A stretch of 64,000 nt of DNA from Nitrosopumilus sp. K4 (GTDB taxonomy: Archaea; Thermoproteota; Nitrososphaeria; Nitrososphaerales; Nitrosopumilaceae). The notes beneath the pieces are model-generated. The model did no database searches. It was not told the DNA's origin and was given only the letters and a program-made list of their open reading frames with translations. The stretch spans positions 434,001 to 498,000 of the forward strand of contig NZ_CP067007.1 of assembly GCF_018128925.1 (NCBI RefSeq), given 5' to 3'. Within the stretch, counting starts at the first letter, position 1. Each line of letters starts with the position of its first letter. Positions 1-64,000 of this stretch are shown here, piece by piece. Both the position numbers and the translations under genes were made by a program.

Positions 1-264
1 TTTGGTGGAAACACACTGATTACAAAATTCAAGAAAAAGAAAGATCAAAAGGAGACTAAGCAGAAAAACAGAGACCGTAAACTACTTGAAAAATTTGGCT
101 GGAGTGCAGTATTTTTTGCATCTTGGATTCCAGTTATTGGAGATTTCATTCTAATATCTGCTGGTGCAAAGAAAATGAAGTTTATCAAGTTTCTTGTTTT
201 CATGGTCACAGGCAAGACTTTCAAAACTATTGCAGTGGTATATGGATTGGGATTGATCTTTTAA
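1..264 (+). CDS. VTT/DedA-like membrane protein, C-terminal part
   Basis: The reading frame is open from the first base to TAA at 262-264, so the gene starts before the window. The last 87 residues contain a lysine-rich loop, then FASWIPVIGDFILISAGAK and a final hydrophobic helix. A conserved proline/glycine stretch between a re-entrant segment and a transmembrane helix is typical of the VTT (DedA, SNARE-associated) family, which includes lipid scramblases and DedA-type transporters. The assignment rests only on this tail. The substrate cannot be stated. Confidence 0.6.
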   Translation, partial: FGGNTLITKFKKKKDQKETKQKNRDRKLLEKFGWSAVFFASWIPVIGDFILISAGAKKMKFIKFLVFMVTGKTFKTIAVVYGLGLIF

Positions 265-327
265 AAAACACATGTCAAAATTTCCAATATTTTTTGCATT
301 TTTCACAAAACAGCATAGATGTTAAGA

Positions 328-750
328 TTAGACTCTATTGGAAGATTCATAGTTTTTATGAATTATCAATGTGTCAAAACCCTCATCTTTGTTGGGCGTT
401 TCAAATTCTTTTAGTTGTTTGTTTATTGCAGCCAATGGAAAGGAATCCTGCCTCCTTGTTCTTCTTTGTTCAATAATTCCTGATGAGGTATTCATAAAAA
501 TTCCAATCATTTTGGCATTGTATTTTTTTGCCATATCGATATGCATTTTTCGAATGTCTTTTGTAAGATTTGTATCATCAACAACTATGGTTTTGCCTTG
601 CTTGAGGCATTGTTCAATGTAATTCATCTCCTTTTTTCTGTCGTTGTCAAAATAATACAGTCGTATTTCCTCATGAGTAAAATTTGCTTTGACATAAGTG
701 GTTTTCCCACTTAATGCAATACCTATCATAATGACATATTCCAAGCTCAT
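328..750 (-). CDS. P-loop kinase, polynucleotide-kinase/zeta-toxin-like (AAA_33)
   Basis: This 140-residue protein starts with a beta strand and a Walker A motif, GIALSGKTT, at residues 10-18. A hydrophobic strand ending in DDTN (about residues 57-60) follows as a Walker B-like element, and an RRTRR basic lid lies near residues 96-100. The order and size match the small AAA_33 kinases related to polynucleotide kinase and zeta toxins, which phosphorylate nucleic acid ends or small metabolites. The substrate is not visible. It stands alone, convergent with the partial membrane gene before it. No antitoxin-like partner is adjacent. Confidence 0.65.
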   Translation of the reverse strand: MSLEYVIMIGIALSGKTTYVKANFTHEEIRLYYFDNDRKKEMNYIEQCLKQGKTIVVDDTNLTKDIRKMHIDMAKKYNAKMIGIFMNTSSGIIEQRRTRRQDSFPLAAINKQLKEFETPNKDEGFDTLIIHKNYESSNRV

Positions 751-930
751 TTTCTTATCTTTTCTGATTTTTAATCAATATGATTGAACCAATTATTCTT
801 GATAAATCATTTCTCAAAAGTGTAATTAACAGAATACTCCTTTGACAGGAGTTTCAATTGTTCTCCTGAGGGGATCCTATATAGAAGACATATACAAAGT
901 CTTCAGTTTTAAAAATATTTTTAATATGGA

Positions 931-1266
931 TTACCCATAATTTATCATCTTTATTCTTACGTTACTACCTTTAGTTTCTAGATAGTGTCCAATAAAATTA
1001 GTCATTTGTTCTCCAATTTTACGTCCTAATGCACCTTTCATCATACCCGACTTTTCAATGATATCTGTCAAAACTTCATCAATCTGAATGTTAAAAAATG
1101 TCCAACCAAATTTGTTGAATGGATCTCCAATGGTATATCTATTTTGTACATTACATTCCGTTTCCAAGTCTGTTAATGCCTGTTTAACTAGGAGGATTTC
1201 ACGGTCATAACTTCTTGTACTAAGTTGGAATAAAGGATTCAAAATAATTCTACAAGTCTTTTCCAT
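931..1266 (-). CDS. hypothetical protein (111 aa)
   Basis: I do not recognise this protein. It is a soluble alpha/beta protein without signal peptide or membrane segment. The ATG at 1266 is preferred to a TTG three codons upstream. The N-terminal half has a basic strand (CRIILNPLFQ) and an acidic helix. The C-terminal half is helical, with GRKIGEQMTNFIGHYL. It is a single gene with no evident operon. A role cannot be given. Confidence 0.5.
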   Translation of the reverse strand: MEKTCRIILNPLFQLSTRSYDREILLVKQALTDLETECNVQNRYTIGDPFNKFGWTFFNIQIDEVLTDIIEKSGMMKGALGRKIGEQMTNFIGHYLETKGSNVRIKMINYG

Positions 1267-1335
1267 ATGAGACAATTCTAAAAAAAATATTCACCAACTG
1301 AATTTTAACATCCATAATTAGAGGTACATGTATAA

Positions 1336-1461
1336 TCATTTATTATAATTCTCACTTATTTTTATTGTGTTATTTTTACATAATTTTATGAATTTTAAAT
1401 TTAATTCCACATCATTGTCTCCTAATGTTTTTTCCAAATCTGCGATATTTTTTATTAACAT
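1336..1461 (-). CDS. possible small ORF (41 aa)
   Basis: An ATG-started frame encodes 41 residues (MLIKNIADLEKTLGDNDVEL at the N-terminus), charged and probably helical. It has normal-looking codons but no recognisable domain. It lies in the otherwise empty 320-bp gap between two divergent genes. Nothing but the open frame supports it. Confidence 0.25.
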   Translation of the reverse strand: MLIKNIADLEKTLGDNDVELNLKFIKLCKNNTIKISENYNK

Positions 1462-1485
1462 GTTCTTATTTTGTTAAACATGTTA
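1457..1485. promoter_or_regulatory. two AACATGTT palindromes 21 bp apart
   Basis: The 8-bp palindrome AACATGTT occurs at 1457-1464 and again at 1478-1485, two helical turns apart, about 100 bp upstream of the H1-like gene. The spacing suits a dimeric or cooperative regulator. This is an inference from symmetry only. Confidence 0.25.
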
Positions 1486-1548
1486 TTAAGAGAAACTTAT
1501 GTTTGCGTTAATAAGACATACAAATTTGTTGATAAAAGTAACAGAAAA

Positions 1549-1565
1549 GTCAGCGTTGGTTAATA
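1549..1565 (+). promoter_or_regulatory. shared promoter element, copy at the H1-like gene
   Basis: GTCAGCGTTGGTTAATA, ending 22 nt before the ATG at 1588. The TTAATA half is a plausible TATA box. The GTCAGCGT half occupies the BRE position just upstream. The spacing predicts a leaderless or nearly leaderless mRNA. Confidence 0.55.
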
Positions 1566-1587
1566 CTCTAGAATTCACATACTGTAC

Positions 1588-1911
1588 ATGGCAACAAAAA
1601 AGAATCCAGGACACATTTCAAAGTTTCTTAAAAGAGCTGACAAAGCGATTGAGGATGGCATCAAAAAGGCTGATGAAATGTTAGATGATGCAGTAGAGTT
1701 TGGGCATCTGACCTATGATGACGCAAAAAAGACACGTGCTGAATTGAGACGGAGAGTAGCCCAGAAGGCTGCAATAACTGCAAAGAAAGCAAAAAAGACA
1801 TCTGGAAAAGCAACCAAGAAGACTATCAAAACTGCAAAGAAAGCAAAAAAGCCAGCTAAGACAGTAAAAAAAACAGCCAAGAAGACTGCAAAGAAAATAG
1901 ATGGAAAATAA
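1588..1911 (+). CDS. histone-H1-like Lys/Ala-rich protein, C-terminal tail type
   Basis: The first ~65 residues form a helical core (KFLKRADKAIEDGIKKADE, then an acidic stretch and a basic helix). The last ~40 are a repetitive KKAKK/AAKKT tail like eukaryotic H1 or bacterial HC1/AlgP tails, which bind DNA without sequence specificity. A nucleoid role is inferred from composition. The same core recurs in the SHOCT protein at 32488-32889, where the basic tail is N-terminal instead. The stop overlaps the start of the next gene by 11 bp, implying translational coupling. The promoter carries the shared GTCAGCGT element. Confidence 0.65.
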   Translation: MATKKNPGHISKFLKRADKAIEDGIKKADEMLDDAVEFGHLTYDDAKKTRAELRRRVAQKAAITAKKAKKTSGKATKKTIKTAKKAKKPAKTVKKTAKKTAKKIDGK

Positions 1912-2464
1912 ACAATTAGATTTTCAAGTAGAAATTGCAAGGTTATCTAATCAAACTAATATCCTTTGTACACATGTTAATAGTACAATGAGTATGAAAA
2001 ATCTGAAATATCATTTGAATGCTAATATTTTTGCATCAAAAATTCCAAAAAAACTATCAAAATCTGCATACGGCTACAGTATGACAGAGAGTGTTTTTGC
2101 AGGATTGCCAGCAGCAAACATGAAAGGAAAATGGATTCAATTAACTACTCTATCATTTCCTTCTAGTGCAATAGTGCCAATTGGTCATATTGGTCCTTGG
2201 AATGGCGGGGGATGGGATGATAAATTTGATGATGCCTACTGGAGAGAGAAACACAGACCCCAAGCCGAATGTGGAAAAGATCTAAAAAATATAACTACAG
2301 ACAAAAGTGGAATTCAATTATCAAACAAACTATGGAAATTATTGGGATTAATGGGAAAGAAAACAGTATCTGTGAATTGGCATTTTGTACCAACACCTAA
2401 AAATAAAAAAGCACTGGTAATTGATAAAGATATGAAAAAAACAAACATCAATCCATACTTCTGA
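1901..2464 (+). CDS. probable RlpA-like double-psi beta-barrel protein (187 aa)
   Basis: Residues ~75-165 read like a DPBB_1/RlpA domain. GKWIQLTTLS is followed by a strand ending in IGHIGPWNGGGWDD, an aromatic DAYWR segment, then GIQLSNKLWKLLGLMGKKTV and VNWHFV. In bacterial members the GPWN-like turn and the (I/V)DLS...LG motif form the barrel and substrate cleft. Here the aspartate of IDLS is glutamine. No signal peptide is visible from this start, so its location is unclear. The start overlaps the H1-like gene by 11 bp. The family call is by eye. Confidence 0.45.
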   Translation: MENKQLDFQVEIARLSNQTNILCTHVNSTMSMKNLKYHLNANIFASKIPKKLSKSAYGYSMTESVFAGLPAANMKGKWIQLTTLSFPSSAIVPIGHIGPWNGGGWDDKFDDAYWREKHRPQAECGKDLKNITTDKSGIQLSNKLWKLLGLMGKKTVSVNWHFVPTPKNKKALVIDKDMKKTNINPYF

Positions 2465-2513
2465 TCAGTGAGCCTTTAGAATTGTAATTTCTCCCAATTA
2501 TTAAATATGAAAA

Positions 2514-3167
2514 ATGGCAAATATGTGTATAAAGAAAAAATTTCTAGCATTAATTGCAGTTGTATCATTCATTGCAGTTGTATTTGTTAACAGCTATATC
2601 CCTCCAAGTTATGATGTAATTGAACAACGAGAAACAATTGACGTTGAAAAAAGACTGGATGTTCTTTATGAAAATTTGATACAGTGCCAAAATAAAGAAA
2701 ATCCTCGATTAATCGCAGAATGTACATATCCTGTTAAAAATGAAATTAAGATGTTAGAGTTTAAACAAAAATCAAAAATCTTTGTTGTTGGACCAATTAC
2801 ATATTATTATGCAGGTGGAGAAGTCCAAGTCTCTGAGCAGGGAATGGCCGTTTTTAATCTAGAAATGCTAGCTGAAAATACAGGTTCATCTGATGTTATA
2901 TTACTTCACTGTTCTGGAGCTTTATCTTGTAATTATCATCTCTGGGATGGTGAAACTAAATACAAATTCTCTTCAACTAATTTTGCTGCTGGCAATATTG
3001 GAATAAACCCTGGACAGACAAAATTTATCAATATAATATTTGGACCTGGGCAAGGATATGGGAATTATGTTGATTTTGAATATGATTCTTCAAAAGAATA
3101 TTTTCTTTTAATTGATGAATATTTTGGAAGTGCAGAAATTCCACTTGAACTTGTTCAAAAAATATAA
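2514..3167 (+). CDS. signal-anchored extracellular protein (217 aa)
   Basis: KKKFLALIAVVSFIAVVFVN at the N-terminus is a basic residue cluster followed by one hydrophobic helix, so the rest should face outside. The ectodomain has a charged helix (residues ~35-85) and a beta-rich part with cysteines at about 53, 63, 122 and 128, possibly two disulfides, plus several Gly/Asn turns. No PEFG tail is present, so it probably stays anchored by the N-terminal helix. Similar proteins of unknown function are common in thaumarchaea. I do not assign a function. Confidence 0.55.
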   Translation: MANMCIKKKFLALIAVVSFIAVVFVNSYIPPSYDVIEQRETIDVEKRLDVLYENLIQCQNKENPRLIAECTYPVKNEIKMLEFKQKSKIFVVGPITYYYAGGEVQVSEQGMAVFNLEMLAENTGSSDVILLHCSGALSCNYHLWDGETKYKFSSTNFAAGNIGINPGQTKFINIIFGPGQGYGNYVDFEYDSSKEYFLLIDEYFGSAEIPLELVQKI

Positions 3168-3309
3168 TCTGTTGAGTTTCATATCTATCTGCATCTAGTT
3201 TCACAATTGTCTTTGTCAAACCGATTTGAATTATCTATATGATCTTGAAATAAAATCTGGCAAATTTGTATATTGTATTGACAAACAAGTAAACAAAACT
3301 GACAAATAT

Positions 3310-3326
3310 GTCCGTCTCTCTTAACT
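3310..3326 (+). promoter_or_regulatory. shared promoter element, diverged copy at the FnIII/PEFG gene
   Basis: GTCCGTCTCTCTTAACT, 21 nt before the ATG at 3348. It aligns without gaps to the element at 13831. The flanks AAATAT before it and ACTATTTTTCTGAATTAAAA after it are the same at both sites, so the two promoters share ancestry. Confidence 0.45.
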
Positions 3327-3347
3327 ACTATTTTTCTGAATTAAAAT

Positions 3348-5831
3348 ATGTTGACTCAGATTTATAACTGCAAAAGTATTTTGCGTATCTTACAGACAAA
3401 AAAATTTCTAGTGTTGTCGATTATTTCATTAGCTATTGTTTTTTCTATGCCTTCAGAAGCAAGTGCTGCAAATGCTCCAAATCATCCAAACGACTTTTTT
3501 ATCCAAGCAGTCTCAGATGATCAAATTAATCTTTCATGGTCTGCCCCATATGATGGAGGTTCCTCAATTACTGGATATGTAATTACATACGTGGTAGATG
3601 GAGGAGAGTTCGTAGAATTAGATACAATCCCTAATGAAATCACAAACTATTCTCACAAAAATCTTTTAAAGAATCACATTTACTTTTACCAAATCTCTGC
3701 AATAAATTCAGTTGGTACAAGTGTTCCAACAAAGTTTCTAAGCGCTACCACATTAGATGGCACTACCGTTCCCAATTCCCCTACATCACTTCAAGCAAAT
3801 CCTGCATCTCCCACCAGTGTTTTTCTGTATTGGAATGCACCACAAGAAAACAATGATTCTATAGTTACAGGCTACAAAATAGAATACCGTACTGTAACGA
3901 ATCAATGGTATGTTCTAGTCTCAAATACAGGCACTCCGCAGACATCGTATTATCATTCAGGTATTGATACTGGGAAAAATTACGATTATCGTGTTTCAGC
4001 AATTAATTCTAATGGTGTTGGAATTCCCTCAAATGTAATATCTACTGTTCCACAAGCAACCACTTTTCCTACAATTACATCCATTTTGGTAAATCCTACA
4101 CAAGTTAAATTGAATTGGATTGCTCCATCATATACCTATGGCGAAAGAGTCATTGGATATGCAATTGATACAAAAATAGATGATGATGTCTATGTTCATA
4201 CAGTTGAAAATACTGGTGCTGTAACAAGTTATACTATTTCAGGACTTACGACAGGAGAAACTTACACTTTTAGATTAATTGCTCTTTTTGATGGAGGTAC
4301 TCAAAGTGTTCCTTCTTACGATGTTTCTGTAACCCCATCTAACACATCATATTATCCATTTCAGACACAAAATTATCTTCCAAATGGAGCACTAGTTTAC
4401 ACAGGTCAACAACCACCATATTCTACTATGACTGTAGAATTTTCAAATCCTGGTCCTCAGACACAATATTTTCAATCTCCAAATATTGACATAGATGGAA
4501 TATGGGCAACTGTTTCAACATATGTAAATGGTGCAGTACTTTATTTTGATTCTGAAGGCAAAACATACTCTTTGGAAATTCTTCCAAATTCAAACACATG
4601 GATTAGTTTTAACAATTCTATGGACATCTCAAATGTTAGAATAAACATAGATGGCAGGATATATTCCAGTGATATAGGGCGTATTGGTTATGTGGATCTA
4701 GATGCTGTAAATCCATCTTCAATAAACTATCTTCCAAATGGCGCACTAGTTTACACAGGTCAACAGTCTCCAGGATCACTTAACACTGTAGAATTTTCAA
4801 ATCCTGGTCCTCAAACAAAAAACTTTCAATTCCCTGACATCGTTAGTGAAGTAAATGGTATCTGGGCAACTGTTTCAACATATGTAAATGGTGCAGTACT
4901 TTATTTTGATTCTGAAGGCAAAACATACTCTTTGGAAATTCTTCCAAATTCAAACACATGGATTAGTTTTAACAATCCTACAACTATTTCAAACACAAGA
5001 ATAAGTATTGACAGTAGTGGGTATTCTAGTGATGTGGGAAGTGTTTCATATATTACTCCTGATATTACACCCCAAATTCAATCTGTACCTGATGCCCCAC
5101 TAGGACTTCACGCAAATCTTTATTCTGGCGACACTGTTCAACTTACTTGGGTTTCTCCCTCAAATGACGATAAATACCCCGTATCAGGATATAGAATAGA
5201 GTATAAGACCAATTCAAATAGTGATTGGAATATTATTTCCCAAAATATTGGACTTCAGACAATATTTGTTCATTCAGGACTTTTAGAAAACGAAACTTAC
5301 ACGTATCGAGTATCATCTATGAATATCTTTGGCGTAAGTGATCCATCAAACAATGCAAGTGTGATTACTCCAAGAGGCATTCAACCAACTCCGATTGATA
5401 CATACACATCGTCAGGAGTACTTCCTGTTTTTAATACTGATACGTCAATAAGTTATGTTATTACCGGTGGTAAAGTATTTGGTATTGCAGTTGACAAAGA
5501 TGCAACCTCATTAGAATTCATCCTTAAAGGAGACACTGCGGGAGTACTCTATACTCAATTGCCAAGATCATTAATTGATGCTAAACAATCAGATGAACAA
5601 GATAAAACCTTCTTTGTAACTGTTGACGGGGAAGACGCACAATTTACGGATGTAAAAACCGATGATTATAGAAACCTAGCAATTTCGTTTCCATCTGGCG
5701 CAGACAAGATATCTATAATTGGCACATCTGTGGTTCCTGAATTTGGAACAATCACAATGATAATTCTGATTGTTTCAATTGTGAGCATGGTTGCATTTAC
5801 TGCCAAAAGTAAATTATCTCTCAAACTGTGA
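3348..5831 (+). CDS. fibronectin type III surface protein with PEFG-CTERM signal (827 aa)
   Basis: An N-terminal signal peptide (about residues 15-41, ending ASAA) is followed by three FnIII-like domains (WSAPYDGGSSITGYVI type) up to ~330. Two 118-120-residue beta modules (~345-580) follow, then a fourth FnIII domain and a C-terminal region. It ends VVPEFGTITMIILIVSIVS plus a basic tail. That is the PEFG-CTERM arrangement: motif, hydrophobic helix, positive cluster, which established work links to thaumarchaeal archaeosortase processing. The protein is therefore probably secreted, cleaved and surface-attached, with an adhesive or S-layer-associated role inferred. The two beta modules share a 114-bp stretch of identical DNA. 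Confidence 0.8.
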   Translation: MLTQIYNCKSILRILQTKKFLVLSIISLAIVFSMPSEASAANAPNHPNDFFIQAVSDDQINLSWSAPYDGGSSITGYVITYVVDGGEFVELDTIPNEITNYSHKNLLKNHIYFYQISAINSVGTSVPTKFLSATTLDGTTVPNSPTSLQANPASPTSVFLYWNAPQENNDSIVTGYKIEYRTVTNQWYVLVSNTGTPQTSYYHSGIDTGKNYDYRVSAINSNGVGIPSNVISTVPQATTFPTITSILVNPTQVKLNWIAPSYTYGERVIGYAIDTKIDDDVYVHTVENTGAVTSYTISGLTTGETYTFRLIALFDGGTQSVPSYDVSVTPSNTSYYPFQTQNYLPNGALVYTGQQPPYSTMTVEFSNPGPQTQYFQSPNIDIDGIWATVSTYVNGAVLYFDSEGKTYSLEILPNSNTWISFNNSMDISNVRINIDGRIYSSDIGRIGYVDLDAVNPSSINYLPNGALVYTGQQSPGSLNTVEFSNPGPQTKNFQFPDIVSEVNGIWATVSTYVNGAVLYFDSEGKTYSLEILPNSNTWISFNNPTTISNTRISIDSSGYSSDVGSVSYITPDITPQIQSVPDAPLGLHANLYSGDTVQLTWVSPSNDDKYPVSGYRIEYKTNSNSDWNIISQNIGLQTIFVHSGLLENETYTYRVSSMNIFGVSDPSNNASVITPRGIQPTPIDTYTSSGVLPVFNTDTSISYVITGGKVFGIAVDKDATSLEFILKGDTAGVLYTQLPRSLIDAKQSDEQDKTFFVTVDGEDAQFTDVKTDDYRNLAISFPSGADKISIIGTSVVPEFGTITMIILIVSIVSMVAFTAKSKLSLKL
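4503..4616 (+). repeat. 114-bp direct repeat, copy 1
   Basis: Identical at base level to 4863-4976 (360-bp offset) inside the FnIII/PEFG gene. It begins TGGGCAACTGTTTCAACATA. Flanking parts of the module have diverged, so the identity points to recent conversion or duplication. Confidence 0.85.
4863..4976 (+). repeat. 114-bp direct repeat, copy 2
   Basis: Second copy of the 114-bp repeat at 4503-4616. It encodes the centre of the second beta module. Confidence 0.85.
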
Positions 5832-5883
5832 GACTGAGAATGCCTATCATCAAGACGTGTTTTATGAGTAAGAATTTTCTATT

Positions 5884-6198
5884 ATGGTTGAGAAAATATT
5901 GAGCAAAACTGTAAAACCCAAAGTAGTAGAAATTCTAAAAACCAAATCTATTGCGCCAACCTTTGATCCTAGTATGAAAACACTGATGCGTATAGTAAAA
6001 TTTATGACTGAACATCCTGCCGAAGGAAAAACACAACTGGCACTTGACACCAAACTAAACTATGCGAGACTTGCAAAGCATGTTGTATGGATGGAGAAAA
6101 AAGGTCTTGTCGAGTCTAACATTGAAGACAATAAAATTAACATTACTCTTACTAGCGCTGGAAAAGACTTTGCAAAAATAATTTCAAAAATTATTTGA
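5884..6198 (+). CDS. winged-helix DNA-binding protein, copy 1 (104 aa)
   Basis: Residues ~35-100 form a compact winged helix. A helix (MKTLMRIVKFMTEHPAEG) is followed by a turn helix (TQLALDTKLNY), a recognition-type helix (ARLAKHVVWMEKKGLV) and a beta wing (NKINITLTSAGKDFAKI). This is the layout of single-domain archaeal transcription regulators that bind DNA as dimers. It lies 53 bp after the PEFG gene and just upstream of the TFB gene. From the sixth codon to the stop it is base-for-base identical to the copy at 9591-9890. Targets are unknown. Confidence 0.75.
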   Translation: MVEKILSKTVKPKVVEILKTKSIAPTFDPSMKTLMRIVKFMTEHPAEGKTQLALDTKLNYARLAKHVVWMEKKGLVESNIEDNKINITLTSAGKDFAKIISKII

Positions 6199-6288
6199 CA
6201 TCTGATTATTACTGCAGACATATCTGTATACCTTGTTGCTGTATGTGTAAATGAAAATCACGTTTGTGTCAGCGTCAGATAATATCTT
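5899..6288 (+). repeat. 390-bp duplicated block, copy 1
   Basis: Bases 5899-6288 match 9591-9980 at a constant offset of 3692, with a single difference (A at 6279, T at 9971). The block spans nearly the whole winged-helix gene plus ~90 bp that carry the promoter element of the following gene. Weaker similarity extends upstream into the PEFG-CTERM coding tail (offset 3693). Confidence 0.9.
6268..6284 (+). promoter_or_regulatory. shared promoter element at the atypical TFB gene
   Basis: GTCAGCGTCAGATAATA, 30 nt before the ATG at 6315. It is part of the 390-bp duplicated block and the only copy with ATAATA instead of TTAATA. Confidence 0.55.
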
Positions 6289-6314
6289 TAAAGTGTAAAT
6301 GTATGTGCTGAGTT

Positions 6315-7208
6315 ATGTTACAAAAATATGAATTTCATAATTGTAATCAAAGCAAGTTGATTACAGATGTATTTAGTGGAGAAATTTTTTGTGCAAATTG
6401 CGGTACTGTGGTAGAGGAAAAATTAGACAACCATGATGGAACATCACTTCATAGTGTAGAAGATTTTATGAGTAAAAGTCAAACGGGATCAAGGCAATCT
6501 CTTTCAATATATGACAAAGGAATGTCGTCTATCATTGGAAATGATAAAGATTCCACAGGTAAATCATTAAGCTCATTTAACAAATCAAGATTTAATCGAT
6601 TAAGAATATTAGATAGCAGAAGCAAAATAAAACAGTCATCTGAGAGAACCCTTTCAACATCACTGATCTTTCTGAACGGACTCAAGGAAAAATTAGGCAT
6701 TTCAGATAATACTGTTGAAGCCACATGCTCTCTATTTAGAAGGGCACAAAAACATCAATTGATCCGAGGTAGAAGTTCCAATGATTTGATGGCAGCAGCT
6801 TTGTATGTGTCATGTCGAGAAACTATGACTCCTAGAAGTCTTGAAGAGATTTCTGAGATGGGTAACATTACAAAAAAACACATGCAAAAATCAATCAGAG
6901 TTTTAATTGAGGAATTTAATCTTAAACCCCCTCAATACGACATCTCATCATTTCTTACTAAACTGTCCAATGATCTTGGTATTTCTGAAAAAATTAAACG
7001 CTATGCATTGAAGATATTATCTGATGTTGAAAAACGTGGTTCTACTGTGGGAAAGAATCCGATCGGACAGGCTGCTTCATCGTTATATCTGGCATCTATG
7101 TTGATGGGAAATAATATCCCTCAAAGCAAATTCTCAGAAATTTCTGGGATATCAACTGTAACCGTGAGGAAGGGGAAAAATACAATACAAAAAACCCTTA
7201 ATCTGTAA
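6315..7208 (+). CDS. tfb: transcription initiation factor B, atypical paralogue (297 aa)
   Basis: The protein has all parts of a TFB: a zinc ribbon at residues 5-35, a B-reader/linker (QSLSIYDKGMSSIIG, then DSTGKSLSS) and two cyclin folds ending in a helix-turn-helix (SGISTVTVRKGKNTIQK). It bridges TBP, DNA and RNA polymerase. The zinc ribbon is odd. The first ligand pair is H8-N-C10 rather than C-x2-C, while C26-x2-C29 is intact. The BRE-reading helix also differs from the canonical paralogue at 53964-54881 (STVTVRKGK against TEVTIRNRC). Its own promoter has the GTCAGCGT element, and a decayed relative lies at 12852-13125. Confidence 0.85.
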   Translation: MLQKYEFHNCNQSKLITDVFSGEIFCANCGTVVEEKLDNHDGTSLHSVEDFMSKSQTGSRQSLSIYDKGMSSIIGNDKDSTGKSLSSFNKSRFNRLRILDSRSKIKQSSERTLSTSLIFLNGLKEKLGISDNTVEATCSLFRRAQKHQLIRGRSSNDLMAAALYVSCRETMTPRSLEEISEMGNITKKHMQKSIRVLIEEFNLKPPQYDISSFLTKLSNDLGISEKIKRYALKILSDVEKRGSTVGKNPIGQAASSLYLASMLMGNNIPQSKFSEISGISTVTVRKGKNTIQKTLNL

Positions 7209-7280
7209 TTTTATTTACTGATCAAAATCATGAATATTTTTTATTATATTTGAATTATAGTTGTAATTGTTATGACTTTG

Positions 7281-7377
7281 AAATTATTTGACATCTGATT
7301 ATTACTGCGGACATATCTGTATGCCTTGTTGCTGTATGTGTAAATGAAAACCACGTTTGTGTCAGCGTCAGTTAATA
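7281..7377 (+). repeat. third copy of the 3' part of the duplicated block (~97 bp)
   Basis: AAATTATTTGACATCTGATT and onward matches the last codons of the winged-helix gene and the ~90 bp after it (6188-6284 and 9880-9976), with a few substitutions (GCGGAC for GCAGAC, ATGCC for ATACC, ACCACG for ATCACG). Only this end of the block is present, directly upstream of the gene at 7401. Confidence 0.85.
7361..7377 (+). promoter_or_regulatory. shared promoter element at the beta-repeat protein gene
   Basis: GTCAGCGTCAGTTAATA, 23 nt before the ATG at 7401. It sits at the end of the 97-bp repeat copy, so this promoter was probably delivered by the repeat. Confidence 0.6.
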
Positions 7378-7400
7378 CCAAAGTTTTCATATAATACACA

Positions 7401-8159
7401 ATGATAAGAACAAAACAAATCCTAATCCTTCCTGTATTGGCAGTATTGATTTCTTTGGTAGCTTTTTCTGCTCAAGATGCAGCCGCATTGGTTACTACAG
7501 TCAATAATGAAGTGTCTTGTACAACTCCTGCAATAGGTGGAACCTGGAACTCTGTTACTTCTACATGTGTAGTTGCAACTCTTGTAATCGGACCAACTGA
7601 CAAACTAGTTATTGCATCAAATGTCAACTTTGATATTGGAACCATTACTAGCAGTGGAGTTATTGTAAATGATGGAACCATTCACATTGCAAGTGGTGGC
7701 GTAATTACAACCTCTGGTGAATTTACCAATAACGGTGTTATTGATAGTGTAACTGGTACAATAACAAATAGCGGACCATTCAAAAACTTTGGTGAACTTA
7801 CATCATCAGGTACAATAACTAACGGCCCAACAGGCGTTATCCAAAATAACGGCCACTTGACTAACACTGGCGTAATTACAACCTCTGGTGCTATCAAAGT
7901 AGGTCCAGATGGCGTACTAATTAGTAGCGGCACATTTACCAACTCATTGAACTTGGTTAACAGTGGTACCATCATGACATCTGGCACATTTACCAATAGT
8001 GGTCCAGTTATGAACTTCGATACAATCCTAAATCAAGGATTGTTTTCTAATAGTAACACAATCACCAATTGGGGAAACATACACAACTTGTGTAACGGAT
8101 CAATTACAAATTCAGGAACAATAGCTGTACACAAAGTAATAGAACTTTGTATAGCCTAA
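7401..8159 (+). CDS. secreted beta-repeat protein (252 aa)
   Basis: A signal peptide (MIRTKQILILPVLAVLIS... ending around ADAAA at residue ~29) leads into a Cys-flanked segment (SCTTPAIGGTWNSVTSTC). About eighteen short repeats follow, built on T(N/S)SGTI or TNSGxF with a period near 10-12 residues. Such Thr/Ser/Asn/Gly repeats usually fold as a right-handed beta helix in adhesins. No PEFG tail or C-terminal helix is present, so it may be released or held by other surface proteins. A second cysteine pair (C231, C250) near the C-terminus may close the fold. Function unknown. Confidence 0.65.
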   Translation: MIRTKQILILPVLAVLISLVAFSAQDAAALVTTVNNEVSCTTPAIGGTWNSVTSTCVVATLVIGPTDKLVIASNVNFDIGTITSSGVIVNDGTIHIASGGVITTSGEFTNNGVIDSVTGTITNSGPFKNFGELTSSGTITNGPTGVIQNNGHLTNTGVITTSGAIKVGPDGVLISSGTFTNSLNLVNSGTIMTSGTFTNSGPVMNFDTILNQGLFSNSNTITNWGNIHNLCNGSITNSGTIAVHKVIELCIA

Positions 8160-8177
8160 ACCCCTTTTTTTATTTTC
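8160..8177 (+). terminator. T-rich terminator between convergent genes
   Basis: CCCCTTTTTTTATTTTC follows the stop codon of the beta-repeat gene and precedes the end of the convergent gene at 8233. Archaeal termination commonly uses such T runs. Confidence 0.4.
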
Positions 8178-8232
8178 ATTAGATTAAATTCAAAACTTCT
8201 ACTGTAAAGAACAAAAGTGGGTAATCCTTACT

Positions 8233-8661
8233 CTATTCAGATATTGCTATTTTTTTATTTTTCCACGTCTCTTTCCAAGCATCATAAAATCCTTTCAAAG
8301 AATCAGCATATGCATCTAACAAACTGATTGGTTTTTGGCATAATTTATGATTTAATGTTGCCTCGAAATTTTTATAATCAGATACAGATGGTAAAGGACC
8401 TTTGAGAAATGTCTCATATTCATCTTTTATTTCTGAAAATGAAGAGGTGTTTTCAACATCAATACGTGCAAGCCACAAGGTTGCAAAGTCTTTTCTAGTT
8501 TTTGTGGAATCATCTTTTGATTTTTCCATTACTTGTGAATATATTTTTTTAATTTCATTTGAAGACTTTTCTAAGGAATTTATAGAATCATTAAATTTTT
8601 CCATATTTTTATAATATTCATCTTGTAATTTTTGCCAAGACATTGTTTGGTATGTTTCCAT
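8233..8661 (-). CDS. helical, phasin-like hypothetical protein (142 aa)
   Basis: The protein is almost entirely amphipathic helix: a coiled-coil segment (residues ~10-55), FATLWLARIDVEN, a proline-containing loop and a last helix ending FYDAWKETWKN. It has no signal peptide or membrane helix. Length and composition resemble PHA granule phasins and the PhaE-like proteins at 50-53 kb, but I see no diagnostic motif. An internal ATG at 8643 (MSWQKL) is an alternative start. It faces convergently with the beta-repeat gene. Confidence 0.45.
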   Translation of the reverse strand: METYQTMSWQKLQDEYYKNMEKFNDSINSLEKSSNEIKKIYSQVMEKSKDDSTKTRKDFATLWLARIDVENTSSFSEIKDEYETFLKGPLPSVSDYKNFEATLNHKLCQKPISLLDAYADSLKGFYDAWKETWKNKKIAISE

Positions 8662-8748
8662 ACTGTTGTTAGTACAACATCCTACTTAAACATGGCAAAG
8701 TGGAATTTAAGAAAACCTGATGTTTATGTATGGAAGATATACAAAATT

Positions 8749-8765
8749 GTCAGCATTTTCTAAAT
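8749..8765 (+). promoter_or_regulatory. orphan variant of the shared promoter element
   Basis: GTCAGCATTTTCTAAAT fits the same 17-nt frame as the other copies, with A for G at position 7. The next ATG (8783) opens only a 29-residue hydrophobic peptide, so this may be the promoter of a lost gene or of a tiny one. Confidence 0.3.
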
Positions 8766-8782
8766 ACTAATTTGTTATTATT

Positions 8783-8872
8783 ATGATGATTGATACTTTC
8801 ACCAATACATTTCCTGTTTTGGTCTTAAGTTTCAATCATATTTTTTTACTTGGATGTTTTACACATGTTTAA
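8783..8872 (+). CDS. possible 29-aa hydrophobic peptide
   Basis: A short frame (MMIDTFTNTFPVLVLSFNHI at its start) lies 17 nt after an orphan promoter-like element. It is hydrophobic enough to insert in a membrane. Only the promoter spacing supports it. Confidence 0.15.
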   Translation: MMIDTFTNTFPVLVLSFNHIFLLGCFTHV

Positions 8873-8893
8873 TACAAATAACATACATACCAT

Positions 8894-9148
8894 ATGATGT
8901 CAAAATTAATATTTAAAAAAATATACTGTTGGAAATCCATATGCAAATTCATTCTGAGTTTTACAGGAATTAGATTTTACATAGTAAAAACTAACTTGAG
9001 TAATCTTGTTGTAGGAGGATTACAAAAAAGGGATAATGTTAATTGTAAAAATGAAGTAATACAAGATTTGTATGAGAAACACATTGGAATTATTCATAAA
9101 AAAGAATCTACAGCAAAAGGGTCTCTGAAAAATCATATACAAAATTAA
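8894..9148 (+). CDS. hypothetical ORF (84 aa), possibly part of a decayed locus
   Basis: I do not recognise this product. The first half is hydrophobic/basic (FKKIYCWKSICKFILSFTG) and the second half charged. It overlaps, in another frame, the start of the PII-like remnant at 9129. The surroundings are fragments, so it may itself be debris. Confidence 0.25.
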   Translation: MMSKLIFKKIYCWKSICKFILSFTGIRFYIVKTNLSNLVVGGLQKRDNVNCKNEVIQDLYEKHIGIIHKKESTAKGSLKNHIQN

Positions 9149-9458
9149 AGCAATAGTAAAAAATTCGATTTTATATCGTGTTAAGAATTCTCTAATTGAC
9201 ACATCAATTTTTTCAGCATATCAAATTCAAATTACTGCAATATGTGATTCTGATAAGGAATCGAGTTCTGATTCAAATAATTATACAGCTAAATCAAAAA
9301 TTGAACTTTTGTGTGCTGATGAAGATAAAAGTGAAATTATTAGTACAATACAAAAAACTGCAAACACTGGCAAAAAAGATGATGGACTAGTGTTTAGTTA
9401 CAAAATTGATAGATTTGGGAAAATTTGCAATATTGGAATTGATATTATTGGATTCTGA
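9129..9458 (+). pseudogene. PII (GlnB/GlnK)-like gene remnant
   Basis: The frame reads YKIKAIVKNSILYRVKNSLI, a poorly conserved T-loop region, then SKIELLCADEDKSEIISTIQ, KTANTGKKDDGLVFSYKI and a final strand before TGA at 9456. The last part matches the PII pattern (KIE...DE...TIQKAARTGKIGDGKIF). No ATG, GTG or TTG opens the frame after the in-frame TGA at 9126. The expected start position reads ATA (9135). T-loop and C-terminal arginine motifs are lost. I read it as a recently inactivated PII-like regulator. An intact relative is at 34540-34869. Confidence 0.6.
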
Positions 9459-9461
9459 GAA

Positions 9462-9515
9462 ATTATCTCAATTGTGAGCCTGGTTGCATTTACTGCCAAA
9501 AGTAAATATTTCTAA
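9462..9515 (+). pseudogene. fragment of a PEFG-CTERM protein tail
   Basis: The bases encode IISIVSLVAFTAKSKYF then TAA. This aligns with the end of the FnIII/PEFG protein (IVSIVSMVAFTAKSKLSLKL, ~5770-5831). No coding sequence for the rest of that protein is present. The fragment marks the upstream edge of the duplicated block. Confidence 0.75.
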
Positions 9516-9529
9516 AATTGCAGACTGGC

Positions 9530-9549
9530 ATGCCTGTATATTCAGGCAT
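9530..9549. promoter_or_regulatory. inverted repeat before winged-helix copy 2
   Basis: ATGCCTG (9530-9536) and CAGGCAT (9543-9549) form a perfect 7-bp stem with a 6-nt spacer. The matching region of copy 1 has only the left half (ATGCC). It could be an operator or an RNA hairpin. Confidence 0.35.
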
Positions 9550-9590
9550 ATCTTATAAATAGTAATTTTGTGGTATGATCGAGTCCATAA

Positions 9591-9890
9591 TTGAGCAAAA
9601 CTGTAAAACCCAAAGTAGTAGAAATTCTAAAAACCAAATCTATTGCGCCAACCTTTGATCCTAGTATGAAAACACTGATGCGTATAGTAAAATTTATGAC
9701 TGAACATCCTGCCGAAGGAAAAACACAACTGGCACTTGACACCAAACTAAACTATGCGAGACTTGCAAAGCATGTTGTATGGATGGAGAAAAAAGGTCTT
9801 GTCGAGTCTAACATTGAAGACAATAAAATTAACATTACTCTTACTAGCGCTGGAAAAGACTTTGCAAAAATAATTTCAAAAATTATTTGA
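9591..9890 (+). CDS. winged-helix DNA-binding protein, copy 2 (99 aa, start altered)
   Basis: It encodes the same winged helix as 5884-6198, identical from MSKTVKPK to the end. The upstream ATG at 9575 is out of frame because one extra base lies between it and the shared part. Translation would have to use the TTG at 9591. It may therefore be a slightly shortened functional copy or an early pseudogene. Codons 2-99 show no mutation at all while the DNA before them is clearly diverged, which suggests recent gene conversion from copy 1. Confidence 0.6.
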   Translation: MSKTVKPKVVEILKTKSIAPTFDPSMKTLMRIVKFMTEHPAEGKTQLALDTKLNYARLAKHVVWMEKKGLVESNIEDNKINITLTSAGKDFAKIISKII

Positions 9891-9959
9891 CATCTGATTA
9901 TTACTGCAGACATATCTGTATACCTTGTTGCTGTATGTGTAAATGAAAATCACGTTTGT

Positions 9960-9976
9960 GTCAGCGTCAGTTAATA
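9960..9976 (+). promoter_or_regulatory. shared promoter element at the 74-aa membrane protein gene
   Basis: GTCAGCGTCAGTTAATA, 22 nt before the ATG at 9999. Carried by duplicated block copy 2. Confidence 0.6.
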
Positions 9977-9998
9977 TCTTATTTTCTAAAATAATTTT

Positions 9999-10223
9999 AT
10001 GACAAGCACAGAACAAAAAAAATCCCCTAATAAAATTATGATTTTGGTCGTAGCAGTAATGGCAATTACTGGAGTGGGTATTGGAATGTATATGATGTCT
10101 GATCAAAACACAGTTACTGGACAGGATGCAGAGGATCTGATATCTGACATCAAAACAGATATTGAAAACATAGATCCTGGTTATGGTCAGGTTACAAAAC
10201 AAGATGGAGCTTATTCTCCTTAA
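9999..10223 (+). CDS. small single-helix membrane protein (74 aa)
   Basis: An N-terminal basic stretch (STEQKKSPNK) precedes one transmembrane helix (residues ~14-34). A ~40-residue acidic outside tail follows, with TGQDAEDLISDIKTDIENID. It is a likely type II or signal-anchored small protein. The protein at 13483-13722 has the same plan and the same promoter element. Function unknown. Confidence 0.55.
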   Translation: MTSTEQKKSPNKIMILVVAVMAITGVGIGMYMMSDQNTVTGQDAEDLISDIKTDIENIDPGYGQVTKQDGAYSP

Positions 10224-10451
10224 TATTTTATTTTTTAAAAAACATACATGAATACAGAATGGCTCTCCAGCTTGTGTAACAGAATCAACCAAAACTAAAC
10301 TAATTGAGAGAGGATGACTAGTCGCAGTCTTGATCTAACTGGTAAATCTTTATGACGTATAAAATCTAAAAGTATTCCTTAATAGCAAGATAGACGTATA
10401 GATATTGAATGATTTTTTTGAATTTGGTTCAAATTAACGGCAGTAATATCC
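10224..10451. other. intergenic stretch without recognised gene
   Basis: I see only very short frames. A TATA-like CTTAATAG sits near 10377-10385, about 90 bp before the PEFG gene, and may be its promoter. No copy of the GTCAGCGT element is clear here. Confidence 0.4.
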
Positions 10452-10467
10452 GAGTCCATCAGGACTC
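10452..10467 (+). promoter_or_regulatory. perfect stem-loop 5 nt before the PEFG gene start
   Basis: GAGTCC (10452-10457), loop ATCA, GGACTC (10462-10467), followed by CTTGC and the TTG start at 10473. In the mRNA this hairpin would sit in the ribosome-binding region and could limit translation or protect a leader. Confidence 0.4.
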
Positions 10468-10472
10468 CTTGC

Positions 10473-11024
10473 TTGAATAATTCTAATTATATTTTTAATC
10501 TAAATACAATACAAAAGATTTTATGCATTTCTGTATTGTTTGTAGTATTCTCTGTTACAAATGTTCATACATTGGCATTTGCAGAAATCTCACTTTTTTC
10601 ATATGATTCTACTGTTAGCCCAACAGATAAACTACTCATTATGGGAACCATAGATGGTGACATTCAATCATTTCATCCAATCAAACTTGTAATTTATGAT
10701 CCGTCAGGAAATGTAGTTTATCAACCAAATGTCGCAATTGATGGTGATGGCAAATTCAAATATTTGATTACTCCTCCTATTCCTAGATTCGATGAAGGCC
10801 AATATACCGTAGAAGCAAGCCAAGAAAATCTTGAAGAAAAAACTCGGATATACTTTATGGTATCAAATGACATGTCTAATGGTGTATTTGATGAAGATAT
10901 GGAGGCAGAAATTGTACCAGAATTTGGAACAATTGCAATGATGATTCTAGTTGTTTCAATTGTAAGTATAATTGGAATTAGTGCCAAAAACAAAATGATG
11001 TTCAAATCATTTACTTCCAGTTAA
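10473..11024 (+). CDS. small PEFG-CTERM surface protein (183 aa)
   Basis: A signal peptide (residues ~15-38) precedes a beta-sandwich-like domain, similar to macroglobulin or CARDB-type folds in archaeal surface proteins (TDKLLIMGTIDGD, then IYDPSGNVVYQP). It ends IVPEFGTIAMMILVVSIVS plus KNKMMFK, the PEFG-CTERM signal. The start is TTG at 10473, because the internal ATGs are out of frame and the signal peptide needs this start. The MscS gene begins 9 bp after the stop, suggesting an operon linking a surface protein to a mechanosensitive channel. Confidence 0.75.
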   Translation: MNNSNYIFNLNTIQKILCISVLFVVFSVTNVHTLAFAEISLFSYDSTVSPTDKLLIMGTIDGDIQSFHPIKLVIYDPSGNVVYQPNVAIDGDGKFKYLITPPIPRFDEGQYTVEASQENLEEKTRIYFMVSNDMSNGVFDEDMEAEIVPEFGTIAMMILVVSIVSIIGISAKNKMMFKSFTSS

Positions 11025-11033
11025 AGAAAAAGA

Positions 11034-12758
11034 ATGGTGTTTGAATTGAAAATAATCCTTGCTTTGATTCCTGTTGGCGAATTCCAATCTTTAACTGAAC
11101 TTTTAATGTTCTCTGAGGCACTACAAACAGCCTTTATTGTGTTAATTGTGGGTATTGTCAGTCTAGTTGCAGTATATCGCAAATTCTCTAGTATGATAAA
11201 AACAAAGAAATTCCATTATAAACGACCACATGCGTCAAAATTTCTTAGAACTGTACTTTTGCCTGTTTTTGCCATAATCTTAATCTCATCTATTAATCTC
11301 TATATTTATTCAACTGGCTTGTTTAATGAATCCGTAAATAATGCAGAAAATCCATCAGAGATATTTTCAAAAATTCTTACTACATTAAACATCATAGTAA
11401 TTGGATATACCATATCTCAAATCATACCAATCATTTTAACAAAAAAAGAAAAATCATCCATGGAACATGATGATTTTCTCATCTGGAAAGAAAAACATGG
11501 ATTTGAAGATGATGAAAAAGACTTCTTTAATGAAATTTATGACTGGATCCCACCAAAAAATTTTCCTAAAGACATGGTGAAAGAAAAATTTGAATCATTG
11601 CTTTCCACTGATGAGGGATTGATAATATTACAACAGTATAGGACATCAAAAGGTATGCCAATAGGTAGCTACAAACCAAAGGTTCCAAAACCTTTTGAAG
11701 AATATAAAAAATCAGAGAGAAAAAAATATGACAATTATTATAATTTGTGTACTAGTGAAAATAATGATTCGGGAATGATTTTAAAACCGGGTGTTTGCCC
11801 ACAGGAAATTTTCCCAATTGATACTTGGAGAGAAGAAAAACGGTTTAATGATTTTGATGAAGTTATTGCTGGAGAAAAGCCACCCGGATATGCAACAAAA
11901 AGACGTGAAGGGTTGCCTAAATCCCTTTATCAAGTAATTCCGATTGTTATATTTGCAGTAATTTTGGTTGGTGTAGTGTCCTGGTGGGGCGTTGATTTGT
12001 TAGTTTTAGGAACTGTAGTTGCAGGTCTTGGGGTAGGTATTGGGTTTGCATTAAAAGAAACAATGGAGAATTTCTTTGCATATGTGATGATCAAAAAAGA
12101 CAAGATCTTCATTGAAGGTGATCGTGTAGAAATAGACGGATACAATGGATACATTCACAAAATTACTTCTAGAGTTACATATGTCAGACATGCGTTAAAT
12201 GAATCAATGGCAATATTCCCAACTCGTCAACTAATCGCCACCAAAGTGATCAATTATTCAAATGGATTGAAATTTGTGCCTGCAACTGTTGAAGTTGGAG
12301 TATCATACCTTAATGATGCAAGACAGGTAACTGCAATTTTACGTAAAGTAGGATACAGAGCAATGCGTGAAATTACTGATGACAAAGAAAATCACCTGGT
12401 AACACAAAAACGATGTCCCTATCTAGAGGACAATAAACCAAGTTGTGGTTGTGATAAAGGAATGGTACAAGACATTGAACAACCAAAGATTCGATTTGAA
12501 GATTTTAACAACTCTTCATTGGATTTTAAAATTTGGGTGTATGTAAGAGACTATCAAACAAAATACAGAGTTCAAAGCGCAATACGTGTAATGATTCAAG
12601 AAGAATTCAAAGAATATGACATACGAATTCCATGGCCAATAAGAACAATTTACAACGGTGATGAAAAACAAGAATCAGACGAAATATCTAAACTAGATGA
12701 TAAGAGACAAAAAGTTCTAGACGAATATGGACTAGATGATATATCGGTAAACTCTTAG
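11034..12758 (+). CDS. MscS-family mechanosensitive channel, extended form (574 aa)
   Basis: Three N-terminal hydrophobic segments (about residues 22-45, 75-98 and 115-135) precede a ~160-residue charged cytosolic insert. Then comes the MscS pore block: VVSWWGVDLLVLGTVVAGLG, a Gly/Ala-rich helix (GVGIGFALKETMENFFAYVM) and the beta domain (GDRVEIDGYNGYIHKI). A C-terminal alpha/beta domain follows, with a cysteine cluster (CPYLEDNKPSCGCDKG). The channel should release osmolytes on hypo-osmotic shock. The long insert and the Cys cluster are unusual additions and could carry a regulatory input. It is downstream of the PEFG gene by 9 bp. Confidence 0.85.
   Translation: MVFELKIILALIPVGEFQSLTELLMFSEALQTAFIVLIVGIVSLVAVYRKFSSMIKTKKFHYKRPHASKFLRTVLLPVFAIILISSINLYIYSTGLFNESVNNAENPSEIFSKILTTLNIIVIGYTISQIIPIILTKKEKSSMEHDDFLIWKEKHGFEDDEKDFFNEIYDWIPPKNFPKDMVKEKFESLLSTDEGLIILQQYRTSKGMPIGSYKPKVPKPFEEYKKSERKKYDNYYNLCTSENNDSGMILKPGVCPQEIFPIDTWREEKRFNDFDEVIAGEKPPGYATKRREGLPKSLYQVIPIVIFAVILVGVVSWWGVDLLVLGTVVAGLGVGIGFALKETMENFFAYVMIKKDKIFIEGDRVEIDGYNGYIHKITSRVTYVRHALNESMAIFPTRQLIATKVINYSNGLKFVPATVEVGVSYLNDARQVTAILRKVGYRAMREITDDKENHLVTQKRCPYLEDNKPSCGCDKGMVQDIEQPKIRFEDFNNSSLDFKIWVYVRDYQTKYRVQSAIRVMIQEEFKEYDIRIPWPIRTIYNGDEKQESDEISKLDDKRQKVLDEYGLDDISVNS
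11041..11076 (+). repeat. 36-bp inverted repeat, left arm (MscS 5' end)
   Basis: TTGAATTGAAAATAATCCTT and the next 16 bases, encoding the first residues of the MscS channel, are found as an exact reverse complement at 13335-13370. Confidence 0.85.
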
Positions 12759-12851
12759 TTTCCATGTTTTTTATTTCGTATTAATTAATCAAAAACCAAT
12801 GTAACAAATTAGACCAATACTTTCTGACTACTCTTTGATTAATAGATCAAA

Positions 12852-13125
12852 TTATAGATTGAGAACTTTCTGTATCGTATTTTTTCTATTGCGTAATGTT
12901 ATAGTAGATACGCCTGAAATCTTCTGGAATTTACTCTGAGGTATGCTCTCTCATCAGCATAGATGCTAAATATAATGATGCGGCAGATTGTCCCATGGGA
13001 TTTTTTCAGTGGCAGAACCGCATTTTTCAACATCTGATAATATTTTCAAAGCATAACGTTTAGTTTTTTCAGATATGACTAGATGTTCTAAAGAACAACG
13101 CTGTTCTTCATATGGTTAATGCTGG
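12852..13125 (-). pseudogene. decayed transcription factor B gene, 3' part
   Basis: Read on the minus strand, three successive frames reproduce the C-terminal cyclin fold of the atypical TFB at 6315. These are VISEKTKRYALKILSDVEK, then after a 1-base deletion NPMGQSAASLYLASMLM, then after a stop and shift KFQKISGVSTITLRNRKNTI, ending in LNL and TAA at 12852. At least two frame disruptions make it non-functional, and the N-terminal two thirds are missing or unrecognisable upstream of ~13125. Residue identity to the 6315 TFB is high, so loss looks recent. Confidence 0.85.
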
Positions 13126-13174
13126 ATAGTTAATTGTAAATTTGATTAAAATACTAATGTGACTTTAATATTGT

Positions 13175-13309
13175 ATGTCTAGAACAACTGAATGTATGAC
13201 ATGTCATGAAATTTTCACTGATATGGAAAATTACAACAATCATCCTTGTGTGTTGACTGAAAATAAAAAAGAAGATCTGAAGAAAGAAGATTCTGCTAAA
13301 GAATATTGA
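13175..13309 (+). CDS. zinc-finger microprotein (44 aa)
   Basis: The first 26 residues form one finger: C-MT-C, a 12-residue spacer (HEIFTDMENYNN), then H-P-C. This fits a C2HC or C2H2-like zinc site. A lysine/glutamate tail follows. TTTAATA immediately upstream (13163-13171) is a good TATA candidate. Similar single-finger microproteins are at 30080 and 44661. A nucleic-acid or protein-binding role is inferred. Confidence 0.55.
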   Translation: MSRTTECMTCHEIFTDMENYNNHPCVLTENKKEDLKKEDSAKEY

Positions 13310-13334
13310 CTAAAACTTTCTACCAACAACACTA

Positions 13335-13370
13335 CAACAGGAATCAAAGCAAGGATTATTTTCAATTCAA
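13335..13370 (-). repeat. 36-bp inverted repeat, right arm
   Basis: Exact reverse complement of 11041-11076. It lies in non-coding DNA after the zinc microprotein gene. Its minus-strand reading would again encode LELKIILALIPV, the MscS N-terminal residues, followed by unrelated sequence. Confidence 0.85.
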
Positions 13371-13437
13371 GATAGATTAAAACACTTACCAATATGTCTA
13401 CTGTGTTGTCATGTTTGTATATCGAACCAACATTTAT

Positions 13438-13454
13438 GTCAGCGTTATTCAAAT
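13438..13454 (+). promoter_or_regulatory. shared promoter element at the 79-aa membrane protein gene
   Basis: GTCAGCGTTATTCAAAT, 28 nt before the ATG at 13483. Surrounding sequence is not part of the duplicated repeats, so this is an independent occurrence. Confidence 0.45.
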
Positions 13455-13482
13455 GTGCTTACTTTATTAAAACAATGGTTAG

Positions 13483-13722
13483 ATGATGAGTAAAAATAGA
13501 AATTTTATTGGAATTGGTATTGCAAGTGTTGCAATAATAACGGTATTTCTTTTTACTAACATATTTGATCTTGCAGAGCCTGCAGTCGATCAATATGTTG
13601 TTTCTGCAAAGGAGGATGTCTCACAGGTAGATGGAGAAGATGTTGTATCTGGAGTGGAATTACTATCTTCAAGTATTACAAACGAGACATCTAAAATAAA
13701 AATACAAAACCCCTTTCCTTAA
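13483..13722 (+). CDS. small single-helix membrane protein (79 aa)
   Basis: A short basic start (SKNRNF) is followed by one hydrophobic helix (residues ~8-27) and an acidic/Ser-rich outside tail (AKEDVSQVDGEDVVSGVE). It has the same architecture as 9999-10223, with the G(Q)DxEDxxS motif in the tail shared loosely. Function unknown. Its promoter contains the GTCAGCGT element. Confidence 0.55.
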   Translation: MMSKNRNFIGIGIASVAIITVFLFTNIFDLAEPAVDQYVVSAKEDVSQVDGEDVVSGVELLSSSITNETSKIKIQNPFP

Positions 13723-13830
13723 TTGCAAAATTTTATTTTATAAATAATAATTGTCAATAGCTCTCTAGCTACAATATTCCAAAATTTGTAGATTACACTA
13801 ACAAACATGTATGTGAAATAAACAAATATG

Positions 13831-13847
13831 TCAGCGTTTCTTAATTA
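13831..13847 (+). promoter_or_regulatory. shared promoter element at the DUF5667 gene
   Basis: GTCAGCGTTTCTTAATT, 24 nt before the ATG at 13872. Flanks match those of the promoter at 3310. Confidence 0.6.
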
Positions 13848-13871
13848 CTATTTTTCTGAATTAAAACTAGT

Positions 13872-14825
13872 ATGAATCAATACAATATAGTAACATTACT
13901 TACTGCTTCATTATTGGTACTGACAATTCCTAGTGTCTATGCTCAAAGTATTGATGATTTACCTGAACCTGGAACTACTCCTGACTCATTTGTATATGGA
14001 TTCAAAAAAGCATTTGAAGGGTTAGACTTGGCATTTACATTTAATCAAAACGATAAAGTTGCAAAACATCTGAAATTTGCAGAACTTCGACTAAGTGAAG
14101 CAAATGCAGTAGTTCAAAAAGGAATGCCTGAACTAGTTGGCGATTTAACAAAAGACTATGAAAAACAAGTATCTGATGCAAAGAAAATTGCAGACTCTGC
14201 ATCAAAAGCTGCAGACAAGGCATCTTTAACTGAAGATATAGTGTCTGCATCATCCAAACATGTGGAAGTTCTAACTGATCTCAAAGATACACTTCCAGAA
14301 CAAGCACAATTAAGAATCCAAGTAATAATTGATAATTCTAAAAAAGACATTGGTATTGCAATGAAAGAACTCTCAAACTATGCTGATGCAATGGCAAAGT
14401 CAGAAGAAATGAAAAAAACAGCTGAATATCACAAATCCAACTCTACAGAAACAAGAGAACACGATGCTGAGTACAAAGATGATGCAATGGCAAAGTCAGA
14501 AGAAATGAAAAAAACAGCTGAATATCATAAATCCAACTCTACAGAAACAAGAGAACACGATGCTGAGTACAAAGATGATGCAATGGCAAAGTCAGAAGAA
14601 ATGAAAAAAACAGCTGAATATCACAAATCCAACTCTACAGAAACAAGAGAACACGATGCTGAGTACAAAGATGATGCAATGGCAAAGTCAGAAGAAATGA
14701 AAAAAACAGCTGAATATCACAAATCCAACTCTACAGAAACAAGAGAACACGATGCTGAGTACAAAGATGATGTAATGGCAAAGTCAGAAGAAATGAAAAA
14801 AACAGCTGAAGATCAAACACCCTAA
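13872..14825 (+). CDS. secreted DUF5667 protein with 32-residue tandem repeats (317 aa)
   Basis: A signal peptide (residues 1-24, ending VYAQS) is followed by a helical DUF5667 domain (~30-170) with the typical PEPGTTPDSFVYGFKKAFE entry and long amphipathic helices. Then come four complete and one partial copies of a 32-residue unit (AMAKSEEMKKTAEYHKSNST plus 12 more), highly charged and probably a long coiled coil or stalk. It lacks a PEFG tail. DUF5667 proteins are exported and of unknown function. An extended surface protein is inferred. The DNA copies are almost identical, so repeat number should vary between strains. Confidence 0.75.
   Translation: MNQYNIVTLLTASLLVLTIPSVYAQSIDDLPEPGTTPDSFVYGFKKAFEGLDLAFTFNQNDKVAKHLKFAELRLSEANAVVQKGMPELVGDLTKDYEKQVSDAKKIADSASKAADKASLTEDIVSASSKHVEVLTDLKDTLPEQAQLRIQVIIDNSKKDIGIAMKELSNYADAMAKSEEMKKTAEYHKSNSTETREHDAEYKDDAMAKSEEMKKTAEYHKSNSTETREHDAEYKDDAMAKSEEMKKTAEYHKSNSTETREHDAEYKDDAMAKSEEMKKTAEYHKSNSTETREHDAEYKDDVMAKSEEMKKTAEDQTP
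14391..14808 (+). repeat. 96-bp tandem repeats, 4.35 copies
   Basis: Units begin at 14391, 14487, 14583, 14679 and 14775. The only base changes I see are T for C in one CAC codon of unit 2 and GTA for GCA before unit 5. Such near-identity indicates slippage or unequal recombination. Confidence 0.9.
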
Positions 14826-14847
14826 TCTAATTAATGATTGGTTCTAT

Positions 14848-14946
14848 ATGCGTAAAGTGAACACGATTAATGGAACTAGCATAGCAAGTTCACATGTTGC
14901 ATATGTAAATGGGGCTAAATTAGTGTCTAAAATGGTTGACTGCTAG
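14848..14946 (+). CDS. possible small ORF (32 aa)
   Basis: An ATG frame (MRKVNTINGTSIASSHVAYV then 12 residues) lies between the DUF5667 gene and the convergent TrkH gene. Codon choice looks protein-like, but no homologue or promoter is recognised. Confidence 0.2.
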   Translation: MRKVNTINGTSIASSHVAYVNGAKLVSKMVDC

Positions 14947-14962
14947 TCGGCTCTCCTGTACT

Positions 14963-16795
14963 TTACTTTCTTAGCTTACTCTGCTTTTGTCTTATCAATT
15001 TTGGAATAAACATGAATATGACAAGAATTATCTCTAACCTTCCAAGTATCATCAGAAAACTCGCGATTACTTTTCCAATAGGATCAAGATCTATTCCTAA
15101 TATTCCAGAACCAAGACCTGCGGTAGTTATTGCTCCAATTGTTTCAAAATATGAATCGTAGAAATCATAACCTTCACTTGATAGGTACAAGGCACCAACA
15201 AGAGGAAGTGTTGGAAACAATGCAAATATCAGAAGGGTTGTAGCAAGCTCATTTTTGTCATCCACAAATCCTTTTTTCCATCCACTTGAACTGAGTAGTT
15301 TTCTCAGATCGTATAAATTCAGTATACGAAATATCTTGATTCCTCCTGCAGTAGAAAACCCACATCCTCCAATAATCATCAATATTGTTAGGATTATTTT
15401 GGGAGTGGCATCCAACATACTCATATCTACTACTTGAAATCCTGCAGTGGTGCTGGTTGCAACAATAGTTATTGCATTACTCATTGAATCAGCTCCATAC
15501 AACACAGAAAACAAGATTATTGCACCTGATAGCATTAGCAAGTATGTAGTAACTTCTCTTCCCAATTTCACTGATAGAAATTTTGTTCTTACTAATCCAT
15601 AATGAAATCCAAACGGTAAGGTTCCGAGTATCATGCCGACAATCAATACTATCTCTCCCCCTAATCCAATTTCTGAGAACATGTTAGAATCTGGCAAAAA
15701 CCCTCCGGTAGAAAGAGTACTAAACGCAAGCGAAAAATTATCCAGCATATCTTCAGAACCAAATATCCAAAACATCGTTGCAATCATTACTGTGTAAATG
15801 GAGAAAACTATTGTAATTGTTGCAAATAATTCTCGTAGATTTGGTGTTGCTCCTGATATTAGACCTTTCATATTATGCAATTTGCCTTCAGGATAAAACG
15901 CAGTCATTATGAGGTAAATAAAACTCAGTCCACCCACAAACTGTGTAAACCCACGAAAGAATGTAAAGCTCTGCGGTAATGTCTCAGGTGTAGCAAATAA
16001 TGAAATTCCAGCAGTAGTGAATGCTGCCGAACTTGAAAAAAGACTATTTGAAAATTCTTCTATGAAGCCAATATCTCCATATGGTGAGATGTACATGTAT
16101 GGAATTGTTCCGACAACAACCAGTATTACAAAACTAGAAAATACAAGTATGGTCATTCCTTGTATACCTAGTGGATGTTTTTCACCATACGAGTTTAATG
16201 AAAATCCTAATGCTAGAAGTGTTGTTGCCATCATAAATATGCCTGACGCTACCTGAACCTCAAACATGAAAGTTGATACAAGTGCTGGAATCAGCATGAG
16301 CAATCCTGCAAATTGGGTGACTGAACCTAAATTCCACAGAATTGATTTTACAGACGATGCTGGTTTCTTGTTTCTTGCTATGGACCCGTGGATTAATTCC
16401 ACAATAGTGTGTTGAAATATGATGCCGATTACTCTGTTTGATTCTGATAACACTGCAAGCTTTCGAATTTTGTTCTTTCTCATTCTCTCTAATGCCTCTT
16501 CTAATGAAGAGTTGTGAGGTATTGATGCTAGAGGAAATGACATGATGTCCTCAAGTCTTGTCCTTGAAGAACGTGCATGTTGTTCTCCTATTTTTTTTAA
16601 AATATCTTCATCTGTAACAATTCCTACTGGTTCTCCTGTTGCATTTATTACAATAATCTCATCAGTACGATGTTTTTGCATTTGAGCACAAGCTGATGGT
16701 ATGAATGATGATTCATGCATAATGGTGATTGTTCTTTTCATGTATTGGGAAACCTTGTATTTTAGAACGTCTGGAGCTGATTCAGAATATGCCAT
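14963..16795 (-). CDS. potassium transporter TrkH family with N-terminal CBS pair (610 aa)
   Basis: Residues ~15-130 contain two CBS domains (VINATGEPVGIVTDEDILKK and LAVLSESNRVIGIIFQH). After that come about ten transmembrane segments with the repeated selectivity-filter signatures of Trk/Ktr channels: TTAGISLFATPE, LSTGGFLPDS, TTAGFQVVDM and TAGLGSGILG. TrkH subunits move K+ (or Na+). CBS pairs usually sense adenine nucleotides. The fusion suggests direct nucleotide gating, replacing the separate TrkA/KtrA partner, none of which is encoded nearby. It is transcribed away from the JAMM gene. Confidence 0.85.
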   Translation of the reverse strand: MAYSESAPDVLKYKVSQYMKRTITIMHESSFIPSACAQMQKHRTDEIIVINATGEPVGIVTDEDILKKIGEQHARSSRTRLEDIMSFPLASIPHNSSLEEALERMRKNKIRKLAVLSESNRVIGIIFQHTIVELIHGSIARNKKPASSVKSILWNLGSVTQFAGLLMLIPALVSTFMFEVQVASGIFMMATTLLALGFSLNSYGEKHPLGIQGMTILVFSSFVILVVVGTIPYMYISPYGDIGFIEEFSNSLFSSSAAFTTAGISLFATPETLPQSFTFFRGFTQFVGGLSFIYLIMTAFYPEGKLHNMKGLISGATPNLRELFATITIVFSIYTVMIATMFWIFGSEDMLDNFSLAFSTLSTGGFLPDSNMFSEIGLGGEIVLIVGMILGTLPFGFHYGLVRTKFLSVKLGREVTTYLLMLSGAIILFSVLYGADSMSNAITIVATSTTAGFQVVDMSMLDATPKIILTILMIIGGCGFSTAGGIKIFRILNLYDLRKLLSSSGWKKGFVDDKNELATTLLIFALFPTLPLVGALYLSSEGYDFYDSYFETIGAITTAGLGSGILGIDLDPIGKVIASFLMILGRLEIILVIFMFIPKLIRQKQSKLRK

Positions 16796-16932
16796 TTGTC
16801 TTGACCTTTTTTGGGCTGTTATTTAGTATTGTGTAACAAGGTTCAATATGATAAACACTTGTTGTAACGTGGAAACTTTGTATTTTAAATTATAATTCAA
16901 ATGTTGTGTAATGTAATAAAGATTAGTTAACT

Positions 16933-17412
16933 ATGTTAATCGAAGATTATTGCCTTCATCAAACAAACAAAGATGGCTTAAAGAATATGTTTTTTAAAAC
17001 AAAGAAATCGGATCATGCTGTTTCTATTGTAAAAAACAAAAGAGACGTGAAATTGAAAAAAGAAGTTGCAGATAGTATTTTGTCATATTGTTGTATGGCC
17101 CATCCAAATGAGGGAATCCTGATTTTACGAGGAAAGTCAAAGAAAGGCAATGTGTTTATTGATGGGCTAGTTATTCCTCCTTTTTCTTTTAGTTCTTGTC
17201 ATTCCTCTGGATTTCCACATAACATGCTTCCTGGCGATTTAAGTTATGTTGGGACTGTACACTCTCATCCCAGTGGTTCAGCAAAACCTTCTGTAACTGA
17301 CTTGAACAACTTTTTTCAACTAATCTCTTTGATTGTAAGGTTTCCTTATAGTGATGGAGATATCTTTGCATGGGATAGTGATGGCCACTCTGTCCAATTA
17401 GATATTGTGTAA
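16933..17412 (+). CDS. JAMM/MPN metalloprotease, stand-alone (159 aa)
   Basis: The zinc-protease signature is complete: catalytic E60 in PNEGILILRG, H110 and H112 in TVHSHPSG, then S120 and D123 in PSVTD. Archaeal stand-alone JAMM proteins (e.g. HvJAMM1) remove ubiquitin-like SAMP modifiers. Others are desulfurating or RadC-like. The first ~18 residues are poorly typical, and an ATG at 16987 could be the true start. No E1, SAMP or proteasome gene is adjacent, so the substrate is inferred from family only. Confidence 0.8.
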   Translation: MLIEDYCLHQTNKDGLKNMFFKTKKSDHAVSIVKNKRDVKLKKEVADSILSYCCMAHPNEGILILRGKSKKGNVFIDGLVIPPFSFSSCHSSGFPHNMLPGDLSYVGTVHSHPSGSAKPSVTDLNNFFQLISLIVRFPYSDGDIFAWDSDGHSVQLDIV

Positions 17413-17528
17413 TCTGATATTGTAATGATGACAAAAATTTATCAAAAATAAAATTTGAATTATTTTTTCACTAATTTTGAAATTGTGCATGACATGACTG
17501 AATATCTGTCCATGTGTGAATTTACAAA

Positions 17529-17981
17529 TTATCTTGGAGGTTCTTTTTTAATTCTGTATAGGTTCCTTTTTGAAATAACTATTGTTTTGCCATCTTGTGT
17601 TGAGCCTTCATAATCTATTGCAATCTTTCCAAAATCATCATCAATATCGTCCTTTGCAGATACTGTGAATTTTAATTTCAATACTTCATCAGTGTATAGT
17701 GGTTTTAGAAAACGTGTGTTTCTATTTTCCCATCCTGCGTCTCCATCTGTTCCTATGAATATTATGTGATTTCCATAGATCTGACTTATTCTTGTAAATT
17801 CACCCTCCATTCGTGCTAGTATTGCTCTTCCAGAAACAATTTTTTGTTTGCCTTTTTGCATGTCTTCTAAAAATGCATTTTTGATTCTCGAAAAACTTAG
17901 GTATTCATCTAATTCTTTATCTGATATGCTGCATGTCGAATAAAATGCGTCACCTACTCTTAACTCAGAAAATTTTTTCAT
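17529..17981 (-). CDS. MaoC-like hot-dog domain protein (150 aa)
   Basis: A single hot-dog fold is suggested by FSELRVGDAFYS at the N-terminus. A helix (IVSGRAILARMEGEF) follows, then TRFLKPLYTDEVLKLKFTVS and GKTIVISKRNLYRI strands, as in MaoC-type enoyl-CoA hydratases. The usual catalytic D-x4-H is not clear (DGDAGWENRN lies at that place), so activity is uncertain. It begins 2 bp after the tandem SDR gene and is surely co-transcribed with it. It may hydrate or bind a CoA thioester in the same pathway. Confidence 0.55.
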   Translation of the reverse strand: MKKFSELRVGDAFYSTCSISDKELDEYLSFSRIKNAFLEDMQKGKQKIVSGRAILARMEGEFTRISQIYGNHIIFIGTDGDAGWENRNTRFLKPLYTDEVLKLKFTVSAKDDIDDDFGKIAIDYEGSTQDGKTIVISKRNLYRIKKEPPR

Positions 17982-17983
17982 TC

Positions 17984-19753
17984 TTATCTTAACTCATCAA
18001 CACAAAATGTTACTTGAGCTGACGAGGCTGCGTTTTCAGATACAAGGAAATTAAATGCCTGTGCAATTCTTTCATTACTTGATTCAGTTCCTGAGACTGA
18101 ACCTGGGAATATGGAAAATATTCTGATATTTGATTTTAATACATCGCTTAATTCTTGGTTCACTGTTGTGGTAAATGGTCTTAATGCTCCTCTGAACACC
18201 TCAACTTGTGCCCTTTGTGTTCCTGTTACTTTTCTTCCCGATGGCAAATCCGGACCGATGATCATCATTGCTCCTTGTGTATCTTTGTATAGTCTGGGGT
18301 CTTTTCTTCCTCCTGGGACAAATTGTTCTAGTACTCCTTGAGCTACAGTGGCTGGGGTTGTAATGAATTTTTCAATTAACTCATCCCATTCTGCTCTGGA
18401 TAATTCAGTTAATTTTGGTACTTCGGGAATCTTTCCTGTTACATGAATTACGCCTAAAATCTTTCCCAAGTTCGTATTTGCTGTGTTTAGCCATCTGGAA
18501 ACTTCTTCGGGATTTTTGATGTTTATTATGTGAGAGTGGAATTTTCCACTAATGTATTCCTGTAATTCCTGCGGTGTTGATTCAGAGATAAAACATGCAA
18601 CTTTACCACCGTTTTTTTCTACATGCTGAGCTAGATATTCTACTCTTTCTGCATCTGTCTTGTCAGTTGCATCAACAGTAAATACAACTGCCCGTCCTGT
18701 AAAGTCTGGTTGATGAACTCCTGGAGTCGTGGTTCCGATATGTGGTTTTACTGGATAGAATACTCTGTCTCCTGGAATAACTTTTCCATTTAAAATTTTA
18801 GCAATTTCATCATCACATAGATTCAACACTGATTCTGCCACTTGACTTTGCGCTAAGAATTCTTTATTGGCAATCATGTGTGATGTGTTGGTTTGAACTT
18901 TTTCTGCAATACTTTGAATTTTATTTAATAAATTGGCAAATGTCTCTGTGATTTTTTGGATATCTTTTCCATTTGCTAATTTTTGTGCAGCAGATGCAAT
19001 TCCTTCTTTTACAACATTGTCCTCTTCTCCTAATAATGACAACAATTCTTTGTTTGCAGCATCTACTTCTTCTGGAGTTAATTCTTCAAATCCACTAACC
19101 CTCATAAATTCTGCAGCTGCTTTTGGATATACTGTCTTGTAAATTCTGTCTGAATGAACTGGCCCTGGATTTGTTGCAATAGATATGATTCCTTTATCTG
19201 TTAATTCCCATGACATCAATTCTGCCAATCTGTTTTTTGCACCTTGTGATGCGGTGTATGGGCTTCTAAATCTGTAAGGTCTTTGCTCTAGTGGTCTTTC
19301 TTCTGTAAAAAATGTAGAAATTGTAATAATTTTTCCACCTTCTTTCATTACTCTTAATGCTTGTACTGAACCCCAGAATGTCCCTGTTAAGTGAATTCCT
19401 ACTGTACTTTTAAAATCATCTAAGGGTGCATTTGCAAAACAAGTAACAGGACCTGAAACTCCTGCGTTATTAATTACATAATCGACTGTGACATTGTCAT
19501 TTTTTAACTCATCAAACATTTTGGTCATTGCAGATTCATCAGCAACATCAACTCCTGCAAAAATTCTAATTGATGAATTTACTCCTTGAGGAATTTTTCC
19601 TTCAAGTTCTTTTGCTGCTTCTTCTAATGGTTCCTTTCGTCTTCCAAGGATTATTACACTTGCTCCGTTTTCCACAAATTTTGTAGCAATTGCTTTTCCA
19701 ATACCTGTTCCACTACCTGTTACTAGGGCAACTTTATCTTGGAATTTTAGCAT
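17984..19753 (-). CDS. tandem SDR protein, malonyl-CoA reductase-like (589 aa)
   Basis: The N-terminal SDR (1-~240) has the NAD(P)-binding loop TGSGTGIGKA, NNAGVSG, a long STFFTEERPLEQRPYRFRS insert, active-site Y in SPYTASQGAK and NPGPVHSDRIYK. A second, divergent Rossmann domain (~345-589) follows a helical linker. From memory, this plan and the insert resemble the C-terminal, malonyl-CoA-reducing half of Chloroflexus Mcr, including the late VFRGALRPFTTTV helix. The catalytic lysine at Y+4 is replaced by Gln, with a Lys at Y+7. A role in the 3-hydroxypropionate/4-hydroxybutyrate cycle is a hypothesis. Confidence 0.65.
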   Translation of the reverse strand: MLKFQDKVALVTGSGTGIGKAIATKFVENGASVIILGRRKEPLEEAAKELEGKIPQGVNSSIRIFAGVDVADESAMTKMFDELKNDNVTVDYVINNAGVSGPVTCFANAPLDDFKSTVGIHLTGTFWGSVQALRVMKEGGKIITISTFFTEERPLEQRPYRFRSPYTASQGAKNRLAELMSWELTDKGIISIATNPGPVHSDRIYKTVYPKAAAEFMRVSGFEELTPEEVDAANKELLSLLGEEDNVVKEGIASAAQKLANGKDIQKITETFANLLNKIQSIAEKVQTNTSHMIANKEFLAQSQVAESVLNLCDDEIAKILNGKVIPGDRVFYPVKPHIGTTTPGVHQPDFTGRAVVFTVDATDKTDAERVEYLAQHVEKNGGKVACFISESTPQELQEYISGKFHSHIINIKNPEEVSRWLNTANTNLGKILGVIHVTGKIPEVPKLTELSRAEWDELIEKFITTPATVAQGVLEQFVPGGRKDPRLYKDTQGAMMIIGPDLPSGRKVTGTQRAQVEVFRGALRPFTTTVNQELSDVLKSNIRIFSIFPGSVSGTESSNERIAQAFNFLVSENAASSAQVTFCVDELR

Positions 19754-19849
19754 AGATAAACAGTCAAACCTTTTGTAATATTTAATTGGATTGATCTGGT
19801 TTCGGTAATTCTTGATATCTTTATTTGTGGGTATGATTCATGTTTTTTG

Positions 19850-20086
19850 ATGCATGATACTGAGCCAGATACATTTGTTTTACAATCATGGCCTGAAAAA
19901 TTTAGTGATATGTTAAAAGAGATCGGTATAGAATCTAGCCCAAAAGATATTGGCACTGATCAAGTTGAAAATGGTGATTATTACAGTAGGTATTTTGCTC
20001 ATACAGCTAGGATGATTACAAATAGAGGCACACTCGATGTGAAAAATTCTAATATTGACGTAATTCAAATTATTCAGAAGGGATAA
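19850..20086 (+). CDS. hypothetical protein (78 aa), first of a pair
   Basis: A small soluble protein starting MHDTEPDTFVLQSWPEKFSD with a central YYSRYFAHTARMITN segment. No domain recognised. The ATG at 19850 is chosen over a TTG directly before it. It is 2 bp upstream of the next gene, so the two are probably made together. Confidence 0.55.
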   Translation: MHDTEPDTFVLQSWPEKFSDMLKEIGIESSPKDIGTDQVENGDYYSRYFAHTARMITNRGTLDVKNSNIDVIQIIQKG

Positions 20087-20088
20087 CA

Positions 20089-20466
20089 ATGCAAGATCCT
20101 ACACCTTTGCCTTGGGGCGCACTTGACAGATATCAGGCCCATTTTATAGTAAGAAAAGAAGCTGGTAAAGGGTTTGCAAATTATGTTGCCCGGACTAAAC
20201 TTACAACTCAGGGACATTTTGGTGCAAAAACTGTAGTCAAAGTTGAATGGGATGGAAGTGGCAGTCTTGCAACTTTGTTAAATCAAGACTCTGAACTCAA
20301 TGAAATGATTGCAAAACAATCTGTACATGATGCTACCATCTTTGTAGAACCTACTGATGGTGCAATTAGAATTAGAAACAAATGGAAAAATCATCTATCC
20401 TTTGGTATAACAAAAGAATTGTTTGAAATTTATGACCGCATTGCAGGTCACATAAAACACGTCTAG
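20089..20466 (+). CDS. hypothetical protein (125 aa), second of a pair
   Basis: An alpha/beta protein (PLPWGALDRYQAHFIVRKEA, then several short strands and a final helix). I do not recognise the family. It follows the 78-aa gene by 2 bp and overlaps the end of the convergent endA gene by 4 bp. It has no signal peptide or cysteine motif. Confidence 0.55.
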   Translation: MQDPTPLPWGALDRYQAHFIVRKEAGKGFANYVARTKLTTQGHFGAKTVVKVEWDGSGSLATLLNQDSELNEMIAKQSVHDATIFVEPTDGAIRIRNKWKNHLSFGITKELFEIYDRIAGHIKHV

Positions 20467-20999
20467 GCCTTCCACCAATCAAGTGCTAAAAAATCTACTT
20501 TGTCTTTTCCTTTTGGAATTGCTAAAATGAATTGTTTTCTCACAGTTGTTGCTAATCTCCCTGCTAATACTACTCCTGTCGATGTGATTGGATCATTTCT
20601 GTTGTATACTTGAATCAAATAAGGTGCATGATCAATCCCTGGCCCTCTTTCATAAACTGCAAAATCACAACCGAATTTTATGCCTGGGTTTATGATGTAT
20701 CCTTTGTCTCTAAAATTCTTGTATACGAGATATTTTTTATCAAAATCATGATATTCTTTTTTACAAATCTCAATCATGTCTTCAACTGAAACTTTATTTT
20801 TTGATTGATAAATTGAAATTTTTTTGTTTTCTAAAAGATACAATCCTTCAATGAGATCTAAAATTAATGGTACATCAATTTCTTCTGGTTTTGGTTTCGG
20901 TATTCCGATTGGTTTGCCATAATAACCTTGACTAAAAAGTTCACGAGAGTCTTTGATATTCCAAACAATAATTCTATTTTCAATTAATTCACTTTTCAT
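20463..20999 (-). CDS. endA: tRNA-splicing endonuclease EndA
   Basis: The protein has the EndA C-terminal nuclease domain with the catalytic triad in order: tyrosine in FAVYERGPG, histidine in IDHAPYLIQ and lysine in TTVRKQFILA (Y119, H127, K158 counted from the upstream start at 21008). EndA cuts bulge-helix-bulge introns from tRNA and also rRNA processing stems in archaea. This is the ~180-residue subunit form. The ATG at 20999 is chosen over one at 21008. The family is certain, the exact oligomer type is not. Confidence 0.9.
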   Translation of the reverse strand: MKSELIENRIIVWNIKDSRELFSQGYYGKPIGIPKPKPEEIDVPLILDLIEGLYLLENKKISIYQSKNKVSVEDMIEICKKEYHDFDKKYLVYKNFRDKGYIINPGIKFGCDFAVYERGPGIDHAPYLIQVYNRNDPITSTGVVLAGRLATTVRKQFILAIPKGKDKVDFLALDWWKA

Positions 21000-21070
21000 A
21001 ATTTTCATCTTTGTAATTCGTATATGAATTCTGTACTTTAAAAATTAAAAGTAAAAATGTTGGGTGGGTT

Positions 21071-21736
21071 CTATAGGCTTAATGCTAACAGGATGAATGA
21101 ATCTGATACTCTCTGACATTTGTCTGCCATTTCTTCTATTCCTTCAATTACGTCTTTCATCAACAATAATTCTTTTGTATTTGTAACTTCACTTAGTAGC
21201 TTCAATGTTGCTTGTCTGTATTTTGTGTCTATTTCTCTTTCAATAGTCTGTGTTTCTTGTGCCAATTCAATTGCACTTGCAGTGTTTGTGTTTAGACTGC
21301 GAATGATTTCATTTAGTTTGTAAACCTGGTCTACTACTAATTCAATCAATTTTGTTATGTCTTGATCAAGTTTTGCATTTTTTAGTGTTGTGTGTTTTAC
21401 ATTGGCCAATTTGAATGATATTCCAGTAATGTAACCTGCAATCTCATCCATAGTGTATGCTGTGTTTAGTAAGTTTTCTCTGTTCATGATGAGTCCGCCT
21501 ACATCAGCTACTTCTCTTGTAATCTTTCTCCTGAGATTCTCTACTTCTTCTTCTATGGTTGAAATTTGTTCTAATGCATTTTTGATTCCTGTTTTGTCTT
21601 TTTTCATCATGAGATCTGGTAATGTTGCAAGTTCTCTTGATGCATTTAGAATTCTGTTGATTTCGTCTTGTAAAACTGCTATAGCCTTTCTTTTTGCTTG
21701 AACTTCAAGCTCTCCGCTATACATTTCAAGTTTCAA
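21071..21736 (-). CDS. PhoU-like/DUF47 helical protein (221 aa)
   Basis: The protein is made of long amphipathic helices with the spacing of the PhoU/DUF47 three-helix bundle: INRILNASRELATLPDLMM, a second bundle after YTMDEIAGYITGISFKLANV and the terminal EEMADKCQRVSDSFILLALS. DUF47 proteins often partner PiT phosphate transporters or regulate phosphate and metal homeostasis. No transporter is adjacent here. The end EGIEEMADKC is the classic E-x3-D metal-binding helix of the family. Confidence 0.75.
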   Translation of the reverse strand: MKLEMYSGELEVQAKRKAIAVLQDEINRILNASRELATLPDLMMKKDKTGIKNALEQISTIEEEVENLRRKITREVADVGGLIMNRENLLNTAYTMDEIAGYITGISFKLANVKHTTLKNAKLDQDITKLIELVVDQVYKLNEIIRSLNTNTASAIELAQETQTIEREIDTKYRQATLKLLSEVTNTKELLLMKDVIEGIEEMADKCQRVSDSFILLALSL

Positions 21737-21790
21737 AACATTCAGAGGTAATTTAAATCCTCTATGACTTTTATGAAATTTTGAGCATAA

Positions 21791-23557
21791 TTACATCAAA
21801 TTTTTGTCATGTGCAACTTTTTTTTGCCCTTTGTATAATGTCATGACTTCTTCATTTGTTGATGCATCTTCTGCTGCTTTCTCTACTCTGATCTTACCCG
21901 TAAACTTTGGGAATCTTAATGCAAGCCCTGTATTTTTCCTAATTTGATCTCTTGCTGCTTTGTGAATTGGACTGAGTGTAATTTCTGAAGCTACAACCTC
22001 TACAACTAATTCTGGTTCAAACCAAACATCAGCTTCCATTTCGCTATCTATTCTTGGATTTTTCTTTATCGTTACTTTGTCTGATAAAATTTGATAAAGT
22101 TGATCTAAATCTTCATCAGTAAAACCTGTACCAACTTTACATATGCTTGTAAACATGTCTTGGTCGTCATCATAACTTGCTAACAATAATGTACCATATC
22201 TTCCAGTTCTTCTACCTTTTCCAAAAAATGCACCAATTACAACGAGATCTAAACTATCTCCTAATTCATTTCTGTATTCTCTTTTGAGCTTTAACCAATG
22301 ACTGCCCCTTGACCCTGCTTGATATGGCTTATCTAGCATCTTTAGCATTAGTCCTTCACATCCTGCGTTGATGCTGTTTTCTAAAAATTCTTCAATTTCG
22401 TTTTCATTTGTAACAATTGTCATGGGTATATTTTTAGCAAATTCATCTTCTTTGACAATTTTTTCTAGCAATTTTCTTCTTTCTTGATATTCTAATTCTA
22501 GGCAACTTTTGCCATTGTGGTATAGTATATCAAAAAAGTTTACGCTTATTGGATATTGTAATACTGCTTTTTCTATTTTGTACTTTCTTCGTCTATGCAT
22601 CAATTCTTGAAATGGTAAAAATTCTCCAGAATTTTCATTAATTGCAACTGCCTCTGCTTCTAAAATGACCTTTTCTGCTTGAATTGATTTTGGTATTTTT
22701 TCTACAATGTCTGGGTAATAACTTGTAATGTTTTCTAAACTTCTTGAAAATAAAATTACTCTTTCTCCTTCAATATGTAATTGTACTCTTTCTCCATCTA
22801 GTTTGTATTCTGCTGCAAACTTGTTACCCATTTTTTCTATTGCTTCATCTTCACTCTTCACTCTATCTGCCAGCATAGGGCGAATTGGATTGAATAAATT
22901 AATCTCAAATTTTTCAATCCCTTCTAATCCTTTACTTGCTACTACTTCTGCAACCTTACCTAGATCGCTTGATACATTGTAAGAGTGCTCTAACTGTTTT
23001 CTATTTTCTTTATTGCTTGTAAATGCAATTGCAAGTGCATCCATCATTGTATTTTCTGCTACGCCAAGTCTTAATGTACCGAGTAAAATTTTTAGAATAA
23101 AACTTGCCTCAATTGGTGTTGCATCATTTAGAAGACTTGAAATATATTTCATTTTCATGTCTTGTGAACGAGATCCTTCTAACTTTGCAATTTTGAATAA
23201 TGTTTCATAAACTCTTTCTACTGTGATGTCTTCCATGAGAAAAGTTGTCTGTGTTTTTTGTTCTAAAATTACGGTAGATGCACTTCCCAAATCTCCACTC
23301 TTTCTATATTCTGTTTCAATTTTTTTTATGGGTATGCCTGATGATTTTGAAATTGCTCTAATGGCAAGCTTTTCTGCTACTCCGAGTTCTATTCCTTCAA
23401 AATCTGGTCTAAGTTTTCCTTGAAGCAAATATACGATTTTTGAAATTACTTCTTGAGGTGTCTTTTCAAATAATTCTACTAGGTATTGTGTTAGTTCAAG
23501 TCTTTTTCTAGTTGATTCCATCTTACGAAATGCATCAGCTAGTATGGCAAATTCCAC
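21791..23557 (-). CDS. lig: ATP-dependent DNA ligase
   Basis: The length of 588 residues is usual for archaeal Lig. The N-terminal DNA-binding helical domain (1-~225) is followed by motif I AAEYKLDGERVQLH, whose lysine is adenylated. Then come motif III (SVNFFDILYHNG), motif IV (EGLMLKM), motif V (SHWLKLKREY) and the C-terminal OB fold. It seals nicks in replication and repair. The gene is alone between the PhoU-like gene and a membrane-protein gene, all on the minus strand. Confidence 0.95.
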   Translation of the reverse strand: MEFAILADAFRKMESTRKRLELTQYLVELFEKTPQEVISKIVYLLQGKLRPDFEGIELGVAEKLAIRAISKSSGIPIKKIETEYRKSGDLGSASTVILEQKTQTTFLMEDITVERVYETLFKIAKLEGSRSQDMKMKYISSLLNDATPIEASFILKILLGTLRLGVAENTMMDALAIAFTSNKENRKQLEHSYNVSSDLGKVAEVVASKGLEGIEKFEINLFNPIRPMLADRVKSEDEAIEKMGNKFAAEYKLDGERVQLHIEGERVILFSRSLENITSYYPDIVEKIPKSIQAEKVILEAEAVAINENSGEFLPFQELMHRRRKYKIEKAVLQYPISVNFFDILYHNGKSCLELEYQERRKLLEKIVKEDEFAKNIPMTIVTNENEIEEFLENSINAGCEGLMLKMLDKPYQAGSRGSHWLKLKREYRNELGDSLDLVVIGAFFGKGRRTGRYGTLLLASYDDDQDMFTSICKVGTGFTDEDLDQLYQILSDKVTIKKNPRIDSEMEADVWFEPELVVEVVASEITLSPIHKAARDQIRKNTGLALRFPKFTGKIRVEKAAEDASTNEEVMTLYKGQKKVAHDKNLM

Positions 23558-23593
23558 TCTCTAACTCTTATGATCCGAAATAAAAGTTTGAAT

Positions 23594-24004
23594 CTAGATA
23601 TACTTGAAAATAGTTGGCTTGTCTGATTTTGGAATGTCTGAAACCAATGCGAAATTATAAAGTGGATACAATTTTTTGTATTGTTTCATAAAACTCCAAG
23701 CTACATCATGTGTTTTGAATTCTGTTCTGATTCCTTCTATCTTGCTCTTTTTTCCAAACACGTCAAAAACTACTACTGAGTAGTTTTTTGGGCGATTATG
23801 TGGTTTTGCCTTAAGCAACCAAGCTAATGCAAAAATAAAGACTGCTCCTAAAATAACATATTCTCCTGCTATTTTGAAAAATGTCAAAAATATGCTTGGG
23901 ATGGTTTGACCAAAAAGTACCGCCATGAAATTAGAAAATGAGATTACTGCTATTGCTGTGAAAATGTATGTTTTCCAATCAAAAATTTTAGAGATAAATT
24001 CCAT
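23594..24004 (-). CDS. membrane protein with C-terminal soluble domain (136 aa)
   Basis: Two hydrophobic helices (about residues 10-33 and 45-65) are followed by a ~70-residue basic domain with YSVVVFDVFGKKSKIEGIRT and VAWSFMKQYKKLYPLYNFAL. No family is recognised. It lies between ligase and FBP aldolase genes. Confidence 0.55.
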   Translation of the reverse strand: MEFISKIFDWKTYIFTAIAVISFSNFMAVLFGQTIPSIFLTFFKIAGEYVILGAVFIFALAWLLKAKPHNRPKNYSVVVFDVFGKKSKIEGIRTEFKTHDVAWSFMKQYKKLYPLYNFALVSDIPKSDKPTIFKYI

Positions 24005-24067
24005 CAGATAATGTAATTACTTTTTGTTTTCTTTTAACTATTTCTCATCTTATCTGAGATGGAATTT

Positions 24068-25204
24068 CTAGTCTGGGTCTTCGTAGTTTTCTTTCTTTTC
24101 GCCACTGGGTGTGTTTCCTTCCATTGACTTCATTTTGCTCTCCAATATGTCCATTCTTGCTCTGTACCCTTCTGCATACTCTAGTTCTGAGGGAACCAGT
24201 GTTGCTGGATGGATGAAGCCTTGGCTTCTAATTGACATTGCTTTCTTTGTTGCAATTTCTCTAATGAGATCCCAGTCTGGCGTTGAAAATCCATCAAATG
24301 GTCCAGTAAATTTTCCATTGTGCATGCTAAAGACAAGTGCTTCTACAATAGGAATGCAAAAGTTGATTGTTGCTGCAGAGTTTAACTTTACAGGCATTAG
24401 TGGCATGTTGTGACTACCTCTTGTGTTTCCTGCAACGAAATGTGGGTTGTTAAACACACTTCCTACTTCTTCAGTTGCAGGGAATTTCTTTTGTGTTCTT
24501 ACAACACAAATTGGATCATCTTTTCCAACATATGTTCCCGCAATGTTGTGCAATCTGTCTGTAGATGCTGCAAGGATTGGTTCTCCGTCTTTTGTTGTGA
24601 CTGAGTCTACTACATACCTTCCAGGATACATTAATGCAGCTTCTATTGTTGGTTTGTCTTGCCATAATTCTAATTCTGCAATTTTTGCTTCTTCGACATC
24701 CATGATGTTAATTTTAACTCCGCCTGCAAGATTTTTGTTGACTATTAATCCTGTATTACTTAATGCATCTACAAACATTCTGTAAATTGGATAGTTGAAT
24801 GCTCCTGGTTCTGTTTTATCAGCTGCAAACACTGTAAATGCTTCATTTGGTCTTTCTTCAAATTCCATTTCTGCAACACCGGGACCCATGCCTTTGACGT
24901 TTCCTGAAAAAGAATCTTTTAGCAAGTCTTGTCCTGCACCGTACAATCCCTCTTCTCTTGCAACTTGGGTCCCTGCCATGAATGCATCCCATGCTAATTT
25001 GTGAATTTGTTGATTGTCTACCCCGTGAGTATGTGACATTACTATGTGGACATCGTCTCCACAATATCCGATATAATGATCAATAAGTAAATCTCCTGCA
25101 CCTTCGATGGTTTTTCTAACTGCGTCAATTAATCCCTCACTTGGTTTTGTATGTCCTCCAACTCCGCCTACATCGGCTTTGATGACAGAAACTGTAATTT
25201 TCAT
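24068..25204 (-). CDS. fbp: fructose-1,6-bisphosphate aldolase/phosphatase
   Basis: It starts MKITVSVIKADVGGVGGHTK, the invariant entry of bifunctional archaeal FBPA/P, with the metal-binding aspartates in ADVGG and YCGDDVHI. TEPGAFNYPIYRMF and the C-terminal catalytic region with RSQGFIHPATLVPSELEY also match. One enzyme makes fructose-6-phosphate from triose phosphates, the unidirectional gluconeogenic step that suits an autotroph. The ATG at 25204 is chosen because the family begins there. A TTG four codons upstream is less likely. Confidence 0.93.
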   Translation of the reverse strand: MKITVSVIKADVGGVGGHTKPSEGLIDAVRKTIEGAGDLLIDHYIGYCGDDVHIVMSHTHGVDNQQIHKLAWDAFMAGTQVAREEGLYGAGQDLLKDSFSGNVKGMGPGVAEMEFEERPNEAFTVFAADKTEPGAFNYPIYRMFVDALSNTGLIVNKNLAGGVKINIMDVEEAKIAELELWQDKPTIEAALMYPGRYVVDSVTTKDGEPILAASTDRLHNIAGTYVGKDDPICVVRTQKKFPATEEVGSVFNNPHFVAGNTRGSHNMPLMPVKLNSAATINFCIPIVEALVFSMHNGKFTGPFDGFSTPDWDLIREIATKKAMSIRSQGFIHPATLVPSELEYAEGYRARMDILESKMKSMEGNTPSGEKKENYEDPD

Positions 25205-25334
25205 AATTTCACTCAATTGCCCTTTGATTTATGTGTAATTTCCAAAATTCCTTGATCTAAAAAATCTTGAAAAAAAATTGATTTTTTTTAAAAAATTCAT
25301 AACAGTAATAAATCCCTTCGAATGCTGATTGGAT

Positions 25335-26633
25335 ATGGCAGATAAACCACACTTGAACCTGATTGTTACAGGTCATATTGATAATGGAAAATCAACAACT
25401 ATGGGTCATTTCTTGATGGATCTCGGTGTTGTAGATGAAAGAACAATTGCATCCCATGCAGCCGAATCCGAGAAGACCGGAAAAGGTGATACTTTCAAGT
25501 ATGCATGGGTTATGGATAATATTAAAGACGAAAGAGAGAGAGGTATCACAATCGATCTTGCTTTCCAAAAGTTTGAGACTCCAAAGTACTTCTTTACTTT
25601 GATTGATGCTCCTGGTCACAGAGACTTTATCAAAAACATGATTACTGGTGCTTCTGAAGCAGATGCAGCTGTCTTAGTCCTTTCAGCTAAAGAAGGTGAA
25701 ACCGATACAGCAATTGCTGCTGGTGGTCAGGCAAGAGAACACGCATTCTTGCTTAAAACACTCGGTGTAAACCAACTAATCGTTGCAATCAACAAAATGG
25801 ATGATAGCAACTATTCTGAAGAAGCATTCAAAGTAGCCAAAGAGAAAGGTGAAAAATTAGTAAAGTCAGTAGGTTACAAACTAGAAAATGTACCTTTCAT
25901 TCCAGTTTCTGGATGGAAAGGCGATAACTTGGTAAAGAAATCTGAGAATATGCCTTGGTACAATGGCAAGACCTTACTTGAAGCATTTGATGACTTTACG
26001 GTAGCCGAAAAACCAATTGGTAAACCACTACGTGTTCCTATCCAAGACGTTTACACTATCACTGGTGTAGGTACTGTACCTGTAGGTAGAGTAGAAACCG
26101 GTGTAATGAAACCAGGAGACAAAATTGTTGTCATGCCTTCAGGTGCTCCAGGTGAAATCAAATCAATTGAAACTCACCATACAGAAATGCCTAAAGCAGA
26201 AGCAGGCGATAACATTGGTTTTAACCTAAGAGGTGTTGAAAAGAAAGATATCAAGAGAGGTGATGTTCTTGGTTCTCCAGACAATCCACCAAAGGTCGCA
26301 AAAGAGTTCAAAGCCCAAATTATAGTTATTCACCATCCAACTGCAATTGCACCTGGATACACTCCAGTAATGCACGCACACACTGCACAAGTTGCAGCAA
26401 CAGTAACTGAATTCCTTCAGAAAATTAATCCAGCTACTGGTGCAGTCGTTGAGGAAAATCCAAAATTCCTCAAAGTCGGTGACTCTGCAATTGTCAAAGT
26501 TAGACCGGTGAGACCAACTTGTATCGAAACTTTCCAAGATTTCCCTGAAATGGGCAGATTTGCACTCAGAGACATGGGTGCAACCATTGCAGCAGGAATT
26601 GTCAAGGAAATTACTGAAGAATACAAACCATAG
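25335..26633 (+). CDS. tuf: translation elongation factor EF-1alpha
   Basis: G1 is GHIDNGKST (Asn where most EF-Tu/EF-1alpha have His). G2 region is RGITIDLAF, G3 DAPGHRDF, G4 NKMD, and domains 2 and 3 follow (VGRVETGVMKPGDKI; HAHTAQVAA). It carries aminoacyl-tRNA to the ribosome. The ATG at 25335 gives the standard MADKPHLN start. rpsJ follows by 10 bp and rpoP by another ~40 bp, a recognised archaeal grouping. Confidence 0.97.
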   Translation: MADKPHLNLIVTGHIDNGKSTTMGHFLMDLGVVDERTIASHAAESEKTGKGDTFKYAWVMDNIKDERERGITIDLAFQKFETPKYFFTLIDAPGHRDFIKNMITGASEADAAVLVLSAKEGETDTAIAAGGQAREHAFLLKTLGVNQLIVAINKMDDSNYSEEAFKVAKEKGEKLVKSVGYKLENVPFIPVSGWKGDNLVKKSENMPWYNGKTLLEAFDDFTVAEKPIGKPLRVPIQDVYTITGVGTVPVGRVETGVMKPGDKIVVMPSGAPGEIKSIETHHTEMPKAEAGDNIGFNLRGVEKKDIKRGDVLGSPDNPPKVAKEFKAQIIVIHHPTAIAPGYTPVMHAHTAQVAATVTEFLQKINPATGAVVEENPKFLKVGDSAIVKVRPVRPTCIETFQDFPEMGRFALRDMGATIAAGIVKEITEEYKP

Positions 26634-26643
26634 GTTGAGTTAG

Positions 26644-26952
26644 ATGACTCAAACTGCCCGTGTAAAACTCACTTCAACCAGTCTTCCAAAATTAGATGGT
26701 GTTTGCGGCGAAATCATGGGTATTGGTAAAAAAACTGGTGTCAAAGTAAAAGGCCCAACCCCACTTCCTGTTAAAAGACTACATGTGGCAACTAGAAAGT
26801 CTCCTTGTGGTAATGGTACTGAAACATATGAGAAATGGGAAATGAAGATGCATCGAAGAATAATTAACATTAATGCCGATGACAAAGCGATTAGACAATT
26901 GATGAGACTTAAAATACCTGATGATGTCTATATTGAGTTGTCATTGACATAA
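26644..26952 (+). CDS. rpsJ: 30S ribosomal protein S10
   Basis: 102 residues with the S10 hallmarks: RVKLTSTSLPKLDGVCGEI, the loop GPTPLPVKRLHVATRKSPCG and the end MRLKIPDDVYIELSL. S10 sits in the small-subunit head. It is placed directly after tuf, probably co-transcribed. Confidence 0.96.
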   Translation: MTQTARVKLTSTSLPKLDGVCGEIMGIGKKTGVKVKGPTPLPVKRLHVATRKSPCGNGTETYEKWEMKMHRRIININADDKAIRQLMRLKIPDDVYIELSLT

Positions 26953-26993
26953 TCGGTGTATCCTTAAAATAACCGAAACTTTTGATGATAAAC

Positions 26994-27191
26994 ATGTCTG
27001 AAGATACCTTTGAAGAAACAACAATGGAAGAGACTACTGAGACATTTGATGTAAATTATTCTTGTCTTAGGTGTGGAACTATGGTTTCAAACACTGAATT
27101 ATCTCGACTTCCAGAGATCAAATGTATCTGTGGTTTTAGAGTATTCACTAAAGTTAGACCTCCTGTAGCAAAATCAATTAAAGCAATTTAG
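26994..27191 (+). CDS. rpoP: DNA-directed RNA polymerase subunit P
   Basis: The C-terminal 45 residues are the Rpb12/RpoP zinc ribbon: YSCLRCGTMV, LSRLPEIKCICGFRVFTKVR, then PPVAKSIKAI. Cysteines C-x2-C and C-x-C bind zinc in the polymerase assembly platform. An acidic ~20-residue N-terminal extension (EDTFEETTMEETTE) is longer than in many archaea. The start is ATG 26994. An ATG at 26985 is the alternative. Confidence 0.9.
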   Translation: MSEDTFEETTMEETTETFDVNYSCLRCGTMVSNTELSRLPEIKCICGFRVFTKVRPPVAKSIKAI

Positions 27192-27192
27192 T

Positions 27193-27390
27193 CTATCTGT
27201 CTTTTTTGTAACTGTGCTCTTTTTGCAAATGTGTTCTCATGTCTTCCATGTTTGAAAAAAATTTATTGCATTTCTTGCAATCATACTGTGAATCCTTACC
27301 ATGAATTATTTGTTGATGATTCATTAATTCTTCTGCTTTTGAAAATTTTTTTTTGCATATGTCACACAGGTGTTTTCTAAATAATCCCAT
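27193..27390 (-). CDS. double C2H2 zinc-finger protein (65 aa)
   Basis: It contains two classical fingers: LCDICKKKFSKAEELMNHQQ completed by IIH, and YDCKKCNKFFSNMEDMRTHL completed by QKEH. These are TFIIIA-like C2H2 units, about 28 residues apart. DNA or RNA binding is likely. It begins MGLFRKH, an N-terminus shared with neighbours. Its ATG overlaps the stop of the gene at 27390-27800 by one base (TAATG), so both are coupled. Confidence 0.8.
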   Translation of the reverse strand: MGLFRKHLCDICKKKFSKAEELMNHQQIIHGKDSQYDCKKCNKFFSNMEDMRTHLQKEHSYKKDR

Positions 27391-27800
27391 TAGCCAAACT
27401 CTGCCTTTTTCTCATCCCAACATTTTCTGCAAAGTTGTCCTTCTATCTTCCATTTTGATTTTGGATTGTATCTGATCAAACCCATTTTTGCTCCACATAG
27501 CGAACAATAATTCTTCTTTTTTGCAAATCCTTCCTCTTTCCTATCAAAGCATTCTTTGCATAGGAGTCCTTCCATATCCCATTGCCATCTTGGCTCCCAC
27601 AAATCTGTGATCTTCTTTGTTGTACCGCATTCTATACAGGGTTGTCTTACTTTGCCCTCATAGTATTCTTTAGATTTCTCAAAATGACAATCACCACATA
27701 GTGGTCCTTTGACATTCCATTCTCTTTTTGGTTTGTGTTTATGTGTGAGTTGTTTATTACAAATAGTGCAAAATGATGGTTTTCTACTAAATAATCCCAT
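27390..27800 (-). CDS. three-fold treble-clef zinc protein (136 aa)
   Basis: Three repeats of ~45 residues each have a C-x2-C knuckle, a conserved tryptophan (REWNVKGPLCGDC; RWQWDMEGLLCKEC; SKWKIEGQLCRKC) and a second C-x2-C knuckle. Each repeat can bind one zinc. The N-terminus is MGLFSRKPSFC. The function is unknown. Repeated zinc knuckles suggest nucleic-acid or protein scaffolding. It precedes and overlaps the C2H2 gene. Confidence 0.7.
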   Translation of the reverse strand: MGLFSRKPSFCTICNKQLTHKHKPKREWNVKGPLCGDCHFEKSKEYYEGKVRQPCIECGTTKKITDLWEPRWQWDMEGLLCKECFDRKEEGFAKKKNYCSLCGAKMGLIRYNPKSKWKIEGQLCRKCWDEKKAEFG

Positions 27801-27860
27801 TTGATCCTAAAAGATTGGCTTATTCTATAAATGTAAATAAAATAAAAAGCAAAAAAGCGT

Positions 27861-27989
27861 TTATGCTCTTAGGATTTTCTCAAGGGCCTGGCTTGCATTG
27901 AGCATGCCATTTCTCTTGGCAAATTCTTCGATCATTTTGTATTGTTTTTCAGTAAAACATACTGGCATTGAACGTTTTTCCATACTCAT
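27861..27989 (-). CDS. ribbon-helix-helix-like microprotein (42 aa)
   Basis: MSMEKRSMPVCFTEKQYKMI then EEFAKRNGMLNASQALEKIL has the strand-helix-helix pattern and length of CopG/MetJ-type RHH repressors (a short strand with a basic residue, then two helices with a Gly turn). Such proteins bind DNA as dimers. It sits between the zinc-protein operon and the divergent LOG-family gene and may control either. Confidence 0.6.
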   Translation of the reverse strand: MSMEKRSMPVCFTEKQYKMIEEFAKRNGMLNASQALEKILRA

Positions 27990-28020
27990 TACTTGTTTTT
28001 TTATTTAATATCCTTTACTC

Positions 28021-28569
28021 TTGGAAAGATATTTGATACCAATATTGTTATTTGGAATATTGGCAAAAAAACTCCAAATTCTGGTGATTGGGCATAACGA
28101 TAATGGTTGTACTGAAGAACATTCACAAATTGCATATGAAATTGGATCTGAAATTGCAAAGGCTGATTGTGTATTGTTGACTGGTGGTCTTGGAGGTGTT
28201 ATGAAGGCAGCATCTCATGGCGCCCATGATGCAAATGGACTTGCAATAGGAATAATCCCTCAAGACGATCCGTCTTTTGCAAATGAGTTTTGTGATGTTG
28301 TAATTCCAAGCGGGATGGGATTGACTAGAGACTTTCTAAATGCTTTATCTGCTGATGGAATAATAATTGTTGGTGGAGGCTCTGGAACTCTTTCTGAAAT
28401 TTGTGCTGCGTATATGTACAAAAAGCCAATGGTTGCAATAAGGGGTACTGGTGGGGCAGCAGAAAAATTCATTGACGGTTATGTGGATCATAGAAAAAAT
28501 GTGAAAATTATTGGGGTGGATTCACCCAAAGATGCTGTTCGGAAAATTTTGGAGATAATTACTGCATAG
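28021..28569 (+). CDS. LOG-like/SLOG Rossmann protein (TIGR00725 type, 182 aa)
   Basis: The core (from about residue 17) is a SLOG Rossmann fold: LQILVIGHNDNG, LLTGGLGGVMKAASHGA and GGGSGTLSEICAAY, equivalent to the PGGxGTxxE motif of cytokinin-activating LOG and lysine-decarboxylase-annotated proteins. Those enzymes act on nucleotide 5'-monophosphates. The TIGR00725 branch has no proven substrate. The first start is TTG 28021. A TTG at 28060, just before the first strand, may be the real one. Confidence 0.75.
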   Translation: MERYLIPILLFGILAKKLQILVIGHNDNGCTEEHSQIAYEIGSEIAKADCVLLTGGLGGVMKAASHGAHDANGLAIGIIPQDDPSFANEFCDVVIPSGMGLTRDFLNALSADGIIIVGGGSGTLSEICAAYMYKKPMVAIRGTGGAAEKFIDGYVDHRKNVKIIGVDSPKDAVRKILEIITA

Positions 28570-29698
28570 ACACTAGTAATGGATCTGGTCTGTAAAATTC
28601 ACCATTTTGATCTGCCAGTTTGTTTAATTTCTCTACCACGTTTTTGATTCCTAACTCTTTTGCTGTTTCAAACATTGGTTTTTTCAAACCTAATCCCAAT
28701 CTTGCAGCTTTTTCTAGTTCTTGTATATCGCTTGCTTTGTTAGATACAAGCCATGCTGCATTGTTTAGAATATTTGCAACTAGATCAATTGGGTCGCATT
28801 TTGCAGCTAATTCTTCTGATAATGGAACACGTTCATACTTGTCATCAGAATACTTGTAAAACCCTTCTCCTGCTTTTTGCCCCAGTTTTTTTTCATCAAA
28901 CATTTTTTTAATTGTTGGGTGTGGGTTAATTACTTTTTTATCTCTTAAATGCATCTCTGTTGTTGCTTTATGGATGACATCCATTCCTGTAAAATCGGCT
29001 AACTCAAATATGCCCATTGGAAATCCAAGCTTGAATTTTACTGCTGAATCAATCTCTGTCATTGAATATCCATACCTGTCCATCATGTAACATGCTTCAT
29101 GTACCATTGGGATGAATAATCTATTTACGATGAATCCTGGAACATCTTTTCTGCATAATACTGGTTCTTTTTTTACTGACTTGACATATTCTTGTGTTAA
29201 ATCAGTGATTTCTTGTGATGTTTTCTCGCCTGGAATGACTTCTACCAGCTTCATTAATTGTGGTGGATTGAAAAAGTGAATTCCTATTACTTTTTCAGGT
29301 CTTGATGTTGTATTTGCAATTTCTGTAATTGGAAGTGTACTTGTATTTGATGCAAAGACTACTTCTGGTGCTGCTGCTTGGTCTAATTCTGCATAAACTT
29401 TTTTCTTTAAATCCATGATTTCCGGAACTACCTCGATCACTAACTGTGCATCTTTAACAGCTTCTTTCAAATCTACAACCGGTTTAATTCTTGAAAAAAT
29501 TGTATTGCTTTCTTCTTCGGAAATTTTTTCTTTAGATACTAGTTTATCTAAACTCCATCTGATTTTCTCCATTGCTTTGTCTAAAAATCCTTGTTCAATG
29601 TCTCTAAGAACTACATTGTATCCTGCAGTTGCAGAAACCTGGGCGATACCATGCCCCATAACTCCTGAGCCTAAAACTGTAATGTTTTTCAAATCCAT
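28559..29698 (-). CDS. 3-hydroxyacyl-CoA dehydrogenase
   Basis: Rossmann domain with ITVLGSGVMGHGIAQVSA, catalytic region ASNTSTLPITEIA and HFFNPPQLMKLVEVIPG, then the C-terminal dimer domain with the RLFIPMVHEACYMM helix. It oxidises or reduces 3-hydroxyacyl-CoA with NAD. In thaumarchaea this family supplies the (S)-3-hydroxybutyryl-CoA step of the 3-hydroxypropionate/4-hydroxybutyrate cycle. The start MDLKNI (29698) fits the family. An ATG at 29719 adds seven residues. Its 3' end overlaps the convergent LOG-like gene by 11 bp. Confidence 0.88.
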   Translation of the reverse strand: MDLKNITVLGSGVMGHGIAQVSATAGYNVVLRDIEQGFLDKAMEKIRWSLDKLVSKEKISEEESNTIFSRIKPVVDLKEAVKDAQLVIEVVPEIMDLKKKVYAELDQAAAPEVVFASNTSTLPITEIANTTSRPEKVIGIHFFNPPQLMKLVEVIPGEKTSQEITDLTQEYVKSVKKEPVLCRKDVPGFIVNRLFIPMVHEACYMMDRYGYSMTEIDSAVKFKLGFPMGIFELADFTGMDVIHKATTEMHLRDKKVINPHPTIKKMFDEKKLGQKAGEGFYKYSDDKYERVPLSEELAAKCDPIDLVANILNNAAWLVSNKASDIQELEKAARLGLGLKKPMFETAKELGIKNVVEKLNKLADQNGEFYRPDPLLVSMQ

Positions 29699-29789
29699 TG
29701 GTAATGAAAATTGATACATCCCTTATAATGTATTTGAAATTTTTTTGAAAATTAGCTTATCTTTATTTACTCGAATCATAATTTAGATC

Positions 29790-30038
29790 ATGCAAGCATA
29801 CATTCTTCTTAATTGTAATACTGGAACTGAATCTGAACTAATTTCAGAGTTGAAAAAAATTCCTGGAGTTGTTGAAATTAATGGGATTTGGGGAAAATAC
29901 GATATATTCCTCAAAGTTGTGACGTCTAATCCTGATGGTATTGAAAAGATTGTTTCAAAAATGAGAACCATGAAAGACATCACAAGTAGCTATACGATGC
30001 CTGTGTTGTATGGACAGGGTGGAACTATAGATGAATGA
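29790..30038 (+). CDS. stand-alone Lrp/AsnC ligand-binding (RAM) domain protein (82 aa)
   Basis: The sequence is a complete RAM beta-alpha-beta unit: AYILLNCNTGTESELISELK, GVVEINGIWGKYDIFLKV and ITSSYTMPVLYG. No helix-turn-helix precedes it. Such single-domain proteins form octamers or mix with full Lrp proteins and bind amino acids. It could tune an Lrp regulator encoded elsewhere. Confidence 0.8.
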   Translation: MQAYILLNCNTGTESELISELKKIPGVVEINGIWGKYDIFLKVVTSNPDGIEKIVSKMRTMKDITSSYTMPVLYGQGGTIDE

Positions 30039-30079
30039 TTTGTAAACTTTTTTAAGAGATTTTAAAATTATTTTTGAGT

Positions 30080-30247
30080 ATGGGTTTGTTTGGTAAGAAA
30101 AAAGAAGATAATAATCAAACAGTATGCAAAGAATGTGGGACAGATTTACATGATCCTGAGCGCTTAAAACGTCACATGAAAAAAGCACACGGCAATGTTC
30201 CTGAAAAGAAACTTGATCCAAATTCTGGCTCTGGCGGAACGTGGTAA
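30080..30247 (+). CDS. C2H2 zinc-finger microprotein (55 aa)
   Basis: MGLFGKKKED leads into one C2H2 finger, VCKECGTDLHDPERLKRHMK completed by KAH, then a flexible Gly/Ser tail ending GGTW. The start ATG 30080 is supported by the shared MGLF N-terminus. The next gene starts 1 bp after its stop, indicating an operon of this gene, a membrane protein and the HIT protein. Confidence 0.75.
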   Translation: MGLFGKKKEDNNQTVCKECGTDLHDPERLKRHMKKAHGNVPEKKLDPNSGSGGTW

Positions 30248-30248
30248 A

Positions 30249-30524
30249 TTGGAATTTAATGATGGTAAAAAAATGACTCTTGCATTTGGCGGAGCATTTG
30301 CAGTAGCAGCTATAGTCTTATCCACACTCGTGTTTCCTTTTTGGCATTTGATTAGAGAGGATGTCTATGAGGAAGTTGTTATTTTAAATAATGATGATGG
30401 TATTTGTTATGTTGAAACAGCAGATATTGTTCCTAAACAAATCAAAGATTGTACAAAAAAAGCAGGTGATGTTGTTACTATAAAATTCGGAAAAGATCTT
30501 GCTTGGGCAACAATAGAGCCATGA
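30249..30524 (+). CDS. single-helix membrane protein (91 aa)
   Basis: One hydrophobic helix (GGAFAVAAIVLSTLVFPFWH) is followed by a ~60-residue domain with CYVETADIVPKQIKDCTKKA, two cysteines that could pair outside the cell. Start choice is uncertain. TTG 30249 lies one base after the previous stop, and ATG 30273 begins MTLAFGG. Its stop overlaps the HIT start (ATGA). Confidence 0.55.
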   Translation: MEFNDGKKMTLAFGGAFAVAAIVLSTLVFPFWHLIREDVYEEVVILNNDDGICYVETADIVPKQIKDCTKKAGDVVTIKFGKDLAWATIEP

Positions 30525-30928
30525 CTGATTGTGTCTTTTGTAAAATAATTTCAGGAAATATTCCTGTCAAAAAAATTTCAGAATCAGAAAAATCCATTGC
30601 GTTTTTAGATGCATTTCCTTTGGCAAAAGGACATGTGCTAGTGATTCCAAAAAACCATCACGCAAAAATTCAGGATTTATCAAAAGAAGAAAACTCTGAT
30701 CTATTTTCTTTAATGCATGATGTTGTGTCAAAAGTTGATGCGTTGACTGGTGCTACTTTGATTGCAGTGCATAATGGCAAAGATGCTGGACAAGAAATCC
30801 CTCATGTGCATGTTCATTTAGTCCCACGAGACTCTTCTGATTCTGCGGGAGCAATACATTCTATGTTTCATGGAACTGTGAGTCTGTCTGATTCAGAAAT
30901 TGATGAAATCCGTAAAAAACTTGTATGA
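30521..30928 (+). CDS. HIT-family nucleotide hydrolase
   Basis: It contains the N-terminal zinc-type CVFCKIISGNIP segment and the histidine triad HVHVHLVPR. HIT (HINT-like) enzymes hydrolyse AMP-lysine, AMP-NH2 or dinucleoside polyphosphates. The ATG at 30521 overlaps the preceding stop by 4 bp, so translation is coupled. Length (135 residues) is normal. Confidence 0.9.
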   Translation: MTDCVFCKIISGNIPVKKISESEKSIAFLDAFPLAKGHVLVIPKNHHAKIQDLSKEENSDLFSLMHDVVSKVDALTGATLIAVHNGKDAGQEIPHVHVHLVPRDSSDSAGAIHSMFHGTVSLSDSEIDEIRKKLV

Positions 30929-30929
30929 C

Positions 30930-31637
30930 TTAGAATGGAAACAATCTTTCTTTAGTGTCTGTGTTTTCTACAATTATTGCTTTTGTTGGGCAAGTTTCAG
31001 CTGCATTCATTATCAAATTAACCCCTGCTCCCTTGGGGTTGATTACTGATGATTTTGGATTTGATTTTGAGTTTTTATTTATCTCAAAGACATCTGGTGC
31101 GATTATTTCACAACTACAACAACCTATGCATAATGATTTGTCTACGTCCACAAAGAGATTTGGTTGAATCTTTGGCTCTTTTGCTTTTTCATACTCTCCA
31201 TGTTTTCCATCTGGTCTTACGCGTGCATTGTACTCTTCCCAAAACTTTCGCTCGTATTCTTTCCAAAAATCTGGATCACCTTCTTCAAATTCTCTTGTGA
31301 ATTTACTCCAATCTTGTTGTGGTGGTTCGTTTTCAGGTGCGCCCCATTGCGGTTTTCTAAAATTGGTTTTTGATTTTGTTTCTTTGTTTGTGTATTCTTG
31401 CTTGATCTCTGAAATCTCTTCTTTGTGATTTTTCTTTAGTATGTTATATGCCTCTGTAACTTTTTTGAATTCTTTACCCTCTTTTTCATTTGTGTTCTTG
31501 TCTGGGTGATATTCTAATGCTAGTTTTCTATATGCTACTTTGATCTCCTCAAATGATGAATCTGACTTTAGATTCAATGTTCTGAGGGCTTGGTAAGTAT
31601 TCACTAGTGCTAGAGATTTGTTATATTTTAAAAACAA
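30930..31637 (-). CDS. DnaJ-ferredoxin fusion protein (DnaJ-Fer)
   Basis: The N-terminal J domain (residues ~14-75) has the HPD signature in LEYHPDKN. A charged linker with [20 protein letters not shown] follows, then a 4Fe-4S ferredoxin-like domain: CIGCCSC, a spacer and TCPTKA. Published work describes DnaJ-Fer proteins shared by Thaumarchaeota and the chloroplasts of plants and green algae. The J domain should recruit DnaK, and the cluster may supply redox control. Start is TTG 31637. The J domain itself begins ~14 residues later. Confidence 0.85.
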
Positions 31638-31665
31638 TGCTGTGTGGTTTTGAATTTTTGTCTTT

Positions 31666-32028
31666 TTATTCTAAAATAATCTCATCTTCTACTTTCCATG
31701 CTGGTTCTACAATGCATAAAAATTTCAATACTTCATCTCCTAAATTTTCTATCTGCTGCTCTGCTTCTGGAGGAACATATGCAGAATCATCTTTCCTTAA
31801 TTCAAATGACTCTAAATTTATCTCGATCTTTGCATGACCTTCCAAAATGTAGTATATCTCTGATGACTTTAGTTTGTGCTTGAGCGTTTTTCTTCCTGAT
31901 TCTAATGAAAACTGTGCTATGCTGTAGTTTATGCCATTTTGTGTGTTGTGGGGATGAAAAAATTGCTTTACCGTGGTCCCTTCACTTCCTTTTATTGGTT
32001 GAATCTCTGAATTTTTTCTAACGTGCAT
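31666..32028 (-). CDS. cupin-domain protein (120 aa)
   Basis: It has a cupin_2 barrel: [20 protein letters not shown] with the histidine/glutamate of motif 1, then [17 protein letters not shown] as motif 2, where Gln replaces the usual His. Metal binding may be weakened. Only 2 bp separate it from the next cupin gene upstream, so these form an operon. Substrate unknown. Confidence 0.75.
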
Positions 32029-32030
32029 TT

Positions 32031-32486
32031 CTAGATTACATCTGTAGCTTTTGTTTTAAAATCTGATTCATACCATGTTGTTTTGTACTCAGAATTTTTC
32101 TTTGGAAATATGTTTATTGCAATGTGTGAAAACTCTTTTTTCTTATCGATTGAACCATGAGTGTGCAACATTTTTGCTGGAATGTGAACAATATCTCCTT
32201 CCAAAAGTGTAATTCTTTGAATACGTTTTATTTTGAAATTTATTTTTTTTGAACCATATTTTTTAAAAATTTCAAGACTTCCTTTACCTTTAACTCCTAT
32301 CAACACTTGGTTTCCATTATGTGCATGAAGTTTTGTTCTTGACCCTTTTTCAAAATGGACATGGTATATGTCTTGATCTTCTGATTTAATTTTTTCAGAT
32401 AACACTTTCATCCAAGTTTTACCTGTGAACCAATTTGGATTTACTTTTCTTTGGTCTCCTTTTCCAACAATGTTTGTTTTGTTCAT
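32031..32486 (-). CDS. cupin-domain protein (151 aa)
   Basis: Cupin motif 1 is KLHAHNGNQVLIGVKGKGSL and motif 2 GDIVHIPAKMLHTHGSID, with all histidines needed for a metal site. It may act as a small-molecule dioxygenase, isomerase or sensor. It is the middle gene of a tight minus-strand series: H1-like/SHOCT protein, this cupin, the 120-aa cupin. Confidence 0.75.
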   Translation of the reverse strand: MNKTNIVGKGDQRKVNPNWFTGKTWMKVLSEKIKSEDQDIYHVHFEKGSRTKLHAHNGNQVLIGVKGKGSLEIFKKYGSKKINFKIKRIQRITLLEGDIVHIPAKMLHTHGSIDKKKEFSHIAINIFPKKNSEYKTTWYESDFKTKATDVI

Positions 32487-32487
32487 T

Positions 32488-32889
32488 TTAGATCCTTGAC
32501 AGTAATTTCTTTTTCTTTTCTTGGAATTCTTTTTCTGTGATGATCCCTTCTTTTCTCAGCTTTCCTAGTCTCTCTAATGCGTCTAAATCTTGGTCTGCCT
32601 TACTTGTTGCCTGTCTTGCAACAGAAACTCCTTCGTTGAACTTCTTCATGCCTTGAGCTTTGAGTAACTCTCCTTCCTTGATTGCTCTTTTTCTGAGTTC
32701 ATCACTGGTCTTTTTTGCCTGACTGGATGCCATCTCTCCAAACTCGACTGCGTCTTCTAATGCCTCATCTGCTCTCTTGATTCCTTCCTCGATTGCTTTG
32801 TCTGCTTTTTTCAGAAATTTCTCGATGTATCCTGGTTTCTTTTTTGTTGTCTTTTTTGTTGTCTTTTTTGTTGTCTTTTTTGTAGCCAT
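32488..32889 (-). CDS. H1-like protein with SHOCT domain (133 aa)
   Basis: The N-terminus is an (A/T)TKK basic tail coded by 12-bp DNA repeats. The core GYIEKFLKKADKAIEEGIKR and EFGEMASSQAKKTSDELRKR matches the 1588-1911 protein, and the last 30 residues are a SHOCT motif (LERLGKLRKEGIITEKEFQE). SHOCT segments often mediate oligomerisation or membrane recruitment. The basic tail would contact DNA. It is 1 bp from the cupin gene downstream. Confidence 0.65.
   Translation of the reverse strand: MATKKTTKKTTKKTTKKKPGYIEKFLKKADKAIEEGIKRADEALEDAVEFGEMASSQAKKTSDELRKRAIKEGELLKAQGMKKFNEGVSVARQATSKADQDLDALERLGKLRKEGIITEKEFQEKKKKLLSRI
32837..32884 (-). repeat. 12-bp tandem repeat coding the basic tail
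   Basis: On the plus strand TTTTTTGTTGTC recurs about four times in a row, encoding TKK-T units on the minus strand. A simple repeat likely to vary in number. Confidence 0.75.
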
Positions 32890-32970
32890 GTATTGTGATG
32901 TTTCTGAATTCTATTATTTCTTTCTTGTCTAAATTCATTTAATAGCAAGAATTACGTATGATGAATAGTT

Positions 32971-33678
32971 TTGGCAAATCCTGATTATGATGTGAAAACA
33001 ATTGTCCTGAAAAAAAACATGGATGATGCTGATGCTGCATCTATGATTGAGCAAAAAAAGACTGATCCATTCAAATCCCTTTTGTCAAGACCAAAAAAAG
33101 AGGAGGTTCATATTCACTCTCAAAAATTATACTACGAATGTATTTTGATGGTTTCAGGAAAATACACTGCTGACTATTTCAGAAAGGCAATTCATACAAT
33201 TTCTGTTGATTCAAATGTTCATGAAGTTGTTTTGGGTGATGGAACTTTTCCTGTTCGCTCAAAATCAAAATTAGAAAAAGCCTTTGTTGGAAAACGAGGT
33301 AAAAACAAAGTTGACGTGAAATTAGAAGAACATGTGTTTGTTGAAGATGAAGATGAATTGATTTTTGATCACCATGGACGTGAAATAAAATCCCCGTTTA
33401 AAATAAATTCCAAAACTGTGGAAAATTATCCCAAGCGATTATTGCAAAAAAATGAACCAAATGTAAAAAGACCTGAATTAACTTATGATGCAGCAATTGA
33501 AAAACTGAAATCTCATTTGAAAAAACCAATGGAAACTGATGTGAGGGGTTTGCAAGATGATTTTGTTTTACGTGGCATCACTGAAGTTTACGTCCCTATA
33601 TTTGAGGCAAGATTGGTTGGACCAAAAAAGAAAGTTGGGATAATAAGGATAGATTCTGTTAGAAAGAAAATTTTATAA
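32971..33678 (+). CDS. conserved hypothetical protein (235 aa)
   Basis: An alpha/beta protein that starts at TTG 32971 (ANPDYDVKTIVLKKN). It has a Lys-rich N-terminal part with a HIHSQKLYYECILMVSGKYT strand, an acidic turn (VFVEDEDELIFDHHGREIKS) and an ending built of two strands (VYVPIFEARLVGPKKKVGII). I do not recognise a family. No signal peptide. Convergent with the TPR gene, 3 bp apart. Confidence 0.6.
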   Translation: MANPDYDVKTIVLKKNMDDADAASMIEQKKTDPFKSLLSRPKKEEVHIHSQKLYYECILMVSGKYTADYFRKAIHTISVDSNVHEVVLGDGTFPVRSKSKLEKAFVGKRGKNKVDVKLEEHVFVEDEDELIFDHHGREIKSPFKINSKTVENYPKRLLQKNEPNVKRPELTYDAAIEKLKSHLKKPMETDVRGLQDDFVLRGITEVYVPIFEARLVGPKKKVGIIRIDSVRKKIL

Positions 33679-33681
33679 ATT

Positions 33682-34503
33682 TTATAATTTTACTAGTGCT
33701 CTGAATCTTGTGTCGTTATGTAGGTGAGTGAACGCCTTTTCTTCCTTTGCCCATGCTCTTATGACTTTGGGGTTTTTTGATATTGCTTGCTTTAACAATT
33801 CTATTGATTCTGGATATTGACCTAGTGCAGCTTTACTCCTTGATTTTGCATAAATTATGTTTGGATTGTCTTTGTGTTTTGATAAAATTAGATCAAAAAT
33901 TTCTATTGCTTTTTCATGTTTTTGAATCTCTGCCAGTTCTATTCCTTTGTGAAATAACGAATCCATATGGCTAGGAAATTTTCTACATACATTATCAAAA
34001 CAGTTTAGTGCCTCTTCATGTTTTTTCATTTTTCCTAAAACAATCCCTTTGTAAAATAGTGCATTTGGTTTTTTGGGATCTGTTTCTATTGCTTTTTCTA
34101 GAAACTTTAGTGCCTCTTCATGTTCGTTCAACTTGTCAAGTAAAACCCCTTTATTGAAATATGATGCAGCATGCTTTGGATCTGCTTTGATTGCACTATC
34201 GTAGCATTTGTTTGCACCTTGCAAATTACCCATTTCTGCAAAAGCAATCCCTTTGTTGTTAAATGCCTGAGAGTCTTTTGGATTTATTTCCAATAATCTA
34301 TCAAAACAAGTAACTGCATCGCTGTATTTTTTTATCTGGTTTAGCGCAAGACCCTTGTTAAACAGTACTTGGGTGTTTTTGGGGTCTTGTTTTAGAACTT
34401 TGTTGAATAATGAAATTGCTCCTTTTGGTTGTTGTTTTTCTATCAGTGACATTGCCTGATAAATCAAATCTTCTGGATTCTCTTTCTTGCCAAAAAACCC
34501 CAT
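33682..34503 (-). CDS. tetratricopeptide repeat protein (273 aa)
   Basis: About seven 34-residue TPR units cover residues 10-250 (e.g. NTQVLFNKGLALNQIKKYSD; AFNNKGIAFAEMGNLQGANK; ALFYKGIVLGKMKKHEEALN). TPR superhelices bind partner peptides. There is no signal peptide, so it is cytosolic. The start MGFFGKKEN resembles the MGLF start of nearby zinc proteins. Confidence 0.85.
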   Translation of the reverse strand: MGFFGKKENPEDLIYQAMSLIEKQQPKGAISLFNKVLKQDPKNTQVLFNKGLALNQIKKYSDAVTCFDRLLEINPKDSQAFNNKGIAFAEMGNLQGANKCYDSAIKADPKHAASYFNKGVLLDKLNEHEEALKFLEKAIETDPKKPNALFYKGIVLGKMKKHEEALNCFDNVCRKFPSHMDSLFHKGIELAEIQKHEKAIEIFDLILSKHKDNPNIIYAKSRSKAALGQYPESIELLKQAISKNPKVIRAWAKEEKAFTHLHNDTRFRALVKL

Positions 34504-34539
34504 GATATTACAAAAATGACATTAGTAAAGAAAGTTTTC

Positions 34540-34869
34540 TTAGATTACTGATTCGCCTTCTTCTTTTGTTGCAATGTCTATCGCACGTAGAATTGGTTCG
34601 ATGATGATCTTACCCTTGGTGCCGTTTTTCTTGACAATTTCGATAACTTTGTCTTGTTTGTCGTCTGTTGTAATGATTTGTACTACGTATTTTTGACTGA
34701 ATTGAGGCTGAAAGATAGCTCTTCCTTTCCCTGAGTGTACTTCTGGTGGTGGTGTTTGCCCTCTGCCTCTAACTTTGCCTACTGTCAGCCCGCCTATTTC
34801 CAACCTTTTTAACTCCTCACTAATTGGCATTACTTCATTATTGCTTAGAATTACCGTAATTCTGATCAT
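34540..34869 (-). CDS. PII-like (GlnB superfamily) protein (109 aa)
   Basis: The fold pattern is PII: MIRITVILSNNEVMPISEEL, GLTVGKVRGRGQTPPPEVHS as start of the T-loop, then YVVQIITTDDKQDKVIEIVK, GTKGKIIIEPILRAIDI. The T-loop lacks the usual uridylylated tyrosine region, and the B-loop TGxxGDG reads NGTKGKI. It therefore probably binds a nucleotide or metabolite in a variant way. Nitrogen or carbon signalling is an inference. No amtB is adjacent. Confidence 0.75.
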   Translation of the reverse strand: MIRITVILSNNEVMPISEELKRLEIGGLTVGKVRGRGQTPPPEVHSGKGRAIFQPQFSQKYVVQIITTDDKQDKVIEIVKKNGTKGKIIIEPILRAIDIATKEEGESVI

Positions 34870-34935
34870 CTGTATTTTGGAAAATTTATTGCAATATAAG
34901 AGTAAATGTTGTTTTTTACAAAGATACTCTGTATC

Positions 34936-35052
34936 TTAGAGTGATTTGAATTTCTTTATTGCTTCTTTTGCCATATCTTCTTGCGATTTGGCGTCTGTGT
35001 TTGTAGGATCATCTGTTGCATATGCTTCTTTTTCTTCTTTCTTTTCTGTCAT
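34936..35052 (-). CDS. charged microprotein (38 aa)
   Basis: MTEKKEEKEAYATDDPTNTD then AKSQEDMAKEAIKKFKSL. Highly charged, probably disordered with a C-terminal amphipathic helix. It lies 23 bp downstream of the aminotransferase gene and may be its operon partner. No homologue recalled. Confidence 0.45.
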   Translation of the reverse strand: MTEKKEEKEAYATDDPTNTDAKSQEDMAKEAIKKFKSL

Positions 35053-35075
35053 ACTGTTAGGTAGTTGTTAAATTA

Positions 35076-36371
35076 TTAAAAATTTTCAGTTGCTTCAATC
35101 ATTTGTTTTATGTCTGCTTTTGAATGTGCATTTGATATTGCGCCTAGTTTTCCAGGCAGAAAGAATATTCCGTCTTGACTGATCATCTTGAAATGGTATT
35201 TGTGCAATTTGGATGTATCGCATCTGGCAACATCTGCAGAATCTCTGATACTGGTAATTCCTTCTTTTACAAAATGAGTCATGAACAAAGAACCTTTTCC
35301 TGAAACTATTACTTTGCCATCAAATATCTTTGTCAGCTCTTTTCGTGCATATTCACCTAGATTGTTAATTTTTGAGTAAATTGATTTGTCATTTTTGAGC
35401 GATGATAATGTTTCAAATCCTGAAATCATCGATACTGGGTTTGCTGAAAAGGTTCCTCCTCCAACATAACTCCTTTCTGATTTTTTCTTTCCTGTAGTGT
35501 CTGCAAACTCCATGATTTCTTTTTTTCCACACATTACCCCAATTGTCATTCCTCCACCTACGATTTTTCCCAAAGTTACAATGTCCGGTTCTAACTTCAT
35601 TGTGGGATAAATACATCCATATCTGAATCTAAATCCGGTAACAATCTCGTCTAGTATGAATAATGAATTATTCTTACGACAAAATTCTTGAATCCCTTTC
35701 AAGTAGTCCGACTCTGCTGGAATACATCCTCCTCCACCTAACACTGGTTCAATTATTACTCCTGCTAAATCTTTAGAATGTTTTTGTAAAATCAATAATG
35801 ATTTTTCTAAATCATTGTATGGTATTGACACAATTTGTTCCTCGTTTATTATTCCTAAACTTTCAGATTCTGAAAATGGCCAGTTTACTGACTTTAGTAA
35901 ATCGGAAGTGTATCCGTGCCATCCGCCATCAATCTTTGCAATTATTTTTTTTCCAGTCACAGAACGTGCTAATCTTACTGAATACATTGTAGCTTCAGTA
36001 CCTGATGTGACATAACGGATTTTTTCAGCAACTGGAACTGCCTTTGAAATTAATTCTGACAACTTTATGGTTTGTTCATTTACTGTGCCATACATCCACC
36101 CTTTCTCAATTTGTTTTGATAGTGCAGTTTTGATTTTTTTTGGAACGTGCCCTAAAATCAAACTCCAGTGACCCATCCAATAATCTGTGTATTTGTTGTT
36201 ATCTACATCAACTAAATTTTTTCCCGAGGATTTTTTGACTATGAATGGATATGGTTCATAAAATCTTATATTATGAGAAACACCGTTTATGTGAAGTTTG
36301 GCAGATTTGGCAAACATTTTGGCAGAATTTCTTGTATTTTTTTTGTACTGTTTAGTGTGATCCAAAAGCAA
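35076..36371 (-). CDS. class III aminotransferase, glutamate-1-semialdehyde aminomutase-like
   Basis: PLP fold type I signatures are present: [40 protein letters not shown] and [19 protein letters not shown] with the PLP lysine. The closest pattern is HemL, which makes 5-aminolevulinate. However, the family also contains amino-sugar and beta-amino-acid transaminases, and the glycine loop differs from true HemL (MTIGVMCG, not the GAYGG type). It is also not beside haem genes. I therefore keep the call general. An internal ATG at 36317 (MFAKSAKLH) is a possible start. Confidence 0.75.
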
Positions 36372-36719
36372 ATGGCATTACAATTCCTACCATTTTAACC
36401 ATCATTTTTCATAAATCTTGTTTCTGTACATCTTAATGCCTAATTTTTTGTTGCAATTTTTTCAAAAAAACATAGAGATCAGTCATAATTTCACGCATGG
36501 TTTATATGGTTTCTACATTCTTCACCTTCTGCATACGTAACGCAATAGGCGGCGCTTGTGATGAAGTATGGTATTGCACCATTTTGTGATTCATGGGCCT
36601 CCAGTTACGCATACAAAAATGAGGATTTGATCAAGTGATCAATATCTGAAATGTGAAGATTATGTGCATCCGTCAATTCCAATAATTAGTACAAATGTAC
36701 TTCAATAATCAAAAATCAG
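36372..36719 (+). promoter_or_regulatory. rRNA operon leader and promoter region
   Basis: No protein frame is evident. TTTATAT at 36501-36507, after GCATGG, is the best TATA box and would start transcription near 36530. The leader then carries GC-rich short hairpins (around 36550-36600) and the left arm of the 16S processing stem. Confidence 0.45.
36653..36672 (+). other. pre-16S processing stem, left arm
   Basis: GTGAAGATTATGTGCATCCG pairs with CGGATGCACTAATCTTCAC at 38208-38226, perfect except one bulged base. Archaeal 16S precursors are cut in such bulge-helix-bulge stems by EndA. Confidence 0.85.
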
Positions 36720-38191
<1,472 letters not shown>

Positions 38192-38207
38192 AGAAAAGGA
38201 AATGTGC

Positions 38208-38226
38208 CGGATGCACTAATCTTCAC
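38208..38226 (+). other. pre-16S processing stem, right arm
   Basis: CGGATGCACTAATCTTCAC, complementary to 36653-36672. Confidence 0.85.
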
Positions 38227-38307
38227 AAAATCATCGATGCAATGCATCACGAAAGTGATGTATGAAGGATGTAGCAGGTCTCCTCCTACCCTGGAGGGCT
38301 TGCGATG

Positions 38308-38328
38308 ATCATCGTGCATAGTCGTGTA
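38308..38328 (+). other. pre-23S processing stem, left arm
   Basis: ATCATCG...AGTCGTGTA pairs with TACACGACTTGTACGATGAT at 41394-41413, leaving a short central mismatch as expected for a bulge-helix-bulge. Confidence 0.8.
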
Positions 38329-38329
38329 A

Positions 38330-41340
<3,011 letters not shown>

Positions 41341-41393
41341 ATAGAGACTATGCGCGATGAATTCATCATTTTGAATTCACTTAGCGAATGCTA

Positions 41394-41413
41394 TACACGA
41401 CTTGTACGATGAT
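41394..41413 (+). other. pre-23S processing stem, right arm
   Basis: TACACGACTTGTACGATGAT, complementary to 38308-38328. Confidence 0.8.
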
Positions 41414-41428
41414 TTTATTTTTAATCAT

Positions 41429-41446
41429 GCCTAGCGTGAGCTAGGC
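41429..41446 (+). terminator. hairpin after the rRNA operon
   Basis: GCCTAGC-GTGA-GCTAGGC is a perfect 7-bp stem with a tetraloop, placed after the T-rich TTTTATTTTTAATC. It probably marks or stabilises the 3' end of the rRNA transcript. Confidence 0.55.
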
Positions 41447-41503
41447 CTTGAAATTCATATGATCTGATTTTATACTTAAATTATCAAAATTTCTGCATAG
41501 CAT

Positions 41504-43576
41504 ATGAAGCATGAAATCCTAGTTTTCTTTTTTGTTGTTTTGATTTCTACTGTTCCTTCGGGATTTGCACAAACTAACTCTGAAATTTTTCCAGAATGGA
41601 TTAAAACAACAATAAAGTTTTGGGCTGATGGCCTTGTTAGTGATACGGAATTTAAAAATGCATTAGAATATCTTATTGAAAATCAAATCATCTCAATTGA
41701 TGACAACTCCCAAGGTTTTGGAGGTATCTTGTCATACTATGGAAAAATAATTTCTGGTGTGTCTTTTGTTGGGATGGACCTTAGTGATGTTGATTTTAGA
41801 GGAGCAACCATATCTGATGTAAATTTTTCTGGAACTGATCTTTCTGGAAGGGATTTTAGCACAACTACATTACGCAATGTGGATTTTACAAATACCAATC
41901 TTAGTGATTCTAATTTGTCTAATCAGGATTTTTCAAATATGAAATTACATGGAACCATACTGAAAAACTCTGTTTTAACTGGAACCGTTTTTGATAATTC
42001 TGAAATAAAAGATGTGGATTTTACAAATGCTAATCTAGAAAATACCAGTATGGAAAATATAACTATGAAGAATTCGATTCTTACAAATGCCAATCTACAA
42101 AATACTAGTTTGTCTTCAAGTGTGATAAGCCAAACAAGATTTGATGAAACTATTTTGAAAAACGCCAATCTACAAAACAACGATATTAGTTGGTCTATGT
42201 TTGATAATGCTGATTTAACATTTGCAGATTTATCTGGTTCAAAATTAGAAAAAACAAACTTTAGACTGGTAAATTTTAATGGCGCAACAATTAATGATGT
42301 TCATTTTAATGAAGTGGTACTGGATGAGGCAAACTTGTCTAATTCTAAAATAATGAACGCTAATTTATCCCAAATGAAATTAAATTATTTGGATTTATCT
42401 GGATCTAACCTTACTGGTTCTGATGTTTCTAATTCATTTTTTGTAGGCGCAAATCTACAAAATACTGATTTTGATTATTCATATGCCTCAAATACTGACT
42501 TTACCGAGGCAGATCTAAAAAACTCTCAATGGAAAAATGCTGATTTGACGTATGCTAACCTTACTAATTCAGACCTGTCTTTTGCAACCTTGGATGATGC
42601 CAATCTAACAAACTCTACTGTAACTAATGCTGTTTTCAAAGATGTCTCGCTTTCTTTAACTTCTATTGAAGGCTTCCTCAATGATTGTGTCATAAAACCA
42701 TCTGCAAACTTGATAGGCTGTGATCTGTCTGGACAAACCATATCTGAAATTCAAATGAATAATTCTGATTTGAGATTTGCAGACCTGTCTTACTCTCTTT
42801 TTGACAATGTTGATCTTTCCAACTCTAATTTTGAAAATGCAAATCTTGAGGGAGTGCAATTAATTGACACTAATTTGTCTAATTCTATTTTCAAAGACAC
42901 CAATTTACAGAATTCTACACTAAACAGAGTCATGCTTTCAGACACTGCATTAAATAACATCAATTTGAAAGATAGTAGTATTTCAAATGTAAATTTAATT
43001 GATGCAGACATGAGTGGCATTGATCTAAGTTTTGCCAATCTTAATTCTGTGGACATGACTGGTTCTATTCTTACAGGTGCAGAATTTCGATATGCCGTAA
43101 TTGACGATACTATCGCAAAATATGCTGACCTATCTGGGTCTAATTTGGATTTTGTACACATCACAAATTCTGATTTTTCAAAAGTTAGATTACATGGGGT
43201 TAGTTTAAATGAAATTACTTTTGATAATGTTGATTTCAAGCATGTTGACTTGACTGGGTTAAACCTAAAAAATGTAAAAATCACAAATTCAGATCTTTCT
43301 GATTCTATTCTTTCGAAAATAAAACTCGTCGATGGAAATCTTCAACATTCTGTTTTTTCAAACTCTGAAATGAAATTTGCTAATCTCTTTGGAACTGATT
43401 TTACGAATTCTGTAATGATTGGAACTGATCTTGAAGGCTCTATTTTGGCTAGTGCGATTTTGGTTCAAACTGATTTTACTGAAGCAAACTTATCATTAGC
43501 AGACTTGTCTGATTCTAAAATTCAATATTCTGTATTCAAAGATGTAAATGACGATGGTTGCGAAGGCTGCCCTTAG
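41504..43576 (+). CDS. secreted giant pentapeptide-repeat protein (690 aa)
   Basis: A signal peptide (residues 1-23, VPSGFAQ) is followed by one tryptophan-rich module (FPEWIKTTIKFWADGLVSDT, ~30-65). Nearly 600 residues of A(N/D)Lxx or VDFxx-type pentapeptides then run (from ~85 to ~685), enough for about 30 coils of a quadrilateral beta helix. It ends DVNDDGCEGCP with two cysteines and no PEFG tail. Cytosolic pentapeptide proteins mimic DNA, but this one is exported, so a structural or adhesive rod is more plausible. Single gene after the rRNA operon. Confidence 0.8.
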   Translation: MKHEILVFFFVVLISTVPSGFAQTNSEIFPEWIKTTIKFWADGLVSDTEFKNALEYLIENQIISIDDNSQGFGGILSYYGKIISGVSFVGMDLSDVDFRGATISDVNFSGTDLSGRDFSTTTLRNVDFTNTNLSDSNLSNQDFSNMKLHGTILKNSVLTGTVFDNSEIKDVDFTNANLENTSMENITMKNSILTNANLQNTSLSSSVISQTRFDETILKNANLQNNDISWSMFDNADLTFADLSGSKLEKTNFRLVNFNGATINDVHFNEVVLDEANLSNSKIMNANLSQMKLNYLDLSGSNLTGSDVSNSFFVGANLQNTDFDYSYASNTDFTEADLKNSQWKNADLTYANLTNSDLSFATLDDANLTNSTVTNAVFKDVSLSLTSIEGFLNDCVIKPSANLIGCDLSGQTISEIQMNNSDLRFADLSYSLFDNVDLSNSNFENANLEGVQLIDTNLSNSIFKDTNLQNSTLNRVMLSDTALNNINLKDSSISNVNLIDADMSGIDLSFANLNSVDMTGSILTGAEFRYAVIDDTIAKYADLSGSNLDFVHITNSDFSKVRLHGVSLNEITFDNVDFKHVDLTGLNLKNVKITNSDLSDSILSKIKLVDGNLQHSVFSNSEMKFANLFGTDFTNSVMIGTDLEGSILASAILVQTDFTEANLSLADLSDSKIQYSVFKDVNDDGCEGCP

Positions 43577-43653
43577 TTTTTGTGAATCTTTTTTAAATAT
43601 GTCCTTGAAAATTACATACAAGCGTTTGTATTATATTTCTTGAATAGTCATTA

Positions 43654-44421
43654 TTGACAGTGTCTGAAAAAGAAAAAAAACTAGAAAAGCGTCTTTTGGA
43701 AGTAGAGCAGCAACTAGTTAAACAAAATGAAGTCCTCCGCTCTGAAATAGAACAAAAAAGTGCAGAATTAGTAAAATCTGAAAGACTTGCGACTATTGGT
43801 ACCATGGCAAGTAGAGTTGCACATGATTTGAAAAATCCTCTAACAATTATACAAACTTATTCTGATATGTTGACTCCTGAAATACTTTCTAAATTAGATT
43901 CTAAAGGAAAAGAAAAATGGCTTCGATTACAAAATGCTGTTTTGGATATGAATAGATTAATTGAAGATGTGTTGGATTTTGCAAGAACTTCGGAAATCAA
44001 AAAATCTCAATCTTCTTTTTTGCATATTGTTAAATTGGCACTGAACAATGTTGCTCGTTCTTATGGAATTACAATCAATTTGCCAGAAAATGACGTAATG
44101 GTAAATTGTGACTCAAGAAAAATCGAAAGTGTAATGTCTAACCTTTTGAATAATGCAATCCATTCAATTAATGGACATGGAGAAATTGACATAACCGTCT
44201 CTTCTGATTCTGAACATGTAACAATCCATGTAAAAGATTCTGGTCCTGGAATTCCTGAAGAGAATTTAGAGAAAATTTTTGAACCTATGTTTACTACAAA
44301 AAGCACTGGAACCGGATTAGGACTAGTCATTTGTAAAAGCATCATTGAGCAACATGGAGGTTCTATTTCTGTATCAAACAAACCTACTACATTTACAATA
44401 AAACTGCCTAAACATGATTGA
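43654..44421 (+). CDS. soluble histidine kinase (255 aa)
   Basis: A coiled coil (residues 5-45) leads straight into HisKA with H57 in ASRVAHDLKNPLTIIQTYSD. HATPase_c motifs follow: N box NLLNNAIHS, G1 DSGPGIPEE, F box EPMFTTK and G2 GTGLGLVICKS. No sensor or membrane domain exists in this chain, so the input must come from a partner protein. No response regulator is beside it. The start is TTG 43654. Confidence 0.88.
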   Translation: MTVSEKEKKLEKRLLEVEQQLVKQNEVLRSEIEQKSAELVKSERLATIGTMASRVAHDLKNPLTIIQTYSDMLTPEILSKLDSKGKEKWLRLQNAVLDMNRLIEDVLDFARTSEIKKSQSSFLHIVKLALNNVARSYGITINLPENDVMVNCDSRKIESVMSNLLNNAIHSINGHGEIDITVSSDSEHVTIHVKDSGPGIPEENLEKIFEPMFTTKSTGTGLGLVICKSIIEQHGGSISVSNKPTTFTIKLPKHD

Positions 44422-44434
44422 GATTTTGCTTGGA

Positions 44435-44554
44435 TTATTCTTCTAATTCTATGTCATTTTGAAGTTCTTTAGGAAGACCAATCCACCACTCTTTCTGATT
44501 TTCAGACATTTCTGAAAACAATGATCTATAGTTGCTAATAGATCTGCTTGTCAA
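44435..44554 (-). CDS. possible microprotein (39 aa)
   Basis: The minus frame reads LTSRSISNYRSLFSEMSENQ then KEWWIGLPKELQNDIELEE, from TTG 44554. An ATG at 44509 gives 24 residues. The WWIGLPKEL segment and acidic end look protein-like. It fills the gap after the kinase gene. No homologue recalled. Confidence 0.35.
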   Translation of the reverse strand: MTSRSISNYRSLFSEMSENQKEWWIGLPKELQNDIELEE

Positions 44555-44660
44555 TTCTGAAAAAATCCTACATAACAAAATATGACAAAATTTTATGTTG
44601 ACCTTTGGTTAGTGATTTTTCTATTTAAGGTAATTTATTCTTCAAATCTGTATTATTGGT

Positions 44661-44792
44661 ATGAAAGCAAAATTTGCAACTTTGTGTGTTTCATGCGGGG
44701 ATGAGATTCAACCTGGTAAGGAAATCGCAAAAAACAAAGAAGAAAAATGGGTTCATAAACATTGTGCTGATGATTCTGATGGGTTACCCTAG
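44661..44792 (+). CDS. zinc-ribbon microprotein (43 aa)
   Basis: MKAKFATLCVSCGDEIQPGK then EIAKNKEEKWVHKHC has a C-x2-C knuckle and a distal H-x2-HC pair, typical of small PARP-finger-like or zinc-ribbon proteins of thaumarchaea. Nucleic-acid contact is inferred. It is 28 bp upstream of the methyltransferase gene. Confidence 0.6.
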   Translation: MKAKFATLCVSCGDEIQPGKEIAKNKEEKWVHKHCADDSDGLP

Positions 44793-44820
44793 AAATTAAT
44801 AGGCTTAATTTCACATCTAA

Positions 44821-45666
44821 TTGGAAATATTTTTGGTTACTATCAATCCTCTCGATGTTTTTCTTTGGACGCTTCGACGAAATGAAAAAGATGTTGTAAA
44901 TCTGTACAACACTTTGTCTCCCGTAATGCAACTTGCAACTGGTGGTGACATGCTGAATTTTGGATTGTGGTCATCCAAACATAATGTTCCATTATTGGCT
45001 CAAAATAACCTCTGTGACTATTTTGGAGAATTGGCTGAATTAGAAAATGCAAAAAATATTTTAGATGTTGGAAGTGGTTTGTCTGCCCCTGCAAGGTTTT
45101 GGGCAAAAAAATACCCTGCCTTGAAGATATCCTGCATCAACATTAATTTCAAACAACTCGCATTTGATAATGCTGCACAAAATATTGAACTCTTAAACTG
45201 CTCTTCTACAGAATTACCTATTGCTGGTAATTCTGTAGATAGAGTTATTGCATTAGAATCAGCTCAACATTTTAAACCTCTTGAACAATTTTTTTCTGAA
45301 TCAAAACGTGTTTTGAAAAATAATGGATTTTTTGTTTTAGCAATGCCCATAACTCTAAAAAATTCAACATTGGAAAATCTTGGAATTTTAAAATTCACTT
45401 GGTCATCTGAACATTACAGATTAGATTACGTAAAAAATTTAATTCAATCAAGTGGTTTCACAATTATGGATGAACATCTTATTGGAAGAGATGTATATGT
45501 CCCTCTTGCTAATTATTATGTTTCAAATAGAAATCACCTTCAAAAATATATCTTAAAAAAATATCCAAAATATGTTGAATCTATTCTCCACAAATCTATT
45601 TTAAAGATGAAGATTGCTTCTGAAAAACAAATTATTGATTATGTTTTGTTAAAATGTAAATTGTGA
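44821..45666 (+). CDS. SAM-dependent methyltransferase (281 aa)
   Basis: Class I motifs: motif I AKNILDVGSGLSAPARFWAK, motif II region ISCININFKQ, STELPIAGNSVDRVIALESA and post-motif SKRVLKNNGFFVLAMPI. The N-terminal NLYNTLSPVMQLATGGDMLN and FGLW segment resembles sterol/tocopherol-type small-molecule methyltransferases. Substrate unknown. The TTG at 44821 is the longest start. The true start may be some codons later. Confidence 0.75.
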   Translation: MEIFLVTINPLDVFLWTLRRNEKDVVNLYNTLSPVMQLATGGDMLNFGLWSSKHNVPLLAQNNLCDYFGELAELENAKNILDVGSGLSAPARFWAKKYPALKISCININFKQLAFDNAAQNIELLNCSSTELPIAGNSVDRVIALESAQHFKPLEQFFSESKRVLKNNGFFVLAMPITLKNSTLENLGILKFTWSSEHYRLDYVKNLIQSSGFTIMDEHLIGRDVYVPLANYYVSNRNHLQKYILKKYPKYVESILHKSILKMKIASEKQIIDYVLLKCKL

Positions 45667-46752
45667 TTATACTCTTAGAATGTTTCTTGAAATGAGATTT
45701 TCTAATGCTTTTATGTATTCTTCTTCTGAAATATGCCCTTCTGAAAACCACATGGTTGTTGTTTTCCACCATTTTGGTATGGACATGTTCTGATACTGTA
45801 TGCTCGATATTTCTCCAAACATGTTCGTATTTCGTAATTCTATCTTTCTCCATGTTGTAATGAGATTTTCTTCAATTTGCTTTGAAGATAAAAGCAATCC
45901 TGTTTGCTTGTCAATTAAAACTGTAATATTATTTTCATTGTTATGTGCAATTATCGCTGGTCTTAATTTGTTATTAAAATTGTAGACTGTTTCTCCTATT
46001 GTTTTTAAATTATCTTCAACATGCTCATCTTGATTGATTGGTACTGAAAAAATGAATTTCTTGTAGTCGTTTTCTACATTAAACATGTTGTTTGTTTTTT
46101 CTAAGATGAATTCCTTTGATTCTTTACCGTCTCTGGATATGGTTTCCAAATTCACAACTATTTCTTTATTTGAAATTGTTTTTATTGTGTACTTTTTTGA
46201 AATTGAATTATCGTAATAATCTGTATATTGGTATTTTGCAAAATCTGATTCTTTGACACAGATATTGTTGACGCATTTTTGAATTCTTTTATCGATAATT
46301 GGAGGATCTAATACATTTGCATTAAGCATTGATCTAATGTCATATGCATATCTAGAATCTGTATTTTTTCCATCTGCCCACATTTTGATATCTACTTTTA
46401 CCCAATATGGCATACTTTCATATTTTCTAATATGTCTCTCTTTGATGTGACTTGCATCTCCTAGATATTTTTCAATTTCATTGATTAGTACCAAATCCCT
46501 TGCCTTGTGTGTACTATTCCATGCTATGTGTTCATACAAAATTGCACATGCTCTAAGATTTGGATAATTGGGATGTTGCTGAACTAAGTTGTCAATTCCC
46601 AAATAACTATATTCATCATAAAAAAATTCACAAAATCTTAGTATGCCTTCTGCTGTTTTCACTTCAAATTGTGGATAATGCCCATATGAATCTGGCACAC
46701 CTATTATTCCAAATATTAACACGAAAATAGAACCAACTACGAACTTGTTCAT
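45667..46752 (-). CDS. secreted protein with tryptophan-rich modules (361 aa)
   Basis: Signal peptide NKFVVGSIFVLIFGIIGVPD up to YGHYP. The middle is beta-rich with a cysteine pair (KCVNNIC). Two copies of the module found in neighbouring secreted proteins are present: MPYWVKVDIKMWADGKNTDS in the first half and IPKWWKTTTMWFSEGHISEE at the C-terminus, which ends the protein. Start ATG 46752 is favoured for the signal peptide. ATG 46788 adds twelve residues. Function unknown. Confidence 0.6.
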   Translation of the reverse strand: MNKFVVGSIFVLIFGIIGVPDSYGHYPQFEVKTAEGILRFCEFFYDEYSYLGIDNLVQQHPNYPNLRACAILYEHIAWNSTHKARDLVLINEIEKYLGDASHIKERHIRKYESMPYWVKVDIKMWADGKNTDSRYAYDIRSMLNANVLDPPIIDKRIQKCVNNICVKESDFAKYQYTDYYDNSISKKYTIKTISNKEIVVNLETISRDGKESKEFILEKTNNMFNVENDYKKFIFSVPINQDEHVEDNLKTIGETVYNFNNKLRPAIIAHNNENNITVLIDKQTGLLLSSKQIEENLITTWRKIELRNTNMFGEISSIQYQNMSIPKWWKTTTMWFSEGHISEEEYIKALENLISRNILRV

Positions 46753-46891
46753 TAGCCTCTTTTGTTCATTTTTCTTTATTAATCCCATGTATGATTTTGA
46801 TTAATTCTGGTACCATTCTGGCAAAACTGGGTAATCTGATTCTTTTGTTAAAATTGCTAGGTTTTTATTTTTGGTATTGCATTTTCCTTTA

Positions 46892-47278
46892 ATGTCTGGA
46901 AATAATGACACTAAATTCAAATTATATGATGAAAAATGTGACCAGTTATTAGATGAGCCTGAAATTAGATTTGCAGGAATAATTGACAAAGATGGTAAAC
47001 TTGTATCTGGCGGTTTTAAGAAAGGTCTAACTCCTTATGAAGGAGATGAAACACGTTTACAGTCGTTCTTAGAATTTGTATCCAAAGCATCTATAAGAAA
47101 AGAATACGACGAAAGTCTTGGACCTATTAACTATCTTGCAGCACGTCGTGATAAGGCAGTTTTAGTCAGTTTTCCGTTTCCAATAACTCAGATTCTATTG
47201 TTGATTTCTGCCGAACCTACTGCAAACATTGAAAATCTTGCAAAAAAAGTTGTTGAAATATTTACAGATGTAAATTAA
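46892..47278 (+). CDS. roadblock-like protein (DUF6659-type, 128 aa)
   Basis: The pattern is strand-turn-strand (IRFAGIIDKDGKLVSGGFKK), helix (LQSFLEFVSKASIRKEYDES), then strands (INYLAARRDKAVLVSFPFPI, ILLLISAEPTANIENLAKKV). That is a profilin/roadblock-like sensor fold seen in many thaumarchaeal paralogues. A related protein is at 52811-53200. The ATG at 46892 is chosen over a TTG at 46871. Role unknown. Confidence 0.6.
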   Translation: MSGNNDTKFKLYDEKCDQLLDEPEIRFAGIIDKDGKLVSGGFKKGLTPYEGDETRLQSFLEFVSKASIRKEYDESLGPINYLAARRDKAVLVSFPFPITQILLLISAEPTANIENLAKKVVEIFTDVN

Positions 47279-47315
47279 TCATAAATGTTTAAATCCTGAG
47301 TGTATAGATTTGCTT

Positions 47316-48359
47316 ATGAAAAAACTCTTCTTTTATTTCTTCATAATTGTTTTTTCATTTGGACTATTTTCTGTATATGCCTCTGTCCAAAATTTCTCTA
47401 TAAATAAAACGGTTTTTCATGAGGGTGATTCAATTGTGATTTCAGGACAGGTTGATTATGACCCTTCTATTCCTTTTGTTATACTTCAAGTAATAACTCC
47501 TGATGGGAGTGGATTAGCTCACATTGATAATATCATGCCAAAAACTGATGGTACTTTTTCTAAATCTATCCTTGCGGGTGGGCCTACATGGTATGAATAT
47601 GGTGCTTATACCATAAAGATTTCTTATGGGGGAAATCTTGAAAAAACAATTGTTTATGAAAAATTAGATTCTTCTGAAAACCCTGCTGTCAAAGAACCTG
47701 TCAAAGAACCTGTCAAAGAACCTGTCAAAGAACCCCCCTCGGTTGATATTCCTGGTGCTTTGGATTTATCCCCTGTTGATTCAAACAATTATGTTGAAAA
47801 CCCAAAAATGAGGTTATTGGGATACCCTTCATTCGATAATTCTCCTCGGTATTACATTGACAGATATTATAATGAGCCTGAATACCAATCTTGGTTTGAT
47901 ACTCAATTCCCAAATTATTCTATTGATGAAGTTGTAGGATATCCAAAAACTCACATTGACAATTTTCCTTCATTCGATAATTCTCCTCGGTATTACATTG
48001 ACAGATATTATAATGAGCCTGAATACCAATCTTGGTTTGATACTCAATTCCCTGATGATACCATTTATGATGTTCTGGGTTTCTCAACTTTTATCCCTGA
48101 GTGGATTAAAACATATGCGAAAAATTGGGCAAATGGAGTCACCTCTGATCGTGAATTTATGTCTGGTCTTGATTTTATGTTGGAAAATAAAATTATTGTA
48201 ATTCAAAACTTTGAATATTCTCAAGACAATTCAATAGATGATGTCCCAACTTGGTTTAGGAACACTGCACATTGGTGGTCTAATGATTTGATTTCTCAAC
48301 AAGAATTTGTAAATTCTATTAAATACCTTATTCAGAAAGAAATCATTCTAATTGAATAA
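47316..48359 (+). CDS. secreted repeat protein with two tryptophan-rich modules (347 aa)
   Basis: Signal peptide (1-~22) is followed by a beta-sandwich domain with INKTVFHEGDSIVISGQVDY, a proline spacer of four VKEP repeats and two copies of a 28-residue unit (SFDNSPRYYIDRYYNEPEYQ plus SWFDTQFP). Then come two tryptophan-rich modules (FIPEWIKTYAKNWANGVTSD; VPTWFRNTAHWWSNDLISQQ) that close the protein. The arrangement looks like a multi-domain surface scaffold. The ATG at 47316 gives the signal peptide. Confidence 0.65.
   Translation: MKKLFFYFFIIVFSFGLFSVYASVQNFSINKTVFHEGDSIVISGQVDYDPSIPFVILQVITPDGSGLAHIDNIMPKTDGTFSKSILAGGPTWYEYGAYTIKISYGGNLEKTIVYEKLDSSENPAVKEPVKEPVKEPVKEPPSVDIPGALDLSPVDSNNYVENPKMRLLGYPSFDNSPRYYIDRYYNEPEYQSWFDTQFPNYSIDEVVGYPKTHIDNFPSFDNSPRYYIDRYYNEPEYQSWFDTQFPDDTIYDVLGFSTFIPEWIKTYAKNWANGVTSDREFMSGLDFMLENKIIVIQNFEYSQDNSIDDVPTWFRNTAHWWSNDLISQQEFVNSIKYLIQKEIILIE
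47826..47911 (+). repeat. ~86-bp direct repeat, copy 1
   Basis: CCTTCATTCGATAATTCTCC and onward is identical at 47967-48052 (141-bp offset), encoding the RYYIDRYYNEPEYQSWFD unit. Confidence 0.85.
47967..48052 (+). repeat. ~86-bp direct repeat, copy 2
   Basis: Second copy of the repeat at 47826-47911. Flanks differ. Confidence 0.85.
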
Positions 48360-48397
48360 TCAGAATGGTTTTAATTCGTTATTGTGTGATTTAATTT

Positions 48398-48853
48398 GTG
48401 AAAGCAACATTTGGAGCTGGATGTTTCTGGCATGTTGAAGATCTGTTTAGAAAAACAAGAGGAGTAAAATCTACTAAAGTGGGGTATACTGGAGGAATGC
48501 TTGCAAACCCTACGTATGAAGAAGTCTGCACAGATGAAACAGGCCATGCAGAAGCTGTTGAAGTAGAATACGACCCAGATGAAATTTCTTATGATGAATT
48601 ACTGCGTGTATTTTGGGAAAACCATGATCCTACCTCTTTGAATAGGCAAGGACCTGATGTTGGAAGACAATACCGCTCTGCAATCTTTTTTCATAACGAT
48701 GAACAAAAAGAAATGGCAAAAAAATCAAAAGAAAAACTTGAAACATCAGGTAAATTTCAAAAACCTATTGTTACTGAAATACAACCTGCGCCTGAATTTT
48801 TCAAGGCAGAAGATTACCACCAAAAGTATTTTCAAAAACACGGGTTATCGTGA
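48398..48853 (+). CDS. msrA: peptide methionine sulfoxide reductase MsrA
   Basis: The catalytic [12 protein letters not shown] motif is at residues 6-17, with Cys-9 as nucleophile. [23 protein letters not shown] and [17 protein letters not shown] complete the fold. It repairs methionine S-sulfoxides using thioredoxin. Start is GTG 48398, as required by the fold. Length 151 is normal. It ends next to the convergent uspA-like gene. Confidence 0.95.
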
Positions 48854-49288
48854 TTATTTTACTAACATTACTGGTATCTTTGATGTGTGAATGACATAGT
48901 TTGACACACTCCCGAGGAATAATTCTTTGATTGCCCCTCTTCCTCTAGATCCCATGACGATCAAGTCGAATTTTTGTTTTTTGTCATGGGCTAATTTGAT
49001 AATGTTGTAACCTACATCTCCTCTCATTATTTTCTCTTTGAACATAATTCCGTTTTGGGATGCAAGATTTTTTGCATCATCCATTATTTTTTTAACTTCT
49101 TTGTTAAAAGCCTCTTCTACGGCACCTATGCTTTTGAATTCTGAATGAGGCGGTACGTTAATTGAATATACTCCTGTGAGTTTTGCCTTGCATTGCTGTG
49201 CCATTGATATTGCCATTTCTAGGCTCCTTTTGGAGTTTTTTGATCCATCAAGAGGTACTAGAATTTTTGAGATCTTATTTTTTATCAC
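48854..49288 (-). CDS. universal stress protein (UspA family)
   Basis: One Usp domain: ISKILVPLDGSKNSKRSLEM at the start and the ATP-binding G-x2-G-x9-G(S/T) motif as MGSRGRGAIKELFLGSVSNY near the end. This implies an ATP-binding member, homodimeric. Convergent with msrA without a gap. Confidence 0.92.
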   Translation of the reverse strand: MIKNKISKILVPLDGSKNSKRSLEMAISMAQQCKAKLTGVYSINVPPHSEFKSIGAVEEAFNKEVKKIMDDAKNLASQNGIMFKEKIMRGDVGYNIIKLAHDKKQKFDLIVMGSRGRGAIKELFLGSVSNYVIHTSKIPVMLVK

Positions 49289-49416
49289 AAATTGAATTCA
49301 AATTTCACACTAAAAAACATAGGTGCTGTTAATTGATATGACACGGGAACAATCATAAAAAACAATGATCGACATATTTAGGCAATACTTATCTATCCTG
49401 AAAAGTCGACGCTAAA

Positions 49417-50217
49417 ATGGTGGAAGAAAATTTTATCAAAGTGGATGGAAACAAGATTCGTTATCTGGAATCTGGAAATTCTAAAGAAACTCTTGTTTTG
49501 ATACATGGACTTGGCGCATCCGCTGAAAGATGGGATCAAGTAATTCCTATGTTTTCCAAGAATTATCGTGTTATTGTTCCTGATCTGATAGGTTTTGGAT
49601 ATAGCGATAAACCTCTTGTAGATTATACTCCTGAATTCTTTTCAGATTTTCTTGGAAAATTTTTTGATACAATAGGGATTGAAATGGCTTCACTTATTGG
49701 CTCATCATTAGGTGGACAAATAACTGCAGAATATGCATCTGCTCATCCTGAACACTTAGAAAAATTGATTCTTGTTTCTCCAGCAGGTGTAATGAAACAA
49801 TCTACTCCTGCGCTTGATGCTTACATTATGGCTGCACTTTATCCAAATGAACAAAGTGCAAAAAATGCCTTTGAGATGATGGAAGGATCTGGTGAAGAAG
49901 TTGATCAAAAAATAGTCACTGGATTTTTAGAAAGGATGCAATTGCCAAATGCAAAACTCGCCTTCATGTCTACTATTCTTGGATTAAAAAACGCTGAAGT
50001 AATCACAAAAAAACTCACATCTATTGAAATTCCTACATTGATCATTTGGGGTTCAGATGATCCTGTAATTCCAATCACTAATGCTGATGAATTTGTTTCA
50101 TCCATCAAAGATTGCAGATTTTATAGGATGGATAGATGTGGGCATACGCCTTATGTGCAGGATCCTGTACACTTTTCTTCTATTGTGTTGGATTTTTTAG
50201 CAAATAATAGAGTTTAA
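49417..50217 (+). CDS. alpha/beta hydrolase (266 aa)
   Basis: Fold signatures: VLIHGLGASAERWDQ oxyanion loop, nucleophile elbow GSSLGG, acid residue in IWGSDDPVIP and the catalytic histidine in CGHTPYVQDP. It stands 26 bp before the AbrB-phasin gene at the edge of a PHA cluster, so an intracellular PHA depolymerase or thioesterase role is possible. The family as such does not fix the substrate. Confidence 0.8.
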   Translation: MVEENFIKVDGNKIRYLESGNSKETLVLIHGLGASAERWDQVIPMFSKNYRVIVPDLIGFGYSDKPLVDYTPEFFSDFLGKFFDTIGIEMASLIGSSLGGQITAEYASAHPEHLEKLILVSPAGVMKQSTPALDAYIMAALYPNEQSAKNAFEMMEGSGEEVDQKIVTGFLERMQLPNAKLAFMSTILGLKNAEVITKKLTSIEIPTLIIWGSDDPVIPITNADEFVSSIKDCRFYRMDRCGHTPYVQDPVHFSSIVLDFLANNRV

Positions 50218-50243
50218 ATACCTATTATTTCCTACTATTACCT

Positions 50244-50669
50244 ATGAGTGGTAATCAAAACCAATATGATCCAACAACTATGTTTAAAGATTGGATTCAA
50301 AAAAGTGGTCGTGCACAAGCTGAATTTATGAAAAATTTTGGCTCATTAATGAGTAATCAAAATAATCAAACATTCAATCCTTTAGAAACTCTCAAGGTTG
50401 TTTCTGAAAACACCAAAAATGCTCAAACCCAAATGATGGAAAATATGTCTTCTCTCCAAAACAAGAGTGTAGATACTATGTTCAATATTGGACAAATGCT
50501 TCCATCCTTCATGAATTGGGGTGCCTACAAGACCACTGTCGGTAGTAATGGCAGAATTTCCATTCCAGAGGCAGAACGTAATGCCCTTGGACTTGGTGAA
50601 GGTGACTTGGTACAAGTCATTGTTCTTCCAATAGCAAAAAAATCAAAAGCTAGGGAGGTGAAAAATTGA
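50244..50669 (+). CDS. phasin-like protein with C-terminal AbrB domain (PhaR-like, 141 aa)
   Basis: The N-terminal 90 residues are amphipathic helix with phasin traits (FKDWIQKSGRAQAEFMKNFG; TKNAQTQMMENMSSLQNKSV). The last ~45 form an AbrB/SpoVT swapped-hairpin domain (YKTTVGSNGRISIPEAERNA then LGLGEGDLVQVIVL). Haloarchaea have an AbrB-type PhaR that senses PHA granules. This protein could do the same by binding either granule or DNA. It overlaps the next phasin gene. Confidence 0.7.
   Translation: MSGNQNQYDPTTMFKDWIQKSGRAQAEFMKNFGSLMSNQNNQTFNPLETLKVVSENTKNAQTQMMENMSSLQNKSVDTMFNIGQMLPSFMNWGAYKTTVGSNGRISIPEAERNALGLGEGDLVQVIVLPIAKKSKAREVKN
50654..50660 (+). promoter_or_regulatory. Shine-Dalgarno site for the phasin gene
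   Basis: GGAGGTG lies 5 nt before TTG 50666 and within the end of the previous gene. It fixes the TTG start, which overlaps the preceding TGA. Confidence 0.7.
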
Positions 50670-51094
50670 GTAAGAACGAACAGACACAATCAAATCCAAA
50701 AGATCTATTTTCTGTATATCAGCAAAACGTAGATAAATTCTTCAATGGTATTAGACAATCAGTACCACAGTATCATCAAGCAATTACAAATGTACAGCAG
50801 GAATTCCTACAAGCTTATGAAAACATTGCAGATTCAACCATCACATTACAAAAAGAATATGCAAAGAAAGCAGGTATGACAACAAACATTCCAGAAACTA
50901 CACTAAAAGTAATTCAGGATACTACAGAAGAAATCGTAAAGGCTTCATCAATTCAGAACCAAGTAACACTTGCAACTATTGATGCAACACAACAAAACAT
51001 CAAGACCTTTAACGACAACGCAAAATCATTTGCTGATCTAAACAGAAACATTCTACAGTCTTGGATTTCAGCATTCACCACAAAGAACAACTAG
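50666..51094 (+). CDS. phasin-like PHA granule protein (142 aa)
   Basis: Helical throughout, with the phasin pattern: FSVYQQNVDKFFNGIRQSVP, then long heptads and a last helix FADLNRNILQSWISAFTTKN. It would coat PHA granules. Start is TTG 50666, confirmed by the strong Shine-Dalgarno GGAGGTG. It ends convergently with phaC, separated by a T-rich stretch. Confidence 0.75.
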   Translation: MSKNEQTQSNPKDLFSVYQQNVDKFFNGIRQSVPQYHQAITNVQQEFLQAYENIADSTITLQKEYAKKAGMTTNIPETTLKVIQDTTEEIVKASSIQNQVTLATIDATQQNIKTFNDNAKSFADLNRNILQSWISAFTTKNN

Positions 51095-51103
51095 TGGCGA
51101 ATC

Positions 51104-51126
51104 CAAATTTTATTTTTTTTCTTTTT
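51104..51126. terminator. T-rich bidirectional terminator region
   Basis: TTTTATTTTTTTTCTTTTTTT lies between the convergent phasin and phaC genes. The T run can end plus-strand transcripts. The opposite strand is A-rich, so termination from the phaC side is uncertain. Confidence 0.4.
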
Positions 51127-52191
51127 TTATGATCTTTCAGCTAACCACTGACCAAGCTCAGGCAACACTTTTTTCTGTGATATTGAACTAGCAATCATTC
51201 CTACATGTCCTGTTGGATATATTCTCAAAGTTTTGTCTTGACTGGCAACTGCATAATGTAACGGCATACTGCATTCTGGTGATACAAGGTGATCTCCTAC
51301 TGCAACTTGAGTAAATATTGGCATGTCTATTTTTTTCAAATCTATGTGGTTTCCTCCAACATACATTTTATTTTGAATTAGCAAGTTTTCTTGGTAGATG
51401 TCTTTTATCCATTGTTTGAATAACTCTCCAGGTATGGGGGGAGTGTCACCTAACCATCGTTCTACTCTGAGGAAACTATCTACGAATCTTTGGTTGTCTA
51501 TGTTCTTGAAGAAATTCACGTATTTTTCAATTCCTTGCTCAAATGGCTTTAGTACTGAAAAACAATAATACATGAATTCCGGAGGCATGTTTCCAATAAT
51601 GCTGACCATTTTTTCAACATCAATATGTTTGGCCAAATTACTGATCACCGTAGTATCACGCCATCCGTCGATAACTGGGGCCGTTGCAATAAAATTTTTC
51701 ACGCTTTCTGGATGCAGTGATGTGTATGCGGTGGCAATTGTTGCACCTGTACAATATCCTTGCAGTGATACTTTTTCAGATGATGTTTCATCCTTTACGA
51801 ATTCCACACAACTATCAAGATATCCATTTACATAATCATCAAAATCTAGATACTTGTCCATGTTAGTTGGAGTACCCCAATCCAACATGTATACGTCAAA
51901 TCCCTGCTGAAGTAGATTTCTGACCCAACTTTTTTCTGGATGGATGTCTAAAATATGGTACCTGTTAATCAATGCATATGAGATTATCAAAGGTGTTTTA
52001 TGCTGTTTTTCTGTTAGCGGTTTGTAATGTAACAAGCGTGCTTTGTCAATCTGATGTGCTACATCATGTGGTGTTACTTCCAAATTAATTTCATCAGGTG
52101 CTGCAACCAATCTTGGTGCCTCAACAACATTTTTTGAAAATTTGAGAATTTCTTCCATTATCTTTGGATCTAATCTTGATTCTGATTTCAT
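51127..52191 (-). CDS. phaC: class III poly(3-hydroxyalkanoate) synthase subunit PhaC
   Basis: Length 354 is typical of class III. The lipase-like box is GYCTGA with Cys147 as nucleophile. Asp in VAVGDHLVSP (~307) and His in PTGHVGMI (~335) complete the triad, and YMLDWG is the usual strand before. It polymerises hydroxyacyl-CoA into storage polyester at the granule surface and needs PhaE. The ATG overlaps the phaE stop by 4 bp. Confidence 0.93.
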   Translation of the reverse strand: MKSESRLDPKIMEEILKFSKNVVEAPRLVAAPDEINLEVTPHDVAHQIDKARLLHYKPLTEKQHKTPLIISYALINRYHILDIHPEKSWVRNLLQQGFDVYMLDWGTPTNMDKYLDFDDYVNGYLDSCVEFVKDETSSEKVSLQGYCTGATIATAYTSLHPESVKNFIATAPVIDGWRDTTVISNLAKHIDVEKMVSIIGNMPPEFMYYCFSVLKPFEQGIEKYVNFFKNIDNQRFVDSFLRVERWLGDTPPIPGELFKQWIKDIYQENLLIQNKMYVGGNHIDLKKIDMPIFTQVAVGDHLVSPECSMPLHYAVASQDKTLRIYPTGHVGMIASSISQKKVLPELGQWLAERS

Positions 52192-52757
52192 TTTTTATTT
52201 TCCCTTTTCTTTAACTCGATTTCTAATTTTGTGACTCTTTTTTTCAAAGCATGTAGTTCTTTGTATGCTTCATCAATCTCTTCTTTACTTGGTAAGTTTG
52301 CTGACTGTAACACCACATTTGAAATGTTTGTCCAATGTTTTGTTAACTGTAATTCTTTTGATATCAACTTTCCATAATTATCTCCAAATTTTTCTGAATC
52401 AAATAATTCTGTAAAATCATTATCAAAAATATCAATCCAAATTCTTTTGAATGCCTCGATTTGTTCTACGTCTTGAGGTACTTCTGGTACTTTTTGATTG
52501 ACTTTCTTTTGGGCAATATTCCATGTGTCTGCAAGTTGCTTGTAGTATTCAGTGAGGAATTTGTTAAATTCTAAAAGACTTTCGTTAATTTCAATTAACT
52601 CTGTCGCAATTTTTTTTGAATTTGCTGCAAATGCTCTCATTGGACCTATTGACGTTAAAGCCTGTGGCTTACTGCTCATCAGGTGAATTAAATCTGTCCA
52701 AAATAATGACAAGTGCTTATAATACTCTGTCATCTCTTTAGGTGATTGTGTCTTCAC
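52188..52757 (-). CDS. phaE: PHA synthase subunit PhaE
   Basis: The protein is 189 residues of long helices with YYKHLSLFWTDLIHLMSSKP near the N-terminus and a C-terminal coiled coil (ALKKRVTKLEIELKKRENK). It shows the class III PhaE plan but is shorter than bacterial PhaE. It is placed directly upstream of phaC with ATGA overlap, giving fixed stoichiometry. Confidence 0.85.
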   Translation of the reverse strand: MKTQSPKEMTEYYKHLSLFWTDLIHLMSSKPQALTSIGPMRAFAANSKKIATELIEINESLLEFNKFLTEYYKQLADTWNIAQKKVNQKVPEVPQDVEQIEAFKRIWIDIFDNDFTELFDSEKFGDNYGKLISKELQLTKHWTNISNVVLQSANLPSKEEIDEAYKELHALKKRVTKLEIELKKRENKK

Positions 52758-52810
52758 AAACTAGTAAATACACAGATCGCAATAAATAGTTCGCTTGTTA
52801 ATTTAGACAA

Positions 52811-53200
52811 ATGGCAAATTCTGATAAACTTGAAAAAATCTGCCAAAAAATAACAAAATTAGATACAAAAATGAGATCTGCCCGAATAATCAACAATAGA
52901 GGGCATCTTGTTGCAGGTGGTATGAAAAAGGGACTTCATTCACTTGAAGCACAAAAACAAGACGAAATGATGTTTATGGAATTGGCCTTAAGGGTGAGAA
53001 TGAGACATGAATTTGATAAAGAATTTGGCGAAGTTCATTTTTCAATGTCTTATCGTGACAAAGTAATAGTCATGAGCTTTCCGTTAACAAATGATGATGT
53101 TTGTCTTGTTTCTGCAGAAAAAGACCTTGACTTTGGTAAGATTCCGTTTAAAGTTTTAAAGATAATTGCCCCTCTTAAGAAAAATATTAGGACTTTTTAG
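52811..53200 (+). CDS. roadblock-like protein (DUF6659-type, 129 aa)
   Basis: Same layout as the protein at 46892: MRSARIINNRGHLVAGGMKK, a helix with LALRVRMRHEFDKEFGEVHF, YRDKVIVMSFPLTNDDVCLV, ending basic. It differs in lacking the tail helix. It begins 53 bp from the divergent phaE gene, so the two may share a regulatory region. Confidence 0.6.
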   Translation: MANSDKLEKICQKITKLDTKMRSARIINNRGHLVAGGMKKGLHSLEAQKQDEMMFMELALRVRMRHEFDKEFGEVHFSMSYRDKVIVMSFPLTNDDVCLVSAEKDLDFGKIPFKVLKIIAPLKKNIRTF

Positions 53201-53240
53201 ATGTGATAAGAACTTAATTCTAGTTGTTTGTTTGTATTTT

Positions 53241-53657
53241 ATGGATTCTCAAAATGTCAGTTGGCGTGAGGTTGAAAAATTAGTAAAAATTCTTTCTAAA
53301 AAAATAATCGACTTGAATAGAGATTTTACTAGCATCTCAACAATTAGTCGGGGTGGTTTGGTTCCTGCTAGATTGTTGGCAGATCACTTGGGAATTGAAA
53401 CTATATTTGTTGACAAAAATAAAATTCCATACGATTCAATTTTTGTTGATGATATTTATGATTCTGGAAAGACATTCAAAAAGATAATTCCAAAAATTGA
53501 AGATCCTTCAAAACTTGTTTTTGTTACTTTATTTGCAAGACGTGGAAAACGATACCCAAACCAACTCCTCTTTGCAAAAAAAACAATTGGCACTGAATAC
53601 ATTGTTTATCCTTGGGATAAATTAGAGTTTAAGCGACTAAAGAAAGTTGGGCTGTAG
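53241..53657 (+). CDS. phosphoribosyltransferase (138 aa)
   Basis: Type I PRTase: SISTISRGGLVPARLLADHL as the PPi loop region, IFVDDIYDSGKTFKKI as the PRPP-binding motif, and a hood with FAKKTIGTEYIVYPWDKLEF. This pattern, with a short C-terminal WxxD hood, is that of xanthine-guanine-type enzymes in archaea. The base specificity is not certain. The ATG at 53241 follows the previous stop, whereas the longer frame would overlap it. Confidence 0.82.
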   Translation: MDSQNVSWREVEKLVKILSKKIIDLNRDFTSISTISRGGLVPARLLADHLGIETIFVDKNKIPYDSIFVDDIYDSGKTFKKIIPKIEDPSKLVFVTLFARRGKRYPNQLLFAKKTIGTEYIVYPWDKLEFKRLKKVGL

Positions 53658-53658
53658 A

Positions 53659-53955
53659 TTATTCTTGCATACATAAAGGAAGGTTTCCTTCATGTCTGTT
53701 CTTGTAATCTTGGATGAGTTCACTGGATATTTTCTCAAAATTATCTGTTATCATGTATCGTAATCTTGTATTTTCTAAAATGCAAGGCTGTGTTATCTTT
53801 TCTCTAATGCTGTTATTGATATTTTTTGTACCTTCAATGCATAGAATTTTCATTGATGAATGCATCATGAAAACTCCTGATGATCTAGGTATGTTTGAAA
53901 TATTCTCGTCATTAGAGTCTAGCCAATCTGACCATGAATTTTGATTGTTAAGCAT
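53659..53955 (-). CDS. GIY-YIG-like fold protein (98 aa)
   Basis: NSWSDWLDSNDENISNIPRS leads to SGVFMMHSSMKILCIEGTKN, which aligns with the GVY...YVG strands of GIY-YIG nucleases but lacks both tyrosines. TRLRYMITDNFEKISSELIQ and a CMQE end follow. A nuclease activity is therefore doubtful. ATG 53955 is used. The earlier start would run into the TFB gene. Confidence 0.5.
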   Translation of the reverse strand: MLNNQNSWSDWLDSNDENISNIPRSSGVFMMHSSMKILCIEGTKNINNSIREKITQPCILENTRLRYMITDNFEKISSELIQDYKNRHEGNLPLCMQE

Positions 53956-53963
53956 CTCTGTTC

Positions 53964-54881
53964 TTAATCTTGGAGCATTTTTCTTAGACCTGCACATCTA
54001 TTTCTGATTGTAACCTCGGTCACTCCTGATGCAATCGATATGTCTTTTTGTGATTTTATTTCTCCTGTACTAATACATGCTAAGTAGAGTGCAGCTGCGG
54101 CTATTCCCATAGGATCTTTTCCTGCCACCATTCCAATTTTTTTTGCTTGTTCTAAAATTGATACTGCCTTTCTTTTGCTTTTTTCACTTAACTCTGCAAT
54201 GCTTGCAATCCTTGAAACTCCTTTTATCGGATCTACAACTGGCATTTTTAACTCAAGTTCTCTAAAAATTAATCTGTAGCATCTTGCAACATCTTTTCTT
54301 CTAATGTTGATTCCCTTTGCAATATCGTCTAATGTTCTTGGAGTTTCTGTATTTCTACATGATGCGTAAAGACATGCTGCAACCAATCCCTGAATTGAAC
54401 GACCTCTTACTAGTTTTTTCTCCATCGCTTTTCTGTAGATATATGCTGCTTTTTCAACAACTGCGTCTGTTAAAGCAAGTTTGTCTTTTAATTTATCCAT
54501 CTCATTTAGAGCTTGTCTGAGATTTCTATCTGCAGATGAATGTGCTTGTGTTCTACTGTCCCAAGTTCTGAGTCTTTCAATAGAACTTTTTACACTTGCA
54601 GATAGTGGCTTTCCTGTTGAATCTTTATTTGCTTGACCGATAATCGTTGACAGTCCCATATCGTGCATTGTTAGTGATGTGCCTGCTCCAACCCTTGTTC
54701 TGTTTGTGTCATCACTTGCAAATGATCGCCATTCTGCACCTGTATCTGCAATTTTGTCAGTTACTACAAATCCACATTTGCCACAAAATAATTCGCCTGT
54801 ATTTTCATCGGTAACCATTTTTTTATCTCCACATGCTGGACATTTTGGTCCAGAAACCATTGTGTTCTTAAGCATAATCAT
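53964..54881 (-). CDS. tfb: transcription initiation factor B, canonical (305 aa)
   Basis: The zinc ribbon is complete: CPACG and CGKCG. The B-reader GTSLTMHDMGLSTIIG and both cyclin repeats with RSIQGLVAACLYASCRNT and DPMGIAAAALYLACISTG are present, and the BRE-reading end is GVTEVTIRNRCAGLRKML. It should be the housekeeping TFB and is the useful comparison for the atypical paralogue at 6315. Confidence 0.95.
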   Translation of the reverse strand: MIMLKNTMVSGPKCPACGDKKMVTDENTGELFCGKCGFVVTDKIADTGAEWRSFASDDTNRTRVGAGTSLTMHDMGLSTIIGQANKDSTGKPLSASVKSSIERLRTWDSRTQAHSSADRNLRQALNEMDKLKDKLALTDAVVEKAAYIYRKAMEKKLVRGRSIQGLVAACLYASCRNTETPRTLDDIAKGINIRRKDVARCYRLIFRELELKMPVVDPIKGVSRIASIAELSEKSKRKAVSILEQAKKIGMVAGKDPMGIAAAALYLACISTGEIKSQKDISIASGVTEVTIRNRCAGLRKMLQD

Positions 54882-55017
54882 TACGATTAACGTTATTAGC
54901 TTATTATCCGTTTTACATAATTTCTGCAGGTTAATTGTGTGTAGGTTAAGCTAACATCTATTCTCATTCTATGGAACAAGAATGCAAATTAGGTTGTACT
55001 AACGGTATTTTGAAATT

Positions 55018-56439
55018 TTAACTCAATAAACAATACGCATAATTTGTTTTCATTGAAGAGTACATGATATTGTTTCTGTCTGTTACGTGTGGCAACCCAA
55101 TTGAATGCCCTAATTCATGCGTCATTATTTTCTCTACTGTATTTACGTCATACAATTGGAAACTTCCATCACAATTGTAATCTCCTAAAGTGACTTCTAC
55201 AACTCCCTTTCCTAGATGGGCATGTCCTAGAACTCCTTCCCCTAATTCTCTAACTACCCATGTGACCCAAACATTTGCATCATATTTCTGATCAACTATT
55301 TCAAACTCTACTCTTGCTTTTTGATTATTTGTGTTAAGTTCTTGATTTTCCCAAAATGCAAAAGAATTCTGTAAAGTACTAACATGATCTAATGGTAATC
55401 CTGATGGTTGTTCGTTGACATATACCTTGTAATGAATTACATATGCTTCATCTATGATTTCATATGTTGGATTTGGAAATTTACTTGATGCATTTTTTAC
55501 TTCTTCTTCAAAATTCCATTTTACGTAGTCTCTAAGAAATTTTTTTATCACGTCTTGACTTGGATTTGGATATTCGATGTATCTTTTTTCATCGTCTACA
55601 TTTTTTGAAATACTGCGTAAATATTTTTCAAAATAATAAAATTCTATTTCTTTTTCTTTTTTGATTTCCTCGGGGGATTTCTCAATTTTTACCACGAGAA
55701 TTCCATTTTCCATCATATGCTGAATGCCTGCAACAAAATCTTGATCATTTATCATGTCATCGGCCCACCATCCTGCATTGTCTTTTATCCAATCTGGAAT
55801 TTTATTTTCAACAGTTTTATTTTCATCAGTGGATGGAACCTGAACTATTTTATTTTCAATTAAATATGTTAGAGCAGAAACAAATTCTGAATCTTCAATT
55901 TTGTCATCGGCCCACCATCCTGCAATATTTCGAACCCAATCTGGAATCTTTGAAGTGTGCGTATTTTGAAATTCTTGAGGTTTTTCAGTTGGTGTGTATG
56001 GATATTTGGAAATAACTCGTTCGATAAACTCTTTGTAATTATTAACTACTATGCTATTTGGTTTTTCCTGCAATGCCTTTTTAAAATATTTTAATGATTC
56101 TTGATATTCCCCAAGATTTCCAAATCCCACACCCATACCTGTTAATGCAATTGCATCATCTGGTTTGTATTGAAGAATTTTGAAAAATTGTTTTAATGAT
56201 TTTTCGTGATATCCTAAGTTGCTTTGGGCAATTCCTTTCATTTTTAATGTAGATATGTTATCTGGGGCAATTTCTAAAATTTCATCATAAATTGTTATGG
56301 CCTGATTATAATCCCCGTTTTCAAAATGACTCTTTGCCTCTTCAAACATTATGGGGGCATCTTCGATAGTTTGAGCAAAAATTGGTACTGTAAAAAAACC
56401 TACAAAAATCAACCCTATAATTACAAAATATTGAATCAT
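55018..56439 (-). CDS. secreted TPR protein with matrixin-type metalloprotease domain (473 aa)
   Basis: Signal peptide (1-~22) is followed by three TPRs (~25-135), then two tryptophan-rich modules (KIPDWVRNIAGWWADDKIED; KIPDWIKDNAGWWADDMIND; ~165-255) and a metzincin domain (~270-473). The zinc motif HELGHSIGLPH (H441, H445, H451) and the Met-turn NNIMYSSM (M459) are intact. A cysteine pair is present (YNCDGSF and the last-but-three C). It should be an active extracellular or wall protease. The modules probably target it to the cell surface. Confidence 0.85.
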   Translation of the reverse strand: MIQYFVIIGLIFVGFFTVPIFAQTIEDAPIMFEEAKSHFENGDYNQAITIYDEILEIAPDNISTLKMKGIAQSNLGYHEKSLKQFFKILQYKPDDAIALTGMGVGFGNLGEYQESLKYFKKALQEKPNSIVVNNYKEFIERVISKYPYTPTEKPQEFQNTHTSKIPDWVRNIAGWWADDKIEDSEFVSALTYLIENKIVQVPSTDENKTVENKIPDWIKDNAGWWADDMINDQDFVAGIQHMMENGILVVKIEKSPEEIKKEKEIEFYYFEKYLRSISKNVDDEKRYIEYPNPSQDVIKKFLRDYVKWNFEEEVKNASSKFPNPTYEIIDEAYVIHYKVYVNEQPSGLPLDHVSTLQNSFAFWENQELNTNNQKARVEFEIVDQKYDANVWVTWVVRELGEGVLGHAHLGKGVVEVTLGDYNCDGSFQLYDVNTVEKIMTHELGHSIGLPHVTDRNNIMYSSMKTNYAYCLLS

Positions 56440-56560
56440 ATTGACTGATTTTGCTTGTTTCTTTTTCAGATATATTTTGTTTCTCTAATTTTTTGGAATG
56501 GGTCTTTATGTGGATTCTTTGAGCAAATCTTTAATCTGTTATGCTTTATTTTAATTTAGA

Positions 56561-56920
56561 ATGACTCAATTTGGTGCTGGAAATGCAATCTATTCTTTAC
56601 GAAAAAAAATTCAAGAAGTTAAATCTGAGCTAAATGCTCTTGGAGATCCTATTGTGGATCTGCCTGAATTGATATCTTCTGCCAATCTCTTACGCTCAAA
56701 TGAATACCTTTCAAAATCAAACGAGAAGAAATCTGAACTAATATCGACATATGAACAATATGCATCGGCTCTTGAAGACTTGCTATCCACCGTTTTTGAA
56801 ATACAAAATGAATTAAAAGATGTATTAAAGGAACAATCTTCATTGATCTCTACAAAAACCTCTTCTAAAACATCTAAAAAAACTTCTAAACCAAAAACAC
56901 AAAAACGTTCTAAAAAGTAG
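56561..56920 (+). CDS. coiled-coil protein with basic Ser/Thr/Lys tail (119 aa)
   Basis: Two long helices (IYSLRKKIQEVKSELNALGD; LISTYEQYASALEDLLSTVF) form a probable coiled coil. The last ~28 residues are a KTSSKTSKKTSK-type tail, much like an H1 tail. DNA binding by the tail is an inference. Convergent with birA. Confidence 0.6.
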   Translation: MTQFGAGNAIYSLRKKIQEVKSELNALGDPIVDLPELISSANLLRSNEYLSKSNEKKSELISTYEQYASALEDLLSTVFEIQNELKDVLKEQSSLISTKTSSKTSKKTSKPKTQKRSKK

Positions 56921-56929
56921 CTTTTGTCT

Positions 56930-57931
56930 TTATGTGTGAACTATATCTCCTGCAATCACTCTTTTAGTAATGTTGTTTTTTGAAACAACAAGTGCACCAT
57001 CTTCGTCGATTCTGATGGCTTTGCCTGAAATTTTTCCATCTTCTGTTTCTAACTCCACGTTTTTTCCTATGGTTGATGATTTGTTTGTCCATTCTTTGAC
57101 TATCTTCTTAATTCTTCCTGAACTTAAATCCGTGTATACTTTTTCAAGTTCTGTTAGAAAGGAATGAACCAAGTCTATTGGTTTTACTTTTTTGTTATGT
57201 TGCATTAATGATGAAATGCCATAAAAATTAGGGGTTCCTTTTAGTTTTTTCTCAATTTCTTTTACATCTACATCGAAGTTTATTCCGACACCTAGAACAA
57301 GATCTTCTATCTTGTTGGATTCTAATGATACATCTACTAACATTCCTGCAACTTTTTTGCTTTTAATTGTAATGTCATTAGGCCACTTTAGCTCTGATTT
57401 AATTTTTAACGTTTTTTCAATTGAATTTGAAAGTGCCAATGATGCAGCTAGTGGAAACAATGTAGCAGCAGATATGTCAAATTTTGGATGTAGGATTATT
57501 GATAACCATATTCCTCCTTTTGGTGATTCCCACCTTCTTCCCTCTCTTCCCTTCCCACTGGTTTGTTTTTCAGCAACTATCACTGTACCGTTATTCTCTT
57601 TGTCAAACACCATTGATAATGCTTGATTCTGTGTTGAATCAATGGTTTCAAAATAATATGCTTGTTTTCCTATGAATTTAGTTTTTAATCCCTCTGTAAT
57701 CTCCCAAGGCAGTAATTTTTCAGAATCTTCTTTTAATCTGTAGCCTAGTTTTTGTTTTGTTTCAATTTCATAGCCTAACTCTTGAATTTTTTTAATATGT
57801 TTCCAAACTGCAACTCTGCTAATTTTTAATACGTCGCTTAGATCTTGTCCTGAAAGATATTCTGTGTTGTGTGATTTCAAAAAATAAAGTACTTTGACTA
57901 AACCTGGATTGTTAAAAGAACTGTAAATCAA
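56930..57931 (-). CDS. birA: bifunctional biotin-protein ligase/repressor BirA
   Basis: N-terminal winged helix (LSGQDLSDVLKISRVAVWKH) is followed by the ligase core with TIDSTQNQA, the biotinyl-AMP loop KQTSGKGREGRRWESPKGG, LKWPNDI and VLGVGIN, then the C-terminal SH3-like cap. It biotinylates the BCCP of acetyl/propionyl-CoA carboxylase, the CO2-fixing enzyme of thaumarchaea, and may repress biotin genes. Confidence 0.93.
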   Translation of the reverse strand: MIYSSFNNPGLVKVLYFLKSHNTEYLSGQDLSDVLKISRVAVWKHIKKIQELGYEIETKQKLGYRLKEDSEKLLPWEITEGLKTKFIGKQAYYFETIDSTQNQALSMVFDKENNGTVIVAEKQTSGKGREGRRWESPKGGIWLSIILHPKFDISAATLFPLAASLALSNSIEKTLKIKSELKWPNDITIKSKKVAGMLVDVSLESNKIEDLVLGVGINFDVDVKEIEKKLKGTPNFYGISSLMQHNKKVKPIDLVHSFLTELEKVYTDLSSGRIKKIVKEWTNKSSTIGKNVELETEDGKISGKAIRIDEDGALVVSKNNITKRVIAGDIVHT

Positions 57932-57974
57932 TTGTTTTTCTTTCTAATTCAAGTATAAATTACATCTTTGGGGG

Positions 57975-58502
57975 CTAAAAACCGATGTCAATATCAAATC
58001 CTCCGTCGCCAAAGTCCTCTGCTCCATCCATTCCTTCTCCTCCCTCCATTCCATCTGGGATACTTTCTGGTGGAACATAGTCGGACATTGACATTCCTAT
58101 CATGCTAAACATCATTGAAAACATCATCATGTCCATTACTCCAAAAAACATCATCATTGGAAGAAATGACTTGTTATCATCCATGTATTGCTGAAGTTTT
58201 TGCTTATCTCCTGATTTATACAACAGTGACATCTGATTCCATTTTTCCTGTAATTCGTGAACTCTTTCATCAATTTCTCTAGAACCCTTGTCTGTAACTT
58301 TGATCTCTATCTTTTTGCCTAGCCACCCTTTTTTTTCTTCTACATCAATCATTCCTTTTTCTTCTAGTTTCTCTAAAATTGAATTTAATTCCTCAGCGTC
58401 TATCTGCGTGGCTTTTTTAATTTTATCAAATTTTTTATTTCCGTTTCTTATTGCCCCCAATACGACTAGATCTTTTGGTTCTTCCATACTGTTGTTTTCC
58501 AT
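57975..58502 (-). CDS. winged-helix protein with Met-rich and Gly/Asp-rich tail (175 aa)
   Basis: A winged helix lies at residues ~8-80 (LVVLGAIRNGNKKFDKIKKA; LEEKGMIDVEEKKGWLGKKI). A helix follows, then a hydrophobic Met-rich segment (FLPMMMFFGVMDMMMFSMMF) that may enter a membrane or bind copper, and an acidic Gly-rich end. A membrane-tethered regulator is possible. The combination is unusual. Confidence 0.6.
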   Translation of the reverse strand: MENNSMEEPKDLVVLGAIRNGNKKFDKIKKATQIDAEELNSILEKLEEKGMIDVEEKKGWLGKKIEIKVTDKGSREIDERVHELQEKWNQMSLLYKSGDKQKLQQYMDDNKSFLPMMMFFGVMDMMMFSMMFSMIGMSMSDYVPPESIPDGMEGGEGMDGAEDFGDGGFDIDIGF

Positions 58503-58518
58503 TTATCCCTAAAAAATT

Positions 58519-59442
58519 CTATCTTTTAGAGGTTGCCAGCATTCCTTTCTTTTTTAATTCGGATATGATGTCTGTAACTCCTGTCTCGTAAGAAGGGAAT
58601 TTGAATTGGTATATTTCTGATATTTTCTTATTGGATGCCTTTATTGATGTAGTTAACAACTTGGTTAGATCTGAACCTAACAATGCTTTTACAAGAAATG
58701 TAGGAACATTACCTGGATGTTTAATGCCTATCGAGTCAGCTGTATAATTCACAAAATCATTGAATTTTGTATGTGTTGAATCTACCACGTTGAATCTTTC
58801 GTTAAAACGATTGTTCTCTAAAATTGATATCAAACTTCCAACAGCATCATCAATATGAACAAAACATTTGTAGTATTTACCTCCTTTTGGTAATCTGAAT
58901 GTATTTTTTAACAAACGCTTGATCAAAAATTCATAGAACCATCCTTTTGTTCCATAAACGTCTCCAAAATGTACTACTGAAAAATCAATTCCTAGTTCTT
59001 TACAATTTTTCTCTAAAAATTCTTGTGCTTTTAATCTAGTTTTTACAAATTCTGTATTGGGTGAATATGGAAAAGTTTCATCAACAATCTTGTCTCCTGT
59101 TTCACCGTACACTCCCATGCCTGAAACATACAAAAATGATTTTGTGTTGTTATTTATGGCATTAAAGAGATTTTTGGTGCCTTCAAGATTCACATTTTGC
59201 AATGTTTTTTTATTTTTTTCTAGTGGTGTATGCGATGCCAAATGAAAAACACAATCGTATTTTGCATCTCCTAACTTCATATTTTTGTCAGTTATGTCTC
59301 CTGTGATCGTTTTTGATTTGGGGTTTCCTGTCTTTCCTTTTCTGATTAATGATTCCACATGATGTTGTTTTTTTAATAATTCTTCAACTAGATGTGACCC
59401 GATAAAACCTGTGGCTCCTGTAACTAAAATTGACTTACTCAT
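58519..59442 (-). CDS. NAD-dependent epimerase/dehydratase (307 aa)
   Basis: Extended SDR: VTGATGFIGSHLVEELLKKQ binds NAD, FHLASHTPLEKN, YVSGMGVYG and catalytic region with VKTRLKAQEFLEKN, where the usual YxxxK reads VKTRLK, so the tyrosine is not in place. It is related to UDP-sugar epimerases or flavonoid reductase-like SDRs. The activity may differ. Confidence 0.78.
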   Translation of the reverse strand: MSKSILVTGATGFIGSHLVEELLKKQHHVESLIRKGKTGNPKSKTITGDITDKNMKLGDAKYDCVFHLASHTPLEKNKKTLQNVNLEGTKNLFNAINNNTKSFLYVSGMGVYGETGDKIVDETFPYSPNTEFVKTRLKAQEFLEKNCKELGIDFSVVHFGDVYGTKGWFYEFLIKRLLKNTFRLPKGGKYYKCFVHIDDAVGSLISILENNRFNERFNVVDSTHTKFNDFVNYTADSIGIKHPGNVPTFLVKALLGSDLTKLLTTSIKASNKKISEIYQFKFPSYETGVTDIISELKKKGMLATSKR

Positions 59443-59541
59443 ATGTTGTTTTGTTTGTTCTATGGTATTATTGTATTTGTGTAATGCTTTGCTGACATTT
59501 TCTTTTCAAAAATTATATTCAACCTCTAAGTTTTGTTTTAC

Positions 59542-59952
59542 ATGGAACGTGATTCATACAGTGACGATGAAATTCGAGATATTTTTACATTAAAAAAAGT
59601 AGCTGTAGTGGGTATGTCTAAACACGAAAACAAAGCTGCCCATTATGTACCTAAATATTTGTCTGATAATGGATATGAAATAACACCTGTTAACCCTACT
59701 ACCAATGAAATCTTAGGTAGAAAATGCTATGAAAAAGTATCTGATATTGATGATGATATTGACATAGTAGATGTTTTTAGACCCTCTGATCAAGTATTGC
59801 CTGTTGTTCAAGAAGCTTTAAAGAAAAAACCTAAGGTGATATGGTTGCAAGAGGGAATTCATAATCCTGAAGCTGAAGAATTAGCACGTAAACAAGGTGT
59901 AAAAATTGTCTTTAATCGATGCATGCTTGCAGAACACCAGAGATTATTCTAA
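59542..59952 (+). CDS. CoA-binding domain protein (YccU-like, 136 aa)
   Basis: Small Rossmann CoA_binding domain: VAVVGMSKHENKAAHYVPKY, GYEITPVNPTTNEILGRKCY, VDVFRPSDQVLPVVQEALKK, VIWLQEGIHNPEAEELARKQ and NRCMLAEHQRLF. It fits CoA or NAD binding proteins of unknown physiological role. ATG 59542 chosen. It shares TAATG with the next gene. Confidence 0.88.
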   Translation: MERDSYSDDEIRDIFTLKKVAVVGMSKHENKAAHYVPKYLSDNGYEITPVNPTTNEILGRKCYEKVSDIDDDIDIVDVFRPSDQVLPVVQEALKKKPKVIWLQEGIHNPEAEELARKQGVKIVFNRCMLAEHQRLF

Positions 59953-60308
59953 TGTCCACTTTTGAAGAATTTTACAATGATCTGATTGATCTTGCAAGTA
60001 AATATGAAAAAAACAATGTTCCTCTAAAAATTGAAAAAGATTTGGAAAATAATGTTGTTAAAATTTTTGGTGAAAAAATTACTTCTTTAGCAAGGGCAAA
60101 AAATGGATTAAATGATGTCACTGAACTTGCATTGACTACTGCCGAACATCATCCTTTTTGGAATTTATTGTATAATTGCTCTGAAATATCTCAAACAGTT
60201 TTAGAAAAATGGAATGATGTTCTTACTGTAGAAGAACTGGATGACATTAATTGGTATATTCGGGAATTGGAACAAACTGTGAAAAAAATCAAAGACCGAC
60301 TAGACTAG
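59952..60308 (+). CDS. helical hypothetical protein (118 aa)
   Basis: Mostly helix (STFEEFYNDLIDLASKYEKN; LTTAEHHPFWNLLYNCSEIS; VEELDDINWYIRELEQTVKK). I do not recognise it. Overlap of start and previous stop (TAATG) shows coupling with the CoA-binding protein, so the two may work together. Confidence 0.6.
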   Translation: MSTFEEFYNDLIDLASKYEKNNVPLKIEKDLENNVVKIFGEKITSLARAKNGLNDVTELALTTAEHHPFWNLLYNCSEISQTVLEKWNDVLTVEELDDINWYIRELEQTVKKIKDRLD

Positions 60309-60347
60309 TCTAGGCAGAGATAAATATTCTGAAATGACTGTTAATTT

Positions 60348-61559
60348 ATGCCAATCAAACTTGGATTAATTGGTAAAACCAATACTGGCAAAACAACTTT
60401 CTTTAATGCTGCTACACTCTCTTCAGAAGAAATCTCTTCTTATCCTTTTACTACAAAAAAACCTGTTTCTGGAACTGCTCATGCAATAACTCTGTGTGTT
60501 CATCCTGAATTCAAAATTGAGGATAATCCAAATAATTCTAAATGTATTGAAGGATGGAGATACATTCCTATTGAACTAATTGATTTGCCCGGTCTTATCA
60601 AAGATGCCTGGAAAGGCAAAGGACTAGGAAACCAATTTCTCTCGATTGCAGCACAATCTGATGCCTTGTTGCATGTAGTTGATGCATCAGGAGGAATAGA
60701 TTCCTCAGGAAAGATCACTGAACCTGGAAACGGTGATCCTATTTCTGATTTTGCAGATATTGAAGAAGAACTGATTATGTGGTATCATAAAATTTTAGAG
60801 GGTAATCGAGAAAAAGTTTCAAAACTAATTCGAACTGGTACGGATCTAATTGATGCAATAACTGACTTGTACCGTGGAATAGGAGTTCAGAAAATTCATG
60901 TAAAAGAAACATTGCATGCCGTTGAACTTGAAGAAAAAGACTTTGATGATTTTGACGTGGTTGACAGCAAAAAATTTGCTTCCCATCTAAGAAAAATTTC
61001 TAAACCTACTTTGATTGTTGCAAATAAAATAGATGTTGAATGCGCAGACAAAAACTTTGCAAGACTCAGAGAACGATACAATGATTCTATTGTGATTCCA
61101 GTTAGCGGTGATAGTGAATTCAGTTTAAGACGGGCTGAACAAAAAGGTTTGATCAAGTATTCTCCTGGTTCTGAACAATTTGAAATCATAAAATCTGATG
61201 AACTTAACACAAAGCAAATTAATGCTCTGGATTTCATTAAAAAAGGAATCATGGGTGAATACATGAGAACTGGAGTGCAATTTGCAATCAATATTGCAGT
61301 CTTTAAATTATTAAAAATGAATTCCATCTATCCTGTAGCTGATGAACAAAACCTCTCAGACAAAAAAGGACGTGTACTGCCTGATTTGATTTTATTAAAG
61401 GATGGTGCTACGATTAATGATCTTGCCAAAGAAATTCATACTGATCTTACCAAAGGTCTTCTTTATGGAAAAGATTTGAGGTACAATCTTAGATTGCCTG
61501 TTGATTATCAACTACGTGATCGTGATGTTGTTTCTTTGGTTAGTGCATCTAAGAAATAA
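60348..61559 (+). CDS. archaeal YchF/Obg-related GTPase (403 aa)
   Basis: G1 GLIGKTNTGKTTFFNAATLS, G3 IDLPGLIKDAWKGKGLG, G4 ANKID (NKxD), coiled-coil insert and C-terminal TGS domain (LPDLILLKDGATINDLAKEI). Archaeal members of this group are ribosome-associated P-loop NTPases. The NKID favours GTP over ATP, unlike bacterial YchF (NxxE). Length fits the archaeal family. Confidence 0.9.
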   Translation: MPIKLGLIGKTNTGKTTFFNAATLSSEEISSYPFTTKKPVSGTAHAITLCVHPEFKIEDNPNNSKCIEGWRYIPIELIDLPGLIKDAWKGKGLGNQFLSIAAQSDALLHVVDASGGIDSSGKITEPGNGDPISDFADIEEELIMWYHKILEGNREKVSKLIRTGTDLIDAITDLYRGIGVQKIHVKETLHAVELEEKDFDDFDVVDSKKFASHLRKISKPTLIVANKIDVECADKNFARLRERYNDSIVIPVSGDSEFSLRRAEQKGLIKYSPGSEQFEIIKSDELNTKQINALDFIKKGIMGEYMRTGVQFAINIAVFKLLKMNSIYPVADEQNLSDKKGRVLPDLILLKDGATINDLAKEIHTDLTKGLLYGKDLRYNLRLPVDYQLRDRDVVSLVSASKK

Positions 61560-61618
61560 TTCCAATTAGCACTAGCAAAAAATGTCCATTCTTGTTATAA
61601 GCAAACTTCTTTTATCAT

Positions 61619-62299
61619 ATGCATGAATACATTTGCTATTCAGGGATGTTTGTTTTGAGGAGTGTCTGTGAATCACTTCTTGTCTTTGCAATTATGACTG
61701 GAATTCTATTACCTGTACGACTGCTTTTTGTCCAATATGTCTCTGATAACTGGTTTGGATCTCTTGGTATTATCTCTGTACTTACATTTGTAGTAATTTT
61801 ACTTGCAAAGAAAAACAAATTGGGATTTTTTGGTCCCATGCTCGAAAGACAAATTTTCAAATTTCAGAAAGGAAAACGCGGCTATGTTGTTTTTGGTGAA
61901 TCTGTATTTCTCTTATTGATTTTGGGAGGGATGATTTTTGCCATTCATCAGGGGAATTCTACTGTCTCTGAAATTCTACACCTTCCTGCAATATCTTCTG
62001 CAGATACTCCAGAACTGATTTTAGATTCTACAAAGCATTGGGGTGCCTTAGAGTGGTTTACATCATTTCTGATGATTCCTGTTGCATTCTTAACCTCGTT
62101 TCCTGAAATGTCAGTTATTATTGCATCCATAGATCAAAAATTGGATGGTTGGTTGCTGCATTTTTACACTGTAGGCTTTGTCGAATACTTAGAACTATTG
62201 GGAATTTTGCTTTTTTATAGGCTACACTTTAGAAAAAAATCTGTTTTTCCAAAGAATTCATTATCTTGCAAATCTTCCATTTTGAAGCATAGGGAATAA
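61619..62299 (+). CDS. polytopic membrane protein (226 aa)
   Basis: Four hydrophobic segments (about residues 13-35, 45-62, 88-108 and 135-160) and possibly a fifth (~180-200), connected by short loops, with a basic cytosolic end (HFRKKSVFPKN). No family recalled. The DUF432 gene starts 27 bp later and MscS after that, so all three may form one osmotic-stress operon. Confidence 0.55.
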   Translation: MHEYICYSGMFVLRSVCESLLVFAIMTGILLPVRLLFVQYVSDNWFGSLGIISVLTFVVILLAKKNKLGFFGPMLERQIFKFQKGKRGYVVFGESVFLLLILGGMIFAIHQGNSTVSEILHLPAISSADTPELILDSTKHWGALEWFTSFLMIPVAFLTSFPEMSVIIASIDQKLDGWLLHFYTVGFVEYLELLGILLFYRLHFRKKSVFPKNSLSCKSSILKHRE

Positions 62300-62326
62300 A
62301 TTCAGGTGTGTTAGACTAATGGTGCT

Positions 62327-63076
62327 TTGGAAGAAACAACGTCTGAATTTTCTAGTTATGGTGTTTACAAAATAGATGACTCTCTAGAACTTTCATTGCC
62401 TAATATAGAAATCCAAATAAAGAAACTGTCTGATAATGTTTTTTCTTATACAAGAAAAGACGCAGAAGACAATGTTGTTGAAAAAATGATTCCTGTCAAA
62501 ACAAGTTATTTTGAAATTGAGTTGTGTCCGATTAGACCTTTGAATTATCCTGCAAGAAGAACAAATTACGTGTACTTGGATTTTGAAACTCCTGTATTTT
62601 TATCTGAAGGATCTGCAGCTTCGATTTATGTCCGCTGTCCTATTGAAATAGGTATTTTTCTTATTCATGATGGCCACAAGGATTCATTAGATTGGTTTGC
62701 ATGTGACCCTGTTCGCTGTAGATTTGGGTTGTATGGTACTCCCGAAAGCGGAACTCTTTGCAAGTACTATAAATCTGATATAGTTGAATCTTATGATGAT
62801 TCCATTTCATTTGTTAATGCTGTGATGCAGATTCGTCTTAGAAATGAATTAGGTGAAGGACACTCAATTTCCAAAGTAGTCTTTCCTATATCTAATAATA
62901 CGATTTATTATCAAAAATCAAAGGCAATAATTGATTCCCTTGATGCGGTAATGAGGAAAAAACTTACTTTGGAAATATTGGATGTGTATGCTAAAAAATT
63001 AGAGACTGATTGGACTGTGTCTCCTACTTACGAAGTGGCCTCACAAGTAAAAAACGTGGATATGGGTGTTGATTGA
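62327..63076 (+). CDS. DUF432 protein (249 aa)
   Basis: The sequence matches the DUF432 pattern: SYGVYKIDDSLELSLPNIEI, CPIRPLNYPARRTNYVYLDF, a long beta domain with WFACDPVRCRFGLYGTPESG and the terminal helix. DUF432 genes are repeatedly found beside MscS genes in archaea. Function unknown. A partner in channel regulation is an inference. Start TTG 62327. Confidence 0.72.
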   Translation: MEETTSEFSSYGVYKIDDSLELSLPNIEIQIKKLSDNVFSYTRKDAEDNVVEKMIPVKTSYFEIELCPIRPLNYPARRTNYVYLDFETPVFLSEGSAASIYVRCPIEIGIFLIHDGHKDSLDWFACDPVRCRFGLYGTPESGTLCKYYKSDIVESYDDSISFVNAVMQIRLRNELGEGHSISKVVFPISNNTIYYQKSKAIIDSLDAVMRKKLTLEILDVYAKKLETDWTVSPTYEVASQVKNVDMGVD

Positions 63077-63900
63077 TGGTATTGGAATTTTTTGATAACT
63101 TGTCTCAAATAGAAATCACAGGTGGTCTCACCTTGCTGTCATTATTGATAGGTGGAATAATTATGGCAGTTGGAATAATTGTTGCTAGGACTGTTCGACT
63201 GCTTTTTACAAAATACTATGGCCCAAAATTGCCTCAAGATACGGCAAAGAATATGGGCAAATTATTATACTTTGGAATAATCATTATCGCATTTTTGGTA
63301 TTTACCTCTTCTACAGGTGTTGATTTATCTGGCCTGCTGGTGGCAGGTGGAATCTTTGGAGTTGTTATAGGATTTGCAACTCAGTCTGTTGTTTCTAATT
63401 TGATTTCAGGGATTTTCCTCATGATTGAAAAGCCTGTAAGGCAGGGAGATTCAGTAGAACTTCCGTCTGATGGGATTTCCGGAACTTTGTTGGATATCAG
63501 TACTTTCTCTGTTCGAATTCGACAGTTTGATGGTACTATAGTTAGAATCCCTAACGAGTCCTTTTTTACTCACAACATAAGATCTCTTACTTCTACACCT
63601 GTCAGGAGATCTGAGGCTGTTGTTGGAATTGCATACAAAGAAGATATCGAAGGTGCCATTTCTGTTTTGGAAAAAGCAATTCAAAAAACAATGCCGTTTG
63701 TTTTAGCTGTACCCCAGCCTGAATTCCGACTAAAGGAACTGGGTGATTCAAGTGTAAATATTGAAATTTTGGTTTGGCACCCTAGAGAAGATTGGGGTGC
63801 AGTGTCTCCAAAATTGCTTATTGTTGCAAAAAATGCTCTTGATGAGGCTGGTATAGAGATTCCATTCCCACAAAGAGTAATCTGGCAAGGAAAGGCGTAA
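63076..63900 (+). CDS. MscS-family mechanosensitive channel, short form (274 aa)
   Basis: Three transmembrane segments, with the pore helix region LLVAGGIFGVVIGFATQSVV, then ISGIFLMIEKPVRQGDSVEL beta domain and C-terminal alpha/beta domain. Size is standard for MscS. Its ATG overlaps the DUF432 stop (TGATG), so the two are coupled. It lacks the 160-residue insert of the channel at 11034. Confidence 0.93.
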   Translation: MVLEFFDNLSQIEITGGLTLLSLLIGGIIMAVGIIVARTVRLLFTKYYGPKLPQDTAKNMGKLLYFGIIIIAFLVFTSSTGVDLSGLLVAGGIFGVVIGFATQSVVSNLISGIFLMIEKPVRQGDSVELPSDGISGTLLDISTFSVRIRQFDGTIVRIPNESFFTHNIRSLTSTPVRRSEAVVGIAYKEDIEGAISVLEKAIQKTMPFVLAVPQPEFRLKELGDSSVNIEILVWHPREDWGAVSPKLLIVAKNALDEAGIEIPFPQRVIWQGKA

Positions 63901-63920
63901 AGAATTTCATAAAAAAAATT

Positions 63921-64000
63921 CTATGCAGAAATTTCTTCTTTTTTACTGTGTCTCTTTTTTAATAAACTGAACATTATCATGCCCACATTAACAATTGAAA
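63921..64000 (-). CDS. membrane protein, C-terminal part only
   Basis: A minus-strand frame open to the window end encodes SIVNVGMIMFSLLKKRHSKK then EEISA and TAG. It reads as the end of a transmembrane helix and a basic tail. The gene continues past the window. Confidence 0.4.
   Translation of the reverse strand, partial: SIVNVGMIMFSLLKKRHSKKEEISA

Follow-up and report, generated by a model that had tools for sequence, protein, structure and literature searches.

A tandem short-chain dehydrogenase of ammonia-oxidizing archaea as a candidate malonyl-CoA reductase

The window analysed here is a stretch of 64,000 nucleotides from Nitrosopumilus sp. K4, and the locus under study consists of two open reading frames on its minus strand. 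The longer one encodes a 589-residue protein with two domains of the short-chain dehydrogenase (SDR) type, and the shorter one, which is probably co-transcribed with it, encodes a hot-dog protein. The features of the locus are given below, with reference to malonyl-CoA reductase (MCR), its N-terminal and C-terminal halves (MCR-N and MCR-C), and homologues from ammonia-oxidizing archaea (AOA).

17529-17981, minus strand: 150-residue MaoC/NodN-like hot-dog protein, by fold match; 2-base gap to the SDR gene; patchy distribution
17984-19753, minus strand: 589-residue tandem SDR protein, candidate malonyl-CoA reductase (open reading frame, full-length fold match to MCR halves, 34-member AOA alignment)
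17987-18718, minus strand: SDR2, residues 346-589, a degenerate Rossmann domain without glycine-rich cofactor motif, like SDR2 and SDR4 of MCR
18152-18196, minus strand: FRGALRPFTTTVNQE, residues 520-534, a conserved SDR2 helix with invariant R525, Q533 and E534
18719-19138, minus strand: residues 206-345, a helical insert between the Rossmann domains, positioned where MCR-C has its extra domain
19100-19171, minus strand: NPGPVHSDRIYKTVYPKAAAEFMR, residues 195-218, a near-invariant block in the AOA family
19139-19753, minus strand: SDR1, residues 1-205, the catalytic Rossmann domain (Pfam adh_short at residues 7-202, 9.4e-43), with the cofactor motif TGSGTGIG, R38/R39 (NADPH type) and D69
19226-19324, minus strand: active-site segment, residues 144-176, with T147, the lid loop FFTEERPLEQR, YXXRXXY, Q170 and K173, invariant in 34/34
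19235-19237, minus strand: Lys173, one helical turn past Gln170, invariant in 34/34
19244-19246, minus strand: Gln170, Gln in 34/34, at the position where SDRs have their catalytic Lys (K753 in RfxMCR)
19256-19276, minus strand: Y160-R163-Y166, the YXXRXXY motif, paired by hhalign with Y743-R746-Y749 of RfxMCR
19776-19785, minus strand: putative TATA-like element TTAAATATTA, read by eye, 23-32 bases upstream of the start codon

A scan for sigma-70 promoters, a consensus type unsuited to archaea, stayed at chance level. Elsewhere in the window, a perfect 36-nt inverted repeat (11041-11076 and 13335-13370, arms 2.26 kb apart) flanks a mechanosensitive-channel-like gene; the window holds only these two copies, and none is expected by chance. 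In addition, a 317-residue ORF with a signal-like start carries 4.5 copies of a 96-bp repeat (14384-14815, 98% matches) encoding near-identical 32-residue units.

The two SDR-type domains had been proposed in the preliminary description of this DNA, and they are borne out by Pfam, the structural model and hhalign. Pfam finds SDR families in the protein and no semialdehyde dehydrogenase family, the Semialdhyde_dh fold being that of the Sulfolobales-type MCR, and NCBIfam gives only SDR matches, all of them sub-threshold. The homologue set used throughout comprises 34 AOA sequences, namely the window protein and 33 homologues that share 43-88% identity with it. The AlphaFold model built from them (pLDDT 89.9, pTM 0.90) places the helices of the insert at 202-321 and shows the second Rossmann domain at about 346-589, which hhalign also aligns with a generic SDR profile (E 5e-16). 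The insert segment STFFTEERPLEQRPYRFRSPYTASQGAK matches the sequence previously given for it, and STFFTEERPLEQRPYRFRS is likewise present in the protein. R38, R39 and D69 are invariant in the homologues, and hhalign pairs R38 and D69 with R616 and D651, the residues that bind NADP in RfxMCR (PMC10470521). In the second domain, FRGALRPFTTTVNQE pairs with FVKTTLHAFTATIGVE of MCR-C SDR4 by hhalign, and no counterpart of SDR4 R1164 was found in the 589-residue protein.

The parallel with the Chloroflexus-type Mcr is upheld by the fold of the whole chain, the active-site segment, trees with and without the lid loop, the invariance of the motifs and the distribution among AOA. In a Foldseek search of the PDB, the 24 best full-length matches are all MCR (E 8e-29 to 1e-22, TMq about 0.7), with MCR-C first and mostly C halves preceding the N halves, and the first match outside MCR is the tandem SDR 2et6 (TMq 0.55). 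Judged by these matches and by an SDR2 without the glycine motif, the protein is a tandem SDR in which a catalytic first domain and a non-catalytic second one are packed in the manner of MCR. Residues 139-207 alone, searched against 177,635 PDB sequences, give MCR as the 9 best of 21 matches, the best MCR scoring 36 bits and the best non-MCR sequence 15.5 bits.

Sequence searches of single domains are less discriminating. MCR heads the PDB rankings of both phmmer and the profile search, but part of this lead comes from adding up the scores of two MCR domains over the same region of the query, and the ordinary SDR 6pzm taken singly reaches 70.2 bits in phmmer, on par with MCR. We therefore did not take the phmmer rank at face value and relied on the structure, segment and tree tests. 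In profile scores for SDR1, the ordinary SDR 4iuy reaches 95.4 bits versus 86.8 for MCR-C, and hhalign of SDR1 gives E 4e-39 for the generic SDR profile versus about 1e-29 for MCR, a comparison in which the more diverse, generic profile scores higher by itself. For either domain hhalign prefers the generic profile over MCR. The profile comparison with MCR, proposed earlier as a check, is thus divided, since single-domain scores slightly favour ordinary SDRs and the full-length structure search favours MCR. A plasmid search for bacterial full-length relatives returned none covering 80% of the query.

In a first-domain tree with MCR sequences from Chloroflexota and Erythrobacter contigs, the AOA proteins and both MCR halves stand apart from 31 ordinary SDRs (96/87). 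Deleting the lid loop from every sequence leaves AOA and MCR still split from 22 ordinary SDRs (97/90). Sampling in these trees is modest, and long branches meet in them, as a program warning indicates. The nearer MCR half differs between trees, being MCR-C with the loop (94/74) and MCR-N without it (61/13). By these trees, SDR1 probably shares its descent with the MCR lineage rather than with ordinary SDRs. An ordinary tandem SDR could have come to resemble MCR by convergence, through a tandem duplication mimicking the common SDR dimer, and have an AOA-specific role outside the carbon-fixation cycle. The single-domain profile scores, the meeting of long branches and the loss of the catalytic lysine described below would all fit such an origin. 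We nevertheless regard it as very unlikely, as over the full chain MCR matches far better than 2et6 does, YXXRXXY and the lid insert are common to both at the same place, and the gene co-occurs with AmoA at the family level.

The active site of RfxMCR offers a direct comparison. There, the YXXRXXY motif (Y743-R746-Y749) grips the malonyl group; S731, Y749, K753 and R799 are essential, and R746, R785 and L795 are important for activity and CoA (PMC10470521). By hhalign, the AOA counterparts are Y160, R163, Y166, T147, R203, R38 and D69, all invariant in 34/34. R203, which aligns with the CoA-binding R785, lies in NPGPVHSDRIYKTVYPKAAAEFMR, and R218 might correspond to R799, by spacing only. YXXRXXY occurs in 0/29 ordinary SDRs, and its Arg alone in 6/29. 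All 34 homologues have a spacing of 19 between Thr147 and Tyr166, versus 18 in MCR-C and 13 in MCR-N. Residues 150-157, within the lid, are the only segment of the model with pLDDT below 50, which would suit a mobile lid. Between the insert and the MCR extra domain, hhalign detects no sequence similarity.

Some of these features point toward MCR-N. The search with the active-site segment retrieves MCR-N alongside MCR-C, the PGPIxSDRI stretch of the NPGPVHSDRIYKTVYPKAAAEFMR block is also found in MCR-N, where S201-D202-R203-I204 has its likeness in PGPIESDRI, and AOA and MCR-N join, weakly, in the loop-free tree. An MCR-like SDR acting on a different substrate of the cycle could account for this, either as a reductase of succinyl-CoA only, of malonic or succinic semialdehyde (like MCR-N), or of acryloyl-CoA. 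However, N. maritimus already has a reported malonic semialdehyde reductase (Otte et al. 2015, as cited in PMC7845616), the lid loop is near that of MCR-C in length and not that of MCR-N, and acryloyl-CoA has no carboxylate for YXXRXXY to hold. We therefore consider a different substrate unlikely.

The Ser/Thr-Tyr-Lys triad of SDRs is incomplete in the AOA family. T147 and Y166 are invariant, but the Lys position is an invariant Gln; within YTASQGAK, Gln170 and Lys173 are found in 34/34, so that the replacement of the YxxxK lysine by Gln, with a Lys three residues on, extends from the single sequence in which it was first noticed to the whole set. We considered a FabI-like arrangement, taking Yx6K to be the spacing of the enoyl reductases FabI/InhA. 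Y166-x6-K173 fits that spacing, but hhalign pairs Gln170, not Lys173, with the MCR-C lysine, and we did not adopt this reading. The K753A mutant of RfxMCR is inactive (PMC10470521), and the AOA enzyme must therefore solve the loss of the lysine otherwise or catalyse another reaction. The loss is a genuine discrepancy with MCR identity, and with the lysine, one defining feature of the MCRs, missing, formal membership among them is tentative.

Comparison with known systems separates what is shared from what is particular to the AOA protein. Like MCR-C (Chloroflexus, Roseiflexus and Porphyrobacter; PDB 8a30, 8j2c, 8hi5 and 6k8s), it arranges a catalytic SDR, a helical insert and a non-catalytic SDR in the same order, with YXXRXXY, an extended lid loop, R203 (R785) and the NADP residues R38 and D69. 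Unlike MCR-C, it is a stand-alone archaeal protein of 589 residues, has Gln instead of Lys at YxxxK, and carries a shorter insert unrelated in sequence; identity in the structural alignment is about 19%. With MCR-N, the malonic semialdehyde reductase (8hi6, 8aew and 6k8v), it shares the fold (TMt 0.74-0.78), Thr at the Ser/Thr position, the PGPxxSDRI stretch and YXXRXXY, but its lid loop is 6 residues longer and the Lys is replaced. The malonyl-CoA/succinyl-CoA reductase of Sulfolobales (4dpk) carries out the reaction proposed here in the same kind of cycle with an unrelated fold of the Asd-like superfamily. Classical SDRs (FabG, glucose dehydrogenase, 4iuy and 6pzm) resemble SDR1 in the Rossmann domain, TGxxxGIG, NNAG and the S/T-Y positions; unlike the AOA protein, they are single-domain enzymes with a short loop and intact YxxxK and without YXXRXXY.

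The distribution of the tandem SDR was counted by hand in 400 genomes of the class, with E below 1e-60 as a full-length match. It is present in 268/291 genomes of the AOA families f1, f2, f3 and f5, including every one that is at least 94% complete, and in 0/109 genomes of other families, where the best hits (6e-22) are ordinary SDRs. Fisher's test gives p about 1e-75 for this split, with phylogeny ignored. AmoA occurs in exactly the same families (249/291, and 0/109 elsewhere). HpaB_N, the 4-hydroxybutyryl-CoA dehydratase-type family, is also found in non-AOA and was rejected as a co-occurrence marker; AmoA was therefore used. Outside the AOA families, a 250-genome sample of the phylum held no tandem SDR. 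The protein is thus a marker of ammonia-oxidizing archaea, and its absence from autotrophic relatives, which would have spoken against the proposal, is not what we see. According to the literature, AOA use the hydroxypropionate/hydroxybutyrate (HP/HB) cycle; a marker of this clade could serve any clade-specific function.

The hot-dog neighbour had been cited in support of CoA chemistry. Its MaoC/NodN-like fold stands, as structure search retrieves 1q6w, 4ffu and PhaJ, while Pfam assigns the 150-residue protein no family. The inference to CoA chemistry finds no support. The Asp/His dyad of hydratases (D-x4-H) is absent in 13/13 alignment rows, which have an FSRIKNAF-like sequence there instead, and the gene is missing or only a remnant in 14/23 AOA tested. 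Being patchy and without the dyad, it is not evidence for the function of the SDR enzyme, and as it is not conserved we rejected the hot-dog protein as a subunit of that enzyme. In Nitrososphaeraceae-type genomes with a homologue, the gene lies away from the tandem SDR. Three such homologues (L131, L134 and L136; G069 and G108) have stop codons or splits and look like pseudogenes, and in G241 the tandem SDR gene is followed directly by a 27-residue remnant (L135; C27:8796-8876), apparently a decaying copy.

Besides this one, two scaffolds are known to convert acyl-CoA to semialdehydes, those of the aldehyde dehydrogenases and of the Asd-like enzymes; alternatives were sought one family at a time. 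Genome G000, to which the window belongs (1.65 Mb, a single contig with archaeal amoA), has two aldehyde dehydrogenases, one of the succinate-semialdehyde type and one that is probably a P5C dehydrogenase since it adjoins a proline-dehydrogenase-like gene. No gene of the aldehyde dehydrogenase superfamily was found in seven AOA genomes (G044, G088, G102, G123, G146, G153 and G177), all of which carry the tandem SDR and AmoA and three of which are single-contig. This absence restricts the routes to succinic and malonic semialdehyde in these seven. The succinate-semialdehyde-like aldehyde dehydrogenase L121 was rejected as a universal reductase, as it is missing from several AOA. Semialdhyde_dhC proteins number exactly two in 15/15 genomes, autotroph or not. 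In G000 they are one Asd and one of the ArgC/LysY type, the latter adjoining an amino-acid kinase and a LysX-like ligase. With some complete AOA lacking aldehyde dehydrogenase, and with Asd and ArgC in housekeeping numbers, none of the other known CoA-acylating scaffolds is available. This leaves the tandem SDR as the candidate, barring a moonlighting Asd or a scaffold of unknown type.

The first of these exceptions deserves attention, because an Asd homologue might reduce malonyl-CoA in AOA, as the Asd-like enzyme does in Sulfolobales, and the tandem SDR have another AOA-specific task. The Sulfolobales enzyme 4dpk does match the Asd of G000, with 190 bits, but the nearest solved structure is the archaeal Asd 1ys4, with 310 bits. 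The AOA Asd (L123, G000:C1:1390707-1391222 and surroundings) is 59-88% identical within AOA and 41% identical to two non-AOA relatives, below the 57-59% of ArgC between AOA and non-AOA. This divergence may reflect replacement or an extra function, and it keeps Asd in consideration. However, it is the sole Asd in the genome and thus required for amino-acid synthesis, and AOA have no second copy compared with their non-AOA relatives. We hold a role of Asd in this step to be improbable.

That MCR is poorly assigned in Thaumarchaeota, as the preliminary description stated, agrees with the literature. Extracts of N. maritimus show MCR activity to which no gene is assigned (PMC6038301, PMC6964070). 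In the cycle of strain SCM1, MCR is among four reactions with activity but no gene (PMC6038301), the thaumarchaeal enzyme could not be found by homology (PMC6964070, 2020), and the marker table of PMC12894919 (2026) lists no MCR marker for the second 3HP/4HB variant. Among the open-licence PMC papers searched, none joined malonyl-CoA reductase, Thaumarchaeota and short-chain dehydrogenase, and the proteomics papers yielded nothing usable on expression of the protein.

Taken together, a mode of working like that of MCR is well supported, and the 589-residue protein is the best candidate for the step from malonyl-CoA to malonic semialdehyde in AOA. We think it reasonably probable that it serves the thaumarchaeal HP/HB cycle as its malonyl-CoA reductase, using NADPH and releasing CoA, and that it is a stand-alone relative of one MCR half. 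In such an enzyme, NADPH would bind in SDR1, and Y160, R163 and Y166 would grip the malonyl carboxylate while R203, together with residues from the helical insert, holds the CoA part. A hydride would then pass to the thioester carbon and CoA would be released, with Gln170 and Lys173 perhaps substituting for the usual lysine. The malonic semialdehyde would be handed to the separate malonic semialdehyde reductase, and SDR2 would act as a non-catalytic scaffold. Succinyl-CoA may also be reduced, as it is by the unrelated Sulfolobales enzyme. A bolder version, possible though doubtful, is that a lysine-free SDR site (Tyr166-Gln170, with Lys173) reduces both malonyl-CoA and succinyl-CoA in all AOA, shares its ancestry with half of the bacterial MCR, and so lets one gene fill two gaps in the cycle.

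AOA are among the most abundant autotrophs of oceans and soils, and their CO2-fixation cycle is energetically efficient (PMC8287830, PMC7845616). A candidate that is universal, clade-specific and expressible is directly testable. If the assignment is true, it would complete the annotation of a globally important pathway and provide a marker gene for it, and it would reveal kinship between an archaeal enzyme, in which a catalytic residue is altered, and one half of a fused enzyme of bacteria.
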